NCBI GenBank assembly: GCA_016938135.1
Contig: JAFGVD010000012.1
Coordinates: 1 to 37,390 of the forward strand
From: Coriobacteriia bacterium
Lineage (GTDB): Bacteria; Actinomycetota; Coriobacteriia; Anaerosomatales; Anaerosomataceae
Length of the DNA stretch: 37,390 nucleotides
Reading direction: 5' to 3'
Under the pieces are notes generated by a model. The model had not been told where the DNA came from and searched no databases. It saw nothing but the letters and a program-made list of their open reading frames with translations. Below, piece after piece: positions 1-37,390 of this stretch (within the stretch, counting starts at the first letter, position 1; the number at the start of each line of letters is the position of its first letter). The position numbers and the translations under genes are program-made.

Positions 1-2
1 CC

Positions 3-89
3 GCCTAACAAGGGCGTCCAGCAGACGCGGCAAGCGCTAGAATGAGTGGAAGAAGATGGGCGCGCTGCTGACGCCCACTCACGTTAGGC
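3..89 (+). repeat. attC site 1
   Basis: Left core GCCTAAC at 3-9 and right core GTTAGGC at 83-89 are perfectly complementary. Between them AGGGCGTCCAGCAG and CTGCTGACGCCC form the inner arms, with one unpaired base as in classical attC hairpins. It closes a cassette whose gene lies outside the window. Confidence 0.93.
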
Positions 90-155
90 AGGGAGACCTC
101 AGATCGTTTGCTCGCGCTTCTCTGTTGTTCGGCCAAATAGGGGGACATCACGCGC

Positions 156-572
156 ATGGGCATGACAGCTTCGCGATCCGCACGCCTGCTCGTTACCGCG
201 TCCTGCATCGTCTTGGGTGCAATGATCCTCGCGGGGTGTAGTGAGGGTGGAACCCTCGAGCGTCCCCTCAAGGATGCGTACGTCTCGAGTCGCCTGGACC
301 ATATCGTTCTCCCAATTGACTCGCCTGAGGAAGTGGATTTGGCCGTTGCGGTGTACCTACATGATGTCTTTCCTGAGTTCATCAACGATGCCCGTGTGAC
401 CTCGGTCAGAGAGGGCATCTCCGATTCATCAGATGAGTCCGGGCCGGTGTACGTAGTCGAACTCGAGAGCTCGAGTGGGGATGCCGTCCTGGTTGGAGAG
501 GTTGAGGTCGAGGTATCCAGCGGCTTCGTGGTCGGAGACCGGCTGGTTCGTATGCCGTCGACCTCGGAGTAG
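156..572 (+). CDS. Predicted lipoprotein, cassette gene
   Basis: A 138-residue protein beginning with a type II signal peptide: basic n-region (SRSAR), hydrophobic core, and lipobox LAGC with the lipidated Cys at about residue 28. It should be exported and anchored to the outer face of the membrane. The remainder is acidic and serine-rich, with a repeated Val/Glu pattern near the C-terminus (VELESS, VEVEVSS). I recognise no family. An in-frame ATG at 162 is an alternative start; AGGGGGA lies upstream at about 139-145. It is the only gene between attC 1 and attC 2, and the stop is 13 bases before attC 2. It is an orphan-type cassette of unknown function. Confidence 0.72.
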   Translation: MGMTASRSARLLVTASCIVLGAMILAGCSEGGTLERPLKDAYVSSRLDHIVLPIDSPEEVDLAVAVYLHDVFPEFINDARVTSVREGISDSSDESGPVYVVELESSSGDAVLVGEVEVEVSSGFVVGDRLVRMPSTSE

Positions 573-585
573 CGCTGCTGCTCCT

Positions 586-670
586 GCCTAACCAGCGCAT
601 CCAGCAGAACGCTGGGAGCGATAGAATGAACGAAGCGCAAAGCGTCTGCTGATGCGCAAACACGTTAGGC
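586..670 (+). repeat. attC site 2
   Basis: Cores GCCTAAC (586-592) and GTTAGGC (664-670). The 85-bp site is identical base for base to attC site 3 (1119-1203), so the two cassettes either share a recent common origin or arose by duplication or gene conversion. Confidence 0.95.
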
Positions 671-703
671 GTAGTGCGGATCATGGTGGGCTTGGGGGGA
701 TCG

Positions 704-1162
704 ATGAGGCTGAAGCACTTTGCAGTGATGCTCGGTCTCGTCGTGCTGAACTCCGCTGTGGCGCGCGGGACGGCAGCCGTCGGTGCTGCGAACCCTGCTA
801 TGCGCCTTTCTTTTGCTGCATCGATCGGCTTGCCCCTTCTCCTCATGGTCGTAACGCACCTTCTTGCAGCGTTGCTCGTAGCAGGATGGAATGGCGTCCA
901 GGGTCTTACGAGGTTCCTTGCCGCAGCGGTAGCCGCGGTTGCTTCCATTGGTGCGGCGAACTTCTTCATTCAGCTGGTCGACCCGCTGCTTGAGCAGCTG
1001 CGTGATGCGCTATCTCCGTCGGGATGGCTTGGCGGGCTGTTGCTGGTTGTCTTCTGGTCTGTGGCCACCGTCTGCCTCGCGCATTGGATTTCTCGCGGTG
1101 TCATCTTCAGGCGTACACGCCTAACCAGCGCATCCAGCAGAACGCTGGGAGCGATAGAATGA
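704..1162 (+). CDS. Small integral membrane protein, cassette gene
   Basis: About 152 residues with four hydrophobic stretches: near residues 5-22, 40-65, 73-95 and 108-130. I chose ATG 704 because GGGGGGA lies just upstream at 694-700; GTG 674 and ATG 683 are in frame. The reading frame runs into attC 3: the last 14 or so residues (LTSASSRTLGAIE) are encoded by the recombination site and the stop is the TAG of its conserved GCGATAG block. No family recognised. The protein is probably in the cytoplasmic membrane; function unknown. Confidence 0.6.
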   Translation: MRLKHFAVMLGLVVLNSAVARGTAAVGAANPAMRLSFAASIGLPLLLMVVTHLLAALLVAGWNGVQGLTRFLAAAVAAVASIGAANFFIQLVDPLLEQLRDALSPSGWLGGLLLVVFWSVATVCLAHWISRGVIFRRTRLTSASSRTLGAIE

Positions 1163-1203
1163 ACGAAGCGCAAAGCGTCTGCTGATGCGCAAACACGTTA
1201 GGC
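1119..1203 (+). repeat. attC site 3
   Basis: Cores GCCTAAC (1119-1125) and GTTAGGC (1197-1203); identical to attC site 2 over all 85 bases. The upstream membrane-protein gene ends inside it. Confidence 0.95.
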
Positions 1204-1218
1204 CGAGGCACCTAGGCC

Positions 1219-1271
1219 TTGTCGTGGCTCTGAGCAAGGGTATACTACAAGTTGTACATCCTAGCGTACAA
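1219..1271 (+). promoter_or_regulatory. Promoter and operator of the first Phd-ParE module
   Basis: A -35-like TTGTCG (1219-1224), a 16-base gap and a -10 TATACT (1241-1246) precede the antitoxin start. Overlapping palindromes follow: TACAA-G-TTGTA (1246-1256) and TTGTAC-8-GTACAA (1252-1271). This fits Phd-type autorepression, which is inferred from the family. Confidence 0.6.
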
Positions 1272-1282
1272 GGAGCGACATT

Positions 1283-1561
1283 ATGCGCCCACTCAAGCTT
1301 GATGAGGACATCCGGCCCCTCTCGGAGTTTCGCGCTGAGATCGCGTCGTTCATCAAGCACGTGAATGACACCAGGCGTCCGCTCGTGCTCACGCAGCACG
1401 GCCGTGGCTCCGTGGTCGTCGTCGACATCGCGGAGTATGCAGCGATGCGCGAGCGGCTCGAGACTATCGATGACATCGCCGCCGCACGTGCGCAGCTTGC
1501 CGCGGGCGAGGGCATCGTGCATGACGAGGCCAAGGCGCAGGTACTCGGCAGGCTTGCCTAG
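1283..1561 (+). CDS. Phd/YefM-family antitoxin
   Basis: A 92-residue protein with the Phd/YefM layout: an N-terminal dimerising DNA-binding part (LSEFRAEIASFIKHVNDTRRPLVLTQHGRGSVVVVDIAEY) and an acidic Ala-rich C-terminal toxin-binding tail. GGAG at 1272-1275 supports ATG 1283. The ParE-like toxin gene starts two bases after the stop, so the pair is an operon with the antitoxin first, as usual. In this family the antitoxin represses its own promoter; palindromes just upstream are candidate operators. The cassette carries its own promoter, as cassettes remote from an integron promoter often do for toxin-antitoxin pairs. Confidence 0.9.
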   Translation: MRPLKLDEDIRPLSEFRAEIASFIKHVNDTRRPLVLTQHGRGSVVVVDIAEYAAMRERLETIDDIAAARAQLAAGEGIVHDEAKAQVLGRLA

Positions 1562-1562
1562 G

Positions 1563-1901
1563 ATGCGCGTCGTCTGGTCACCGCGCGCCATCGACCGCGT
1601 GGTCGAGATCGCGACCTACATCGCTCAAGACAGCTCCGCCGCCGCACGCGAGTGGGTCGAGCGGATCTTCGCCCATGTTGACTCGCAGCTCGCGGCGTTC
1701 CCGCTCAGCGGCAAGCCCGCCCGTGACGTGGACGCAGATGATGCGCGCGAACTTATCTTCGAGTCCTATCGTGTCTTCTACGACGTGGGGGATACGGTCG
1801 AAATCCTCACGGTCAGGCGTGGCAGCGAGCTCATCGACGCAGATGAGCTGCACTCGGGCCTGGCCCAACCAGCGCATCCAGTAGAACGCCAGGAGCGATA
1901 G
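1563..1901 (+). CDS. ParE/RelE-superfamily toxin
   Basis: A 112-residue toxin of the ParE/RelE plasmid-stabilisation family, with the helical hairpin AIDRVVEIATYIAQD, the FPLSGKPARDV turn, and the strand motif ELIFESYRVFYDVGDTVEILTVRRGS. ParE members poison gyrase and RelE members cleave mRNA on the ribosome; sequence alone does not decide which. ATG 1563 follows the antitoxin stop by one base. The C-terminal end (after DELHSGL) is encoded by attC 4, and translation stops at the TAG of its GCGATAG block, so about a dozen residues are recombination-site sequence. The frame is intact. Confidence 0.88.
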   Translation: MRVVWSPRAIDRVVEIATYIAQDSSAAAREWVERIFAHVDSQLAAFPLSGKPARDVDADDARELIFESYRVFYDVGDTVEILTVRRGSELIDADELHSGLAQPAHPVERQER

Positions 1902-1947
1902 ACTGAAAGAAGCGCAAAGCGTCTGCTCAAGCCGAAATACGTTCGAC
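1863..1947 (+). repeat. attC site 4 (variant right core)
   Basis: Left core GCCCAAC (1863-1869), central GCGATAGACTGAA, right core GTTCGAC (1941-1947). The right core departs from GTTRRRY at one base and does not complement its own left core. It does perfectly complement the left core of attC 5, which marks the true ends of the next cassette. Confidence 0.85.
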
Positions 1948-1982
1948 GCGGCCGAGTGTGCACATTGGAGGACGAGACTCCC

Positions 1983-2948
1983 ATGGCGTCATCTTTGAAC
2001 GTGTCTGGGGCGGTTAGCACCGTGAGCGAGGACCGGAGCGAACCCATCGTCCGCATTCGCGGCTTCCGCATGGACTTCGACGGGCATGCCGTTCTTCGTG
2101 ACCTGTCGTTCGATGTGGAGCGCGGCGAGACGTTCGGGTTCCTCGGCGCGAACGGTTCCGGCAAGACCACCACCATCCGCGCGCTCCTCGGCATCTACCA
2201 GCCGACTGCGGGAGAGTTGCTCGTGAACGGTCGGCGGTTCGAGCCTGCGCTCGGAAGCAACCTTGGCTACCTGCCCGAAGAGCGAGGGCTTTACAAGAAG
2301 GAGTCGGTCATCACCGTGATGACCTACTTCGGTCGGCTCAAGGGTCTCGGCAAGCACGCCGCAGCGTCGTGGTCGATGGAGTACCTGGAGCGGGTGGACC
2401 TCGCGGACAGGGCGAAGGTGCGCGTGGACAAGCTGTCAGGCGGTGAGCAGCAGAAGGTTCAGCTCGGTGTGACGATCATGGGCGAGCCGGAGTTGCTCAT
2501 CTTGGACGAGCCTACCAAGGGGTTCGATCCTGTGAACAGGCGGCTTCTCCTGGGCATCATCGAGGAGCGGCGGCACGCGGGGGCCACCGTGCTGATGGTG
2601 ACCCATCAGATGGACGAGGTCGAACGGCTCTGCGATCGCGTGCTTCTGCTCAAGAACGGAGTCGCCGAGGCCTACGGGACCATCTCCGAGGTTCAGGCGC
2701 AGTACGGCGGCACGACGGCGAAGGTAGCCTTCACTGGAGACATTCCGGACTCACCCCGCTACCGCGTGATGCGACGCGAGAACAATTATGCCGAGCTCGA
2801 CCTCGATGAAAGCGTGGACGAGGCCGCGGTACTTCGGGATCTGGTTCAGGCCGGCGTGAGGGTGCGCAGCTTCGCCACGGGCCGACCGTCGATGGACGAC
2901 ATCTTCGTGAGAGTCTACGGTGGCCACGACGAACCGGACGAGGTGTAG
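1983..2948 (+). CDS. ABC transporter ATPase, NatA-like
   Basis: A 321-residue nucleotide-binding subunit with all motifs intact: Walker A GANGSGKT near residues 55-62, signature LSGGEQ near 151-156, Walker B LLILDEP near 171-177, and the switch His in MVTHQM near 208. A C-terminal extension of about 90 residues resembles the DUF4162-type tail of NatA-like ATPases. I prefer ATG 1983 because GGAGG lies at 1967-1971; GTG 1956 in the same frame is possible. It pairs with the permease starting three bases after its stop. The substrate is unknown; NatAB and related systems export ions, drugs or peptides. Both genes sit inside one large cassette bounded by matching core sites. Confidence 0.92.
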   Translation: MASSLNVSGAVSTVSEDRSEPIVRIRGFRMDFDGHAVLRDLSFDVERGETFGFLGANGSGKTTTIRALLGIYQPTAGELLVNGRRFEPALGSNLGYLPEERGLYKKESVITVMTYFGRLKGLGKHAAASWSMEYLERVDLADRAKVRVDKLSGGEQQKVQLGVTIMGEPELLILDEPTKGFDPVNRRLLLGIIEERRHAGATVLMVTHQMDEVERLCDRVLLLKNGVAEAYGTISEVQAQYGGTTAKVAFTGDIPDSPRYRVMRRENNYAELDLDESVDEAAVLRDLVQAGVRVRSFATGRPSMDDIFVRVYGGHDEPDEV

Positions 2949-2951
2949 ACG

Positions 2952-4172
2952 ATGGCGCGACACAACATGGGCACCATCGTCTCGTTCGAGGTCAAACGCA
3001 CGCTCTCGAAGACCGGCTTCTGGATCGCCACGCTGGTCGTTCCCGTCATCATGGGCGCGGTGATCGCACTAATCGTGGTGTCCAACACGTCTGCGGCCGC
3101 GGGAGCGGACCAACAGGCACGCGCACAGTTCACCTTCACGTATAGCGACGCCTCCGAGTACGTGATTCCGGCCGTGGCCGAGGCTTTCGGCGGCATTTCT
3201 GTGACCGACGACGAGAAGTCGATCGCTGACGTGCAGGCCGGTAGCCTCGACGCTCACTTCGCGTATCCGACGAATCCCGCCGAAGAGCCGACGAAGGTCT
3301 ATGCGGCGGAGGCAGGCATCTTCGCGAACGGCAAGTATGCAGCCATTGCATCCGAGGTCCTGATCGCGAGCGCCCAAGCGGCCCTCGACGACCAGTCGCT
3401 CGCCACGCTCGTTCGTGGTGACTTCCAGGTGTCCTCGACGACCTTCAAGGAGGGCCGCGAGTCGGCCGGCCTCGCCGAGGTTATCCCGCCACTCCTAATC
3501 TTGCTTGCCTTCTACGCGAGCATTCTGCTCATGGGAAACCTGATGGCGACCAGCCTCCTCGAGGAGAAGGAGAACAGGGTCTCCGAAATGATCCTGACAA
3601 CGATGAATCCGACGACAATGGTCTCCGGCAAGGTCGTGTCGCTGTTCATGGTCGGTGCGATTCAGATGGTGGCGATCTCGCTTCCGGTCCTCGTCGGCTA
3701 CCTGTTCTTCCGGGAGGAGCTCAGACTGCCCTACGTAGATCTTGCGTCCTTGAGCTTCGAGCCTTGGCCGATGCTCGTGGGCGCGCTCCTCCTCGTGGGC
3801 GGATTCTCTTTGGTCACGACGACGTTGGCGGCGGCCAGCGCGATCATGCCGACCGCGCGGGATGCGGGTGCGATTGCCGCTCCGGTGTCGATCGTGTCGT
3901 TCGCCCCGCTGTGGGTAGGCGCGCTCGTGTTGTCGAACCCGGAATCCTTCGTTGTGCAGATCCTGACCTACTTCCCGTACACTGCGGCGCCCACGGCGAT
4001 GATCCGCAACGCTCTGGGAACCCTCGGTGCGATGGAGGCGACGATCGTCATTGTCGAGCTGTTCGTTCTCAGCTCCATCATCTTCCGCATCGCGGTCAGA
4101 CTGTTCCAGTACGGATCGATCGAGTACTCGCAGAAGGTCGCCCTCAAGGCGGCGTTCGCCAAACATGAGTAG
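2952..4172 (+). CDS. ABC-2 type permease, NatB-like
   Basis: A 406-residue membrane subunit with one N-terminal membrane segment (about 21-44), a long external domain (about 45-170) and then five membrane segments to the C-terminus. This 1+5 pattern is typical of the NatB/YhaP ABC-2 family. The motif EEKENRVSEMILTTMNP after the second membrane segment is the family's coupling region (EEKE...RV.E.L..s..p). It follows the ATPase by three bases and so is co-translated. Together they form an exporter in the cytoplasmic membrane. Its stop lies 43 bases before attC 5. The frame is intact, in contrast to several neighbours, suggesting the exporter is maintained. Confidence 0.9.
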   Translation: MARHNMGTIVSFEVKRTLSKTGFWIATLVVPVIMGAVIALIVVSNTSAAAGADQQARAQFTFTYSDASEYVIPAVAEAFGGISVTDDEKSIADVQAGSLDAHFAYPTNPAEEPTKVYAAEAGIFANGKYAAIASEVLIASAQAALDDQSLATLVRGDFQVSSTTFKEGRESAGLAEVIPPLLILLAFYASILLMGNLMATSLLEEKENRVSEMILTTMNPTTMVSGKVVSLFMVGAIQMVAISLPVLVGYLFFREELRLPYVDLASLSFEPWPMLVGALLLVGGFSLVTTTLAAASAIMPTARDAGAIAAPVSIVSFAPLWVGALVLSNPESFVVQILTYFPYTAAPTAMIRNALGTLGAMEATIVIVELFVLSSIIFRIAVRLFQYGSIEYSQKVALKAAFAKHE

Positions 4173-4215
4173 CGCCGCCGGCAACCTGGACGCTTGATTG
4201 CCTTGCAGCCGGCGC

Positions 4216-4306
4216 GTCGAACCTGCGCTTCCAGCCGACTCACGGTAGCGCTAGGCTGAGGTCAGGCCGCTCGTTCGCGGCTGAAGCGCAAACACGTACG
4301 TTAGCG
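4216..4306 (+). repeat. attC site 5 (variant left core)
   Basis: Left core GTCGAAC (4216-4222) and right core GTTAGCG (4300-4306), with ACGT duplicated just before the right core. The centre is of the second attC type (GCGCTAGGCTGA, CCGCTCGTTCGC). The left core exactly complements the GTTCGAC at 1941, identifying the exporter pair as one cassette. Confidence 0.8.
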
Positions 4307-4352
4307 TGACCTCTTGGGACGTCTCCACTCTCCGGCGTTCGGGGTTTTCAAA

Positions 4353-4370
4353 TGTACCAATTGTGGTACA
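4353..4370 (+). promoter_or_regulatory. Palindromic operator upstream of HigB-HigA module
   Basis: A perfect inverted repeat TGTACCA-ATTG-TGGTACA ends eight bases before the toxin start. It is a strong candidate for the HigA-type repressor site. A similar half-site pair occurs upstream of the Phd module at 7757. Confidence 0.6.
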
Positions 4371-4378
4371 CTCGTTTC

Positions 4379-4737
4379 ATGAGTGAGTCCCATGACAGGA
4401 AGCCCATCCTCTCAGTGCGGTTCTACTGCACCGCATCCGGCACCGAGCCGGTGAGGGAGTGGCTGCTTGGACTCACAAAGGATGACCGGCGGGCAGTGGG
4501 TGAGGATATCAGACGGCGCAGTACGGCTGGCCGCTCGGGATGCCGCTCATCCGCAAGCTCGAGCCGGGTCTGTGGGAGGTCCGCTCGCACATCGCGGCGG
4601 GCATCGCACGGGTGCTCTTCACGGTTGAAGGACCGGTCATGGTCCTGCTGCATGGCTTTGTGAAGAAGTCCCAGAAGACGCCCGCATCCGATCTTAAGAC
4701 CGCGCAGCAACGGATGGCGGATCTGCGAAGGGAGTGA
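4379..4737 (+). pseudogene. HigB-type (phage Gp49-like) toxin with a one-base deletion
   Basis: The N-terminal part (ILSVRFYCTASGTEPVREWLLGLTKDDRRAVGEDI) is read from ATG 4379. The C-terminal part (QYGWPLGMPLIRKLEPGLWEVRS... GFVKKSQKTP) is read one frame over. Adding one base at about 4511-4512 restores a continuous family-typical protein of about 119 residues through EDIK-TAQYGWPLGMPL. HigB toxins of this family are ribosome-dependent RNases, with GLWEVRS and VLLHGF.KKSQKTP as hallmark motifs. As written the toxin is truncated and presumably inactive. The antitoxin gene overlaps its stop (GTGA). Either a genuine inactivating deletion or a base-calling error. Confidence 0.85.
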
Positions 4738-5027
4738 ACACGGTGGACAAGAAGCATATGGGAAGCGACTTCGATGACTTCCTCTGTGATGAGGGTGTCC
4801 TCGACGAGGCGGAGGCCGTCGCGACCAAGCGCGTCATCGCTTACCAGTTGGCGCAGGAGATGGAGCGCGCCAACATCTCGCAGTCCGAGCTTGCGCGCCG
4901 CATGAATACCAGCCGCTCTTCGGTGGAGCGCCTACTCGATCCTTCCAACCCGTCGGTCACGCTCGTCACACTCGAGCGTGCGGCCAGCGCAATTGGTAAA
5001 CGGCTAAGGGTGCAGCTGACCGCATAG
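4734..5027 (+). CDS. XRE-family antitoxin, HigA-like
   Basis: A 97-residue helix-turn-helix protein; the HTH spans about residues 38-70 (LAQEMERANISQSELARRMNTSRSSVERLL). The N-terminal segment (SDFDDFLCDEGVLDEAEAVATKRVIAYQL) is the typical toxin-wrapping part of the HigA partner of Gp49-like HigB. GTG 4734 overlaps the toxin stop by four bases, the usual toxin-first order of this module type. It is intact although its toxin is frameshifted, so it may survive as a lone repressor or protect against related toxins. Confidence 0.88.
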   Translation: MNTVDKKHMGSDFDDFLCDEGVLDEAEAVATKRVIAYQLAQEMERANISQSELARRMNTSRSSVERLLDPSNPSVTLVTLERAASAIGKRLRVQLTA

Positions 5028-5036
5028 GCGCGGGCG

Positions 5037-5130
5037 TTCTAACCAGCGCATCCAGCAGGCGCGCAGGAGCGCGCCAGTCGCTTCGCGAAGTACAGCGAGG
5101 GCGCGCTGCTGATGAGCTCATACGTTAGGT
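5037..5130 (+). repeat. attC site 6
   Basis: Left core TTCTAAC (5037-5043), right core GTTAGGT (5124-5130). The inner arms and a longer loop (CGCTTCGCGAAG region) give 94 bp. The right core perfectly complements the left core of attC 7 (ACCTAAC), defining the lipoprotein cassette. Confidence 0.88.
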
Positions 5131-5152
5131 GGACGACAAGGGGGAGCGTTTC

Positions 5153-5689
5153 ATGGCAGGAGCAACCAGGCACCGCGTGATCATCGCCGCCGGCATGATG
5201 GCGATATCGATGTTGTTGATGGGCTGTATGCTCGAGCAGGTATTCGAGGAGTACATGGGCAACGGCTCATCGACCTGGATTCAGCATGAGGATGTCATCC
5301 AGGATGCCGCGCAGAAGGAGTATCAGGCCGAGCCTGATCAGACGCTCGCTTCCGGCCAAGTCCTTTCGGTGCGTGTCAACTACGGGAAGAGCGAAGCGTC
5401 GCAGTGTCAGGTGCGCGTCGAGAACGAGCGCAACGGCTGGTACGACGAGATTGAGGACACAGCCGAGGCGGGCGTGCTCGGCAGTGGCGAGAAGAAATAC
5501 GGCGATTATCCGTTCGGCTTCGAGAACTTCAACAGGCAGCTCACCCAATCGGAGTACTACGACCCCAAGGACGCCAAGGGCGAGTACCGGGTAACCGTCA
5601 CAGCCAGTACAGGCTACAGCGCGACGGCAAAGGTCACCTGGGACGGTGAACGGTTCAGCCCCAATCTGCTTGCCTTCTCCCTGGACTGA
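5153..5689 (+). CDS. Predicted lipoprotein, cassette gene
   Basis: A 178-residue exported protein. A basic start (MAGATRHR), hydrophobic core and lipobox LMGC place the lipidated Cys at residue 25. The mature part reads like a beta-sandwich: VLSVRVNYGKSEASQCQVRVENERNGWYDE, then a C-terminal repeat of strand-like segments ending YRVTVTASTGYSATAKVTWDGERF. This may be an immunoglobulin-like fold, but I recognise no family. ATG 5153 has GGGGGAG eight bases upstream; a GTG at 5129 is in frame but lacks support. Sole gene between attC 6 and attC 7, whose cores match, so the cassette is structurally intact. Confidence 0.75.
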   Translation: MAGATRHRVIIAAGMMAISMLLMGCMLEQVFEEYMGNGSSTWIQHEDVIQDAAQKEYQAEPDQTLASGQVLSVRVNYGKSEASQCQVRVENERNGWYDEIEDTAEAGVLGSGEKKYGDYPFGFENFNRQLTQSEYYDPKDAKGEYRVTVTASTGYSATAKVTWDGERFSPNLLAFSLD

Positions 5690-5708
5690 GGAAGCAGCGC
5701 GGTGCGCC

Positions 5709-5795
5709 ACCTAACCCGCGCTTCCAGCCGACTCGCGCACGCGCTAGGCTGACAGGTGGCCGCTCGTTCGCTGCTGATGCGCAGATACGTTGGGC
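5709..5795 (+). repeat. attC site 7
   Basis: Cores ACCTAAC (5709-5715) and GTTGGGC (5789-5795), second attC type with GCGCTAGGCTGA centre. Its right core GTTGGGC exactly complements the GCCCAAC of attC 8. Confidence 0.92.
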
Positions 5796-5850
5796 AGACG
5801 TGGGGCGCGCGCTCGCAAGCCCCGTCGTTCGTTCGGGGGAGGAGACGGCA

Positions 5851-6191
5851 GTGGGTGCGGCAGCTAATCTGAATCTGGCGCTGGCGTTTGCCCTTGAGTT
5901 AGCCATGTTGGCGACGTTTGGCTTCTTCGGGTTCCGGTCTCTCGACCACCGCTGCTTCGCTGGGTGTTCGCGATCGTGCTGCCGTTGGCTACTGCAGCCT
6001 TGTGGGGCTACCTGCTGGCGCCAAAGGCGGCTCACCGCCTCAAAATGGTGCCTGGGGTACTCCTGTCGCTTCTGCTGTCCTTCCTCGCCGCGTTCGCGCT
6101 GTACCGCGTCGGGCAACCGACCTTGGCGTGGGTGATGGCGGGTGCAGCGATACTACACGCCGTGCTTGCATCCGTGTGGCACCAGTGGTGA
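5851..6191 (+). pseudogene. DUF2568 (YrdB-like) membrane protein with a one-base deletion
   Basis: The segment from GTG 5851 (LNLALAFALELAMLATFGFFGFRSL) and the segment in another frame from about 5946 (PPLLRWVFAIVLPLATAALWGYLLAPKAAHRL, then three more hydrophobic stretches to HQW) together make a typical four-helix DUF2568 protein. Restoring one base near 5944-5946 joins them. GGGGAGGAG at 5836-5844 supports the GTG start. DUF2568 proteins are small membrane proteins of unknown function, and the LLAPKA motif after helix 2 is characteristic. As written, translation from the normal start goes out of frame before helix 2, so the gene is presumably dead unless the deletion is an error. Confidence 0.75.
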
Positions 6192-6221
6192 AGCTACCGT
6201 TGGTTCGGGTTTCGGCTCGCT

Positions 6222-6309
6222 GCCCAACAAGCGCTTCCAGCTGACGCGCCGGAGCGCTCGGCTACACTGTGAGGTATCGGCGCGCTGCTGATGCGCAAAC
6301 ACGTTAGGC
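6222..6309 (+). repeat. attC site 8
   Basis: Cores GCCCAAC (6222-6228) and GTTAGGC (6303-6309). Inner arms AGCGCTTCCAGCTGA and the CTGCTGATGCGC pair imperfectly, as usual. Confidence 0.92.
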
Positions 6310-6412
6310 AGAATGGTGCGCTGAGCCGCGTTGACTCTTCGTTGCATCTCGTCATTTGGACGCCCACTTGCTAGATGATCTGTCTGCCCGCAGGCGACGG
6401 AGGGACCAGACG

Positions 6413-6847
6413 ATGCATCTCCCACGTGTACTCTTCCTGTGTACCGGTAATACTGCTCGCAGCCAGATGGCAGAGGCGATTCTGCGGCAGCGCAGCGGCG
6501 ACAGTTTCGAGGTTCACAGCGCGGGCCTCGAACCCAGCGAAGTGCGGTCGGAGACAATTGCCGTGCTGAAGGAGGCTGGCATTTCGACAGAGGGCCTACG
6601 CAGCAAAGGTGTCGATGAGTATCTCGGCAAGATGCACATCAACTACCTCGTCACGGTATGTGCACACGCGGAGGAGAGCTGTCCCCGGATCTGGCCGGTC
6701 GGTGGGCATAGGCTCTTCTGGTCTATCAGCGACCCGGCAGTCGTTTATGGGTCGGATGATGAACGTCTCGCGGCCTTCCGCCGTGCTCGCGATGAGATTG
6801 CACGCCTGATCGATGAATGGCTGGAATCGCAGCCAGGTTCCGACTGA
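6413..6847 (+). CDS. Low-molecular-weight phosphatase / thioredoxin-type arsenate reductase (ArsC-like)
   Basis: A 144-residue protein of the LMW tyrosine phosphatase fold. The P-loop CTGNTARS has nucleophile Cys10 and Arg16 (CX5R). Two further cysteines occur in VCAHAEESCP (Cys83 and Cys90), matching the redox pair of thioredoxin-coupled arsenate reductases, and the general-acid loop is SISDPA (Asp107). Family knowledge: this enzyme reduces arsenate to arsenite in the cytoplasm using thioredoxin. ATG 6413 has GGAGG at 6399-6403. No arsR or efflux gene is adjacent; it stands alone as a cassette between attC 8 and attC 9, which have complementary cores. A phosphatase role cannot be excluded. 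Confidence 0.88.
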   Translation: MHLPRVLFLCTGNTARSQMAEAILRQRSGDSFEVHSAGLEPSEVRSETIAVLKEAGISTEGLRSKGVDEYLGKMHINYLVTVCAHAEESCPRIWPVGGHRLFWSISDPAVVYGSDDERLAAFRRARDEIARLIDEWLESQPGSD

Positions 6848-6886
6848 CTGGCGCTGTCCCTGATTCGTTCTGAGGCGTCGTCATCT

Positions 6887-6972
6887 GCCTAACCCGCGCT
6901 TCCACTCGACTCGCGCATGGTTGACGCATAATGGGAGCGCAAGCACGCGAGTGAAGCGCAAACACGTTAGGC
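6887..6972 (+). repeat. attC site 9
   Basis: Cores GCCTAAC (6887-6893) and GTTAGGC (6966-6972). The interior is unusual: ACTCGACTCGCG pairs with CGCGAGTGAAGCG instead of the common CAGCAG/CTGCTG arms. Confidence 0.92.
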
Positions 6973-6994
6973 GTGTTCCCTCGAGTCTCCCGCA

Positions 6995-7012
6995 GGTGCT
7001 ATACTCGGCACC
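6995..7012 (+). promoter_or_regulatory. Operator with embedded -10 for the second Phd-ParE module
   Basis: The inverted repeat GGTGC-8-GCACC encloses TATACT (7000-7005), a good -10 element. A repressor bound here would block RNA polymerase, fitting antitoxin autoregulation. Confidence 0.5.
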
Positions 7013-7040
7013 AGAATGCCGGTGTGGTTAGGAGGCTCCT

Positions 7041-7316
7041 ATGGGCACCGCTGTCAAGTTCTCGGAAGACGTCGTCCCTCTCGGCGAGATGAAGATTAAT
7101 CCCGGCAAGGTCGTCCGCCGCGTGGACGAGACCGGTCGCCCGGTACTGCTGACGAGCCACGGACGCGGTGTCGCCGTCGTGCAAGCGCTTTCTGAGTTTG
7201 AGGCTGCCCAGGATGAGCGAGAGTTCATGCGCGCGGTCGTCTCCGGCTTGGCGGACATCGAGGCTGGACGCGTCAGTTCGATCGAGGACGTGAAGCTTCG
7301 TCTGGGAATCGCCTGA
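7041..7316 (+). CDS. Phd/YefM-family antitoxin
   Basis: A 91-residue Phd/YefM antitoxin with core KFSEDVVPLGEMKINPGKVVRRVDETGRPVLLTSHGRGVAVVQALSEFE, followed by an acidic helical tail. AGGAGG at 7030-7035 supports ATG 7041. The stop TGA shares its last base with the toxin ATG at 7316. It should neutralise the toxin and repress the promoter upstream, where a palindrome contains a TATACT box. It is about the same length as the other Phd proteins in the array but clearly divergent from them, so the modules were probably acquired separately rather than duplicated. Confidence 0.9.
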   Translation: MGTAVKFSEDVVPLGEMKINPGKVVRRVDETGRPVLLTSHGRGVAVVQALSEFEAAQDEREFMRAVVSGLADIEAGRVSSIEDVKLRLGIA

Positions 7317-7630
7317 TGGCCGCACCGCTCCGGATCGAATTCGCGAAGTCCGCAGAGGGTGATCTGCTCGAGATCATCGGCTGGTACACGTCGCAGCTGG
7401 CGCCTGAGGTCGGCAAGCGCCTCGTTCGGGCGGTCTTCGAGCGCGTCGAGCAGCTTGCTGTGTTCCCTGACAGCGGGAAGGTCGTGCCAGAGTTCGAGAC
7501 ACCCTGGCTGCGCGAGCTTGAGATGCCGCCGTTTCGAATCGTCTATCGCCGTGACGAGGCACTCATCACCGTCGTCAGGGTTTGGCGAAGCGAGCGCCTG
7601 ATGGATCCTAACTTCGGGGAAAACGCCTAA
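7316..7630 (+). CDS. ParE/RelE-superfamily toxin
   Basis: A 104-residue toxin with the ParE/RelE pattern: LRIEFAKSAEGDLLEIIGWYTSQLAPEVGKRLV, then FPDSGKVVPEF, then LRELEMPPFRIVYRRDEALITVVRVWRSERLM. ParE-type toxins inhibit gyrase; this assignment is by family only. The ATG overlaps the antitoxin stop by one base. The stop codon TAA is part of the GCCTAAC core of attC 10, so coding sequence and recombination site abut exactly. A decayed relative of this gene is recognisable at 13897-13972. Confidence 0.9.
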   Translation: MAAPLRIEFAKSAEGDLLEIIGWYTSQLAPEVGKRLVRAVFERVEQLAVFPDSGKVVPEFETPWLRELEMPPFRIVYRRDEALITVVRVWRSERLMDPNFGENA

Positions 7631-7708
7631 CCAGCGCATCCAGCAGACGCGGCAAGCGATAGACTGAAAGAAGCGCAAGGCTTCTGCTGATGCGCATACA
7701 CGTTAGCC
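7625..7708 (+). repeat. attC site 10
   Basis: Cores GCCTAAC (7625-7631) and GTTAGCC (7702-7708). The toxin stop codon lies in the left core. Confidence 0.9.
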
Positions 7709-7721
7709 ACAGCGCATTCTG

Positions 7722-7740
7722 TGGTACCATTGGTTGTACC
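7722..7740 (+). promoter_or_regulatory. Near-palindromic operator upstream of the third Phd module
   Basis: GGTACCA-TTGG-TTGTACC (about 7723-7740), one mismatch between arms, sits directly before the AGGAGG of the antitoxin gene. Its half-sites resemble those at 4353-4370. Confidence 0.45.
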
Positions 7741-7756
7741 TTAGGAGGTGCGTCCA

Positions 7757-8032
7757 ATGAGTGCATTGCCCGCCATAATCCCCATCTCCGATTTGCGTCA
7801 GGATACCGCCGGCGTCATCAAGCGTGTCATCGCTACTGACGAGCCGGTCGTCATCACGCAGCGTGGTCGTGCCTCGGCGGTGCTCGTGAGCGCAGACGCC
7901 TACGAACGCACCCAGTATGAGATCGAGCTTCTGCGAGTGCTCGCTCGCGGTGACGCTGAAATCGCGGCCGGTCTCGGACGCGACGCAGACGACGTCATGG
8001 CTGAAGCCCGCGCCCTGCTGGGGACGGACTAG
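7757..8032 (+). CDS. Phd/YefM-family antitoxin
   Basis: A 91-residue antitoxin beginning MSALPAIIPISDLRQDTAGVIKRVIATDEPVVITQRGRASAVLVSADAYE, a very typical Phd/YefM DNA-binding half, followed by an acidic toxin-binding tail. AGGAGG at 7743-7748 places the start at ATG 7757 rather than the in-frame GTG 7748, which overlaps that ribosome site. The RelE-like toxin begins five bases after the stop. A palindromic site immediately upstream is the likely autoregulatory operator. Confidence 0.9.
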   Translation: MSALPAIIPISDLRQDTAGVIKRVIATDEPVVITQRGRASAVLVSADAYERTQYEIELLRVLARGDAEIAAGLGRDADDVMAEARALLGTD

Positions 8033-8037
8033 TCTCG

Positions 8038-8328
8038 ATGCGCGTGCGATTCACGCCCCAGGCAGACCGGCAGTATCTCGAGGCGCTCCGCTACATCCAC
8101 TCGAAGAATCCGGCAGGAGCCGTCACGGTGATGCATCGCGCTGAGGCCGTCATCGCACAACTGCGCAAACACCCGTATTCGGGCCACGTGATCCCCGAGT
8201 ATCCGGATCTGCCACACCGTGAGTTGCCGGTACCGCCGTATCGCTTCTTCCACCGCGTTGTCGATGACACCGTGTGGATCACCGCGGTCTGGCATGCGCG
8301 TCAACTGCCGGAGGAACCTGGAGAGTAG
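8038..8328 (+). CDS. RelE/ParE-superfamily toxin
   Basis: A 96-residue toxin: MRVRFTPQADRQYLEALRYIHSKNPAGAVTVMHRAEAVIAQLRKHPYSGHVIPEYPDLPHRELPVPPYRFFHRVVDDTVWITAVWHARQ. The order of helix hairpin, PYSG turn and RFFHRV strand followed by VWHARQ is the family signature. It acts in the cytoplasm on gyrase or on translating mRNA; the sequence does not say which. It is the second gene of an antitoxin-first operon. The frame is intact and ends just before attC 11. Confidence 0.9.
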   Translation: MRVRFTPQADRQYLEALRYIHSKNPAGAVTVMHRAEAVIAQLRKHPYSGHVIPEYPDLPHRELPVPPYRFFHRVVDDTVWITAVWHARQLPEEPGE

Positions 8329-8333
8329 GCGCC

Positions 8334-8419
8334 GTTTAACAAGCGCATCCAGCTGACGCGCACGAGGTAGACTGATATGGAAGGCATCGGCACGCTGCTG
8401 ATGCGCTCATGCGCTAGGC
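8334..8419 (+). repeat. attC site 11
   Basis: Cores GTTTAAC (8334-8340) and GCTAGGC (8413-8419). The right core has C in place of the second base of GTT, which lies at the crossover position, so this end may be poorly recombinogenic. Confidence 0.82.
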
Positions 8420-8443
8420 AAACACGAACGCTTGGGGGACGCC

Positions 8444-9019
8444 GTGGATGTAGGTACCGACGCTGACGGACGACCAATCACCTATGACGAATCCACTGCA
8501 CAGTTCTCAATCGGGGGGATCGTAACCAACATCGAGCGGCTGTCGGCCTACGACCGCGGTGGCTAGGTCAATTGGATCTCCGACGCAGTGCGCGACTGGG
8601 CGAGGCAGTTCAACGACAGTCGTCAGGAGTTCGCTTCACAGCAGCGGGCGGCCCAGGCAGAGGTTGCCGCGCAGCATGCAGCTCAACAGCGAGGGGCGGC
8701 ACAGCGCGCGCGCCGCATCGCGTACGGATACAATCCTGATTCAATCGTCCGCTTTGCGAGCAGCATCAAGGGCTTGGCAACCGTCATCCTTGTCCTGCTG
8801 ACCGTTGGTGGCGCGTCAGTTGGTGCGATCATTGCCTCTGTCCTTCAGGAATTCGCACCCGCACCGGCCTTCCTCGTCTTTGCGATCTTCGGTCTCAGCG
8901 GTTTTGTCCTCGGCTACCTAGCGAGCGTGTTCATGAAGGTCAGCGCCGACGTGATGCTAGCGGTCGTCCAGACGGAGATGAACACGCGGGATTCCGGCCT
9001 CGATGTGGGTGTTGCCTAA
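8444..9019 (+). pseudogene. Membrane protein with N-terminal coil, interrupted by an in-frame TAG
   Basis: From GTG 8444 (preceded by GGGGGA at 8433-8438) an open frame encodes VDVGTDADGRPITYDESTAQ and on to SAYDRGG, then meets TAG at 8564-8566. The same frame continues as VNWISDAVRDWARQFNDSRQEFASQQRAAQAEVAAQHAAQQRG, a Gln/Ala-rich helical segment likely to coil. Two membrane helices follow (about residues 112-135 and 145-168 of the restored protein) and a short tail. Reading the TAG as one amino acid gives about 191 residues. A downstream GTG at 8588 could start a 143-residue form. The stop TAA lies in the left core of attC 12. No family recognised. Confidence 0.65.
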
Positions 9020-9101
9020 CCAGCGCATCCAGCTGACGGCCAGGAGCGCTAGACTTATCGGAAGCGCATCGGCGCGCTGCTGATGCGCTCATGCGTTAGA
9101 C
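9014..9101 (+). repeat. attC site 12
   Basis: Cores GCCTAAC (9014-9020) and GTTAGAC (9095-9101). The right core exactly complements GTCTAAC of attC 13, marking the toxin-antitoxin cassette between them. Confidence 0.92.
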
Positions 9102-9143
9102 CGAATCCCTGAAGGGAACGCAGGTCGCTGTGTTTGCTTCGGC

Positions 9144-9159
9144 GTATCGTATGGGATAC
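9144..9159 (+). promoter_or_regulatory. Small palindrome upstream of frameshifted toxin gene
   Basis: GTATC-6-GATAC lies ten bases upstream of ATG 9169 and overlaps a possible -10 (GATACA). It may be the operator of this module; support is limited to position and symmetry. Confidence 0.35.
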
Positions 9160-9168
9160 ACTCATCGT

Positions 9169-9458
9169 ATGGTCGAGATTCGGCAGACAGGCGAGTGCGA
9201 GTCGTGGTTCGAGTGTTTGCGCGACCGCGAGGCGCGGTTCCGCATCATCGCGCGGATCCGTCGGCTCTCGCTCGGCAACCGTGGCGATGTGAAGCCGGTC
9301 GGTGAGGGCGTCTCCGAGCTTCGGATCACGTATGGGCCCGGCTACCGCGTCTACATCAAGCAGCAGGCGACACGCTGATTGTGCTGCTTGCCGGAGGCGA
9401 TAAGTCGAGCCAGAGGCGCGACGTCGAGCGGGCGAAGCAGCTCGCTCGCGATCTGTAA
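9169..9458 (+). pseudogene. Addiction-module killer (HigB/RelE-like) with a one-base deletion
   Basis: ATG 9169 opens MVEIRQTGECESWFECLRDREARFRIIARIRRLSLGNRGDVKPVGEGVSELRITYGPGYRVYIKQ, which matches the putative addiction-module killer family closely. The frame then hits TGA at 9376. Adding one base in the codon at 9364-9365 restores GDTLIVLLAGGDKSSQRRDVERAKQLARDL to a TAA at 9456-9458, the exact family ending. The repaired protein is about 96 residues. As written it loses its last third. Its antitoxin, 10 bases downstream, is intact. It is the second toxin in this array with a single-base deletion. Confidence 0.87.
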
Positions 9459-9468
9459 GGAGGTCTCC

Positions 9469-9759
9469 ATGTCTACGACAAAGACGCACACCCGCCCCTG
9501 GGACCCGACCCGCTACCTGGAGAGCGATGAGGATATCGCGGCATACCTCGATGCTGCCCTCGGAGAGGACGATCCGGCGCTGCTCGCCGCCGCGCTCGGT
9601 GATGTCGCGCGCGCAAAAGGCATGACCGAGATCGCCCGCGAGACCGGTCTCGGCCGTGAAAGCCTGTACAAGGCGCTGTCGACTGACGGGAACCCTGAGT
9701 TCGGGACCGTGCAGAAGGTGGTTCGCTCGCTCGGACTCAAGCTGCGCATCTCGGCGTGA
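9469..9759 (+). CDS. Addiction-module antidote protein (HTH, HigA-like)
   Basis: A 96-residue protein: N-terminal WDPTRYLESDEDIAAYLDAALGEDDPALLAAALGDVARAKGMTEIARETGLGRESLYKALS, then GNPEFGTVQKVVRSLGLKLRI. This is the antidote family that partners the killer type just upstream, with an XRE-like HTH at about residues 50-75. TAAGGAGG at 9456-9463 gives a strong ribosome site for ATG 9469 and overlaps the toxin's natural stop. It neutralises the toxin and represses the operon in known members. Confidence 0.9.
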   Translation: MSTTKTHTRPWDPTRYLESDEDIAAYLDAALGEDDPALLAAALGDVARAKGMTEIARETGLGRESLYKALSTDGNPEFGTVQKVVRSLGLKLRISA

Positions 9760-9762
9760 TCG

Positions 9763-9849
9763 GTCTAACAAGCGCATCCAGCCGGCGCGACAAGCGATAG
9801 ACTGAACGGCAGGGGATGGGCCCGCAGCTGATGCCCAAACACGTTAGGC
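9763..9849 (+). repeat. attC site 13
   Basis: Cores GTCTAAC (9763-9769) and GTTAGGC (9843-9849); central GCGATAGACTGAA. Confidence 0.93.
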
Positions 9850-9865
9850 AAACCGTAGGGAGGTG

Positions 9866-10231
9866 ATGGGACTGGTGTTTCCCGCATGGTACGCGCTGAT
9901 CGTGGGTGTGTTGATAATCGCGCAATGGGGATTCTTCTTGGCCACTGGGCAAGTCCCAGAGCTTCAGAGTGAGCCGTACCGAATCGCGTTCCATCTTGTC
10001 GGTGAAGCCATCACGGCCATTGTGCTTATTGGCGCTGGCGTTGGGCTATTGAAACGGTGCCTATGGGGTCGCAGCCTAGCTTTGGTCGCGTACGGATTGC
10101 TCGTCTACACGATGATAGTCAGCCCAGGCTACTTCGCTCAGTCCGGAGACTGGCCTTTCGTCGTGATGTTTGTAGTGCTGCTTACGATGGCTGTTGTAGC
10201 GATTGTCCGCCTTCTTCGGACGGGAGAATAG
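9866..10231 (+). CDS. Small membrane protein, cassette gene
   Basis: About 121 residues with four hydrophobic segments: roughly 8-28, 43-63, 70-92 and 97-117 with short loops. The C-terminus RLLRTGE is basic then polar, suggesting it faces the cytoplasm. GGGAGG at 9858-9863 almost touches ATG 9866, so the true start may be ATG 9866 or GTG 9875. I recognise no family. Sole gene between attC 13 and attC 14, whose cores are complementary, so the cassette is intact. Confidence 0.68.
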   Translation: MGLVFPAWYALIVGVLIIAQWGFFLATGQVPELQSEPYRIAFHLVGEAITAIVLIGAGVGLLKRCLWGRSLALVAYGLLVYTMIVSPGYFAQSGDWPFVVMFVVLLTMAVVAIVRLLRTGE

Positions 10232-10245
10232 GCGCTCCGCAGGTT

Positions 10246-10331
10246 GCCTAACCAGCGCATCCAGTAGACGCGACAAGCGATAGACTGAAAGCAGAAGATG
10301 GGCGCGCAGCTGATGCGCTCATACGTTAGGC
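10246..10331 (+). repeat. attC site 14
   Basis: Cores GCCTAAC (10246-10252) and GTTAGGC (10325-10331); GCGATAGACTGAA centre. Confidence 0.94.
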
Positions 10332-10356
10332 GGAGCAGGCCGGTTGGGGGGATACC

Positions 10357-10578
10357 GTGGACGCTCTGATCGTCGTTCTATTGCTCGTGGCCATAGCGGG
10401 CTCGCTCATAATGATCGGTCGCGTGCTCGATCGCATACGCGCCGTTCGAGATGATGAGAAGTTCGCCGGGTGGTATCAGGGCAAGACCCATGACGTGTCT
10501 CAGACCGGTGGCACGAAGAGTGGCGAGTACGACTCCATGAATGACCATGGATATCGTGGACGATCGGGCGGACTGTAG
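10357..10578 (+). CDS. Small single-pass membrane protein
   Basis: A 73-residue protein with one N-terminal membrane helix (about residues 3-24, IVVLLLVAIAGSLIMIG) followed by a basic stretch and a hydrophilic Gly/Ser/Asp-rich tail. It starts at GTG 10357, with GGGGGGA at 10346-10352. The likely topology is N-out, tail in the cytoplasm. No known family. It is the only gene of a very small cassette between attC 14 and attC 15. Confidence 0.58.
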   Translation: MDALIVVLLLVAIAGSLIMIGRVLDRIRAVRDDEKFAGWYQGKTHDVSQTGGTKSGEYDSMNDHGYRGRSGGL

Positions 10579-10593
10579 TCTGGCGTTGTGCCC

Positions 10594-10688
10594 ACCTAAC
10601 CAGCGCATCAACCTGACGCGCAAGGGCGCGTCAGGTTGATGCGCGCAATACAGTGAAGACACGCAGCTGATGCGCTCATACGTTAGAA
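10594..10688 (+). repeat. attC site 15 (with internal perfect hairpin)
   Basis: Cores ACCTAAC (10594-10600) and GTTAGAA (10682-10688). The right core exactly complements TTCTAAC of attC 16. Its left half contains a perfect 19-bp inverted repeat (10603-10621 with 10626-10644, 4-base loop), unlike every other site in the array. Confidence 0.88.
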
Positions 10689-10727
10689 CGAGACCCCGCA
10701 TCCGTCACATGGGCCGCGTCATGTCGT

Positions 10728-10761
10728 AGTAACGCTTGACGTTATGTACGCGTGACGTTAC
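10728..10761 (+). promoter_or_regulatory. Repeat cluster upstream of HigBA module
   Basis: The inverted pair AGTAACG/CGTTACT (10727-10733 and 10755-10761, allowing a base) flanks two direct TGACGTTA copies (10737 and 10753). This lies just before the toxin ATG 10771 and is a likely HigA binding region with an overlapping promoter. Confidence 0.45.
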
Positions 10762-10770
10762 TATCGGCAC

Positions 10771-11049
10771 ATGATCGTCGCATTCCGTGACTCCGATACT
10801 GTGGCTCTGGCCGGTGGCAAGCGCGTAAAGCGCTTCGTCGCCTTTGAATCGGTCGCCCGGCGGAAGCTTCGCCAGCTCGAGATCGCCGGTCGGCTCGACG
10901 ACCTGAGGGTTCCGCCGGGGAACAGGCTTGAGGCGCTCAAGGGTACCCGCGCCGGACAGCACAGCATCTGCATCAACGACCAGTACCGGGTGTGTTTCGT
11001 GTGGACCGCCACGGGACCAGAAGACGTCGAGATTGTGGACTACCACTAG
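10771..11049 (+). CDS. higB: HigB-type toxin (RelE superfamily)
   Basis: A 92-residue protein: MIVAFRDSDTVALAGGKRVKRF, VARRKLRQLEIAGRLDDLRVPPGNRLEALKGTRAGQHSICINDQYRVCFVWT, then EDVEIVDYH. The motifs P.GN.LE.LKG.R.GQ.SI.IN.Q.R.CF.W and the terminal DYH are diagnostic of the Proteus Rts1-type HigB family. These are ribosome-dependent mRNA interferases, and the C-terminal His and the Arg of the core contribute to catalysis. Toxin-first order with HigA 11 bases downstream is also characteristic. Unlike two other toxins here, the frame is intact. The cassette has matching cores at both ends. Confidence 0.93.
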   Translation: MIVAFRDSDTVALAGGKRVKRFVAFESVARRKLRQLEIAGRLDDLRVPPGNRLEALKGTRAGQHSICINDQYRVCFVWTATGPEDVEIVDYH

Positions 11050-11060
11050 AGGTGATGACT

Positions 11061-11357
11061 ATGGCGACCACACTTGCACCGGTGACCCCAGGCGAGCTGC
11101 TGCTCGAGGAGTTCCTGCTTCCCATGGGCATCTCACAGTACCGCCTTGCGAAGGAGATCGGTGTCCCTGCGACCCGTATCGGCGAGATCGTCGCCGGGCG
11201 TCGTTCGGTCACAGCTGACACCGACTTGCGTCTGTGCCGCTTCTTCGGGCTGTCTGACGGCTACTGGCTGCGTGCTCAGGTGGCCTACGACACCGAGGTC
11301 GCGCATGAGCGGCTCGCAGACGAGCTGAAGAAGATCCATCCGTGGACGGTCGCATAG
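11061..11357 (+). CDS. higA: HigA-type antitoxin (XRE family)
   Basis: A 98-residue antitoxin: VTPGELLLEEFLLPMGISQYRLAKEIGVPATRIGEIVAGRRSVTADTDLRLCRFFGLSDGYWLRAQVAYDTEVAH. The opening PGE.L.EEFL.P.G.S and the HTH with IVAGRR.VTADT.LRL are diagnostic of HigA. It binds HigB and represses the operon. I chose ATG 11061, seven bases after AGAGGTG; ATG 11055 in frame is possible. The stop is 14 bases before attC 16. Confidence 0.92.
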   Translation: MATTLAPVTPGELLLEEFLLPMGISQYRLAKEIGVPATRIGEIVAGRRSVTADTDLRLCRFFGLSDGYWLRAQVAYDTEVAHERLADELKKIHPWTVA

Positions 11358-11370
11358 GGTTCGGGGTCCG

Positions 11371-11456
11371 TTCTAACCAGCGCATCCAGCATGCGCGGCA
11401 AGCGATAGACTTGGTGTCAATCATCGGCGCGCTACTGATGCGCTCATACGTTAGGT
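11371..11456 (+). repeat. attC site 16
   Basis: Cores TTCTAAC (11371-11377) and GTTAGGT (11450-11456). The left core is an unusual variant but matches the GTTAGAA at the left end of the same cassette. Confidence 0.9.
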
Positions 11457-11485
11457 GGAACACGGGGAAAGCGCGGGGGTGCAGA

Positions 11486-11983
11486 ATGCGGTCTGTTGTC
11501 GTCGTCCTGCTTCTATCCATGATCCTCACGGGCTGCGCCATAGCACCGGCCGACGAGACTTCTTCGGATGTTGGCCATCGGAACGTCGTAGCCGCGATTG
11601 ACGACGGCATCTCGCCCGATGATCCGAATCTTGCGCGCGCGGACGAGTCCGGCCGCACTCCGGAAGACGTCGTTCTTGCCGCGATCGCTGCGGCCAACTT
11701 GCAGGACTGGGAGACTGAGTACTCCTTGTATGCCACTCCCAACATCGACTATGAGGCTGCGGTTGCAGAGTGGGAAGTCTCCGTCGAGACATATGACTCT
11801 TTCGCAGTGCATGAGACTCGAATCATCGATGAAGCGACCGCGTTGGTACGTGTGAGCTACATGGTAGAGACCACGCCGCCTGGGGGCGATCGCTACTCAG
11901 TGAGTGTCCCAGAGCCCGGTGAATGGTGGGCCCTTCACAAGGTCGATGGAGTGTGGTTGGTGCAGTGGATGCCCAAGCAGTAG
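11486..11983 (+). CDS. Predicted lipoprotein with NTF2-like region
   Basis: A 165-residue exported lipoprotein: hydrophobic start VVVVLLLSMILTGC with the lipidated Cys at about residue 17. After an acidic linker, DVVLAAIAAANLQDWETEYSLYATPNIDYEAAVAEWEVSVETYDSF followed by strands and a terminal WWALHKVDGVWLVQWM resembles an NTF2/SnoaL-like alpha+beta barrel; that is my inference. ATG 11486 is preceded by GGGGG at 11474-11479. It shares the interval between attC 16 and attC 17 with the next ORF, so one attC may have been lost between them. Confidence 0.7.
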   Translation: MRSVVVVLLLSMILTGCAIAPADETSSDVGHRNVVAAIDDGISPDDPNLARADESGRTPEDVVLAAIAAANLQDWETEYSLYATPNIDYEAAVAEWEVSVETYDSFAVHETRIIDEATALVRVSYMVETTPPGGDRYSVSVPEPGEWWALHKVDGVWLVQWMPKQ

Positions 11984-12085
11984 GCGTCTACCCAGTTTCA
12001 AATTCGAAGTGCAACACTCTATCCTCTTGCGCTCCCGTCTGTCGCGCAATCGAGGCCCGTTGATCGGGTAGCTGGGAGGTTCGCG

Positions 12086-12322
12086 ATGCAGGAGTCCATT
12101 TCGTCGAGAATCCGGGAGGCGAATGCCGCCATCCACGCAGGCGACTACGCGGGCTTCCCCGCAACGGGGCGTCGGGTCGTGTGGCGCGACATGGTTACCA
12201 GTCGGATTGAGGATGGCTCGATTGTCGAAGAGTGGGTCGTGAGCGACCTTGCAGAACAGCTGCCTCGAGCATGCAAGGGATGGACGAGGATCGGCGATGA
12301 ACCGACCCACATTGCAGAGTAG
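12086..12322 (+). CDS. SnoaL/ester-cyclase-like fragment
   Basis: A 78-residue ORF. The C-terminal half FPATGRRVVWRDMVTSRIEDGSIVEEWVVSDLAEQLP is the conserved end of SnoaL-like NTF2 proteins (P.TGr.v.w......ri.dGkI.e.W...D...l..ql). The N-terminal half (MQESISSRIREANAAIHAGDYAG) looks like the family's first helix, but the middle of about 50 residues is absent. It is best read as an internally deleted gene that stayed in frame. GGGAGG at 12073-12078 is a ribosome site for ATG 12086. A full-length relative exists at 16562. No attC separates it from the preceding lipoprotein. Confidence 0.6.
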   Translation: MQESISSRIREANAAIHAGDYAGFPATGRRVVWRDMVTSRIEDGSIVEEWVVSDLAEQLPRACKGWTRIGDEPTHIAE

Positions 12323-12352
12323 CCTCGGATCAAGAGTCTGGGTTCGGGACAC

Positions 12353-12459
12353 GCCTAACACGCGCTTCCACGCTGACAAGATGAGGCCCGTGAGCTTATG
12401 CTCGGTAAGTCGAGGCGGGTCCGGTCTCATCTTGCAGGTGAAGCGCAAACACGCTAGGC
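12353..12459 (+). repeat. attC site 17 (long)
   Basis: Cores GCCTAAC (12353-12359) and GCTAGGC (12453-12459). At 107 bp it is the longest clear site. The interior is distinct: GACAAGATGAGGCC pairs with GGTCTCATCTTGC (12375 and 12421 regions). Confidence 0.85.
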
Positions 12460-12487
12460 GCACCCATACGAAAGGAACCGAGCAAAT

Positions 12488-13393
12488 ATGCACCCCAAGG
12501 ATCTTCGACGCTACATCAAGACCACAGAGAAGATGGTTGTACCCGAGAAGGTGGCGACCACGACCCAGGGCAGCGCTTTTCTGCGCAAGTTGCCCCTTCG
12601 GCTCCAACGTTACATCGCCGAGCGAGGGGCGCGCTCCAACCCGTACATGAGCTTCATTGTCGAGCCGTATGCGGTGTTCCTCGCCTTCGAGATCACCGAC
12701 CCAGAGGCAGCCGAGCGGCTACTGCCTCCCGGCTACAGCCTGTTTCCATCGGCGATGTTCACCGACACTCCCGCGCGACCCTGTGCGATCGTCAGCGCCT
12801 TTAACATACACACGAACGTGTTCTGGGGAAGCCGCGTTGAGTTCTACCTGATCGCCGAGAACTGCAAGACCGGCCTTCTCTCCTGGGTCATCGAGGAGTA
12901 CGAGAGCAACACGCACAGCTACGAACCGAGTCGGGGCTTCATCGGTCCGAGTACATCGCCTTCGGTGGTCACGACATCATATGCCGGTGAGATCATTATC
13001 GATGTCGCGAGCGCACAGTGCGGCAACAGCCTCGCGCTTATCGCCGACCTGAACGAAGGCGTATCCACTGATCTGGATCAGCGACTCTGGGTCGAGGGCA
13101 ATCTCTCAGTCGATTACGGCGGCAAGTTGCAGCAATGCACCAAGCCGTTCAGCCTGATATTCGATCCGAAAGAGATGGCTCGCGCGCTCAAGCTTCCACT
13201 TGAAGACATCTCGCTATGCACCAACACCTTCGGCGCTGGCATACTGGATCCGATGCCGTTCGAGGCAGCGTGCTTCCCTTACGCGCAGCACTTCGTCACC
13301 ACAAGCAGGCCGACGGCTACCACGATGCGGACGGCCGCTGATCTCGAGGAAGCGGTGACCCGCCTCATTGAGAAGCCGGATGGTCCCTGCTAG
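12488..13393 (+). CDS. Conserved hypothetical protein, possibly acetoacetate-decarboxylase-like
   Basis: A 301-residue, probably cytoplasmic protein with no signal or membrane segment. Segments such as FEITDPEAAERLLPPGYSLFPSAMF, CAIVSAFNIHTNVFWGSRVEFYLIAENCKTGLLSWVIEEYESNTHSYEP and GNLSVDYGG recall the acetoacetate decarboxylase-like fold (PPGY and an early beta strand pattern). I cannot confirm the catalytic lysine, so the call is tentative. AAAGGA at 12471-12476 lies ahead of ATG 12488. It is large for a cassette gene and has an intact frame. Only decayed attC remnants lie to its right. Confidence 0.65.
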   Translation: MHPKDLRRYIKTTEKMVVPEKVATTTQGSAFLRKLPLRLQRYIAERGARSNPYMSFIVEPYAVFLAFEITDPEAAERLLPPGYSLFPSAMFTDTPARPCAIVSAFNIHTNVFWGSRVEFYLIAENCKTGLLSWVIEEYESNTHSYEPSRGFIGPSTSPSVVTTSYAGEIIIDVASAQCGNSLALIADLNEGVSTDLDQRLWVEGNLSVDYGGKLQQCTKPFSLIFDPKEMARALKLPLEDISLCTNTFGAGILDPMPFEAACFPYAQHFVTTSRPTATTMRTAADLEEAVTRLIEKPDGPC

Positions 13394-13425
13394 ATGGCGA
13401 TGCACCTCAGCCATTTCTCGGCCAG

Positions 13426-13892
13426 ATGAAGCTCGAGGATAGGGAGAATCTCTTGAAGTTGCGCCAGTTCGCAGAGCGCCACCCATACAGGTTCGTCGCT
13501 GTCATGGAACTCGTAGTGTGCTCGTCTACCTCTTGGCCGGGACCACCGCCCACTTCTTGCATCTCTCGAGCCTAGGGCTCTTCGGGCTCACCCATGCCAT
13601 GAATGTGCTTGCCGGCAAGAGTGCGCTCGCCGCCGTTGCACTCATCTTCTACGCGACGGCGATTGGTTTCGCCTTCGCGGCCTTGGTCCTGAAGAAAGGC
13701 GTTATCTGGCCGCTGGTGATCGCGCACTTCCTGATCGATTTCGCCGGTTTCATGCAGCGCCCGGGCTTCTCGTTTCCGCCTGGATGGAACGAGGCGATTA
13801 CTTTGGGTATCGGTATCGTTTTCACGGCCTATGGCCTGTTCGTGATGCTGCGCGTCTCTGAAGCGCCGTGCGGCGAAGCGGCGTCGTCGTGA
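13426..13892 (+). pseudogene. CPBP (CAAX-type) membrane protease, internally deleted
   Basis: The start at ATG 13426 (MKLEDRENLLKLRQFAERHPYRFVAVMELVV) is a typical CPBP-family N-terminus. At about 13518 the sequence jumps, in another frame, to the C-terminal half: GLFGLTHAMNVLAGKSALAAVALIFYATAIGFAFAALVLKKGVIWPLVIAHFLIDFAG, with the conserved His motifs of that family. The middle, including the essential EExxxR glutamate motif, is missing. So this is a dead gene with an internal deletion plus frameshift. CPBP members are intramembrane proteases or bacteriocin immunity proteins. An ORF from 13518 alone would encode only the last helices. Confidence 0.75.
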
Positions 13893-13896
13893 CTGT

Positions 13897-13975
13897 GATG
13901 AGGCGCTTGTCATTGTTGCCAGGGTTTGACGAAGCGAGCGGCTCATGGATGCTGGTCTCGGTGGAAACGCCTACC
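13897..13975 (+). pseudogene. Remnant of a ParE/RelE toxin 3' end
   Basis: In frame from 13897 the DNA reads DEALVIVARV-stop-RSERLMDAGLGGNAY. This aligns with DEALITVVRVWRSERLMDPNFGENA-stop at the end of the intact toxin at 7316-7630, and the flanking DNA is also similar. The Trp codon has become TGA (13927-13929) and the natural stop has become TAC because the attC core changed from CCTAAC to CCTACC. It abuts the deleted protease gene and attC 18, so a second ParE cassette was once here. Confidence 0.82.
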
Positions 13976-14062
13976 CGGCGCATCCAACAACGGCAAACGC
14001 TAGACTGATTCGGGGCATTGCGCGCGCGTTGTGCGCAATCGCAGTAGACACAATCGTGGGGG
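13969..14062 (+). repeat. attC site 18 (decayed)
   Basis: GCCTACC (13969-13975) followed by CGGCGCATCCAACA, a central CGCTAGACTGA and GTTGTGCGC as the opposite arm. The right end is eroded (about 14056-14062). Its left half matches attC 10 after the related toxin. Confidence 0.65.
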
Positions 14063-14067
14063 TACCA

Positions 14068-14583
14068 TTGACTCGAATCGAGATACGTCCCGAGATCGCG
14101 AGTGACATCGACGATATCCGCGAGATCAACGTCGAAGCGTTTCGCAACCATCTGATCAGTCGGCAAACCGAGCACTTGATTGTCGATGCATTGCGCGACA
14201 ACGGCGCGCTCGAGGTGTCCCTTGTTGCTGTCACTGATGGTCGGACTGTCGGACACATCGCCTTCTCGAAGGTCGGCGTCGGTGACTCGGAATCCGATTG
14301 GTACTTGCTTGGCCCGGTGTCCGTTGAGCCTGATATGCAGGGCCAGGGGGTCGGTTCTGCGCTTGTGCAATTTGGGCTTGAGGAGTTGCGGACCCGACAC
14401 GCGAGCGGTTGTGTCCTGGTGGGAGACCCAGGCTATTACTCTCGTTTCGGCTTCAGCACTTTCCCTGATCTGTCGTATGAAGGCGTGCCACATGAGTACG
14501 TGCTCGGACTTTCGTTCAGTGCCGCGATCAGCCCGTGCGGGCTGATTGTCGCGAATAAGGCCTTCGATATCGAGCCGGACTAG
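14068..14583 (+). CDS. GNAT-family N-acetyltransferase (YhbS-like)
   Basis: A 171-residue acetyltransferase. It opens TRIEIRPEIASDIDDIREINVEAF (first strand and helix) and has the acetyl-CoA loop QGQGVGSAL near residues 92-100, preceded by LGPVSVEPD. The YhbS-type segment VLVGDPGYYSRFGF is also present. Substrate unknown. The start is probably TTG 14068, with GTGGGGG at 14056-14062; upstream in-frame codons run through the attC remnant. Cassette gene between decayed attC 18 and attC 19. Frame intact. Confidence 0.87.
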   Translation: MTRIEIRPEIASDIDDIREINVEAFRNHLISRQTEHLIVDALRDNGALEVSLVAVTDGRTVGHIAFSKVGVGDSESDWYLLGPVSVEPDMQGQGVGSALVQFGLEELRTRHASGCVLVGDPGYYSRFGFSTFPDLSYEGVPHEYVLGLSFSAAISPCGLIVANKAFDIEPD

Positions 14584-14593
14584 GGTGGGAGGT

Positions 14594-14827
14594 GTGTCTG
14601 ACATCGGCATCATCGACAAGGCCGGACTCACGTTCGACAGCGTTGCGCCATCGTTGGCACTCATGTTTGGACCCACTGCTGCAGGAGCAAGTAGTGTCCC
14701 TGTCATCAGCACCTACAGCGATACGCTGGCCATCACAATGGGGTGCCACGACTCACCGAGAGTCATCGCATTTGTAGAGGGACTTCTCGCCTTCATCGAG
14801 CGCGAGGCTGACTCGGTAGGCGCATGA
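14594..14827 (+). CDS. C-terminal fragment resembling a condensation/acyltransferase domain
   Basis: The 78-residue frame VSDIGIIDKAGLTFDSVAPSLALMFGPTAAGASSVPVISTYSDTLAITMGCHDSPRVIAFVEGLLAFIEREAD resembles the closing part of condensation-type acyltransferases (SN.G..D...L.F....V......P.......v.tY...L.l..g......i..fl...). The large N-terminal part with HHxxxD is absent, so this is likely a truncated remnant. GGGAGG lies only one or two bases before GTG 14594, too close for a normal start. It ends before attC 19. Confidence 0.45.
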   Translation: MSDIGIIDKAGLTFDSVAPSLALMFGPTAAGASSVPVISTYSDTLAITMGCHDSPRVIAFVEGLLAFIEREADSVGA

Positions 14828-14831
14828 GTGT

Positions 14832-14917
14832 GTCTAACCCACGCTTCCAGCTGGCTCATGCTAGCGCTAGGCTGAAGAGAGGCGCCCGTTCGCGGCTGAT
14901 GTGCTCACACGATGGAC
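14832..14917 (+). repeat. attC site 19 (degenerate right core)
   Basis: Left core GTCTAAC (14832-14838), GCGCTAGGCTGAAG centre, right core GATGGAC (14911-14917). The A replaces the T next to the crossover point, so activity is doubtful. Confidence 0.78.
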
Positions 14918-14977
14918 GCACATGTGGAATGGGGGCAGGCAACTCCGACCGGAATGCCTAGTAGGCAAGGCGCACAC

Positions 14978-15223
14978 ATGAACTACAGCGAGTGCATCAT
15001 CGAGCAGTATCGAGGAGACAAGCTGGTGCGCTCTTTCACGCCGACAGGGGATCAGAAGTTGCCGTGGAGCATGAACGTGAACGGCAAGAGCTACCTGAGG
15101 ACGAGTGGCTGGGTGCTGTCGAAGGTACTGCCGACCCTCGTTGAAGGTTCGCCGTTCACAACCAAGGTCATTCCGATTACGGAACAGGCCTCAAGAGACG
15201 ACTCCGAAAGTGGCGTCAAATAA
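14978..15223 (+). CDS. Small hypothetical protein, cassette gene
   Basis: An 81-residue hydrophilic protein ([70 protein letters not shown]) with alternating strand-like segments and no signal or membrane helix. I recognise no family. I chose ATG 14978, with AAGG at 14967-14970; in-frame ATGs at 14912 and 14954 would add up to 22 residues, partly from attC 19. Its TAA stop overlaps the left core of attC 20, an arrangement also seen for two other cassette genes. Confidence 0.5.
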
Positions 15224-15302
15224 GCGCATCCAGCAGACGCGATAGAGCGTTAGACTGAACGGCAGGGGATGGGCGCGCAGCTGACGCGCGAATACGTGAG
15301 AC
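15215..15302 (+). repeat. attC site 20 (degenerate)
   Basis: The interior AGCGCATCCAGCAG ... GCGTTAGACTGAA ... CGCAGCTGACGCG is well kept, but the cores have drifted to GTCAAAT (15215-15221) and GTGAGAC (15296-15302). Confidence 0.75.
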
Positions 15303-15354
15303 AGGGGACGGTGTCCGACCGGGTCGTTCGATGGAGCGAAGTAGGGGGCCGGCA

Positions 15355-16389
15355 ATGTTGTCAAGTGCCACACGCAAGGTCTGCTCGGTTCTGTTGTTGA
15401 CGCTGTTCGTATGGACACTGGGTGCCACCTCGGCATTCGCCATGCAGATCTTCGTCAGGACGCTTGACGGAACGAACATCACACTCGAGGTCGAAGCAAG
15501 TGACTCGATCGAGAACGTCAAGGCGAAGATCCAGGACAAAGAGGGCATCCCGCCTGAGGCTCAGCGCCTCATCTTTGCAGGCACAGAGCTAGAGGATGAC
15601 CACACGTTGTCCGACTACAATGTCCAGAAAGAGGCGACACTTCACCTCATCGTAGCCCCGCCTGTCACGCTCAGCGATTGCCCTGTGGAATGGCAGAATA
15701 GTGTGGTGACTCTGACGCTGAGCGTGGCGTCTTCTCCGGTCGACCCTGCCTTTATCTCTACGTTCTACTCGCTTCAAAGTGGCCCGTTTCAAGTCTACAC
15801 GGGGCCCTTTGCGGTGCCCGAGGACGGCATCACCACGCTCGCCTTCTACTCTGAGGCTTACGGCTCTACCGAGTTGACCCAGACAGCCGAAATCCGCATC
15901 GACCGTGCATCTCCGGTTGATCCCGACCTCAGTCCTTTGTCACATCAGCTCAACGTCGGCTCGATAGATCCCGTCGTTCGGGTGGGCTTGAGCGGTGCTT
16001 CTGATGCCCTGTCGGGGGTGCAGGGTTACTCCGTTTCTTGGTCCCAGGATTCGACAGCGTTGCCGGATGCCGTTGTTGATCTTGCTGCCACTGCCAGCGA
16101 GGTAGTGAGTGATGAGCTCGAACCTGGCATATGGTATCTGAACTTGCGCACCGTTGATGAAGCCGGTAACTGGACTTCAACTGCACATGCAGGCCCGTTC
16201 GTTATCGTGGCCGCGTCCGAGACGACCGCAACTCCAAATGGCGAGTCGCCAGAAACTGCAGGGGGCGAATTGCCAGCAACCGGCTCAAACGGCGTACTGC
16301 TCCTGGTCGTCGCGACTGGTTGCGCGGTTCTGGGCATAGCACTCAGGTTCCTCGCACGGCCTGACGAGCACGCTGGATCGGCACGCTGA
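15355..16389 (+). CDS. Secreted, LPXTG-anchored surface protein with an N-terminal ubiquitin domain
   Basis: A 344-residue protein. A Sec signal peptide (1-29) ends SAFA, placing the predicted cleavage directly before the ubiquitin Met. Residues 30-100 are a ubiquitin domain: 55 of the first 70 positions equal human ubiquitin by hand count. Leu8, Ile44 and His68 of the binding patch and Lys27, 29, 33 and 63 are kept; Lys6, 11 and 48 are replaced and the C-terminal LRLRGG is absent, so E1-type conjugation is not expected. Residues about 101-290 form two beta-sandwich modules ([31 protein letters not shown]). The end is LPATG (about 305-309), a membrane helix and a basic tail, a sortase signal. 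GGGGG at 15344-15348 supports ATG 15355. Flanked by degenerate attC 20 and 21. Confidence 0.93.
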
Positions 16390-16398
16390 GCTTGCCGT

Positions 16399-16485
16399 GG
16401 CTAGCCGGCGCATCGAGCAGACGCGATGGGCGATAGACTTGGCATTGAAGCATGGACGCGCTGCTGATGCGCACATACGTTACGG
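16399..16485 (+). repeat. attC site 21 (degenerate)
   Basis: GGCTAGC (16399-16405) and GTTACGG (16479-16485) replace the cores. The interior (GGCGCATCGAGCAG, GCGATAGACTTG, CTGCTGATGCGC) is clearly attC. Confidence 0.78.
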
Positions 16486-16561
16486 CGACGCCTGATTTCA
16501 CAGTACGAGGGTATATCTACTCCCGTATCGGGTGTGGGGCTACGCGTGAAATGGGGGCGCC

Positions 16562-16990
16562 ATGACTTCTGAAGAGCTGAAGGCGGCCGTACTGAAGGCC
16601 AACGAGGATTCGTGGCATGCAAGGGATCTCGATGCGGTCTACGAGATCATGGCGGACGAAGTGGTGTTCCACCGTCCACCGTTCCCTCCGGTGTCTGGCA
16701 AAGAAGCCAACCGCGCTGGCGACGAAGCGATGCTTTCGGCCTTCACTCAGACCGAGTCGATCGTTCACGAGATCTTGTCGGCAGGCAGCACTGTGGTCGC
16801 ACGCTGGACTTGGAGCGGCACGCATACAGGACGGCTGGCAACCCTGGGACTCCCGGCCACTGGCAAGCGAGTTCAGTTCTCGGGCTGCACCATCTATCAC
16901 TTCGGCAACGACAAGATCGTTGAGCAGTGGGAGTACAGTGACATGCTCGGTCTGTTGCAGCAACTGGGCGTCATCCCAACACCAGAGTGA
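16562..16990 (+). CDS. SnoaL-like (ester cyclase/NTF2 fold) protein
   Basis: A 142-residue cytoplasmic protein with the NTF2 fold. The N-terminal helices are ELKAAVLKANEDSWHARDLDAVYEIMADEVVFHRPPFPPVSGKEA; then TVVARWTWSGTHTGRLATLGLPATGKRVQFSGCTIYHFGNDKIVEQWEYSDMLGLLQQLGV. The latter is the SnoaL-type ester-cyclase signature (P.TGk.v......i.h...gki.e.W...D.lgll.QlG). Members act as polyketide cyclases or are of unknown substrate; the conserved Asp of YSDMLG corresponds to the usual catalytic Asp. ATG 16562 has GGGGGC at 16553-16558. Cassette gene between attC 21 and attC 22. Confidence 0.85.
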   Translation: MTSEELKAAVLKANEDSWHARDLDAVYEIMADEVVFHRPPFPPVSGKEANRAGDEAMLSAFTQTESIVHEILSAGSTVVARWTWSGTHTGRLATLGLPATGKRVQFSGCTIYHFGNDKIVEQWEYSDMLGLLQQLGVIPTPE

Positions 16991-17044
16991 TTTTCCGCAA
17001 CCGCTGGGACACTAGCGGAGGTCGATACTCAGCTCGCGCTGGCC

Positions 17045-17141
17045 GCCTAACAAGCGCTTTCAGCAGAAAGCGCCCCGGCGAGGTAGTTTCGGCGGGAAGT
17101 GTTTGGGAGGGTGCTTCAGCTGATGCGCAAATACGTTTGGT
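17045..17141 (+). repeat. attC site 22
   Basis: Left core GCCTAAC (17045-17051), right core GTTTGGT (17135-17141). The central part differs from the rest (AAGCGCCCCGGCGAGGTAG) but the outer arms are retained. Confidence 0.8.
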
Positions 17142-17175
17142 TGATTTGCGTGTCGCGCAGGGGAGGTGCGACGTG

Positions 17176-17628
17176 ATGACTGCGGCAGCGACCACATTCA
17201 CGCTCTTTGGAATCGGCAGCCAGCTGGTGCTCGCTGCGTTCTTCGCGGCGCGGTGGTGGGCTCCCGATCGTGCGTTGCCAATCGGCGGGGTCGCCTACTC
17301 CGTGGCCGGGCTCGGTCTGCCGCTAGGGGTATGGCTCGCGATCGAGGGGCAAAGCTGGCGGCTGTGGACCGGTCCGCTCATCCTTGCGGCGTGGGCTGCC
17401 TTCGGGGCCACGCTCGACCTGTGGCGCAAAGTGGAGTGGCGCGACCCGATCGTGCCGCGCTTGTTCGCTCCCTTCGTGACGCTGTACTTCTTCGGGCAGA
17501 TGTTCCTGTGGTGGCCACTTCTGGACATCGCCCGCGGCGCGTGGGCTGTCTTCATGGTTCTTTTCGCCGTCAACACGGTTCTGAACCTCGTCGGCCATTT
17601 CGGCAAACGCTCATCGCGACCCACCTAA
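17176..17628 (+). CDS. Membrane protein, cassette gene
   Basis: About 150 residues with five hydrophobic segments: near 5-28, 37-60, 65-85, 100-122 and 127-145. The motif LWRKVEWRDPIVPRLFAPFVTLYFFGQMFLWWPLL is aromatic-rich. No family recognised. GGGGAGG at 17160-17166 precedes GTG 17173 and ATG 17176; either may initiate. It is located in the cytoplasmic membrane. Single gene between attC 22 and attC 23, whose facing cores (GTTTGGT and ACCTAAC) differ by one base from perfect complementarity. Confidence 0.7.
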   Translation: MTAAATTFTLFGIGSQLVLAAFFAARWWAPDRALPIGGVAYSVAGLGLPLGVWLAIEGQSWRLWTGPLILAAWAAFGATLDLWRKVEWRDPIVPRLFAPFVTLYFFGQMFLWWPLLDIARGAWAVFMVLFAVNTVLNLVGHFGKRSSRPT

Positions 17629-17709
17629 CTCGTGCTTCCGGTTGACTCGCGCTAGCGCTAGGCTGAAGACAGGCGCTTGCTTCGCAGCTGATGCGCAAAT
17701 ACGTTAGGT
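17623..17709 (+). repeat. attC site 23 (last well-preserved site)
   Basis: Cores ACCTAAC (17623-17629) and GTTAGGT (17703-17709); GCGCTAGGCTGAAG centre. No well-formed site lies to the right of it. Confidence 0.93.
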
Positions 17710-17760
17710 GGACCTCCTGCGAGTAACTGTGTTCAGAATCAGGCTGTGTTGAGTGGGCGA

Positions 17761-17982
17761 ATGTCACTGGTCTTGTCGTTGGTTGCGCTGGCCGCGTGGA
17801 TGATCAGCTTGGGCGCGATTCGAGGCGTCTCGGACGTGTTCGTCGGCATGACCAATCGTCGCATCACCGGTATAGGATACCGGAGTCACGAGATAGAGGG
17901 AGACGCCGAGTCTCTAGGTGCAGCCGCCGCACTCGCTAGCAGGCTCCTGGAGCTTCATACTCTCCTGAATGAACGTGGATAG
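17761..17982 (+). CDS. Small membrane-anchored hypothetical protein
   Basis: 73 residues from ATG 17761 (78 from GTG 17746). One N-terminal membrane helix (SLVLSLVALAAWMISLGAIRG) is followed by a cytoplasmic or external tail ending in a helical AAALASRLLELHTLLNERG. No family recognised. Upstream ribosome-site support is weak. It follows the last good attC directly, so it would be the terminal cassette, but no attC closes it; the next DNA belongs to the opposite-strand CWB2 gene. Confidence 0.45.
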   Translation: MSLVLSLVALAAWMISLGAIRGVSDVFVGMTNRRITGIGYRSHEIEGDAESLGAAAALASRLLELHTLLNERG

Positions 17983-18056
17983 TCGCAGCTCCCGGTCGTC
18001 AGCCTCATGGCAGACCTCCCTCGGTTCTCTAATGATCGTCGCCCGGTGTGCAGATC

Positions 18057-19064
18057 CTATGGGTTGAGGATGTAGAAGATCTGTTCCACGGCCGCGGAAC
18101 CGACGGCTGCTTCGCCACCGAGTACGAACCACATGGTGGTTCCTGGTCTGTGCGCTGTGATGTAGGCCATGCTCGTCGCAGGTACGCTGTCGCGCTTGAC
18201 CAGGATGATGGGGTAGGGGCCTGTCGCGGCAAGCGGTGCAGCCGAAAGTGCGTCGGGGAACGTCTGGCCCGTTGCCGTGTACAAGATGACATCGCTCCCA
18301 CCCCCGGACAGCCCGTGCTCAGCGATGATGACCGCCGTCTCGTAGCGGTCGATGCCCCCTAGTCGGGTTGCGTTCGGCAGTTGTGAAAGGACGCCGTTGC
18401 CTACTGCGGCGGTACCGCCAAGCACATAGGAGGTGGTGAGCGCGAGTCCCGAGATGGCCGCCTGGGTGGGTGCCGGGATCTGATCGCGCTTCACAAGTAG
18501 GATTGGTCGGCCGAAGGAGGCCCCGAACGGTCCTGCCACGAGCGCGTCCGGGAAATTCTCGCCTGTCGTGAAGTACGCCGTATCGACGTCGTCCATGTCG
18601 TAGTTCTCAATGAACTGCGCGATGAGCATCGCCGTCTCGTAGCGGTTGTTCCCTGCGATCCGGGTGATGCTGGCGGGGTTGATTCCGGCCGCCACGAGCT
18701 CGGTTTCGACGGTTGGGTCGACCACGGATGCTCCCCCAAGGATGTAGGCGCTTGTCGCACCCATTGATGTGATCGCGGAAGCGATCGGCGCCGGCAAATC
18801 GTATCGGCGTGTGAGAAGGATTGGTGCGTCGAGCTTCGCGGCGAGCGGTCCGCCGGCCAGAGCATCCGGCCAGTTCTCTCTGGTCGTGACTACGACCGTG
18901 GTCGCCGTTCAATAGGCGCGAGTTGCGATAGCGGCGCAGGTTTCATATCGGTCAGAGCCCTGGAGTCGCTCGGCTTCGATTGCAGCGAAACAGGGCGAGG
19001 AACTGACCAGCAGAAAGACGATCACGAGCAATAGGACGCTCCCGCACTTCGACCGAATCGACAT
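18057..19064 (-). pseudogene. Secreted cell-wall-binding repeat 2 (CWB2) protein with an in-frame TGA
   Basis: Read on the minus strand from ATG 19064 (GGAGGTG upstream at about 19072-19078). A signal peptide (VLLLVIVFLLVSSSPCFA) is followed by three CWB2 repeats, marked by ERLQGSDRYETCAAIA, ITRIAGNNRYETAMLIA and ATRLGGIDRYETAVIIA, each followed by strand segments such as AYILGG and YVLGG. CWB2 modules hold proteins to the Gram-positive wall. A TGA at 18909-18911 interrupts the same frame after ATRAY; reading through continues smoothly into TATTVVVTTRENWPDALAGGPLAAKL. One missing residue (perhaps Trp) is the only defect. Real nonsense mutation or an error. Confidence 0.85.
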
Positions 19065-19172
19065 CAGAGACACCTCCAATCGAGCAAGACTGCTTCTTCT
19101 GCTTCCTTGCACGTATTCACCAGGTCGTTCCTATATACCCGCGTTGCCGAGGACGGGGTCGTGCGGTTCGCA

Positions 19173-19257
19173 GGCAGGACAACGCATTCGGCGGAGGGCT
19201 AGGAGCGATAGACTAGAGGAAGGGCAAAGCGTCTGCTGATGCGCATATGCGTTTGAT
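19173..19257 (+). repeat. Degenerate attC relic
   Basis: The stretch aligns along its length with array attC sites: AACGCATTCGGCGG for the left arm, GGAGCGATAGACTAGAGGAA in the centre, and GTCTGCTGATGCGCATATGC with GTTTGAT for the right end. The cores are eroded. Confidence 0.72.
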
Positions 19258-19300
19258 GCACTCGAGGTCGGCGCAGGCTGAGTGTGGAGGAGTGGTTTTG

Positions 19301-20158
19301 ATGGACGTTGCTTTTGAGTGTATTCCCTGCACCGTGAAGAGCTGCCTACGCTTGCTGGATGAGGGATGCGTCAGCGAGGACCAGCGGGAGGAGTTGCTGC
19401 GGCTGACGCTCGGCTTCCTGGCTGTTGCCGACTGGGCGCAATCACCCCCGGTTCTGGCCCGTGAGCTGCATGCACAGTTGCGTAAGGCGGCCGCGGATGC
19501 GGATCCCTATCGCAAGATCAAGCGTCGCAGCAATGTGGCGATGCTTGAGCATGCCGGTGAACTGCGAGACGAGCTAATGCACGCCTCCGATCCTTTCACC
19601 ATGGCCGTGCGGCTCGCTATTGCCGGCAATGTCATCGATTTTGGAGCTCAGCATCTGTTCGACCCCGTCGCGACCATCCGGCGCGTTCTGACCGCTGATC
19701 TGGCTATCGACGACATAGGGCGCTTGCGTGAGGATATGGCCTGCGCACAGACGGTGTTGTATGTCGGGGACAATGCCGGGGAGATTGTGCTCGATGAGCT
19801 CTTTCTCGAGACGATGGCGCACAACGATGTGACCTTCGTTGTGCGCGGTGCACCTGTCATTAACGATGCCACCCTCGCCGACGCCGAACTGGTCGGCATC
19901 CCGGCGCACGCACGTGTGATCACTACCGGCGATGATTCTCCGGGTGTGGTTCTGGAGCGTGTCTCGGCAGAGTTTCAAGAGTTGTTCGACCGTGCAGATG
20001 TGGTCATCTCCAAGGGACAGGGAAATCTTGAGGGACTATGGGGCGCGCCCCGTGATATCTATTTTCTGCTGACCGTGAAGTGTGAGCGTATCGCCCGGCT
20101 TCTGGGCGTGACTGTGGGTGATTTCGTGGTTTGGAAGCATGAGGCGGCGGTCCTATGA
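19301..20158 (+). CDS. DUF89 / ARMT1-like metal-dependent protein
   Basis: A 285-residue protein of the DUF89 fold: N-terminal FECIPCTVKSCLRLLDEG (the CxxC found in archaeal and anaerobe members), central YVGDNAGEIVLDELFLETM with the metal-binding Asp/Asn cluster, FVVRGAPVINDATLADAELVG, and ISKGQGNLEGL. Characterised DUF89 members are metal-dependent phosphatases acting on phosphometabolites. GGAGG at 19285-19289 supports ATG 19301. It overlaps the next gene by four bases (ATGA), so the two are co-translated. The exact substrate is unknown. It lies just right of an attC relic. Confidence 0.9.
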   Translation: MDVAFECIPCTVKSCLRLLDEGCVSEDQREELLRLTLGFLAVADWAQSPPVLARELHAQLRKAAADADPYRKIKRRSNVAMLEHAGELRDELMHASDPFTMAVRLAIAGNVIDFGAQHLFDPVATIRRVLTADLAIDDIGRLREDMACAQTVLYVGDNAGEIVLDELFLETMAHNDVTFVVRGAPVINDATLADAELVGIPAHARVITTGDDSPGVVLERVSAEFQELFDRADVVISKGQGNLEGLWGAPRDIYFLLTVKCERIARLLGVTVGDFVVWKHEAAVL

Positions 20159-21096
20159 TCGCCTACGGTCCTGTTCCGTCCAGACGGCTGGGTCGCAGTC
20201 TGGGCATCAACAACATCCCGCCCAAGAGTTGCACCTATGCCTGCACCTACTGCCAGGTTGGCCACACGCGTGACATGAGTGCCTATCGCAGGGAGTTCTA
20301 CGATCCAAAGTGGCTTGTGGACCAGGTCTCCGAGAGGGTCACAGAGGTTGATCGTGCTGGTGAGAAAATCGATTACCTGAGTTTCGTGCCGGATGGCGAG
20401 CCGACATTGGATATCCATCTTGGCAAGGAGATCGCCGCTTTGCGCAGGTTGGATCTGCCGATCGCCGTAATCACCAATGGCAGCCTTGTCACGCGTCCGG
20501 ACGTACGGAAGGAATTGGCCACGGCGGACTGGGTCTCTCTGAAGGTCGACTCGGTGGATGAGAGAACCTGGCGCCAGCTGGACCGACCACACAGGTCTCT
20601 CGATCTGCAGTCCATCTTGGACGGGATGATGGCTTTTCGTGCTGAGTTCTGCGGCATCCTCGTGACCGAGACGATGCTCGTGGCTGGTGTGAACGATACC
20701 GAGGAGCATGCTGAAGCAACGGCTGATTTCCTGGAGCGCCTGAAGCCGGATACGGCCTACGTCTCCGTGCCGACGCGTCCCCCCACACGCAAGGATGTGA
20801 GAGCGGCATCTGGAGCGGCAGTCGTACGTTACCATGAGAGGATGGCTAGCCGGCTTGATCGTGTGGAGTGTCTGATCGGCTACGAAGGAAATCAGTTCGC
20901 TGCCGTGGGTGATCCGATCAGCAATCTGCTTAGCATCACCGCGGTACACCCGATGCGGCACGAAGCCGTAGCCGATTTGCTCGAGCGGGCAGATGCGCCG
21001 TGGAGTCTGGTGGAGGAGTTGGTTGCAGAAGGTCGACTTCTTGTGGTGGAAAGCTCGGGTCATACCTACTACCTGCGCCGTCCTCGGGCGAGCTGA
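20155..21096 (+). CDS. Radical SAM iron-sulfur protein
   Basis: A 313-residue radical SAM enzyme. The cluster motif is CTYACTYCQVG (CxxxCxxC, about residues 26-33), preceded by GPVPSRRLGRSLGINNIPPKSC as in a subset of uncharacterised radical SAM proteins. GEPTLD and ITNGSL are the usual SAM-binding and barrel segments. The last 80 residues look like a winged-helix tail (MRHEAVADLLERADAPWSLVEELVAEGRLLVVE). It overlaps the DUF89 gene by ATGA. Translational coupling suggests the two proteins act on the same metabolite or modify one another. Reaction unknown. Confidence 0.9.
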   Translation: MIAYGPVPSRRLGRSLGINNIPPKSCTYACTYCQVGHTRDMSAYRREFYDPKWLVDQVSERVTEVDRAGEKIDYLSFVPDGEPTLDIHLGKEIAALRRLDLPIAVITNGSLVTRPDVRKELATADWVSLKVDSVDERTWRQLDRPHRSLDLQSILDGMMAFRAEFCGILVTETMLVAGVNDTEEHAEATADFLERLKPDTAYVSVPTRPPTRKDVRAASGAAVVRYHERMASRLDRVECLIGYEGNQFAAVGDPISNLLSITAVHPMRHEAVADLLERADAPWSLVEELVAEGRLLVVESSGHTYYLRRPRAS

Positions 21097-21260
21097 CTGA
21101 AACGCTGATCCGGATGTCTTGCAGGTGAAGTACTCATCACGCTCACCCAGACCGGGCGGGGCTGGATGCGACTGCCCGTGCGGATGGTCCGGTCACTCCT
21201 TGGGCAGGTTACTTTCGACGACACAGGACTTGAGGGAGTGCGACATGCCACGCCTAGTTC

Positions 21261-21557
21261 GTGTTGCCCCTGTCACTGTTGCTCGTCGGCGCCGCGGCAC
21301 TCTATCGAATCGAGTGTTTCTACCCCGCATTCATGATCGTGCTCGGCGCGCACTATCTGCTATTCGTCACCCTCTATGGGATGCGGATGTTCTACGCATT
21401 GGTGGGTATACTGATTGCGGCCGGCGTCGCCCTTGCGCTGTACTTGCAGATGCCGTTCAGCACAGGCGCGTGGTTCACGGCAGCGGTCTTCGCAGCCTTC
21501 GCCGTCATGGGTCGTATTCAGGTTTCACGAGAACTCAGCAAGTTGGAGCGAGACTGA
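21261..21557 (+). CDS. Small membrane protein, probably N-terminally truncated
   Basis: Open frame of 98 residues: LPLSLLLVGAAALYRIECFYPAFMIVLGAHYLLFVTLYGMRMFYALVGILIAAGVALALYLQMPFSTGAWFTAAVFAAFAVMGRI, three hydrophobic segments. The good ribosome site GAGGGAG (21232-21238) and ATG 21245 are in a different frame, and in this frame a TAG stands just upstream of GTG 21261. So the gene probably lost its N-terminal half or carries a frameshift. I cannot name the family confidently. Confidence 0.45.
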   Translation: MLPLSLLLVGAAALYRIECFYPAFMIVLGAHYLLFVTLYGMRMFYALVGILIAAGVALALYLQMPFSTGAWFTAAVFAAFAVMGRIQVSRELSKLERD

Positions 21558-21679
21558 CGCCTATGGTCGACAAGCCGGTTACCACGTACAGGAAGTATCA
21601 CATGGGCAAGGGTGACGAGGGCCTCGGCCTCAAACCAGGGACGGGTTCTGCGCGAAGCCGACAAGCAAACACGCTGGAC
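21558..21679 (+). repeat. Possible attC relic
   Basis: Begins GCCTATG (21558-21564) and ends AGCAAACACGCTGGAC (21664-21679), which resembles the GCGCAAACACGTTGGAC right end of array sites. The interior is too eroded to fold confidently. Confidence 0.4.
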
Positions 21680-21723
21680 GTACCGTAGAGTAGACAGCCC
21701 ATGCATGTGATGGAGGTGCCTTC

Positions 21724-21933
21724 GTGCCGGATTCAAATCAGCGTAACGATCTTCCGGCCGGACTTTCGAGTGCGGCCCGGCGTGCCCTTACACGCGCAGG
21801 CTACACCAGCCTTGACCAGCTCCCACGGGTCCGGGTATCGGAACTGGCCCGTCTTCACGGTATGGGTGCGAAGGCTATCGGCCAGTTGCGTGTAGCGCTT
21901 GCGGCCAGAGGCCAGGGGTTTGCCGAAGAGTAA
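21724..21933 (+). CDS. Helix-hairpin-helix protein (RNA polymerase alpha-CTD-like)
   Basis: A 69-residue protein: LPAGLSSAARRALTRAGYTSLDQLPRVRVSELARLHGMGAKAIGQLRVALAARG. This is the compact double helix-hairpin-helix seen in the RNA polymerase alpha C-terminal domain and in free-standing small DNA-binding proteins. GGAGGTG at 21713-21719 supports GTG 21724. It probably binds DNA non-specifically or in a regulator complex. It is bracketed by two attC relics, so it was likely once a cassette. Confidence 0.8.
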   Translation: MPDSNQRNDLPAGLSSAARRALTRAGYTSLDQLPRVRVSELARLHGMGAKAIGQLRVALAARGQGFAEE

Positions 21934-21954
21934 GCGATGAGCCGTTGAGCGGGT

Positions 21955-22037
21955 GTCTGACGGCGCATCAAGCTGTAATTAGTCGATAGACTGTACTTTG
22001 CGGCATTGGCGCACACCCATGCGCAAAGACGTCACCC
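21955..22037 (+). repeat. Degenerate attC relic
   Basis: GTCTGAC (21955-21961), GGCGCATCAAGCTG left arm, AGTCGATAGACTGTA centre, and CATGCGCAAAGAC with GTCACCC (22031-22037) right end. The order and spacing match array sites closely. Confidence 0.68.
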
Positions 22038-22180
22038 GTGTGAGGGGGAGAATGTGAGCGAAACCGTCAGTCTGCGGCCCTGGGTAGCGTCCTGCAAGAT
22101 CAGGTGCTCTACGCGATGGTCAGCAGCAGCTGACAAGCGCTTTGAGGCCACAACCATCCGTCCTATCGGTGCTCTTGCTA

Positions 22181-22792
22181 CTAGCCGAAGAGCAGGATGG
22201 GAAGCTCTGCGAGCTCTATCGCTGTGTACACGAGCGCTGCGGCAAGTGCTGCAGCGGCTACGGTGCGCTGGAGGTCTGTTTTCAGCCACCTGCGAATACC
22301 GGCTCCCGCAAGCGCCCATGTTGAAGTGGCAACGAAGGCGAGTCCGGCCAGTGCTGCGGCGCTGATGAGGACCAATGGGATGCTTCGGACCAAGTCCGAG
22401 AGAAACGTCGAGTACATCACCAGGGCGTAGGTCATTGCTTTGGGGTTGACGAACTGCAGTGCGAAGCCACCGAAGAAGTCCTGACTTCGGGTCAGCCCGG
22501 CGTCACTCTGTGCGCCAAAGCTGCTTCGATGAGACCAGGTGACCCACGCGAGCCACAGGATGTATGCAGCGCCGAAGTACTTCAGGAACGGTTGGATGGT
22601 CGGCATCCATGCGAGCAAGGCGTTCGCCACCACGGCCCCCAGAAGCATGATGACCGCAAACCCGCATACGACACCCAGTATGAACCGCAGAGCCTTCGGA
22701 TAGCCGTGCATGAGGCCGAGGGACGCACTCATGATGTTATTCGGGCCGGGGCTGAACGTCATGGTCATGCTGAACACGAGGGCTGCGGTCAC
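22181..22792 (-). CDS. LysE/RhtB-family exporter
   Basis: A 203-residue membrane protein with six hydrophobic segments. The N-terminus MTAALVFSMTMTFSPGPNNIMSASLGLMHGYPKALRFILG carries the LysE-family hallmark (SPGPNNIM...G...G), and QFVNPKAMTYAL is the second conserved block. These proteins export amino acids or their analogues across the cytoplasmic membrane. GTG 22792 overlaps the stop of the upstream regulator/methyltransferase gene (GTGA), so the two are co-translated. Ends within about 150 bases of an attC relic on the other side. Confidence 0.88.
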   Translation of the reverse strand: MTAALVFSMTMTFSPGPNNIMSASLGLMHGYPKALRFILGVVCGFAVIMLLGAVVANALLAWMPTIQPFLKYFGAAYILWLAWVTWSHRSSFGAQSDAGLTRSQDFFGGFALQFVNPKAMTYALVMYSTFLSDLVRSIPLVLISAAALAGLAFVATSTWALAGAGIRRWLKTDLQRTVAAAALAAALVYTAIELAELPILLFG

Positions 22793-23643
22793 AGGATCTC
22801 TCCATTCGCGAGCTCTCGCTCAAGGATGACAAGCTTGCGGTCGACTCCCCAGCGGTACCCGCCGAGAGCCCCTGTCGACCTGAGCACACGATGACAGGGA
22901 ATAACGAAGGCGATCGGATTGGCGCCCACTGCATTAGCGACTGCACGTGTGGCCGAGGGGACAGAGAGTCGCTTTGCAAGATCGCCATAGGAGATAAGGC
23001 AGCCTTCTGGAATACGTAGAAGGCCCTCCCAGACTTTGAGCTGGAAGTTGGAGCCTTTGAGGAGAAGCGGGAGAGTATCGGAGCTCGACTCGGCTTTCTC
23101 AAAGATCTGATGTGCGAATGCCGTTGTTGCGTCCTGGTCAGGGACAAGCCTTGCCTGGCTCCACTCGGCCTGAAGTTCGTCGACCGCATCCCTTCTCTCG
23201 GCCTCATCCAGGAATCTCAACGCGCAGATCCCGCGTTCAGTCGCCCCGATCAGGCAGGAGCCGTACAGAGTCTCGTGTATCCCATAGCGAATGGTGATTC
23301 CTTCTCCCTGGCTCTTGTACTCTCCGGGGGTGGTTGCCTCGGTTGTGACGATCAGGTCGTGCAGACGGCCTGGGCTGCTGAGCCCGACCGCGAACGCGGT
23401 ATCGAGTACGGGCGTAGAATCCCGCAAGAGGCGCTTGGCCCGGGCGGCCGTCACGTGTTGCAGGAATCGCTTGGGGCTGACGCCCGCCCACCGTCGAAAC
23501 AATCGTTGAAAGTGGTATGGGCTGAGCCCAACGTGCTCGGCCACATCGTGGAGTGTCGGCTGACTGGATGAGTTCTCGTCTATGTATACGATCGCATCCC
23601 GGACACGCTGATAGTCAGTATGCAACGAAGGGCTCCTTGTCAT
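22789..23643 (-). CDS. AraC-type regulator fused to DNA-protein-cysteine methyltransferase (Ada-like)
   Basis: A 284-residue fusion. Residues about 8-105 are an AraC DNA-binding domain (LHDVAEHVGLSPYHFQRLFRRWAGVSPKRFLQHVTAARAKRLL). Residues about 125-284 are an O6-alkylguanine methyltransferase with active site IPCHRV and NPIAF before it. The N-terminal Ada metal-binding methyl acceptor is absent. The protein would repair O6-methylguanine and perhaps regulate its own operon. I chose ATG 23643 (MTRSPSLHTDYQRVRDA); the frame is open upstream to 23802 with no obvious ribosome site. Coupled to the LysE exporter and divergent from the GyrI-like gene. Confidence 0.87.
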   Translation of the reverse strand: MTRSPSLHTDYQRVRDAIVYIDENSSSQPTLHDVAEHVGLSPYHFQRLFRRWAGVSPKRFLQHVTAARAKRLLRDSTPVLDTAFAVGLSSPGRLHDLIVTTEATTPGEYKSQGEGITIRYGIHETLYGSCLIGATERGICALRFLDEAERRDAVDELQAEWSQARLVPDQDATTAFAHQIFEKAESSSDTLPLLLKGSNFQLKVWEGLLRIPEGCLISYGDLAKRLSVPSATRAVANAVGANPIAFVIPCHRVLRSTGALGGYRWGVDRKLVILERELANGEIL

Positions 23644-23769
23644 TCGGACGTTTCGAACAGTAGCATCGAAGCTGACGGGGGAGCTACCCGATTCTTGCTC
23701 AACGGGTGTCAGGCGCAGAAGCCCTTGCTCACGCGCAAGCGTGCTGTCCGTGCCCGAGGGAGTGAATGT

Positions 23770-24384
23770 ATGAGGCGTGATCTCAAAAAGGAGCTTCGCC
23801 ATCTGTACCTACCTTCGCCGAAGGTGGTTCAGCAGGTGGACGTGCCAACGCTGCGATTCTTGAAGATCGATGGACAAGGCGACCCCAACACGTCGTCGGT
23901 TTATGGTGAGGCCGTCCAGGCGCTTTTTGCGCTCTCGTATGCTCTGAAGTTCCGGGCCAAGAAAAGCCCGCTCGAAATCAACTATGCCATCATGCCGCTC
24001 GAGGGCTTGTGGTGGGCCGACGACATGTCCTCATTCACTTCCGGTGATCGCTCTCAATGGCAGTGGACGATGATGATCATGCAGCCCGATTTCATCGATG
24101 GCGATCTCATCGAGCAGACACGTATCGCCGTCATGGCGAAGAAGGATCTTCCCGGGCTGGAGAGGGTCCGTCTCGAGTCGTTCACCGAGGGTCTCTCGGC
24201 ACAAACGATGCACGTCGGGCCCTTCTCGGCCGAGGGACCGACGATCGAGAGAGTCCACCGGTTCATCGAGGAGTCGGGGCGAGAACGGATTGGCAAGCAC
24301 CACGAGATCTATCTTAGCGACATTCGAAAAGCGGATCAGTCCAAGTGGAAGACCGTCATCCGGCAACCGATGGGCGTCCGCTGA
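23770..24384 (+). CDS. GyrI-like small-molecule-binding protein
   Basis: A 204-residue cytoplasmic protein: LKKELRHLYLPSPKVVQQVDVPTLRFLKIDGQGDPNTSSVYGEAVQALFALSYALKF, then PLEGLWW, then MHVGPFSAEGPTIERVHRFIEESG and HHEIYLSDIRK. These are the diagnostic pieces of the standalone GyrI-like (SOUL/AraC effector) domain family. GAGGGAG at 23757-23763 supports ATG 23770. Such proteins bind small ligands or gyrase; function here is unknown. It is divergent from the Ada-like gene, with the two promoters sharing the 23643-23770 gap. An attC relic begins 25 bases after its stop. Confidence 0.88.
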   Translation: MRRDLKKELRHLYLPSPKVVQQVDVPTLRFLKIDGQGDPNTSSVYGEAVQALFALSYALKFRAKKSPLEINYAIMPLEGLWWADDMSSFTSGDRSQWQWTMMIMQPDFIDGDLIEQTRIAVMAKKDLPGLERVRLESFTEGLSAQTMHVGPFSAEGPTIERVHRFIEESGRERIGKHHEIYLSDIRKADQSKWKTVIRQPMGVR

Positions 24385-24408
24385 TGTGGGGATGCGCGGT
24401 CTCGCGGC

Positions 24409-24487
24409 GTTCTACGGACCTAGCGATAGGCCGGGAGCGATAGACTCAAAGAAGAGCGAAGTATCAGTTCATGTTCACATACGCCAA
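24409..24487 (+). repeat. Degenerate attC relic
   Basis: GTTCTACG at the left, CCGGGAGCGATAGACTCAAAGAAG in the centre (nearly identical to array sites), then GTATCAGTTCATGTTCACATACG as a drifted right arm. The right core is lost. Confidence 0.7.
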
Positions 24488-24514
24488 GCGAGTCGCTCGT
24501 GGTAGCAGGGAGTT

Positions 24515-24958
24515 ATGAGTATGAAGAAGATAGGCATCATAATCTGCAACCGCTATCACACGTGTGCCGGCGGGAAGTGTCTGCGAGCTATGCGCGATCG
24601 TGAAGGTGCTTTCTCTCCGTACAAGGGAGAGGAAGTCGAGCTCGTGGGCTTCACTACCTGCGGGGGATGTCCTGGTGGGAATGTAGAATACGCTCCAGCA
24701 GAGATGAAGAAGAATGGGGCCGATGTCATCCATTTGGCTACCGGCCTAGTGGTCGGTTATCCACCTTGCCCACGTTTGGAGGCTTTCAACAGTTTCATTC
24801 CCGCAAAGTATGGCTTGGAAGTGGTGATCGGCACCCATCCGATTCCACAGAACTACTATGTGACTCACGAAAGACTAGGCACTTGGCAGTCCGACAAATG
24901 GCAGGATCGAATCCAACTGGTCATGGCGGATGAAGAAATGCGACTGTCATACGATTGA
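24515..24958 (+). CDS. CGGC-domain protein
   Basis: A 147-residue protein: KKIGIIICNRYHTCAGGKCLRAMRDREGAF, then TTCGGCPGGN, then DVIHLATGLVVGYPPCPRLEAFNSFI and the closing GLEVVIGTHPIPQNYYVTHE. This is the CGGC domain, with cysteine pairs suited to bind a metal or cluster; it is found mainly in anaerobes. Function unknown. AGGGAG at 24507-24512 supports ATG 24515. The zinc-ribbon gene follows 22 bases later and may be co-transcribed. Both lie between two attC relics. Confidence 0.88.
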   Translation: MSMKKIGIIICNRYHTCAGGKCLRAMRDREGAFSPYKGEEVELVGFTTCGGCPGGNVEYAPAEMKKNGADVIHLATGLVVGYPPCPRLEAFNSFIPAKYGLEVVIGTHPIPQNYYVTHERLGTWQSDKWQDRIQLVMADEEMRLSYD

Positions 24959-24980
24959 TCACCTATCCGGGGAGGTACTC

Positions 24981-25229
24981 GTGGGGGGTTTCTTCGAGGA
25001 GCTCAAGCGAGGCTATAAGGGCGATGATTCGCAGCACTACCGAGTGGCTGGCATTCAGGTCACGTGTTCACACTGCGGTGGTCAGGAGTTCGATACCGGC
25101 TCAGCGCTTCTCAATACCACGGGTATGACACTGTTAGGTCTGGACTGGGCCAACAGGGATGCGTCCCTCTTGATTTGCGCCAAGTGCGGTCATGTTGAGT
25201 GGTTCCTTGCGGAGCCGGAGCGCATCTAG
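24981..25229 (+). CDS. Small zinc-ribbon protein
   Basis: An 82-residue protein with two CxxC pairs (CSHCGG near residues 30-35, CAKCGH near 68-73) forming a zinc ribbon, with GLDWANRDASLLICAKCGHVEWF between and after. This matches a family of small DNA-binding-type zinc ribbons of unknown role. GTG 24981 with GGGGAGG at 24968-24974 is preferred over the in-frame ATG 24930, which would overlap the CGGC gene. Confidence 0.78.
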   Translation: MGGFFEELKRGYKGDDSQHYRVAGIQVTCSHCGGQEFDTGSALLNTTGMTLLGLDWANRDASLLICAKCGHVEWFLAEPERI

Positions 25230-25235
25230 CCGATC

Positions 25236-25290
25236 ACCCAACCGGCGCATTCAGCACAACGCCAGGTGCGATACTGGCCTGAGAGTGGTC
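25236..25290 (+). repeat. Left half of an attC relic
   Basis: ACCCAAC (25236-25242), CGGCGCATTCAGCA, AACGCCAGGTGCGATACTGG follow array order, then similarity fades before the kinase start at 25313. Confidence 0.6.
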
Positions 25291-25312
25291 TCCGCTGCCG
25301 GGGAGGTGACGC

Positions 25313-25435
25313 ATGAACAGAGTCGCGGTGTTCGGTAACGCAGGTGGAGGCAAATCCACGTTGGCGCGGAAGCTGTCAGAGCTGACGGGTCTGCCACTTA
25401 GGCGCCGCATGCCAATGCGGGATCAGGGCCTATGA
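25313..25435 (+). pseudogene. Truncated P-loop kinase (FlaR/adenylate-kinase-like)
   Basis: Forty residues: MNRVAVFGNAGGGKSTLARKL then SELTGLPL and an unrelated tail RRRMPMRDQGL. The Walker A GNAGGGKST and TGLPL are the start of the topology-modulation/FlaR-type kinase family, normally about 170-200 residues; everything after TGLPL is missing. GGGGAGGTG at 25300-25308 is a good ribosome site. The breakpoint coincides with CTTAGGC (25397-25403), which looks like an attC right core, so a deletion may have fused the gene to the end of its own attC. Its stop overlaps the next start (ATGA). Confidence 0.7.
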
Positions 25436-25758
25436 TGATCTCATCGGCAGTCTTCTTGCTGCTGCTCGTCATGGCAGCATTTGGCACTATCCCGTGGTGC
25501 GTCCTGTTGGTATACGTCGTGATGAGTGTTGTGACGTTTGTCGCCTATGCGCGGGATAAGCGCGCCGCGCAACGGGGACAATGGCGAACAGGCGAAGGCA
25601 CCCTCATATTGCTTGGAGTGCTGGGCGGATGGCCGGGGGCGCTGATCGCCCAAAAGACGCTTCGCCACAAGACGCGGAAGCAGCCGTTCCGTACGGTCTT
25701 CTGGGCGTCTGTCACCATCAACATAGGCCTGCTTACGGTGCTCATAATCCGGGCGTAA
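25432..25758 (+). CDS. DUF1294 membrane protein
   Basis: A 108-residue protein with hydrophobic segments near 3-20 and 22-42, the loop YARDKRAAQRGQWRTGEGTLILLGVLGGWPGALIAQKTLRHKTRKQPFRTVFW, and a final membrane helix. YA.DK.AA..g.wR..E..L...g..GGw.GA...q...rHKt.K..F is the DUF1294 signature. Function unknown; in other bacteria the domain is fused to cold-shock domains. ATG 25432 overlaps the stop of the truncated kinase frame, so translation may be coupled to that fragment; ATG 25435 is adjacent. Confidence 0.88.
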   Translation: MMISSAVFLLLLVMAAFGTIPWCVLLVYVVMSVVTFVAYARDKRAAQRGQWRTGEGTLILLGVLGGWPGALIAQKTLRHKTRKQPFRTVFWASVTINIGLLTVLIIRA

Positions 25759-25830
25759 GCTTTGGGTGGCACTTGCATCAAGGAAGAAGCGATTGGAACA
25801 GACTTAGCCGTGGATACCCTGGAGGACAAC

Positions 25831-26088
25831 ATGCGCATTCATGATGACGAGGCGGACCGCACTCTCGGGAGCATCGGCCTGTTTCTGACCTACGATGACA
25901 TCGACCAGCTGATAGCGGCCTTGACCGCACTTCAGGCCGAGGACGCCGGCAGTCATCATCAGGTTCAGGAGCGAGAGCCGGCGCTTCGAGACTACATCCG
26001 TGAGATCAACCTGGTCCTCTATGAGGAGGGCAACGCCCCGGACGGATCGTCGGAGCGGGTCACTTCGATCATCCTCGATGACGAGTAG
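25831..26088 (+). CDS. Small hypothetical protein
   Basis: An 85-residue acidic protein (MRIHDDEADRTLGSIGLFLTYDDIDQLIAALTALQAEDAGSHHQVQEREPALRDYIREINLVLYEEGN) with helical character and no signal. GGAGG at 25821-25825 supports ATG 25831. The pattern of LT.DD..QLI.AL..L suggests a compact alpha/beta protein, but no family is recognised. It is followed 39 bases later by another small gene and may be co-transcribed with it. Confidence 0.65.
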   Translation: MRIHDDEADRTLGSIGLFLTYDDIDQLIAALTALQAEDAGSHHQVQEREPALRDYIREINLVLYEEGNAPDGSSERVTSIILDDE

Positions 26089-26127
26089 CGTGATCGATGT
26101 CCTTGACGCGCCAGGAAGGTGATCTTG

Positions 26128-26343
26128 ATGCCTGTTTTCACAAGAGACGAGGCCCTCGCCTTCGTTGAGGCGATACGCCTCAACCTCGTTGGCAAGACGG
26201 GCTACAGGTGGTTTGTGGAGCGGTTGGTTTCCCTTTCCGAGTATATCGAGTCCATCGCCGCCGAGAACGCACGTCTGCACGCTTATCTTGAGGAGTCCGG
26301 GAGTCGCGAAGACTACGATGACTACTGTGAGAGCGGACAGTAG
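26128..26343 (+). CDS. Small hypothetical protein
   Basis: A 71-residue protein (MPVFTRDEALAFVEAIRLNLVGKTGYRWFVERLVSLSEYIESIAAENARLHAYLEESG), predominantly helical and acidic at the C-terminus. The segment SLSEYIESIAAENARLHAYLEE could form a short coiled coil. GGAAGGTG at 26114-26121 supports ATG 26128. No family recognised. Confidence 0.6.
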   Translation: MPVFTRDEALAFVEAIRLNLVGKTGYRWFVERLVSLSEYIESIAAENARLHAYLEESGSREDYDDYCESGQ

Positions 26344-26420
26344 CGGGCCGCGACTTCGAGGAGTCCACCAGGGTAATGGGTACCAAGTAGCGTGACGGTG
26401 ACCAACTAAGGAGGTCCCCC

Positions 26421-26900
26421 GTGGTGAAGAAGCAGCCGGAAACTCCCGCATCGGATGCCGCCCGGAGCCCTTCGAAGGAGAGTGGGTTCTCGGCGGAAGA
26501 ACGCGCCGCGATGAAGGAGCGCGCCAAGGAGCTGAAGGCGGAGTCCCATAGCGGCAAGCGCTCCAAAAATGACGGGGAGAGCGATGTGCTCGCCAAGATC
26601 GCCGAGATGCCCGAGCCGGACCGCGCGATGGCCTTGCGGTTCCATGAGCTCGTCATGGCCGTTTCGCCAGAGTTGGCCCCGAGGACCTGGTATGGGATGC
26701 CTGCGTATGCGCTTGGGGGTAAGGTCGTTTGCTTCTTCCAGGGGGCGCAGAAGTTCAAATCCCGCTATTCGACCGTTGGATTCAGTGATACAGCTCACCT
26801 TGATGAGGGAGAGATGTGGCCTACCTCGTTCGCGCTCGTCAAGCTGACGCCGGTCGCCGAGAAGCGAATCGCTGCGCTTGTCAGACAGGCCGTGAGCTGA
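26421..26900 (+). CDS. DUF1801-family protein with charged N-terminal extension
   Basis: A 159-residue cytoplasmic protein. The first 50 or so residues are Lys/Glu/Ser-rich and likely disordered or helical ([18 protein letters not shown]). The remainder, [52 protein letters not shown] to [21 protein letters not shown], is a DUF1801/YdhG-like domain, a fold related to frataxin-like iron chaperones. AAGGAGG at 26408-26414 supports GTG 26421. A second DUF1801 protein occurs at 31869. Function unproven. Confidence 0.85.
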
Positions 26901-27008
26901 GACGCACTATGCGAGGCGGCGTGGCCATCGGGGTTTGTGGGCAGGCAAATCGCGGGATGTACTAGCCCGGAGGGAGTTTGCCTTCCAGTGCAGGAGGAGG
27001 GATTTGCC

Positions 27009-27365
27009 ATGTCGGATTCAAGAAGCAGTCAGCTGCACGGCTCCGGCGTTCAGGTCAAGCGTGACCTGGTTCCTGCCAGTCCGGTTGGTCGATGGGCCGT
27101 AGTGCTTGCAGTCGTCGGGTTGGGCGCGTGGGTCGTCCTGCCTCTGATCTCCATGCAGTTCCGGGAAACCTATCCTGTCACCGACACCTGGGTCATGCCT
27201 GCGATCGGGGTCGTCGTGAGCGATGCGGCTGCGGTGTTCAACATCTTGGCTGTCTGGCACTGGGAAGAGCGTTCTGTGCTCAATATCGTCTCGGCGGTCC
27301 TTATCGTTGTTGCTGCGGTGTTCTTCACGTTCATCGTGGTCGCTGAAGGCTTGGCCGGCGTGTGA
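27009..27365 (+). CDS. Membrane protein of unknown function
   Basis: A 118-residue protein with a polar N-terminus and three membrane segments (about 29-50, 64-84 and 92-115). GGAGGAGGG at 26993-27001 gives a strong ribosome site for ATG 27009. No family recognised. It is followed after about 80 bases by another membrane-protein gene on the same strand, possibly co-transcribed. Confidence 0.7.
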   Translation: MSDSRSSQLHGSGVQVKRDLVPASPVGRWAVVLAVVGLGAWVVLPLISMQFRETYPVTDTWVMPAIGVVVSDAAAVFNILAVWHWEERSVLNIVSAVLIVVAAVFFTFIVVAEGLAGV

Positions 27366-27442
27366 GAGCCGGAACGCCTCGGTGTCATAGGAGCCGCAGT
27401 GTTCCGCGCAGGATCGAAGCCGGATCAGAGGGTCGATGAGCG

Positions 27443-27994
27443 GTGAACCGTCTGTCCCAGAAGCTGTATTCTCTTTCCAGCGGTTGGATGGTGCTTGCAG
27501 CACTGGGTCTGTTTGCGCTGTTTATCGTAGTCGTCCTGCCTGCCCAGGCAGAGGTCTCGGAGCAGGAGCTTAGCGGTTTAGGCTCGCCTGACACGTCCCT
27601 GTTCTACTCGGCGGACGACATCTACGATTGGGCCGAAGCCTACGGAGTCGACGGCCGGGACGCGTACGTGCGTGCAAGATGGACGTTCGATCTGGCTTGG
27701 CCGGTCGCCTATGGCCTGTTTCTGGTGACCGCCATCGGCTGGACCGGGAAGTTCGTCTATCCTGTGGGTAGTCGGGGGCGACTGCTCAACCTTGTTCCGC
27801 TTGTTGCGGTGTTGCTCGATTACACTGAGAACGTACTGACCTCGATGGTCATTCTTGCATACCCGCGTGAGAGCATCGTTGCGGCTACGCTGGTTCCGTC
27901 GGTGTCGGCTGTGAAGTGGGCCTTTGTGACCGGCAGTTTCTTCGCACTCCTTGGAGGGCTGCTCGCCTTGTCTTGGAACCGTGTTCGGGGGTAG
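27443..27994 (+). CDS. Membrane protein of unknown function
   Basis: A 183-residue protein with four membrane segments (about 14-34, 82-103, 112-133 and 148-175). An external loop after the first segment carries PDTSLFYSADDIYDWAEAYGVDGRDAYVRARWTFDLAWPVAYG, a pattern I have seen in small polytopic proteins of unknown role but cannot name. GTG 27443 is the start. Frame intact. Confidence 0.72.
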   Translation: MNRLSQKLYSLSSGWMVLAALGLFALFIVVVLPAQAEVSEQELSGLGSPDTSLFYSADDIYDWAEAYGVDGRDAYVRARWTFDLAWPVAYGLFLVTAIGWTGKFVYPVGSRGRLLNLVPLVAVLLDYTENVLTSMVILAYPRESIVAATLVPSVSAVKWAFVTGSFFALLGGLLALSWNRVRG

Positions 27995-28074
27995 CGGCCG
28001 TGCTCGTACTCGCCTGGACCGGGGTGGTCTTGAGTGGGAGCGACGACTGTGGCCAGTCTCAGTGGAGGGGATAG

Positions 28075-28551
28075 ATGATGGAGTTCGCGGCGATCGGCAC
28101 GATCCGTAGTCCGTTCAGCAGCAGGACCGGCATGCCTATTCAGCCTGCTGCAGCTGTGGGTATGAGAGGTACGGTCGAGGTCCACGACGAGTATGCCGAG
28201 GGGCTGCACGATCTTGATGGGTTCTCTCACATCATCTTGCTCTATCACTTCCATCGCAGCGAGGGGTTCGATCTTAGGGTGGTCCCGTACCTGGACTCCG
28301 TCGCGCATGGCGTGTTCGCCACCCGCGCGCCAAGGCGCCCCAACCCACTGGGGATGAGTGTCGTCAGGCTCGAGAGGGTGGAGGGCTCCGTGCTCCATAT
28401 CACCGACGTGGACGTGCTCGACGGAACGCCGCTGCTCGATATCAAGCCGTATGTGCCGGCGTTCGATTCGCAAGGTGAGATCCGCGTCGGTTGGGTGGAG
28501 CAGCACGGCGGCAAGGTGCCAGCAACTCGCTCAGACGACCGCTTCCTGTAG
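28075..28551 (+). CDS. trmO: tRNA t6A37 methyltransferase TrmO (TsaA family)
   Basis: A 158-residue TsaA/TrmO protein: FAAIGTIRSPF, DLDGFSHIILLYHFHRS, then FATRAPRRPNPLGMSVVRLERVEG and DVLDGTPLLDIKPYVPAFD are the family's conserved blocks. TrmO uses S-adenosylmethionine to methylate N6-threonylcarbamoyladenosine at position 37 of certain tRNAs. Many anaerobes encode short single-domain versions, so an alternative methyltransferase substrate is possible. GGAGGGG at 28064-28070 places the start at ATG 28075 or ATG 28078. Confidence 0.9.
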   Translation: MMEFAAIGTIRSPFSSRTGMPIQPAAAVGMRGTVEVHDEYAEGLHDLDGFSHIILLYHFHRSEGFDLRVVPYLDSVAHGVFATRAPRRPNPLGMSVVRLERVEGSVLHITDVDVLDGTPLLDIKPYVPAFDSQGEIRVGWVEQHGGKVPATRSDDRFL

Positions 28552-28589
28552 TACCTGCGCTCGCTCGAGTCTGCGTTTCATGCGATTGG

Positions 28590-28648
28590 ATGGAAACTGC
28601 TTGACAGATGAGTTTCCATCATGGAAACTGCAAGGGTAATGAGTTTCC
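28590..28648 (+). promoter_or_regulatory. Tandem TetR operator sites
   Basis: Two head-to-tail palindromes: ATGGAAACT-12-AGTTTCCAT (28590-28619, perfect) and ATGGAAACT-12-AGTTTCC (28621-28648). They lie immediately upstream of the TetR gene, and a third copy precedes the next gene, indicating autoregulation and a small regulon. Confidence 0.8.
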
Positions 28649-28667
28649 TCTCGGAATGGGCCGACAT

Positions 28668-29207
28668 ATGAACGCACTGGCGCAGCAGATAGTGGACGTG
28701 TTCGAGCATGCCGTGAACGGCAGCGGTTATGACAAGACCACGCTCGATCAGGTTGCTCGAGAGCTCAAAATCTCCAAGAAGACGATCTATGTGCACTTTG
28801 ACGGCAAGCGCGACATATATGCGCACGTGGTCGCCAGGCAGGCGCTGCAATACAAAGCGCAGCTGGCGGCTTCGGTCGCAGCGCTCCCTGGTCACACTGC
28901 GCGAGTGGAGGCGGTTGTGCGGTCGGTGCTGGACATGGGACGGACCCACGTTGAAAAGACCAGTGAGAAGGAGTGGCTCCACGAGTATGAGGTCGCAGCT
29001 GATGCGTTCCGCAAGGCAACGGGCGACTTGCTGAGAGAATTCGTGCAGGGTGGGATGGACTCAGGCGAATTCAGGGCCGGAGATGCGGTGCTGGTGGAGA
29101 AGATGGTCGCCGCGATGATCGTGGAGTATCTCGTGCTGGTCAATGCCGATCCGTCTTATGACCGAGATGCCGAGCTGACCCGGCGTATCAGTGGGTTCAT
29201 CAACTGA
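28668..29207 (+). CDS. TetR/AcrR-family transcriptional regulator
   Basis: A 179-residue regulator. The N-terminal HTH is ALAQQIVDVFEHAVNGSGYDKTTLDQVARELKISKKTIYVHFDGKRDIYAHVV, the classic TetR pattern (T...va...gisk.tiY.hF..K..l). The remaining helical domain binds an unknown ligand. I chose ATG 28668; ATG 28656 and 28608 are in frame but would overlap the operator DNA. Two operator copies precede it and a third lies between it and the downstream membrane protein, so it likely represses itself and that gene. Confidence 0.9.
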   Translation: MNALAQQIVDVFEHAVNGSGYDKTTLDQVARELKISKKTIYVHFDGKRDIYAHVVARQALQYKAQLAASVAALPGHTARVEAVVRSVLDMGRTHVEKTSEKEWLHEYEVAADAFRKATGDLLREFVQGGMDSGEFRAGDAVLVEKMVAAMIVEYLVLVNADPSYDRDAELTRRISGFIN

Positions 29208-29252
29208 ACGACCCTCAACGGATGAGCGGAAGTCGCTCATTTATTGTGTCCC

Positions 29253-29280
29253 ATGGAAACTGACGGCAATATGAGTTTCC
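29253..29280 (+). promoter_or_regulatory. Third TetR operator copy
   Basis: ATGGAAACT-12-AGTTTCC, same half-sites and same 12-base spacing as the two copies at 28590-28648, placed 21 bases upstream of ATG 29302. Confidence 0.8.
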
Positions 29281-29301
29281 AGTCGATCGAAGGAGTGTCA
29301 C

Positions 29302-29718
29302 ATGAACAAGACAATCATGATCGCATTGCTGTTACTTGGCGCGCAGGTCAACCTGAGTGCGCTCGTCCCTGCCGCGCCAGGGCAGGCTCCGCCTCCGCTC
29401 TGGGTCGGCGGCGGCTTTCTCTGGCCGTTTTTCAGCGACACTAGAACGCTATTGCCCGCCGGCGCTCCGCGCGATGCGCTCACGCCCGTTCTTGGTGCTG
29501 TGGCGGCAACGCTGTTCCTGATGGCCGGAGCAGCCCTTCTCGGGTGGCTGGTCCCTGCCTCATGGATCCCCTGGCTTGTTGCGGCTGCGGCTGTCTGCTC
29601 CGTCGCTTTGCATGTGATCTGGTTCTCAGGATGGGCCTTGTTGCCGCTTATCGTTGATACAGCTTTGCTGTGGTCGGTGTTCGGGTCGCATGCCACCGAT
29701 CTCGGTCTTCGTCTCTAG
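29302..29718 (+). CDS. Membrane protein, likely TetR-controlled
   Basis: A 138-residue protein with about four hydrophobic segments (3-23, 64-86, 90-110 and 112-130) and a Pro-rich loop (AAPGQAPPPLWVGGG). GAAGGAGTG at 29288-29296 supports ATG 29302. The TetR operator just upstream suggests induction by the regulator's ligand; a role in efflux or membrane stress is conceivable but not shown. No family recognised. Confidence 0.72.
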   Translation: MNKTIMIALLLLGAQVNLSALVPAAPGQAPPPLWVGGGFLWPFFSDTRTLLPAGAPRDALTPVLGAVAATLFLMAGAALLGWLVPASWIPWLVAAAAVCSVALHVIWFSGWALLPLIVDTALLWSVFGSHATDLGLRL

Positions 29719-29756
29719 GCCGATGCGCTGCCAGACGAAGCCCGCCTCACCGGTCT

Positions 29757-30992
29757 CTACTGCCGAGAAACGCCTTCGATGACCGCGGCGACGAAGCATG
29801 CGGTGTCATACAGGAGTTCGAAGTCCACCTCGCCGGGTGTGTCCGCAAGCGTGTGAGCGATCGTGCCGGAGAATCTCTCGAAGTCCGCTGTCGTCAGCGC
29901 CAGTGAAGGTGTGCCGCGCGTGGCGAAGACCATGTGGTCACTGGCAGGCCACGGGGGACCGGCGATGACCGTAGATCCGCTCGCTGCAATCATTTTGACC
30001 AGGTCCTGCTGGACCGCTGTCAGCCCATAGCCGGACCAGGCAGTGGGAGCGTTTCGCAGTCCTACGCCGTCGAGGTTGATCATGAGCACCACGTCTGAGA
30101 GGTCCGGGTGCGCTTCGAGGTACGCAACCTCGCCGGGAGAGCTCGCATGGTCTTCGCCGTTGAAGGGCACGAACTCGACGGTCACGCTGCGCCTGATGCC
30201 GGCAAGGAGTTCGGCCACGGCAAGCAGCACGGCCACGCCGCCTGCATTGTCCAGCGCCCCGGGCGTCTCAGGTTTCGTGTCGATGTGAGCGCCCACCACC
30301 ACGCGGCTGGCCCCGGTGCCCTGCAGTCGTCCCACGGGCTGCATGCCGGGGGACGGTACCGTCCCGGATGCGATGTCGATGGCTGCGACCTCGCCCAGAT
30401 GCTCCAGCAAAACGGGTGAGTCCACGGCAGGCAGATAAGCGGTAGGGACGGCGAAGCCCGGGTCCTCGATGAGCGGAAACGGTGACATACCCGCTGTCAT
30501 CGCCGGGTTCTTACCGGTTGCCGAGACGACCGCCACGGGAGCGAGCCGCTCAAGCGTGTCTATGATCGCGGTGTGGGCGTCGTCGGTGTACCAGGGATAG
30601 CCGCGGGGCGTGAGCTGGATCCGCGCGATCTCACCATGCAAGAGCAATACGGCGCCCCTGGCGTCCAGGTCACGTAGTTCCAGAGCGCTTGATGCGGCAG
30701 CAAGTCGACCCGTTCCGTTGACCCGCTGCGAGAACGGTCCGGGATGGATCGCAAACGATCTTCCCCCGATGTCCAGTGTGGACGCCGAGAAGCGCCAGTC
30801 CGGCACCTGGAAGGGAAGAGTCTCCACCGCAAGCCCTAGGGTACGCATCACGCCGGTCACGTAGTCGGTCGCATCGCGATTGTGCTGATTCCCCGGGTGG
30901 CGGTCAGCTCCCTCACATAGCCGCAGCACATGCTGTCGGATGCGGCCTGCCAGGGCTGGTATGGAGTCGAGCTTGTGCTCCGTAGCAGCCAT
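29757..30992 (-). CDS. M28-family metallopeptidase
   Basis: A 411-residue zinc peptidase of the M28 (aminopeptidase Y/S-like) fold. Metal ligands are visible in VVVGAHIDTKPETPGALDNAGGVAVLLA (His, then the bridging Asp), FVPFNGEDH (Glu-Glu/Asp region), INLDGVG, and the C-terminal SGTIAHTLADTPGEVDF (His). There is no signal peptide, so it is probably cytoplasmic. It removes N-terminal residues from peptides in the family; the substrate is unknown. The upstream region up to about 31010 holds AGGGGA-type ribosome signal in minus orientation. Confidence 0.88.
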   Translation of the reverse strand: MAATEHKLDSIPALAGRIRQHVLRLCEGADRHPGNQHNRDATDYVTGVMRTLGLAVETLPFQVPDWRFSASTLDIGGRSFAIHPGPFSQRVNGTGRLAAASSALELRDLDARGAVLLLHGEIARIQLTPRGYPWYTDDAHTAIIDTLERLAPVAVVSATGKNPAMTAGMSPFPLIEDPGFAVPTAYLPAVDSPVLLEHLGEVAAIDIASGTVPSPGMQPVGRLQGTGASRVVVGAHIDTKPETPGALDNAGGVAVLLAVAELLAGIRRSVTVEFVPFNGEDHASSPGEVAYLEAHPDLSDVVLMINLDGVGLRNAPTAWSGYGLTAVQQDLVKMIAASGSTVIAGPPWPASDHMVFATRGTPSLALTTADFERFSGTIAHTLADTPGEVDFELLYDTACFVAAVIEGVSRQ

Positions 30993-31117
30993 GTTCTGGT
31001 CCCCTGATCGGCCGGTCTGTCCATGAGTTCATTCCCGGGTCGATCGGTCGCGCACCTGACAAGGTCAGGAGAAATGGTTGATCTGTCCCGACGGGTAGGC
31101 ACAGTACGGGTGTGAGA

Positions 31118-31777
31118 TCACTCCACGATCAGCAGCCCTTCTTGGGCTCCTCCTCCGCACAGGATGTAGTACTCACCCGGATCCAGGGCCGGTATCTGCA
31201 CGGTCCCGCCCTCGCTGATGTCCTGCGCTATACCCAGTGCGGGAAGACTGACGGAGGTGCGACACGCCTGTCCGGGCGCGAATTCAAGTGAGAGCGGAAC
31301 GCCAGAGGCTGCGAACACCACGTTGGGGTCGAACCCGTATCCGCTGTCTCCAAGGTACGCAGATTGCGACGATCCGTCTTCGGACAGCGCGGCCGCCGTG
31401 CCATCGGAGGCTACCGGGGCGATGTAACCCGCGTTCACCAGGTGGGACCGGATGGTGCCCGCATCGATGGCCAAGTCGTCATACGTCACGGTGAGGGTGA
31501 GGCCCTCCGTGTCCAGGCTCGCCTCGCTGATCCCGGCCAGTACCTCCAGTGCCTCGAACATGTGAGTGGACTCGTGTTCGGCGTCCGTGCCCTCTATGGT
31601 TCTGATGCTGAACGAAACGGCGGTGTTGGCTTCGGCGGTGCCGATCACCTTCGTCACAACGCCGTCTCCGGATGTGAGTTCACCTGTCTGACCAAAGCCT
31701 CCGATCGCCACAAGAGACGCAATGAATAACAGCGCGACGGACGCGAGTACGATGTGCTTCGGTTTCAGGCTGGCCAT
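31118..31777 (-). CDS. Membrane-anchored HMA-like plus cupredoxin-like protein
   Basis: A 219-residue protein with an N-terminal membrane anchor (HIVLASVALLFIASLVAIGGFG). It then has an HMA-type ferredoxin fold (FSIRTIEGTDAEHESTHMFEALEVLAGISEASLDTEGLTLTVTYDDLAIDAGTIRSHLVNAGY) that lacks the metal-binding CxxC. The C-terminal part is cupredoxin-like (NVVFAASGVPLSLEFAPGQACRTSVSLPALGIAQDISEGGTVQIPALDPGEYYILCGGGAQEGLLIVE), with Cys residues in the positions of typical copper-site loops. It resembles copper-handling membrane proteins, with an unusual loss of the HMA cysteines. AAGGAGTGG upstream supports ATG 31777. Confidence 0.78.
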   Translation of the reverse strand: MASLKPKHIVLASVALLFIASLVAIGGFGQTGELTSGDGVVTKVIGTAEANTAVSFSIRTIEGTDAEHESTHMFEALEVLAGISEASLDTEGLTLTVTYDDLAIDAGTIRSHLVNAGYIAPVASDGTAAALSEDGSSQSAYLGDSGYGFDPNVVFAASGVPLSLEFAPGQACRTSVSLPALGIAQDISEGGTVQIPALDPGEYYILCGGGAQEGLLIVE

Positions 31778-31868
31778 ATGCTCCACTCCTTGCAAGATGT
31801 CGTCACAAGACGCTAGCTTGTATCGTGCCAGGTGATCCAATGCCGATCCGGAAGGGCGGGTGACCACG

Positions 31869-32231
31869 ATGACCGGTCGCTCAACCGCTGAGTCCATCGA
31901 TGCGTACATCGCCGAGTTCCCGTCGGATGTCCAGGTCGTTTTGGAGCAGATGCGGACCATCATCAAGACGACCGCCCCGGGTACCGTGGAGACGATCAGC
32001 TACGCCATCCCGACGTTCGATCTCAACGGGAAGCATCTGGCGCATTTCGCCGGCTACCGCGGACACGTCGGTTTCTATCCGACCGGCCGAGGTATCGAGG
32101 TCTTCGAAGACGAGCTAGCTGCGTACAAGACGGGCAAGGGCTCGGTGCAGTTCCCGCTGGGGACCCCGCTTCCCGCAGATCTCATCGAGCGCATGGTCCG
32201 CTTTCTGGTCGAGCAACAAAAGGTGCTGTGA
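31869..32231 (+). CDS. DUF1801 / YdhG-like protein
   Basis: A 120-residue protein: STAESIDAYIAEFPSDVQVVLEQMRTIIKTTAPGTVETISYAIPTFDLNGKHLAHFAGYRGHVGFYPTGRGIEVFEDELAAYKTGKGSVQFPLGTPLPADLIERMVRF. This is the canonical short DUF1801 family; its relatives include iron-chaperone-like proteins. ATG 31869 is the likely start; GTG 31860 is in frame. Divergent from the copper-type gene on the other strand. Confidence 0.9.
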   Translation: MTGRSTAESIDAYIAEFPSDVQVVLEQMRTIIKTTAPGTVETISYAIPTFDLNGKHLAHFAGYRGHVGFYPTGRGIEVFEDELAAYKTGKGSVQFPLGTPLPADLIERMVRFLVEQQKVL

Positions 32232-32462
32232 GTCTTCGCAGGACTAAATGGGACTACCGCGCAGGATCCGCCACACGAGAGCGCGTCCCGGGTGACGCAT
32301 GCGTTGCCCATGCATCCAACTGAACACGCGGCTGCCTCATAGCTGCTGGTAGATGCATCTTGGCCCGATAGGTGCTATACTGCGCAAGGCGAGTCATATG
32401 GGCTCGTAGGATTGCGACGTGACACACCGCGATTTCTGGTGATTGTCGCGTCGTTTTGTTTT

Positions 32463-32475
32463 GCCCCGTTGGGGC
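32463..32475 (+). promoter_or_regulatory. Hairpin in cold-shock mRNA leader
   Basis: GCCCC-GTT-GGGGC lies just ahead of the GAGAGGA ribosome site, within a leader of roughly 100 bases downstream of a TATACT box (32376-32381). Long structured leaders are usual for cspA-type genes; a thermosensor role is inference. Confidence 0.4.
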
Positions 32476-32491
32476 GAGAGGATGGATTTGA

Positions 32492-32695
32492 ATGGCAGAG
32501 GGTAAAGTCAAGTGGTTCAACGCTGACAAGGGTTATGGCTTCATCGAGCGCGAGGGTGGCGAAGATCTCTTCGTACACTTCTCCGAGATCCAGTCTGAGG
32601 GCTTCAAGACCCTTGACGAGGGTCAGGCCGTTTCCTTCACGGAAGCCACTGGTCAGAACGGCAAGAAGCAGGCGACCCAGGTTCGCGCTCTCTAA
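32492..32695 (+). CDS. csp: Cold-shock protein (CspA family)
   Basis: A 67-residue cold-shock domain: [67 protein letters not shown]1 (KGYGFIE) and RNP2 (LFVHFSEI) are intact, giving the single-stranded nucleic acid-binding surface of an RNA chaperone. GAGAGGA at 32476-32482 precedes ATG 32492. The leader and terminator indicate a single-gene transcript. Confidence 0.97.
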
Positions 32696-32717
32696 GCGAC
32701 CTGTATCAATGCTTTAA

Positions 32718-32747
32718 GAAAAGGGCGGCCCTAGGGTCGCCCTTTTC
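32718..32747 (+). terminator. Intrinsic terminator after cold-shock gene
   Basis: A ten-base stem GAAAAGGGCG / CGCCCTTTTC with a ten-base loop, 22 bases after the stop codon. The 3' arm ends in TTTTC and further T-rich sequence follows. Confidence 0.85.
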
Positions 32748-32803
32748 TGCTTTTCGGTGGCTGCTACGTCATGCTATTGCGGCCGCGCTCTGCTGTCGGT
32801 CCC

Positions 32804-33295
32804 CTAGAACGGCGCTTTCGCGGGGTCGTAGTACCAGGTCTCTCTGATGATCTTTTCCTCCGCGATCTCGAGCAGCGTGGTGCCTCCTACCTGAGCGAGT
32901 CTGCCTGAGGTCGTTTCAGTCCCGTCCGCAGTCCACTGGATGAGTGCCCAGTCGTCTCCGATGAGGGTCTTTTCAACCGTGAGATCGAATCCTGCGGTGG
33001 AGAGCAGTGCGTCCAGCGCCGCTCTGATCTCCACGAGCCCCTCGTAGGTCCTGTCAGTCGCGACATCTCTTAGCACGCCGTTCTCGGCGTAGAGCGGCAC
33101 CAGGTCCGCGACGTCTTTAGTGCTGTCACTGCCGGCGTACACCGCTGTATAGGAATCGACCACCGCAGAGACGGACCGCTCACCACTATCGGCGATCCAC
33201 AGCCCGGCCACGAAGCTCAGTGCCACGATCAGAAGCGCTGCAACGACTATGTAGAGCCACTTACTGCGCCAGAGACTGCGTTTCGTCTTTTCCAT
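32804..33295 (-). CDS. Membrane-anchored SnoaL/NTF2-like protein
   Basis: A 163-residue protein: basic start, one membrane helix (WLYIVVAALLIVALSFVAGLWIA), then an NTF2-like domain (VDSYTAVYAGSDSTKDVADLVPLYAENGVLRDVATDRTYEGLVEIRAALDALL ... WALIQWTADGTETTSGRLAQVGGTTLLEIAEEKIIRETWYYD). The closing i..iE..KI..e.wY.D motif is SnoaL-type. It is likely anchored with the domain outside. AAGGAGGG (about 33303-33310 on the plus strand) supports ATG 33295. Substrate unknown. Confidence 0.82.
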   Translation of the reverse strand: MEKTKRSLWRSKWLYIVVAALLIVALSFVAGLWIADSGERSVSAVVDSYTAVYAGSDSTKDVADLVPLYAENGVLRDVATDRTYEGLVEIRAALDALLSTAGFDLTVEKTLIGDDWALIQWTADGTETTSGRLAQVGGTTLLEIAEEKIIRETWYYDPAKAPF

Positions 33296-33484
33296 TGATT
33301 CGTGCCCTCCTTGGGGGTGGATCCGCAGCTGTGTCCTACGTGTGATTCTGCCCACTCGGGCACCGTCGGCAACGCCTCGGCTTGCTTGCGGGTAACGCTT
33401 CGGTGGCGACCTCTTTACGTAGACCTTCGCGAAGCCGATGCTTCTCGCTTCAGACCGAATACACGCATGAGAGCCAGGACGCCC

Positions 33485-33757
33485 GTGACCACTGAACAGA
33501 TCAAGCCGCACCTAGAGAAAGCCGTGTTCGGCTTCGGTATCATCAACCCGCTGATGGCACTTCCACAGCTGCATCTCATATGGGTCCAGCATCATGTCGG
33601 CGGGCTCAGCGTGCTCACTATCGGTGCCGCTCTGGTGATGTCGGTGTTGTGGACCGCGTATGGCTTCATGGGCCGCCAGACGGTCCTGTGGGTCACTAGC
33701 GCTGCCTGGGTTGCCATGAACGGACTCACGCTTCTGGGAGTGGCCGTCTTCGCCTAG
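33485..33757 (+). CDS. SemiSWEET-like / PQ-loop small membrane protein
   Basis: About 90 residues with three membrane segments: KAVFGFGIINPLMALPQLHLIWVQHHVGG, VLTIGAALVMSVLWTAYGFMG and VLWVTSAAWVAMNGLTLLGVAVFA. PLMALPQLHLIW...G.S followed by S.LW..YG is the PQ-loop/SemiSWEET pattern of small sugar transporters that work as dimers. GTG 33485 has AGGA at 33476-33479; ATG 33467 is an alternative without a clear ribosome site. Substrate unproven. Confidence 0.72.
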   Translation: MTTEQIKPHLEKAVFGFGIINPLMALPQLHLIWVQHHVGGLSVLTIGAALVMSVLWTAYGFMGRQTVLWVTSAAWVAMNGLTLLGVAVFA

Positions 33758-33796
33758 CGCGTCGCACGCTGTCCGGTCATCCCGTATCATGCCCCC

Positions 33797-34804
33797 ATGG
33801 CACTTTCGCGCGCGGACATAGGTGTACTGCTCTCCTCGGCACGTGTTGTGCTCGGGCCGATGGCAGGCGTGACCGAGGCCCCCTTTCGCGGCATCTGCAA
33901 GCGCCTGGGCGCGGGCCTTACGTACACCGAGATGGTGAGCGCTAAAGGTCTGCACTACAATCCTGACGCGGCGATCACGCGGGGGCTGCTGGCGTTCTCA
34001 CCTGCGGAGACTCCGTGTGTGGTGCAGCTGTTCGGCTCGGACGCGAAGATGATGGCCGAGCAGGCCCGCGGCATCGTGGAGCGCCACGGCGAGGATATCG
34101 CCTTCATCGACATCAACATGGGTTGTCCGGTCACCAAGGTGGTGGCAAAAGGAGAGGGGAGCGCTCTTATGCGCACACCCGATCTTGCCGCAGAGATGGT
34201 GAGCAGGGTCGTCGAGGCGACCGGCGTGCCCGTGAGCGCGAAGTTCCGCAAGGGTTGGGACCAGGATTCCGTCAACGCGGTCGATTTTGCGAAGCGGATG
34301 CAAGATGCGGGCGCCGCTGTCTTGTGCGTACACGGTCGGACTCGCGGTCAGTTCTACCATGGTAAGGCCGACTGGGACGTCATCGCGGCGGTGAAGGATG
34401 CGGTGGACGTGCCCGTCATCGGGAGCGGCGATGTCTTCTCGGCGGATGACGTCGTTTCGATGCTGGAGCGCACGGGCGTCGACGCGGTCATGGTCGCTCG
34501 CGGAGCACAGGGCAATCCCTGGGTCTTCGCGCAAGCGCGAGCGCTTGTCGAGCGCGGCGAGAGGCTTGCGCCTCCGACGGCGTTCGAGCGTGTAGACATG
34601 GCTCGCGAGCATGGAGCCGCGCTGGTGGCGTTCGCCGGCGAGCAGGCGTTCGTGCGGATGCGCAAGCACGTGGCCTGGTACATCAAAGGGATCCCGGGCG
34701 CCACCCACGTCCGGGAGCGAGTCTTCCGGGCTGAGGACTATGCTGCGCTGGATCTGCTGCTGGTGGAGTATCGAGATTACTTGGGGAGCCGGAGCGCGGG
34801 CTAG
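33797..34804 (+). CDS. dus: tRNA-dihydrouridine synthase
   Basis: A 335-residue flavoenzyme of the Dus family: VVLGPMAGVTEAPFRGICKRLGAGLTYTEMVSAKGL (FMN-binding start), FIDINMGCPVTKVVAKGEGSALMRTPDLAAEMV with the catalytic Cys in GCP, VSAKFRKGWD, CVHGRTRGQFYHGKADW, VPVIGSGDVFS and VMVARGAQGNPW. It reduces uridine to dihydrouridine in tRNA loops using NADPH; the DusB subgroup is likely. Start at ATG 33797. Ordinary chromosomal gene. Confidence 0.96.
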   Translation: MALSRADIGVLLSSARVVLGPMAGVTEAPFRGICKRLGAGLTYTEMVSAKGLHYNPDAAITRGLLAFSPAETPCVVQLFGSDAKMMAEQARGIVERHGEDIAFIDINMGCPVTKVVAKGEGSALMRTPDLAAEMVSRVVEATGVPVSAKFRKGWDQDSVNAVDFAKRMQDAGAAVLCVHGRTRGQFYHGKADWDVIAAVKDAVDVPVIGSGDVFSADDVVSMLERTGVDAVMVARGAQGNPWVFAQARALVERGERLAPPTAFERVDMAREHGAALVAFAGEQAFVRMRKHVAWYIKGIPGATHVRERVFRAEDYAALDLLLVEYRDYLGSRSAG

Positions 34805-35001
34805 AGGGCTTGAGACGCGCCATGTCAGTGGCGTCGGCTTCCGCAATGTCGCACTCATCAGGTAGGATGTAGCCACTACAGGCCTTCAGCATGGCCCAGA
34901 TCCTTTGCTGAGAATGACCGGAGGCGCCAAACGGGCTGCCCGGCCGCAATCAGTGAACCGTGTAGCACATGTCGGTTCCAGGGGTGGAAGGAATTTCAAT
35001 A

Positions 35002-36396
35002 GTGAGTACACACACAGACGACCATACGCCCGGATCGAGAGCGGGCATTGAGACGACTGCAGAGACACTGGATAGATGGAGTAGCCTCTCCGAGGCAAGC
35101 AGCGCGTTCGACCCTGCGCTGTTCGTTGAGTACGACGTGAAGCGCGGCCTGCGTGACCTTACCGGCAAAGGTGTTCTCGCCGGTCTCACGCAGATCGGCG
35201 ACGTTGTGGGTTCACGTATCGAGGGCGATTCGCGGGTACCTGCGGCAGGCCAGCTGATCTATCGCGGAATAGACGTGAGGGATCTGGTCAGCGGGTTCAT
35301 CGCCGAGGGTCGTCTTGGTTTCGAAGAGACAGCTTACCTGTTGCTGTTCGGCACGCTTCCTGACGCCAGTGAACTGCAGCTTTTCGGGGACAGTCTTGCG
35401 TCATATCGAAAGCTGCCCCGCAACTTCATCCATAACTCGATACTCAGCATGCCAAGCAAAGACATTATGAACGCGATGTCGCGCAGCGTGCTCTCCATGT
35501 ATGTGCTGGACAAGCGCGCGGATGACACGTCCATCGCTAACGTGCTGCGTCAAAGCCTCCATCTGATCTCGAAGTTCCCGATGCTGGCGGTCTATGCATA
35601 TCAGGCGTACCTCGAGGAGTTCCACGGTAAGAGCCTTGTCATCCACCGTCCCATGGCTGGATTGTCGACCGCCGAGAACTTCTTGCACATGCTGCGTCCC
35701 AACAGCGAATTCACCCCGCTTGAGGCGCAGGTGCTCGATCTCTCGCTTGTCTTGCACGCCGAGCACGGTGGTGGTAACAACTCATCGTTCACTGCGCATG
35801 TGGTGACCTCCACGGGCACCGATACCTACTCGGCCATGGCCGCGGCACTCGGCTCACTCAAGGGTCCCAAGCATGGTGGCGCCAACATCAAGGTCGTGCA
35901 CATGTTCGACGACCTCAAGTCCAAGGTCCGCGACTGGGAAGACGACGACGAGATCCGCCGCTATCTGCAAAGAGTCCTGGAGAAGAAGGAGTTCGATCAC
36001 TCCGGGCTCATCTACGGTATGGGCCACCCGGTCTACTCGGTGTCTGACCCCAGGACCCTGGAGCTCCGGCGCTATGCCGAGAGGCTGGCGGGGGAGAAGG
36101 GCCTGCTGGCTGAACACAAGCTGCATGCCAAGGTCGAGATGCTTGCTCCTGAGACGATTGCTGCCACGCGCACTGTCTATAAAGGTGTCAGCGCGAACGT
36201 GGACTTCTATTCAGGCTTCGTGTACCAGATGCTCGATATCCCGCAGGAGCTCTACACCCCGTTGTTTGCGGTCTCCCGCATCGTCGGTTGGTGCTCGCAC
36301 CGGCTTGAGGAGCTTGTGAGCGGCGGCAAGATCATACGTCCCGCTTATAAGAGCGTGGCCTCCCGCACCGAGTATCGGTCGCTTGACGAGAGATAG
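35002..36396 (+). CDS. gltA: Citrate synthase
   Basis: A 464-residue citrate synthase of a long-form anaerobe type. Key motifs: LTQIGDVVGSRIEG, YRGIDVRDLVSGFIAEGRLGFEETAYLLLFG, HAEHGGGNNSSFTAHVVTSTGTDTYSAMAAALGSLKGPKHGGAN with the catalytic His, and GMGHPVYSVSDPR with the second His. It joins acetyl-CoA and oxaloacetate to citrate. GTG 35002 (ribosome site GGAAGGAA at 34986-34993) is preferred; ATG 34969 would add 11 residues. It sits 135 bases before the isocitrate dehydrogenase, forming a TCA-cycle pair. Confidence 0.94.
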   Translation: MSTHTDDHTPGSRAGIETTAETLDRWSSLSEASSAFDPALFVEYDVKRGLRDLTGKGVLAGLTQIGDVVGSRIEGDSRVPAAGQLIYRGIDVRDLVSGFIAEGRLGFEETAYLLLFGTLPDASELQLFGDSLASYRKLPRNFIHNSILSMPSKDIMNAMSRSVLSMYVLDKRADDTSIANVLRQSLHLISKFPMLAVYAYQAYLEEFHGKSLVIHRPMAGLSTAENFLHMLRPNSEFTPLEAQVLDLSLVLHAEHGGGNNSSFTAHVVTSTGTDTYSAMAAALGSLKGPKHGGANIKVVHMFDDLKSKVRDWEDDDEIRRYLQRVLEKKEFDHSGLIYGMGHPVYSVSDPRTLELRRYAERLAGEKGLLAEHKLHAKVEMLAPETIAATRTVYKGVSANVDFYSGFVYQMLDIPQELYTPLFAVSRIVGWCSHRLEELVSGGKIIRPAYKSVASRTEYRSLDER

Positions 36397-36466
36397 GCGC
36401 TTCTCGGCGAGGGTGTATCAGACGGCATTTCGCGGGTAGACTCTCTGCACGCAATCACGCGTCGCG

Positions 36467-36472
36467 TATAAT
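36467..36472 (+). promoter_or_regulatory. Candidate -10 element for isocitrate dehydrogenase
   Basis: A perfect TATAAT 60 bases upstream of ATG 36532 suggests the gene has its own promoter; the -35 region is weak. A small hairpin GCCGGA-8-TCCGGC (36490-36509) lies in the leader. Confidence 0.4.
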
Positions 36473-36531
36473 CGCGTCTCACGGTCAGCGCCGGACGCTG
36501 TGATCCGGCACGACGAAAACAGGAGGAATGA

Positions 36532-37390
36532 ATGGCAAAGCACCTGGTTACCCTCATCCCCGGCGATGGTATCGGTCCGGAGATCACCAAAGCGATGACG
36601 CGTGTGGTCGAGGCCACCGGCGTGGATATCGAGTGGGAGTCCGTTGAGGCGGGCTCAGACGTCATGGAGAAGTACGGCACTCCGCTGCCGCAGCACGTGC
36701 TCGACTCGGTGCGTAAGAACAAGGTGGCCATCAAAGGCCCCATCACCACGCCCGTCGGCACCGGCTTTCGCAGCGTGAACGTGGCTCTGCGCAAGGAGCT
36801 CGACCTCTATACCTGCCTGCGCCCGTCATTCTCCATTCCCGGCACCGGCGCCCGCTACGACAACGTGGACCTCGTCATCGTCCGAGAGAACACCGAGGAC
36901 CTGTACGCGGGCATCGAGTTCGAAGAGGGCTCTGAGGCGGCCAAGGCGCTCATCGAGTTCGCTGCGGATCACGGCGCTGGCGTCATCCGCCCCGACTCGG
37001 GCATCTCGCTCAAACCCATCTCCATCACCGGCACGCGTCGCATCGTGTAGTTCGCCTTTGACCACGCCATCGCCACCGGCCGCAAGAAGGTCACGGCAGT
37101 GCACAAGGCCAACATCATGAAGTTGTCCGACGGCCTCTTCCTCGAGTCGGCGCGGCAGGTTGCCGCGGAGTACGCCGGGCGGGTCGAGTTCGAGGACCGC
37201 ATCGTCGACAACATGTGCATGCAGCTGATGCAGAAACCGCAGGAGTACGACGTGCTGGTGATGCCTAACCTCTACGGCGACATCGTGTCCGACCTCGCCG
37301 CCGGCCTGGTCGGTGGCCTGGGCGTGGCGCCCGGCGCGAACATCGGCGAAACGGCGGCCGTCTTCGAGCCGGTCCACGGCTCCGCCCCCA
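36532..37390 (+). pseudogene. NAD-type isocitrate dehydrogenase, partial, interrupted by an in-frame TAG
   Basis: From ATG 36532 (AGGAGGA at 36521-36527) the protein reads KHLVTLIPGDGIGPEI, then RENTEDLYAGIEFEEG and ISLKPISITGTRRIV, as in NAD(P)-dependent isocitrate/isopropylmalate dehydrogenases. A TAG at 37048-37050 occupies codon 173, usually a Glu or Arg. The same frame continues without another stop as [80 protein letters not shown], with conserved Lys and Asp ligands. The window ends before the C-terminus. A real nonsense mutation would remove half the enzyme; a base error is at least as likely. Confidence 0.9.

Follow-up and report, generated by a model that had tools for sequence, protein, structure and literature searches.

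Ubiquitin is a hallmark protein of eukaryotes, and the papers found present that of Bacteroides fragilis as a lone case whose origin is unclear. The locus described here, in the genome of a Coriobacteriia bacterium, raises the question of why a bacterium would carry ubiquitin at the predicted mature N-terminus of a surface protein. Before the B. fragilis protein (BfUbb, gene ubb) was reported in 2011, no ubiquitin was known outside the eukaryotes (PMC3352274). BfUbb is a secreted, eukaryotic-like ubiquitin for which horizontal acquisition has been proposed (PMC3352274; PMC5705921), and these two papers confirm the statement of the preliminary description that secreted bacterial ubiquitin is known from this species. 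The 2017 report found its closest relatives among giant-virus ubiquitins and showed that it starts at Met1 after signal-peptide cleavage and mediates antibacterial, intraspecies antagonism (PMC5705921).

Gene structure, domain order and cassette setting

The window, meaning the whole stretch of DNA analysed, is 37,390 nucleotides long. Gene structure, domain order and cassette boundaries can be read directly from its sequence, and the features of the ubiquitin cassette are as follows.

15214-15303, forward strand: attC-like site of the preceding cassette, marking the upstream edge of the ubiquitin cassette (repeat families D1, D2, D5 and D12; sequence)
15355-15441, forward strand: signal peptide, predicted cleavage after AFA (sequence; start-codon comparison with the orthologue L001)
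15442-15654, forward strand: ubiquitin domain, residues 1-71, predicted mature N-terminus (PF00240; phmmer to PDB ubiquitins; AlphaFold2 model)
15655-15906, forward strand: first beta-sandwich stalk module, OmpL47-type (NF047446 below cut-off; predicted strands; homologues in large same-family proteins)
15907-16209, forward strand: second beta-sandwich stalk module (AlphaFold2 pLDDT mostly >90 from mature residue 181; family homologues)
16210-16284, forward strand: disordered linker ending in LPATG at 16270-16284 (sequence; low pLDDT; LPXTG models just below cut-off)
16285-16386, forward strand: membrane helix (16285-16353) and polar tail with Arg and His (AlphaFold2 helix at mature residues 282-304; sequence)
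16396-16487, forward strand: attC-like site belonging to the ubiquitin cassette, marking its downstream edge (repeat families D1, D4, D7 and D13)

A single forward frame (15355-16389, with a TGA stop at 16387-16389) encodes the signal peptide, ubiquitin, two beta-sandwich modules, LPATG, membrane helix and polar tail. The preliminary description had reported SAFA directly before ubiquitin, followed by beta-sandwich modules and LPATG; all of these were recovered, and the signal peptide and the LPXTG motif share one frame. Two start codons are available, ATG at 15355, with AGGGGG just 5' of it, and an ATG further upstream at 15331 (frame listed as 15331-16389). The former is the better candidate because AGGGGG precedes it and it aligns with the GTG start of L001, an orthologue in a second genome. 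From this start the precursor has 344 residues and the predicted mature protein 315. The predicted signal-peptidase site lies between SAFA and MQIF, with the ubiquitin Met1 codon (15442-15444) adjoining the end of the signal peptide without any linker; BfUbb likewise has Met1 exactly at the cleavage point.

The ubiquitin domain matches PF00240 far beyond chance (E = 2.3e-27; 95 bits, cut-off 25.4) and is identical to human ubiquitin at 55 of 71 positions (77%), close to an earlier hand count of 55 of 70. In an AlphaFold2 model of the mature protein (mean pLDDT 79.3), the ubiquitin beta-grasp fold is predicted with confidence, followed by a pair of beta-sandwich modules, a stretch of disordered linker and, after LPATG, a helix. 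The ubiquitin part superposes on solved ubiquitins (rmsd about 0.5-1 Å; TMt mostly 0.90-0.97 for single chains). At the level of sequence, descent of this domain from ubiquitin is supported. Leu8, Arg42, Ile44, Gly47, His68, Lys27, Lys29, Lys33 and Lys63 are kept, with isoleucine at Val70, and the alignment agrees with the early report that Leu8, Ile44 and His68 are retained. The losses in that report are also borne out: Lys6 is replaced by Arg, Lys11 and Lys48 by Thr, and RLRGG is gone, the chain continuing at that position into APPVTLSD with no RGG. Conjugation is accordingly not expected, since a conjugatable ubiquitin has a C-terminal LRLRGG with Gly76 free or processable, and the window protein has neither. 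A profile search for E2 enzymes (PF00179) gave no match in the window's genome, nor in the control genomes. Nor is this a small, released, ubiquitin-only protein, given its 315-residue mature form, LPATG motif and membrane helix; BfUbb is small, secreted and 63% identical to human ubiquitin, whereas the window protein is fused to a stalk and a wall anchor.

The first stalk module matches NF047446 (barrel_OmpL47) at 35 bits against a cut-off of 40, and the LPXTG models also fall just short (Gram_pos_anchor 13 against 20 bits; LPXTG_anchor 13.7 against 15.9). All features of a sortase anchor, namely the signal peptide, LPXTG, hydrophobic segment and polar tail, are present in sequence and AlphaFold2 model. 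The genome encodes two sortases above the PF04203 cut-off (E 1.7e-27 and 6.1e-25), both with the Cys and Arg motifs (LSACHP and LYTCVP), and the host should therefore have a Gram-positive-type wall. Together with the signal peptide and LPXTG, these sortases support the surface anchoring proposed at the outset, and secretion and wall attachment are predicted on this basis. The window protein is matched in 16 of the 27 genomes of its bacterial family. Two carry the ubiquitin form and the others only the stalk, mostly within long open frames. The OmpL47/Ig-like surface proteins of the family share stalk modules about 28-42% identical to those of the window protein, and differ from it in being mostly 600-1600-residue frames without ubiquitin.

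In the left half of the window, attC-like repeats form an array with a single orientation, and the ubiquitin gene is the sole gene between its two sites. At the upstream site the outer R boxes are degenerate (GTCAAAT ... GTGAGAC) and remain unpaired in the bottom-strand fold, which is no better than shuffled sequence (z -0.84); at the downstream site the R boxes are partly degenerate and the fold has z -2.21, with 2 of 200 shuffles as good. An integron integrase (TIGR02249, 477 bits against a cut-off of 265) is encoded at G000:C28:41156-42097, on a contig other than that of the window, with an attC-like match downstream of it. The flanking repeats and this integrase uphold the placement of the gene in an integron cassette array. 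As in integron gene cassettes, a single open frame lies between attC-like sites within a long array and IntI is present in the genome; the partly degenerate core boxes and an integrase known from another contig set the locus apart from typical ones. No promoter-like match was found for the ubiquitin gene, and cassettes distant from the integrase may be silent. An Rfam search of the window gave no match. One cassette lies between two 85-bp attC sites of identical sequence (586-670 and 1119-1203); unlike the decayed sites at the ubiquitin gene, these are consistent with recent capture or duplication there. Outside the array, three copies of GGAAACTG...TGAGTTTCC with inverted ends lie at 28589-28653 and 29252-29285, possibly operator or mobile-element sites.

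Bacterial context and distribution of secreted, anchored ubiquitins

The high identity to ubiquitin could point to eukaryotic contamination or an assembly chimera, a possibility raised in the preliminary description, and one other hit does look eukaryotic: a contig in a Nitrospinota bin carries four head-to-tail ubiquitins without a signal peptide (L050:2901-3797) that look like such contamination. However, a second, independently assembled genome contains L001, a full-length orthologue of the window protein (66% identity) with an attC-like site just upstream and an end resembling the start of an attC. Because of this orthologue, the attC-like sites on both sides of the gene and the stalk homologues throughout the same bacterial family, contamination or chimerism is extremely unlikely; the presence of signal peptide and LPXTG in one frame also speaks against it.

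In a scan of one genome per species, the best 80 of 191 relatives were kept, and the record titles name more than ten phyla; by title, many of the hits are from rumen or freshwater. Some short contigs among them are probably mis-binned, as with L009, which is titled a cyanobacterium and is nearly identical to L008 from a member of the Methylophilaceae. HMM surveys run independently of the window sequence found ubiquitin-family matches, within the window's phylum, in 3 of 396 genomes: its own and two with other or broken layouts. In the phylum of G402 there were matches in 2 of 398 (the seed and one weak hit), and in that of G399 in 5 of 398 (the seed, one strong and three weak). At family level, 9 of 248 genomes in the family of G399 and 8 of 247 in that of G398 were positive. 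Secreted, anchored ubiquitin is, on these sequence surveys, rare but scattered over many bacterial phyla, with carriers making up less than about 0.5% of the species in each phylum sampled and about 3% in two families. The preliminary description had treated the case as nearly unique beside B. fragilis, a view that gives way to this scatter. The open-licence papers searched yielded no description of an anchored ubiquitin or of the wider family. Genes of this kind have already been annotated automatically as 'ubiquitin family protein', and the secreted ubiquitin of B. fragilis was known; the anchored display and the wider family appear to be new.

The annotated genes (for example in Ruminococcus albus 7 on plasmid pRUMAL01, and in Saccharibacillus, Brevundimonas and Methylotenera) likewise combine a signal peptide with a linkerless ubiquitin, mostly followed by a surface-attachment region. 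They differ from the window protein in their anchors and spacers, mostly keep Lys48 and have a median identity to human ubiquitin of 89%. Among the HMM-found genes, with seeds and weak hits left out, Met1 directly follows the signal-peptidase site in 13 of 15, the exceptions being the internal ubiquitins L124 and L134. In the main set, found mainly by pattern, a signal-peptidase-type triplet stands next to Met1 in all 85 genes. Retrieval biases this count, since AFAMQIFV was among the search patterns and ranking went by the whole query. The regions after ubiquitin differ with the host and (n = 83) include autotransporter barrels (16), SLH domains (7), IPTL-CTERM (5-6) and T9SS tails (2); nine genes have none, one of these at a contig end. 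LPXTG-like anchors were recognised by motif in five loci, one being the window's own copy (L081).

Several loci merit separate mention. L030, from a Lentisphaerae MAG, and L035, from a Verrucomicrobia MAG, have almost identical signal peptides and tails that are related, yet their ubiquitins belong to different branches, which suggests ubiquitin domain swapping. In Pedobacter cryoconitis, four tandem, mutually diverged genes for a signal peptide and ubiquitin only (L067:8067-9394; 98-102 residues) resemble an expanded BfUbb-like set. The R. albus 7 gene (L135:5923-6663) lies on the 420-kb mobilizable plasmid pRUMAL01 in a row of hypothetical genes with a dockerin protein at its end. L091 and L093, in one genome of the window's phylum (G091), are adjacent ubiquitin-like frames, one apparently frameshifted after residue 57 and the other without a clear signal peptide; they may be a decaying gene.

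Ubiquitin ancestry stands from the earlier proposal of transfer from a eukaryote, but the local event need not have been a direct transfer of that kind, given how widely secreted and anchored ubiquitins are spread among bacterial phyla. A tree of 95 sequences over 71 columns, of the sort suggested for placing the donor, named none: 57 of 92 inner branches were open, branches were long, and the window protein and L001 did not fall together. A phage origin was rejected after a search of 50,697 phage records gave no match. Plasmid records gave two matches and IMG/VR four, three of them Brevundimonas-like sorting-tail genes and one a plain ubiquitin with RLRGG. L138, L139 and L140, IMG/VR contigs labelled viral on which a Brevundimonas-like gene joins signal peptide, ubiquitin and sorting tail, are either prophage-borne or mislabelled bacterial DNA.

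Selection on ubiquitin

In gene pairs with related anchor regions, pN was mostly 0.04-0.13 for ubiquitin and 0.25-0.5 for the tail, with pS mostly 0.6-0.95; this reading rests on the well-matched groups, some low-identity pairs being non-homologous in the tail and L071 being misaligned by one residue. L009 and L036, for example, are 97% identical in ubiquitin and 40% in the tail at a pS of 0.96. GC3 of the ubiquitin segment tracks that of its own tail (r = 0.855, n = 77). Because ubiquitin is strongly conserved even though its genes show saturated synonymous sites and diverged anchors, these ubiquitins are under selection and long resident rather than freshly acquired each time; a history in which eukaryotic domains were brought in anew and then adjusted completely is a less simple account. 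Conjugation is evidently not the point in most members, since Gly76 is kept in 9 of 91 and LRLRGG is exact in 4 of 91.

Among 89 distinct bacterial ubiquitins, mean identity to human ubiquitin was 0.94 at core positions, 0.859 at the Ile44 patch and 0.868 at other exposed positions, with positions divided into core and exposed according to the known fold. No single binding face stands out from these values, and 60% of random exposed sets match the conservation of the patch. Docking through the Ile44 patch was rejected as the selected feature, and the early idea that Leu8, Ile44 and His68 are kept for that purpose gains no specific support. Lysines are well kept (0.94), Lys27, 29, 33, 48 and 63 also in sequences lacking the search 8-mer.

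One explanation needs no specific partner: ubiquitin, a very stable and fast-folding domain, would have been put to new use on adhesin-like stalks, as a spacer or protective tip at the N-terminus. The great stability of ubiquitin and the loss of the conjugation tail fit this account, as does the window lineage, in which ubiquitin diverges about half as fast as the stalk, not far slower. Against it, the exposed residues Lys29, Lys33, Lys63, Asp58 and Thr66 are 97-100% kept in the wider family alongside saturated synonymous sites, beyond what fold stability should need, and yeast tolerates change over much of the ubiquitin surface (PMC4862753). On balance a purely structural cap is unlikely. Maintaining the fold should not by itself require the exposed residues that the family retains, and recognition by an outside partner is favoured over a cap for that reason.

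In the window's own lineage, constraint on ubiquitin, as far as substitution patterns tell, is weaker than in the wider family. The window protein and L001 are 76% identical in ubiquitin (pN 0.119) and 67% in the tail (pN 0.205), with pS about 0.58 in both, and the seven of the 89 that least resemble human ubiquitin include that of the window. This faster evolution, together with the decayed attC boxes and the lack of a promoter match, would fit a drifting passenger cassette with no present role. Such a cassette is highly improbable, however: both genomes keep the frame open, and pN/pS is about 0.2 in ubiquitin and 0.36 in the tail, which indicates continuing purifying selection.

A proposed displayed ligand and its rivals

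The explanation that we tentatively prefer, at somewhat below even confidence, is that the gene is a single-gene cassette for a sortase-anchored protein whose ubiquitin serves as a displayed ligand for non-covalent recognition and not for conjugation. After export, signal peptidase cleavage would free Met1 of a folded, non-conjugatable ubiquitin, which would form the tip of a two-module beta-sandwich stalk joined to the cell wall by sortase. The ubiquitin surface would then be bound non-covalently by an extracellular protein, most likely of a eukaryotic predator or host and possibly of another bacterium. Counting against this reading are the unexceptional conservation of the Ile44 patch, the weaker constraint in the window lineage and the missing promoter-like match. 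Eukaryotic ubiquitin receptors, moreover, are mostly cytosolic, which leaves their meeting with a wall protein unexplained.

A serious rival, because its relative BfUbb is antibacterial (PMC5705921), is an anchored ubiquitin that would bind and inhibit a protein of neighbouring bacteria on contact. BfUbb is the sole experimentally studied secreted bacterial ubiquitin and mediates intraspecies antagonism (PMC5705921), and ubiquitin-only relatives exist, as in the Pedobacter with four tandem copies. Most members of the family, however, are anchored rather than released, the present host has sortases and hence a Gram-positive-type wall, and the cassette includes no immunity or resistance gene. 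The target of BfUbb is reportedly a peptidyl-prolyl isomerase, and the protein is said to end in a cysteine-bearing tail, which the window protein lacks. We regard contact antagonism as distinctly unlikely.

Returning to recognition by an outside partner, it is possible, if rather doubtful, that many phyla adopted a surface ubiquitin ligand, repeatedly or by exchange among themselves, nearly always Met1-first after the signal peptide and on the host's own kind of anchor, and that its surface is selected by a partner such as a protist or animal factor. If true, the display of a selected ubiquitin on diverging anchors across phyla would mean that bacteria have an extracellular reason to show ubiquitin. 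The family also offers natural non-conjugatable ubiquitins for partner finding, and bacterial-eukaryotic or bacterial-bacterial recognition could be tested in culturable carriers.
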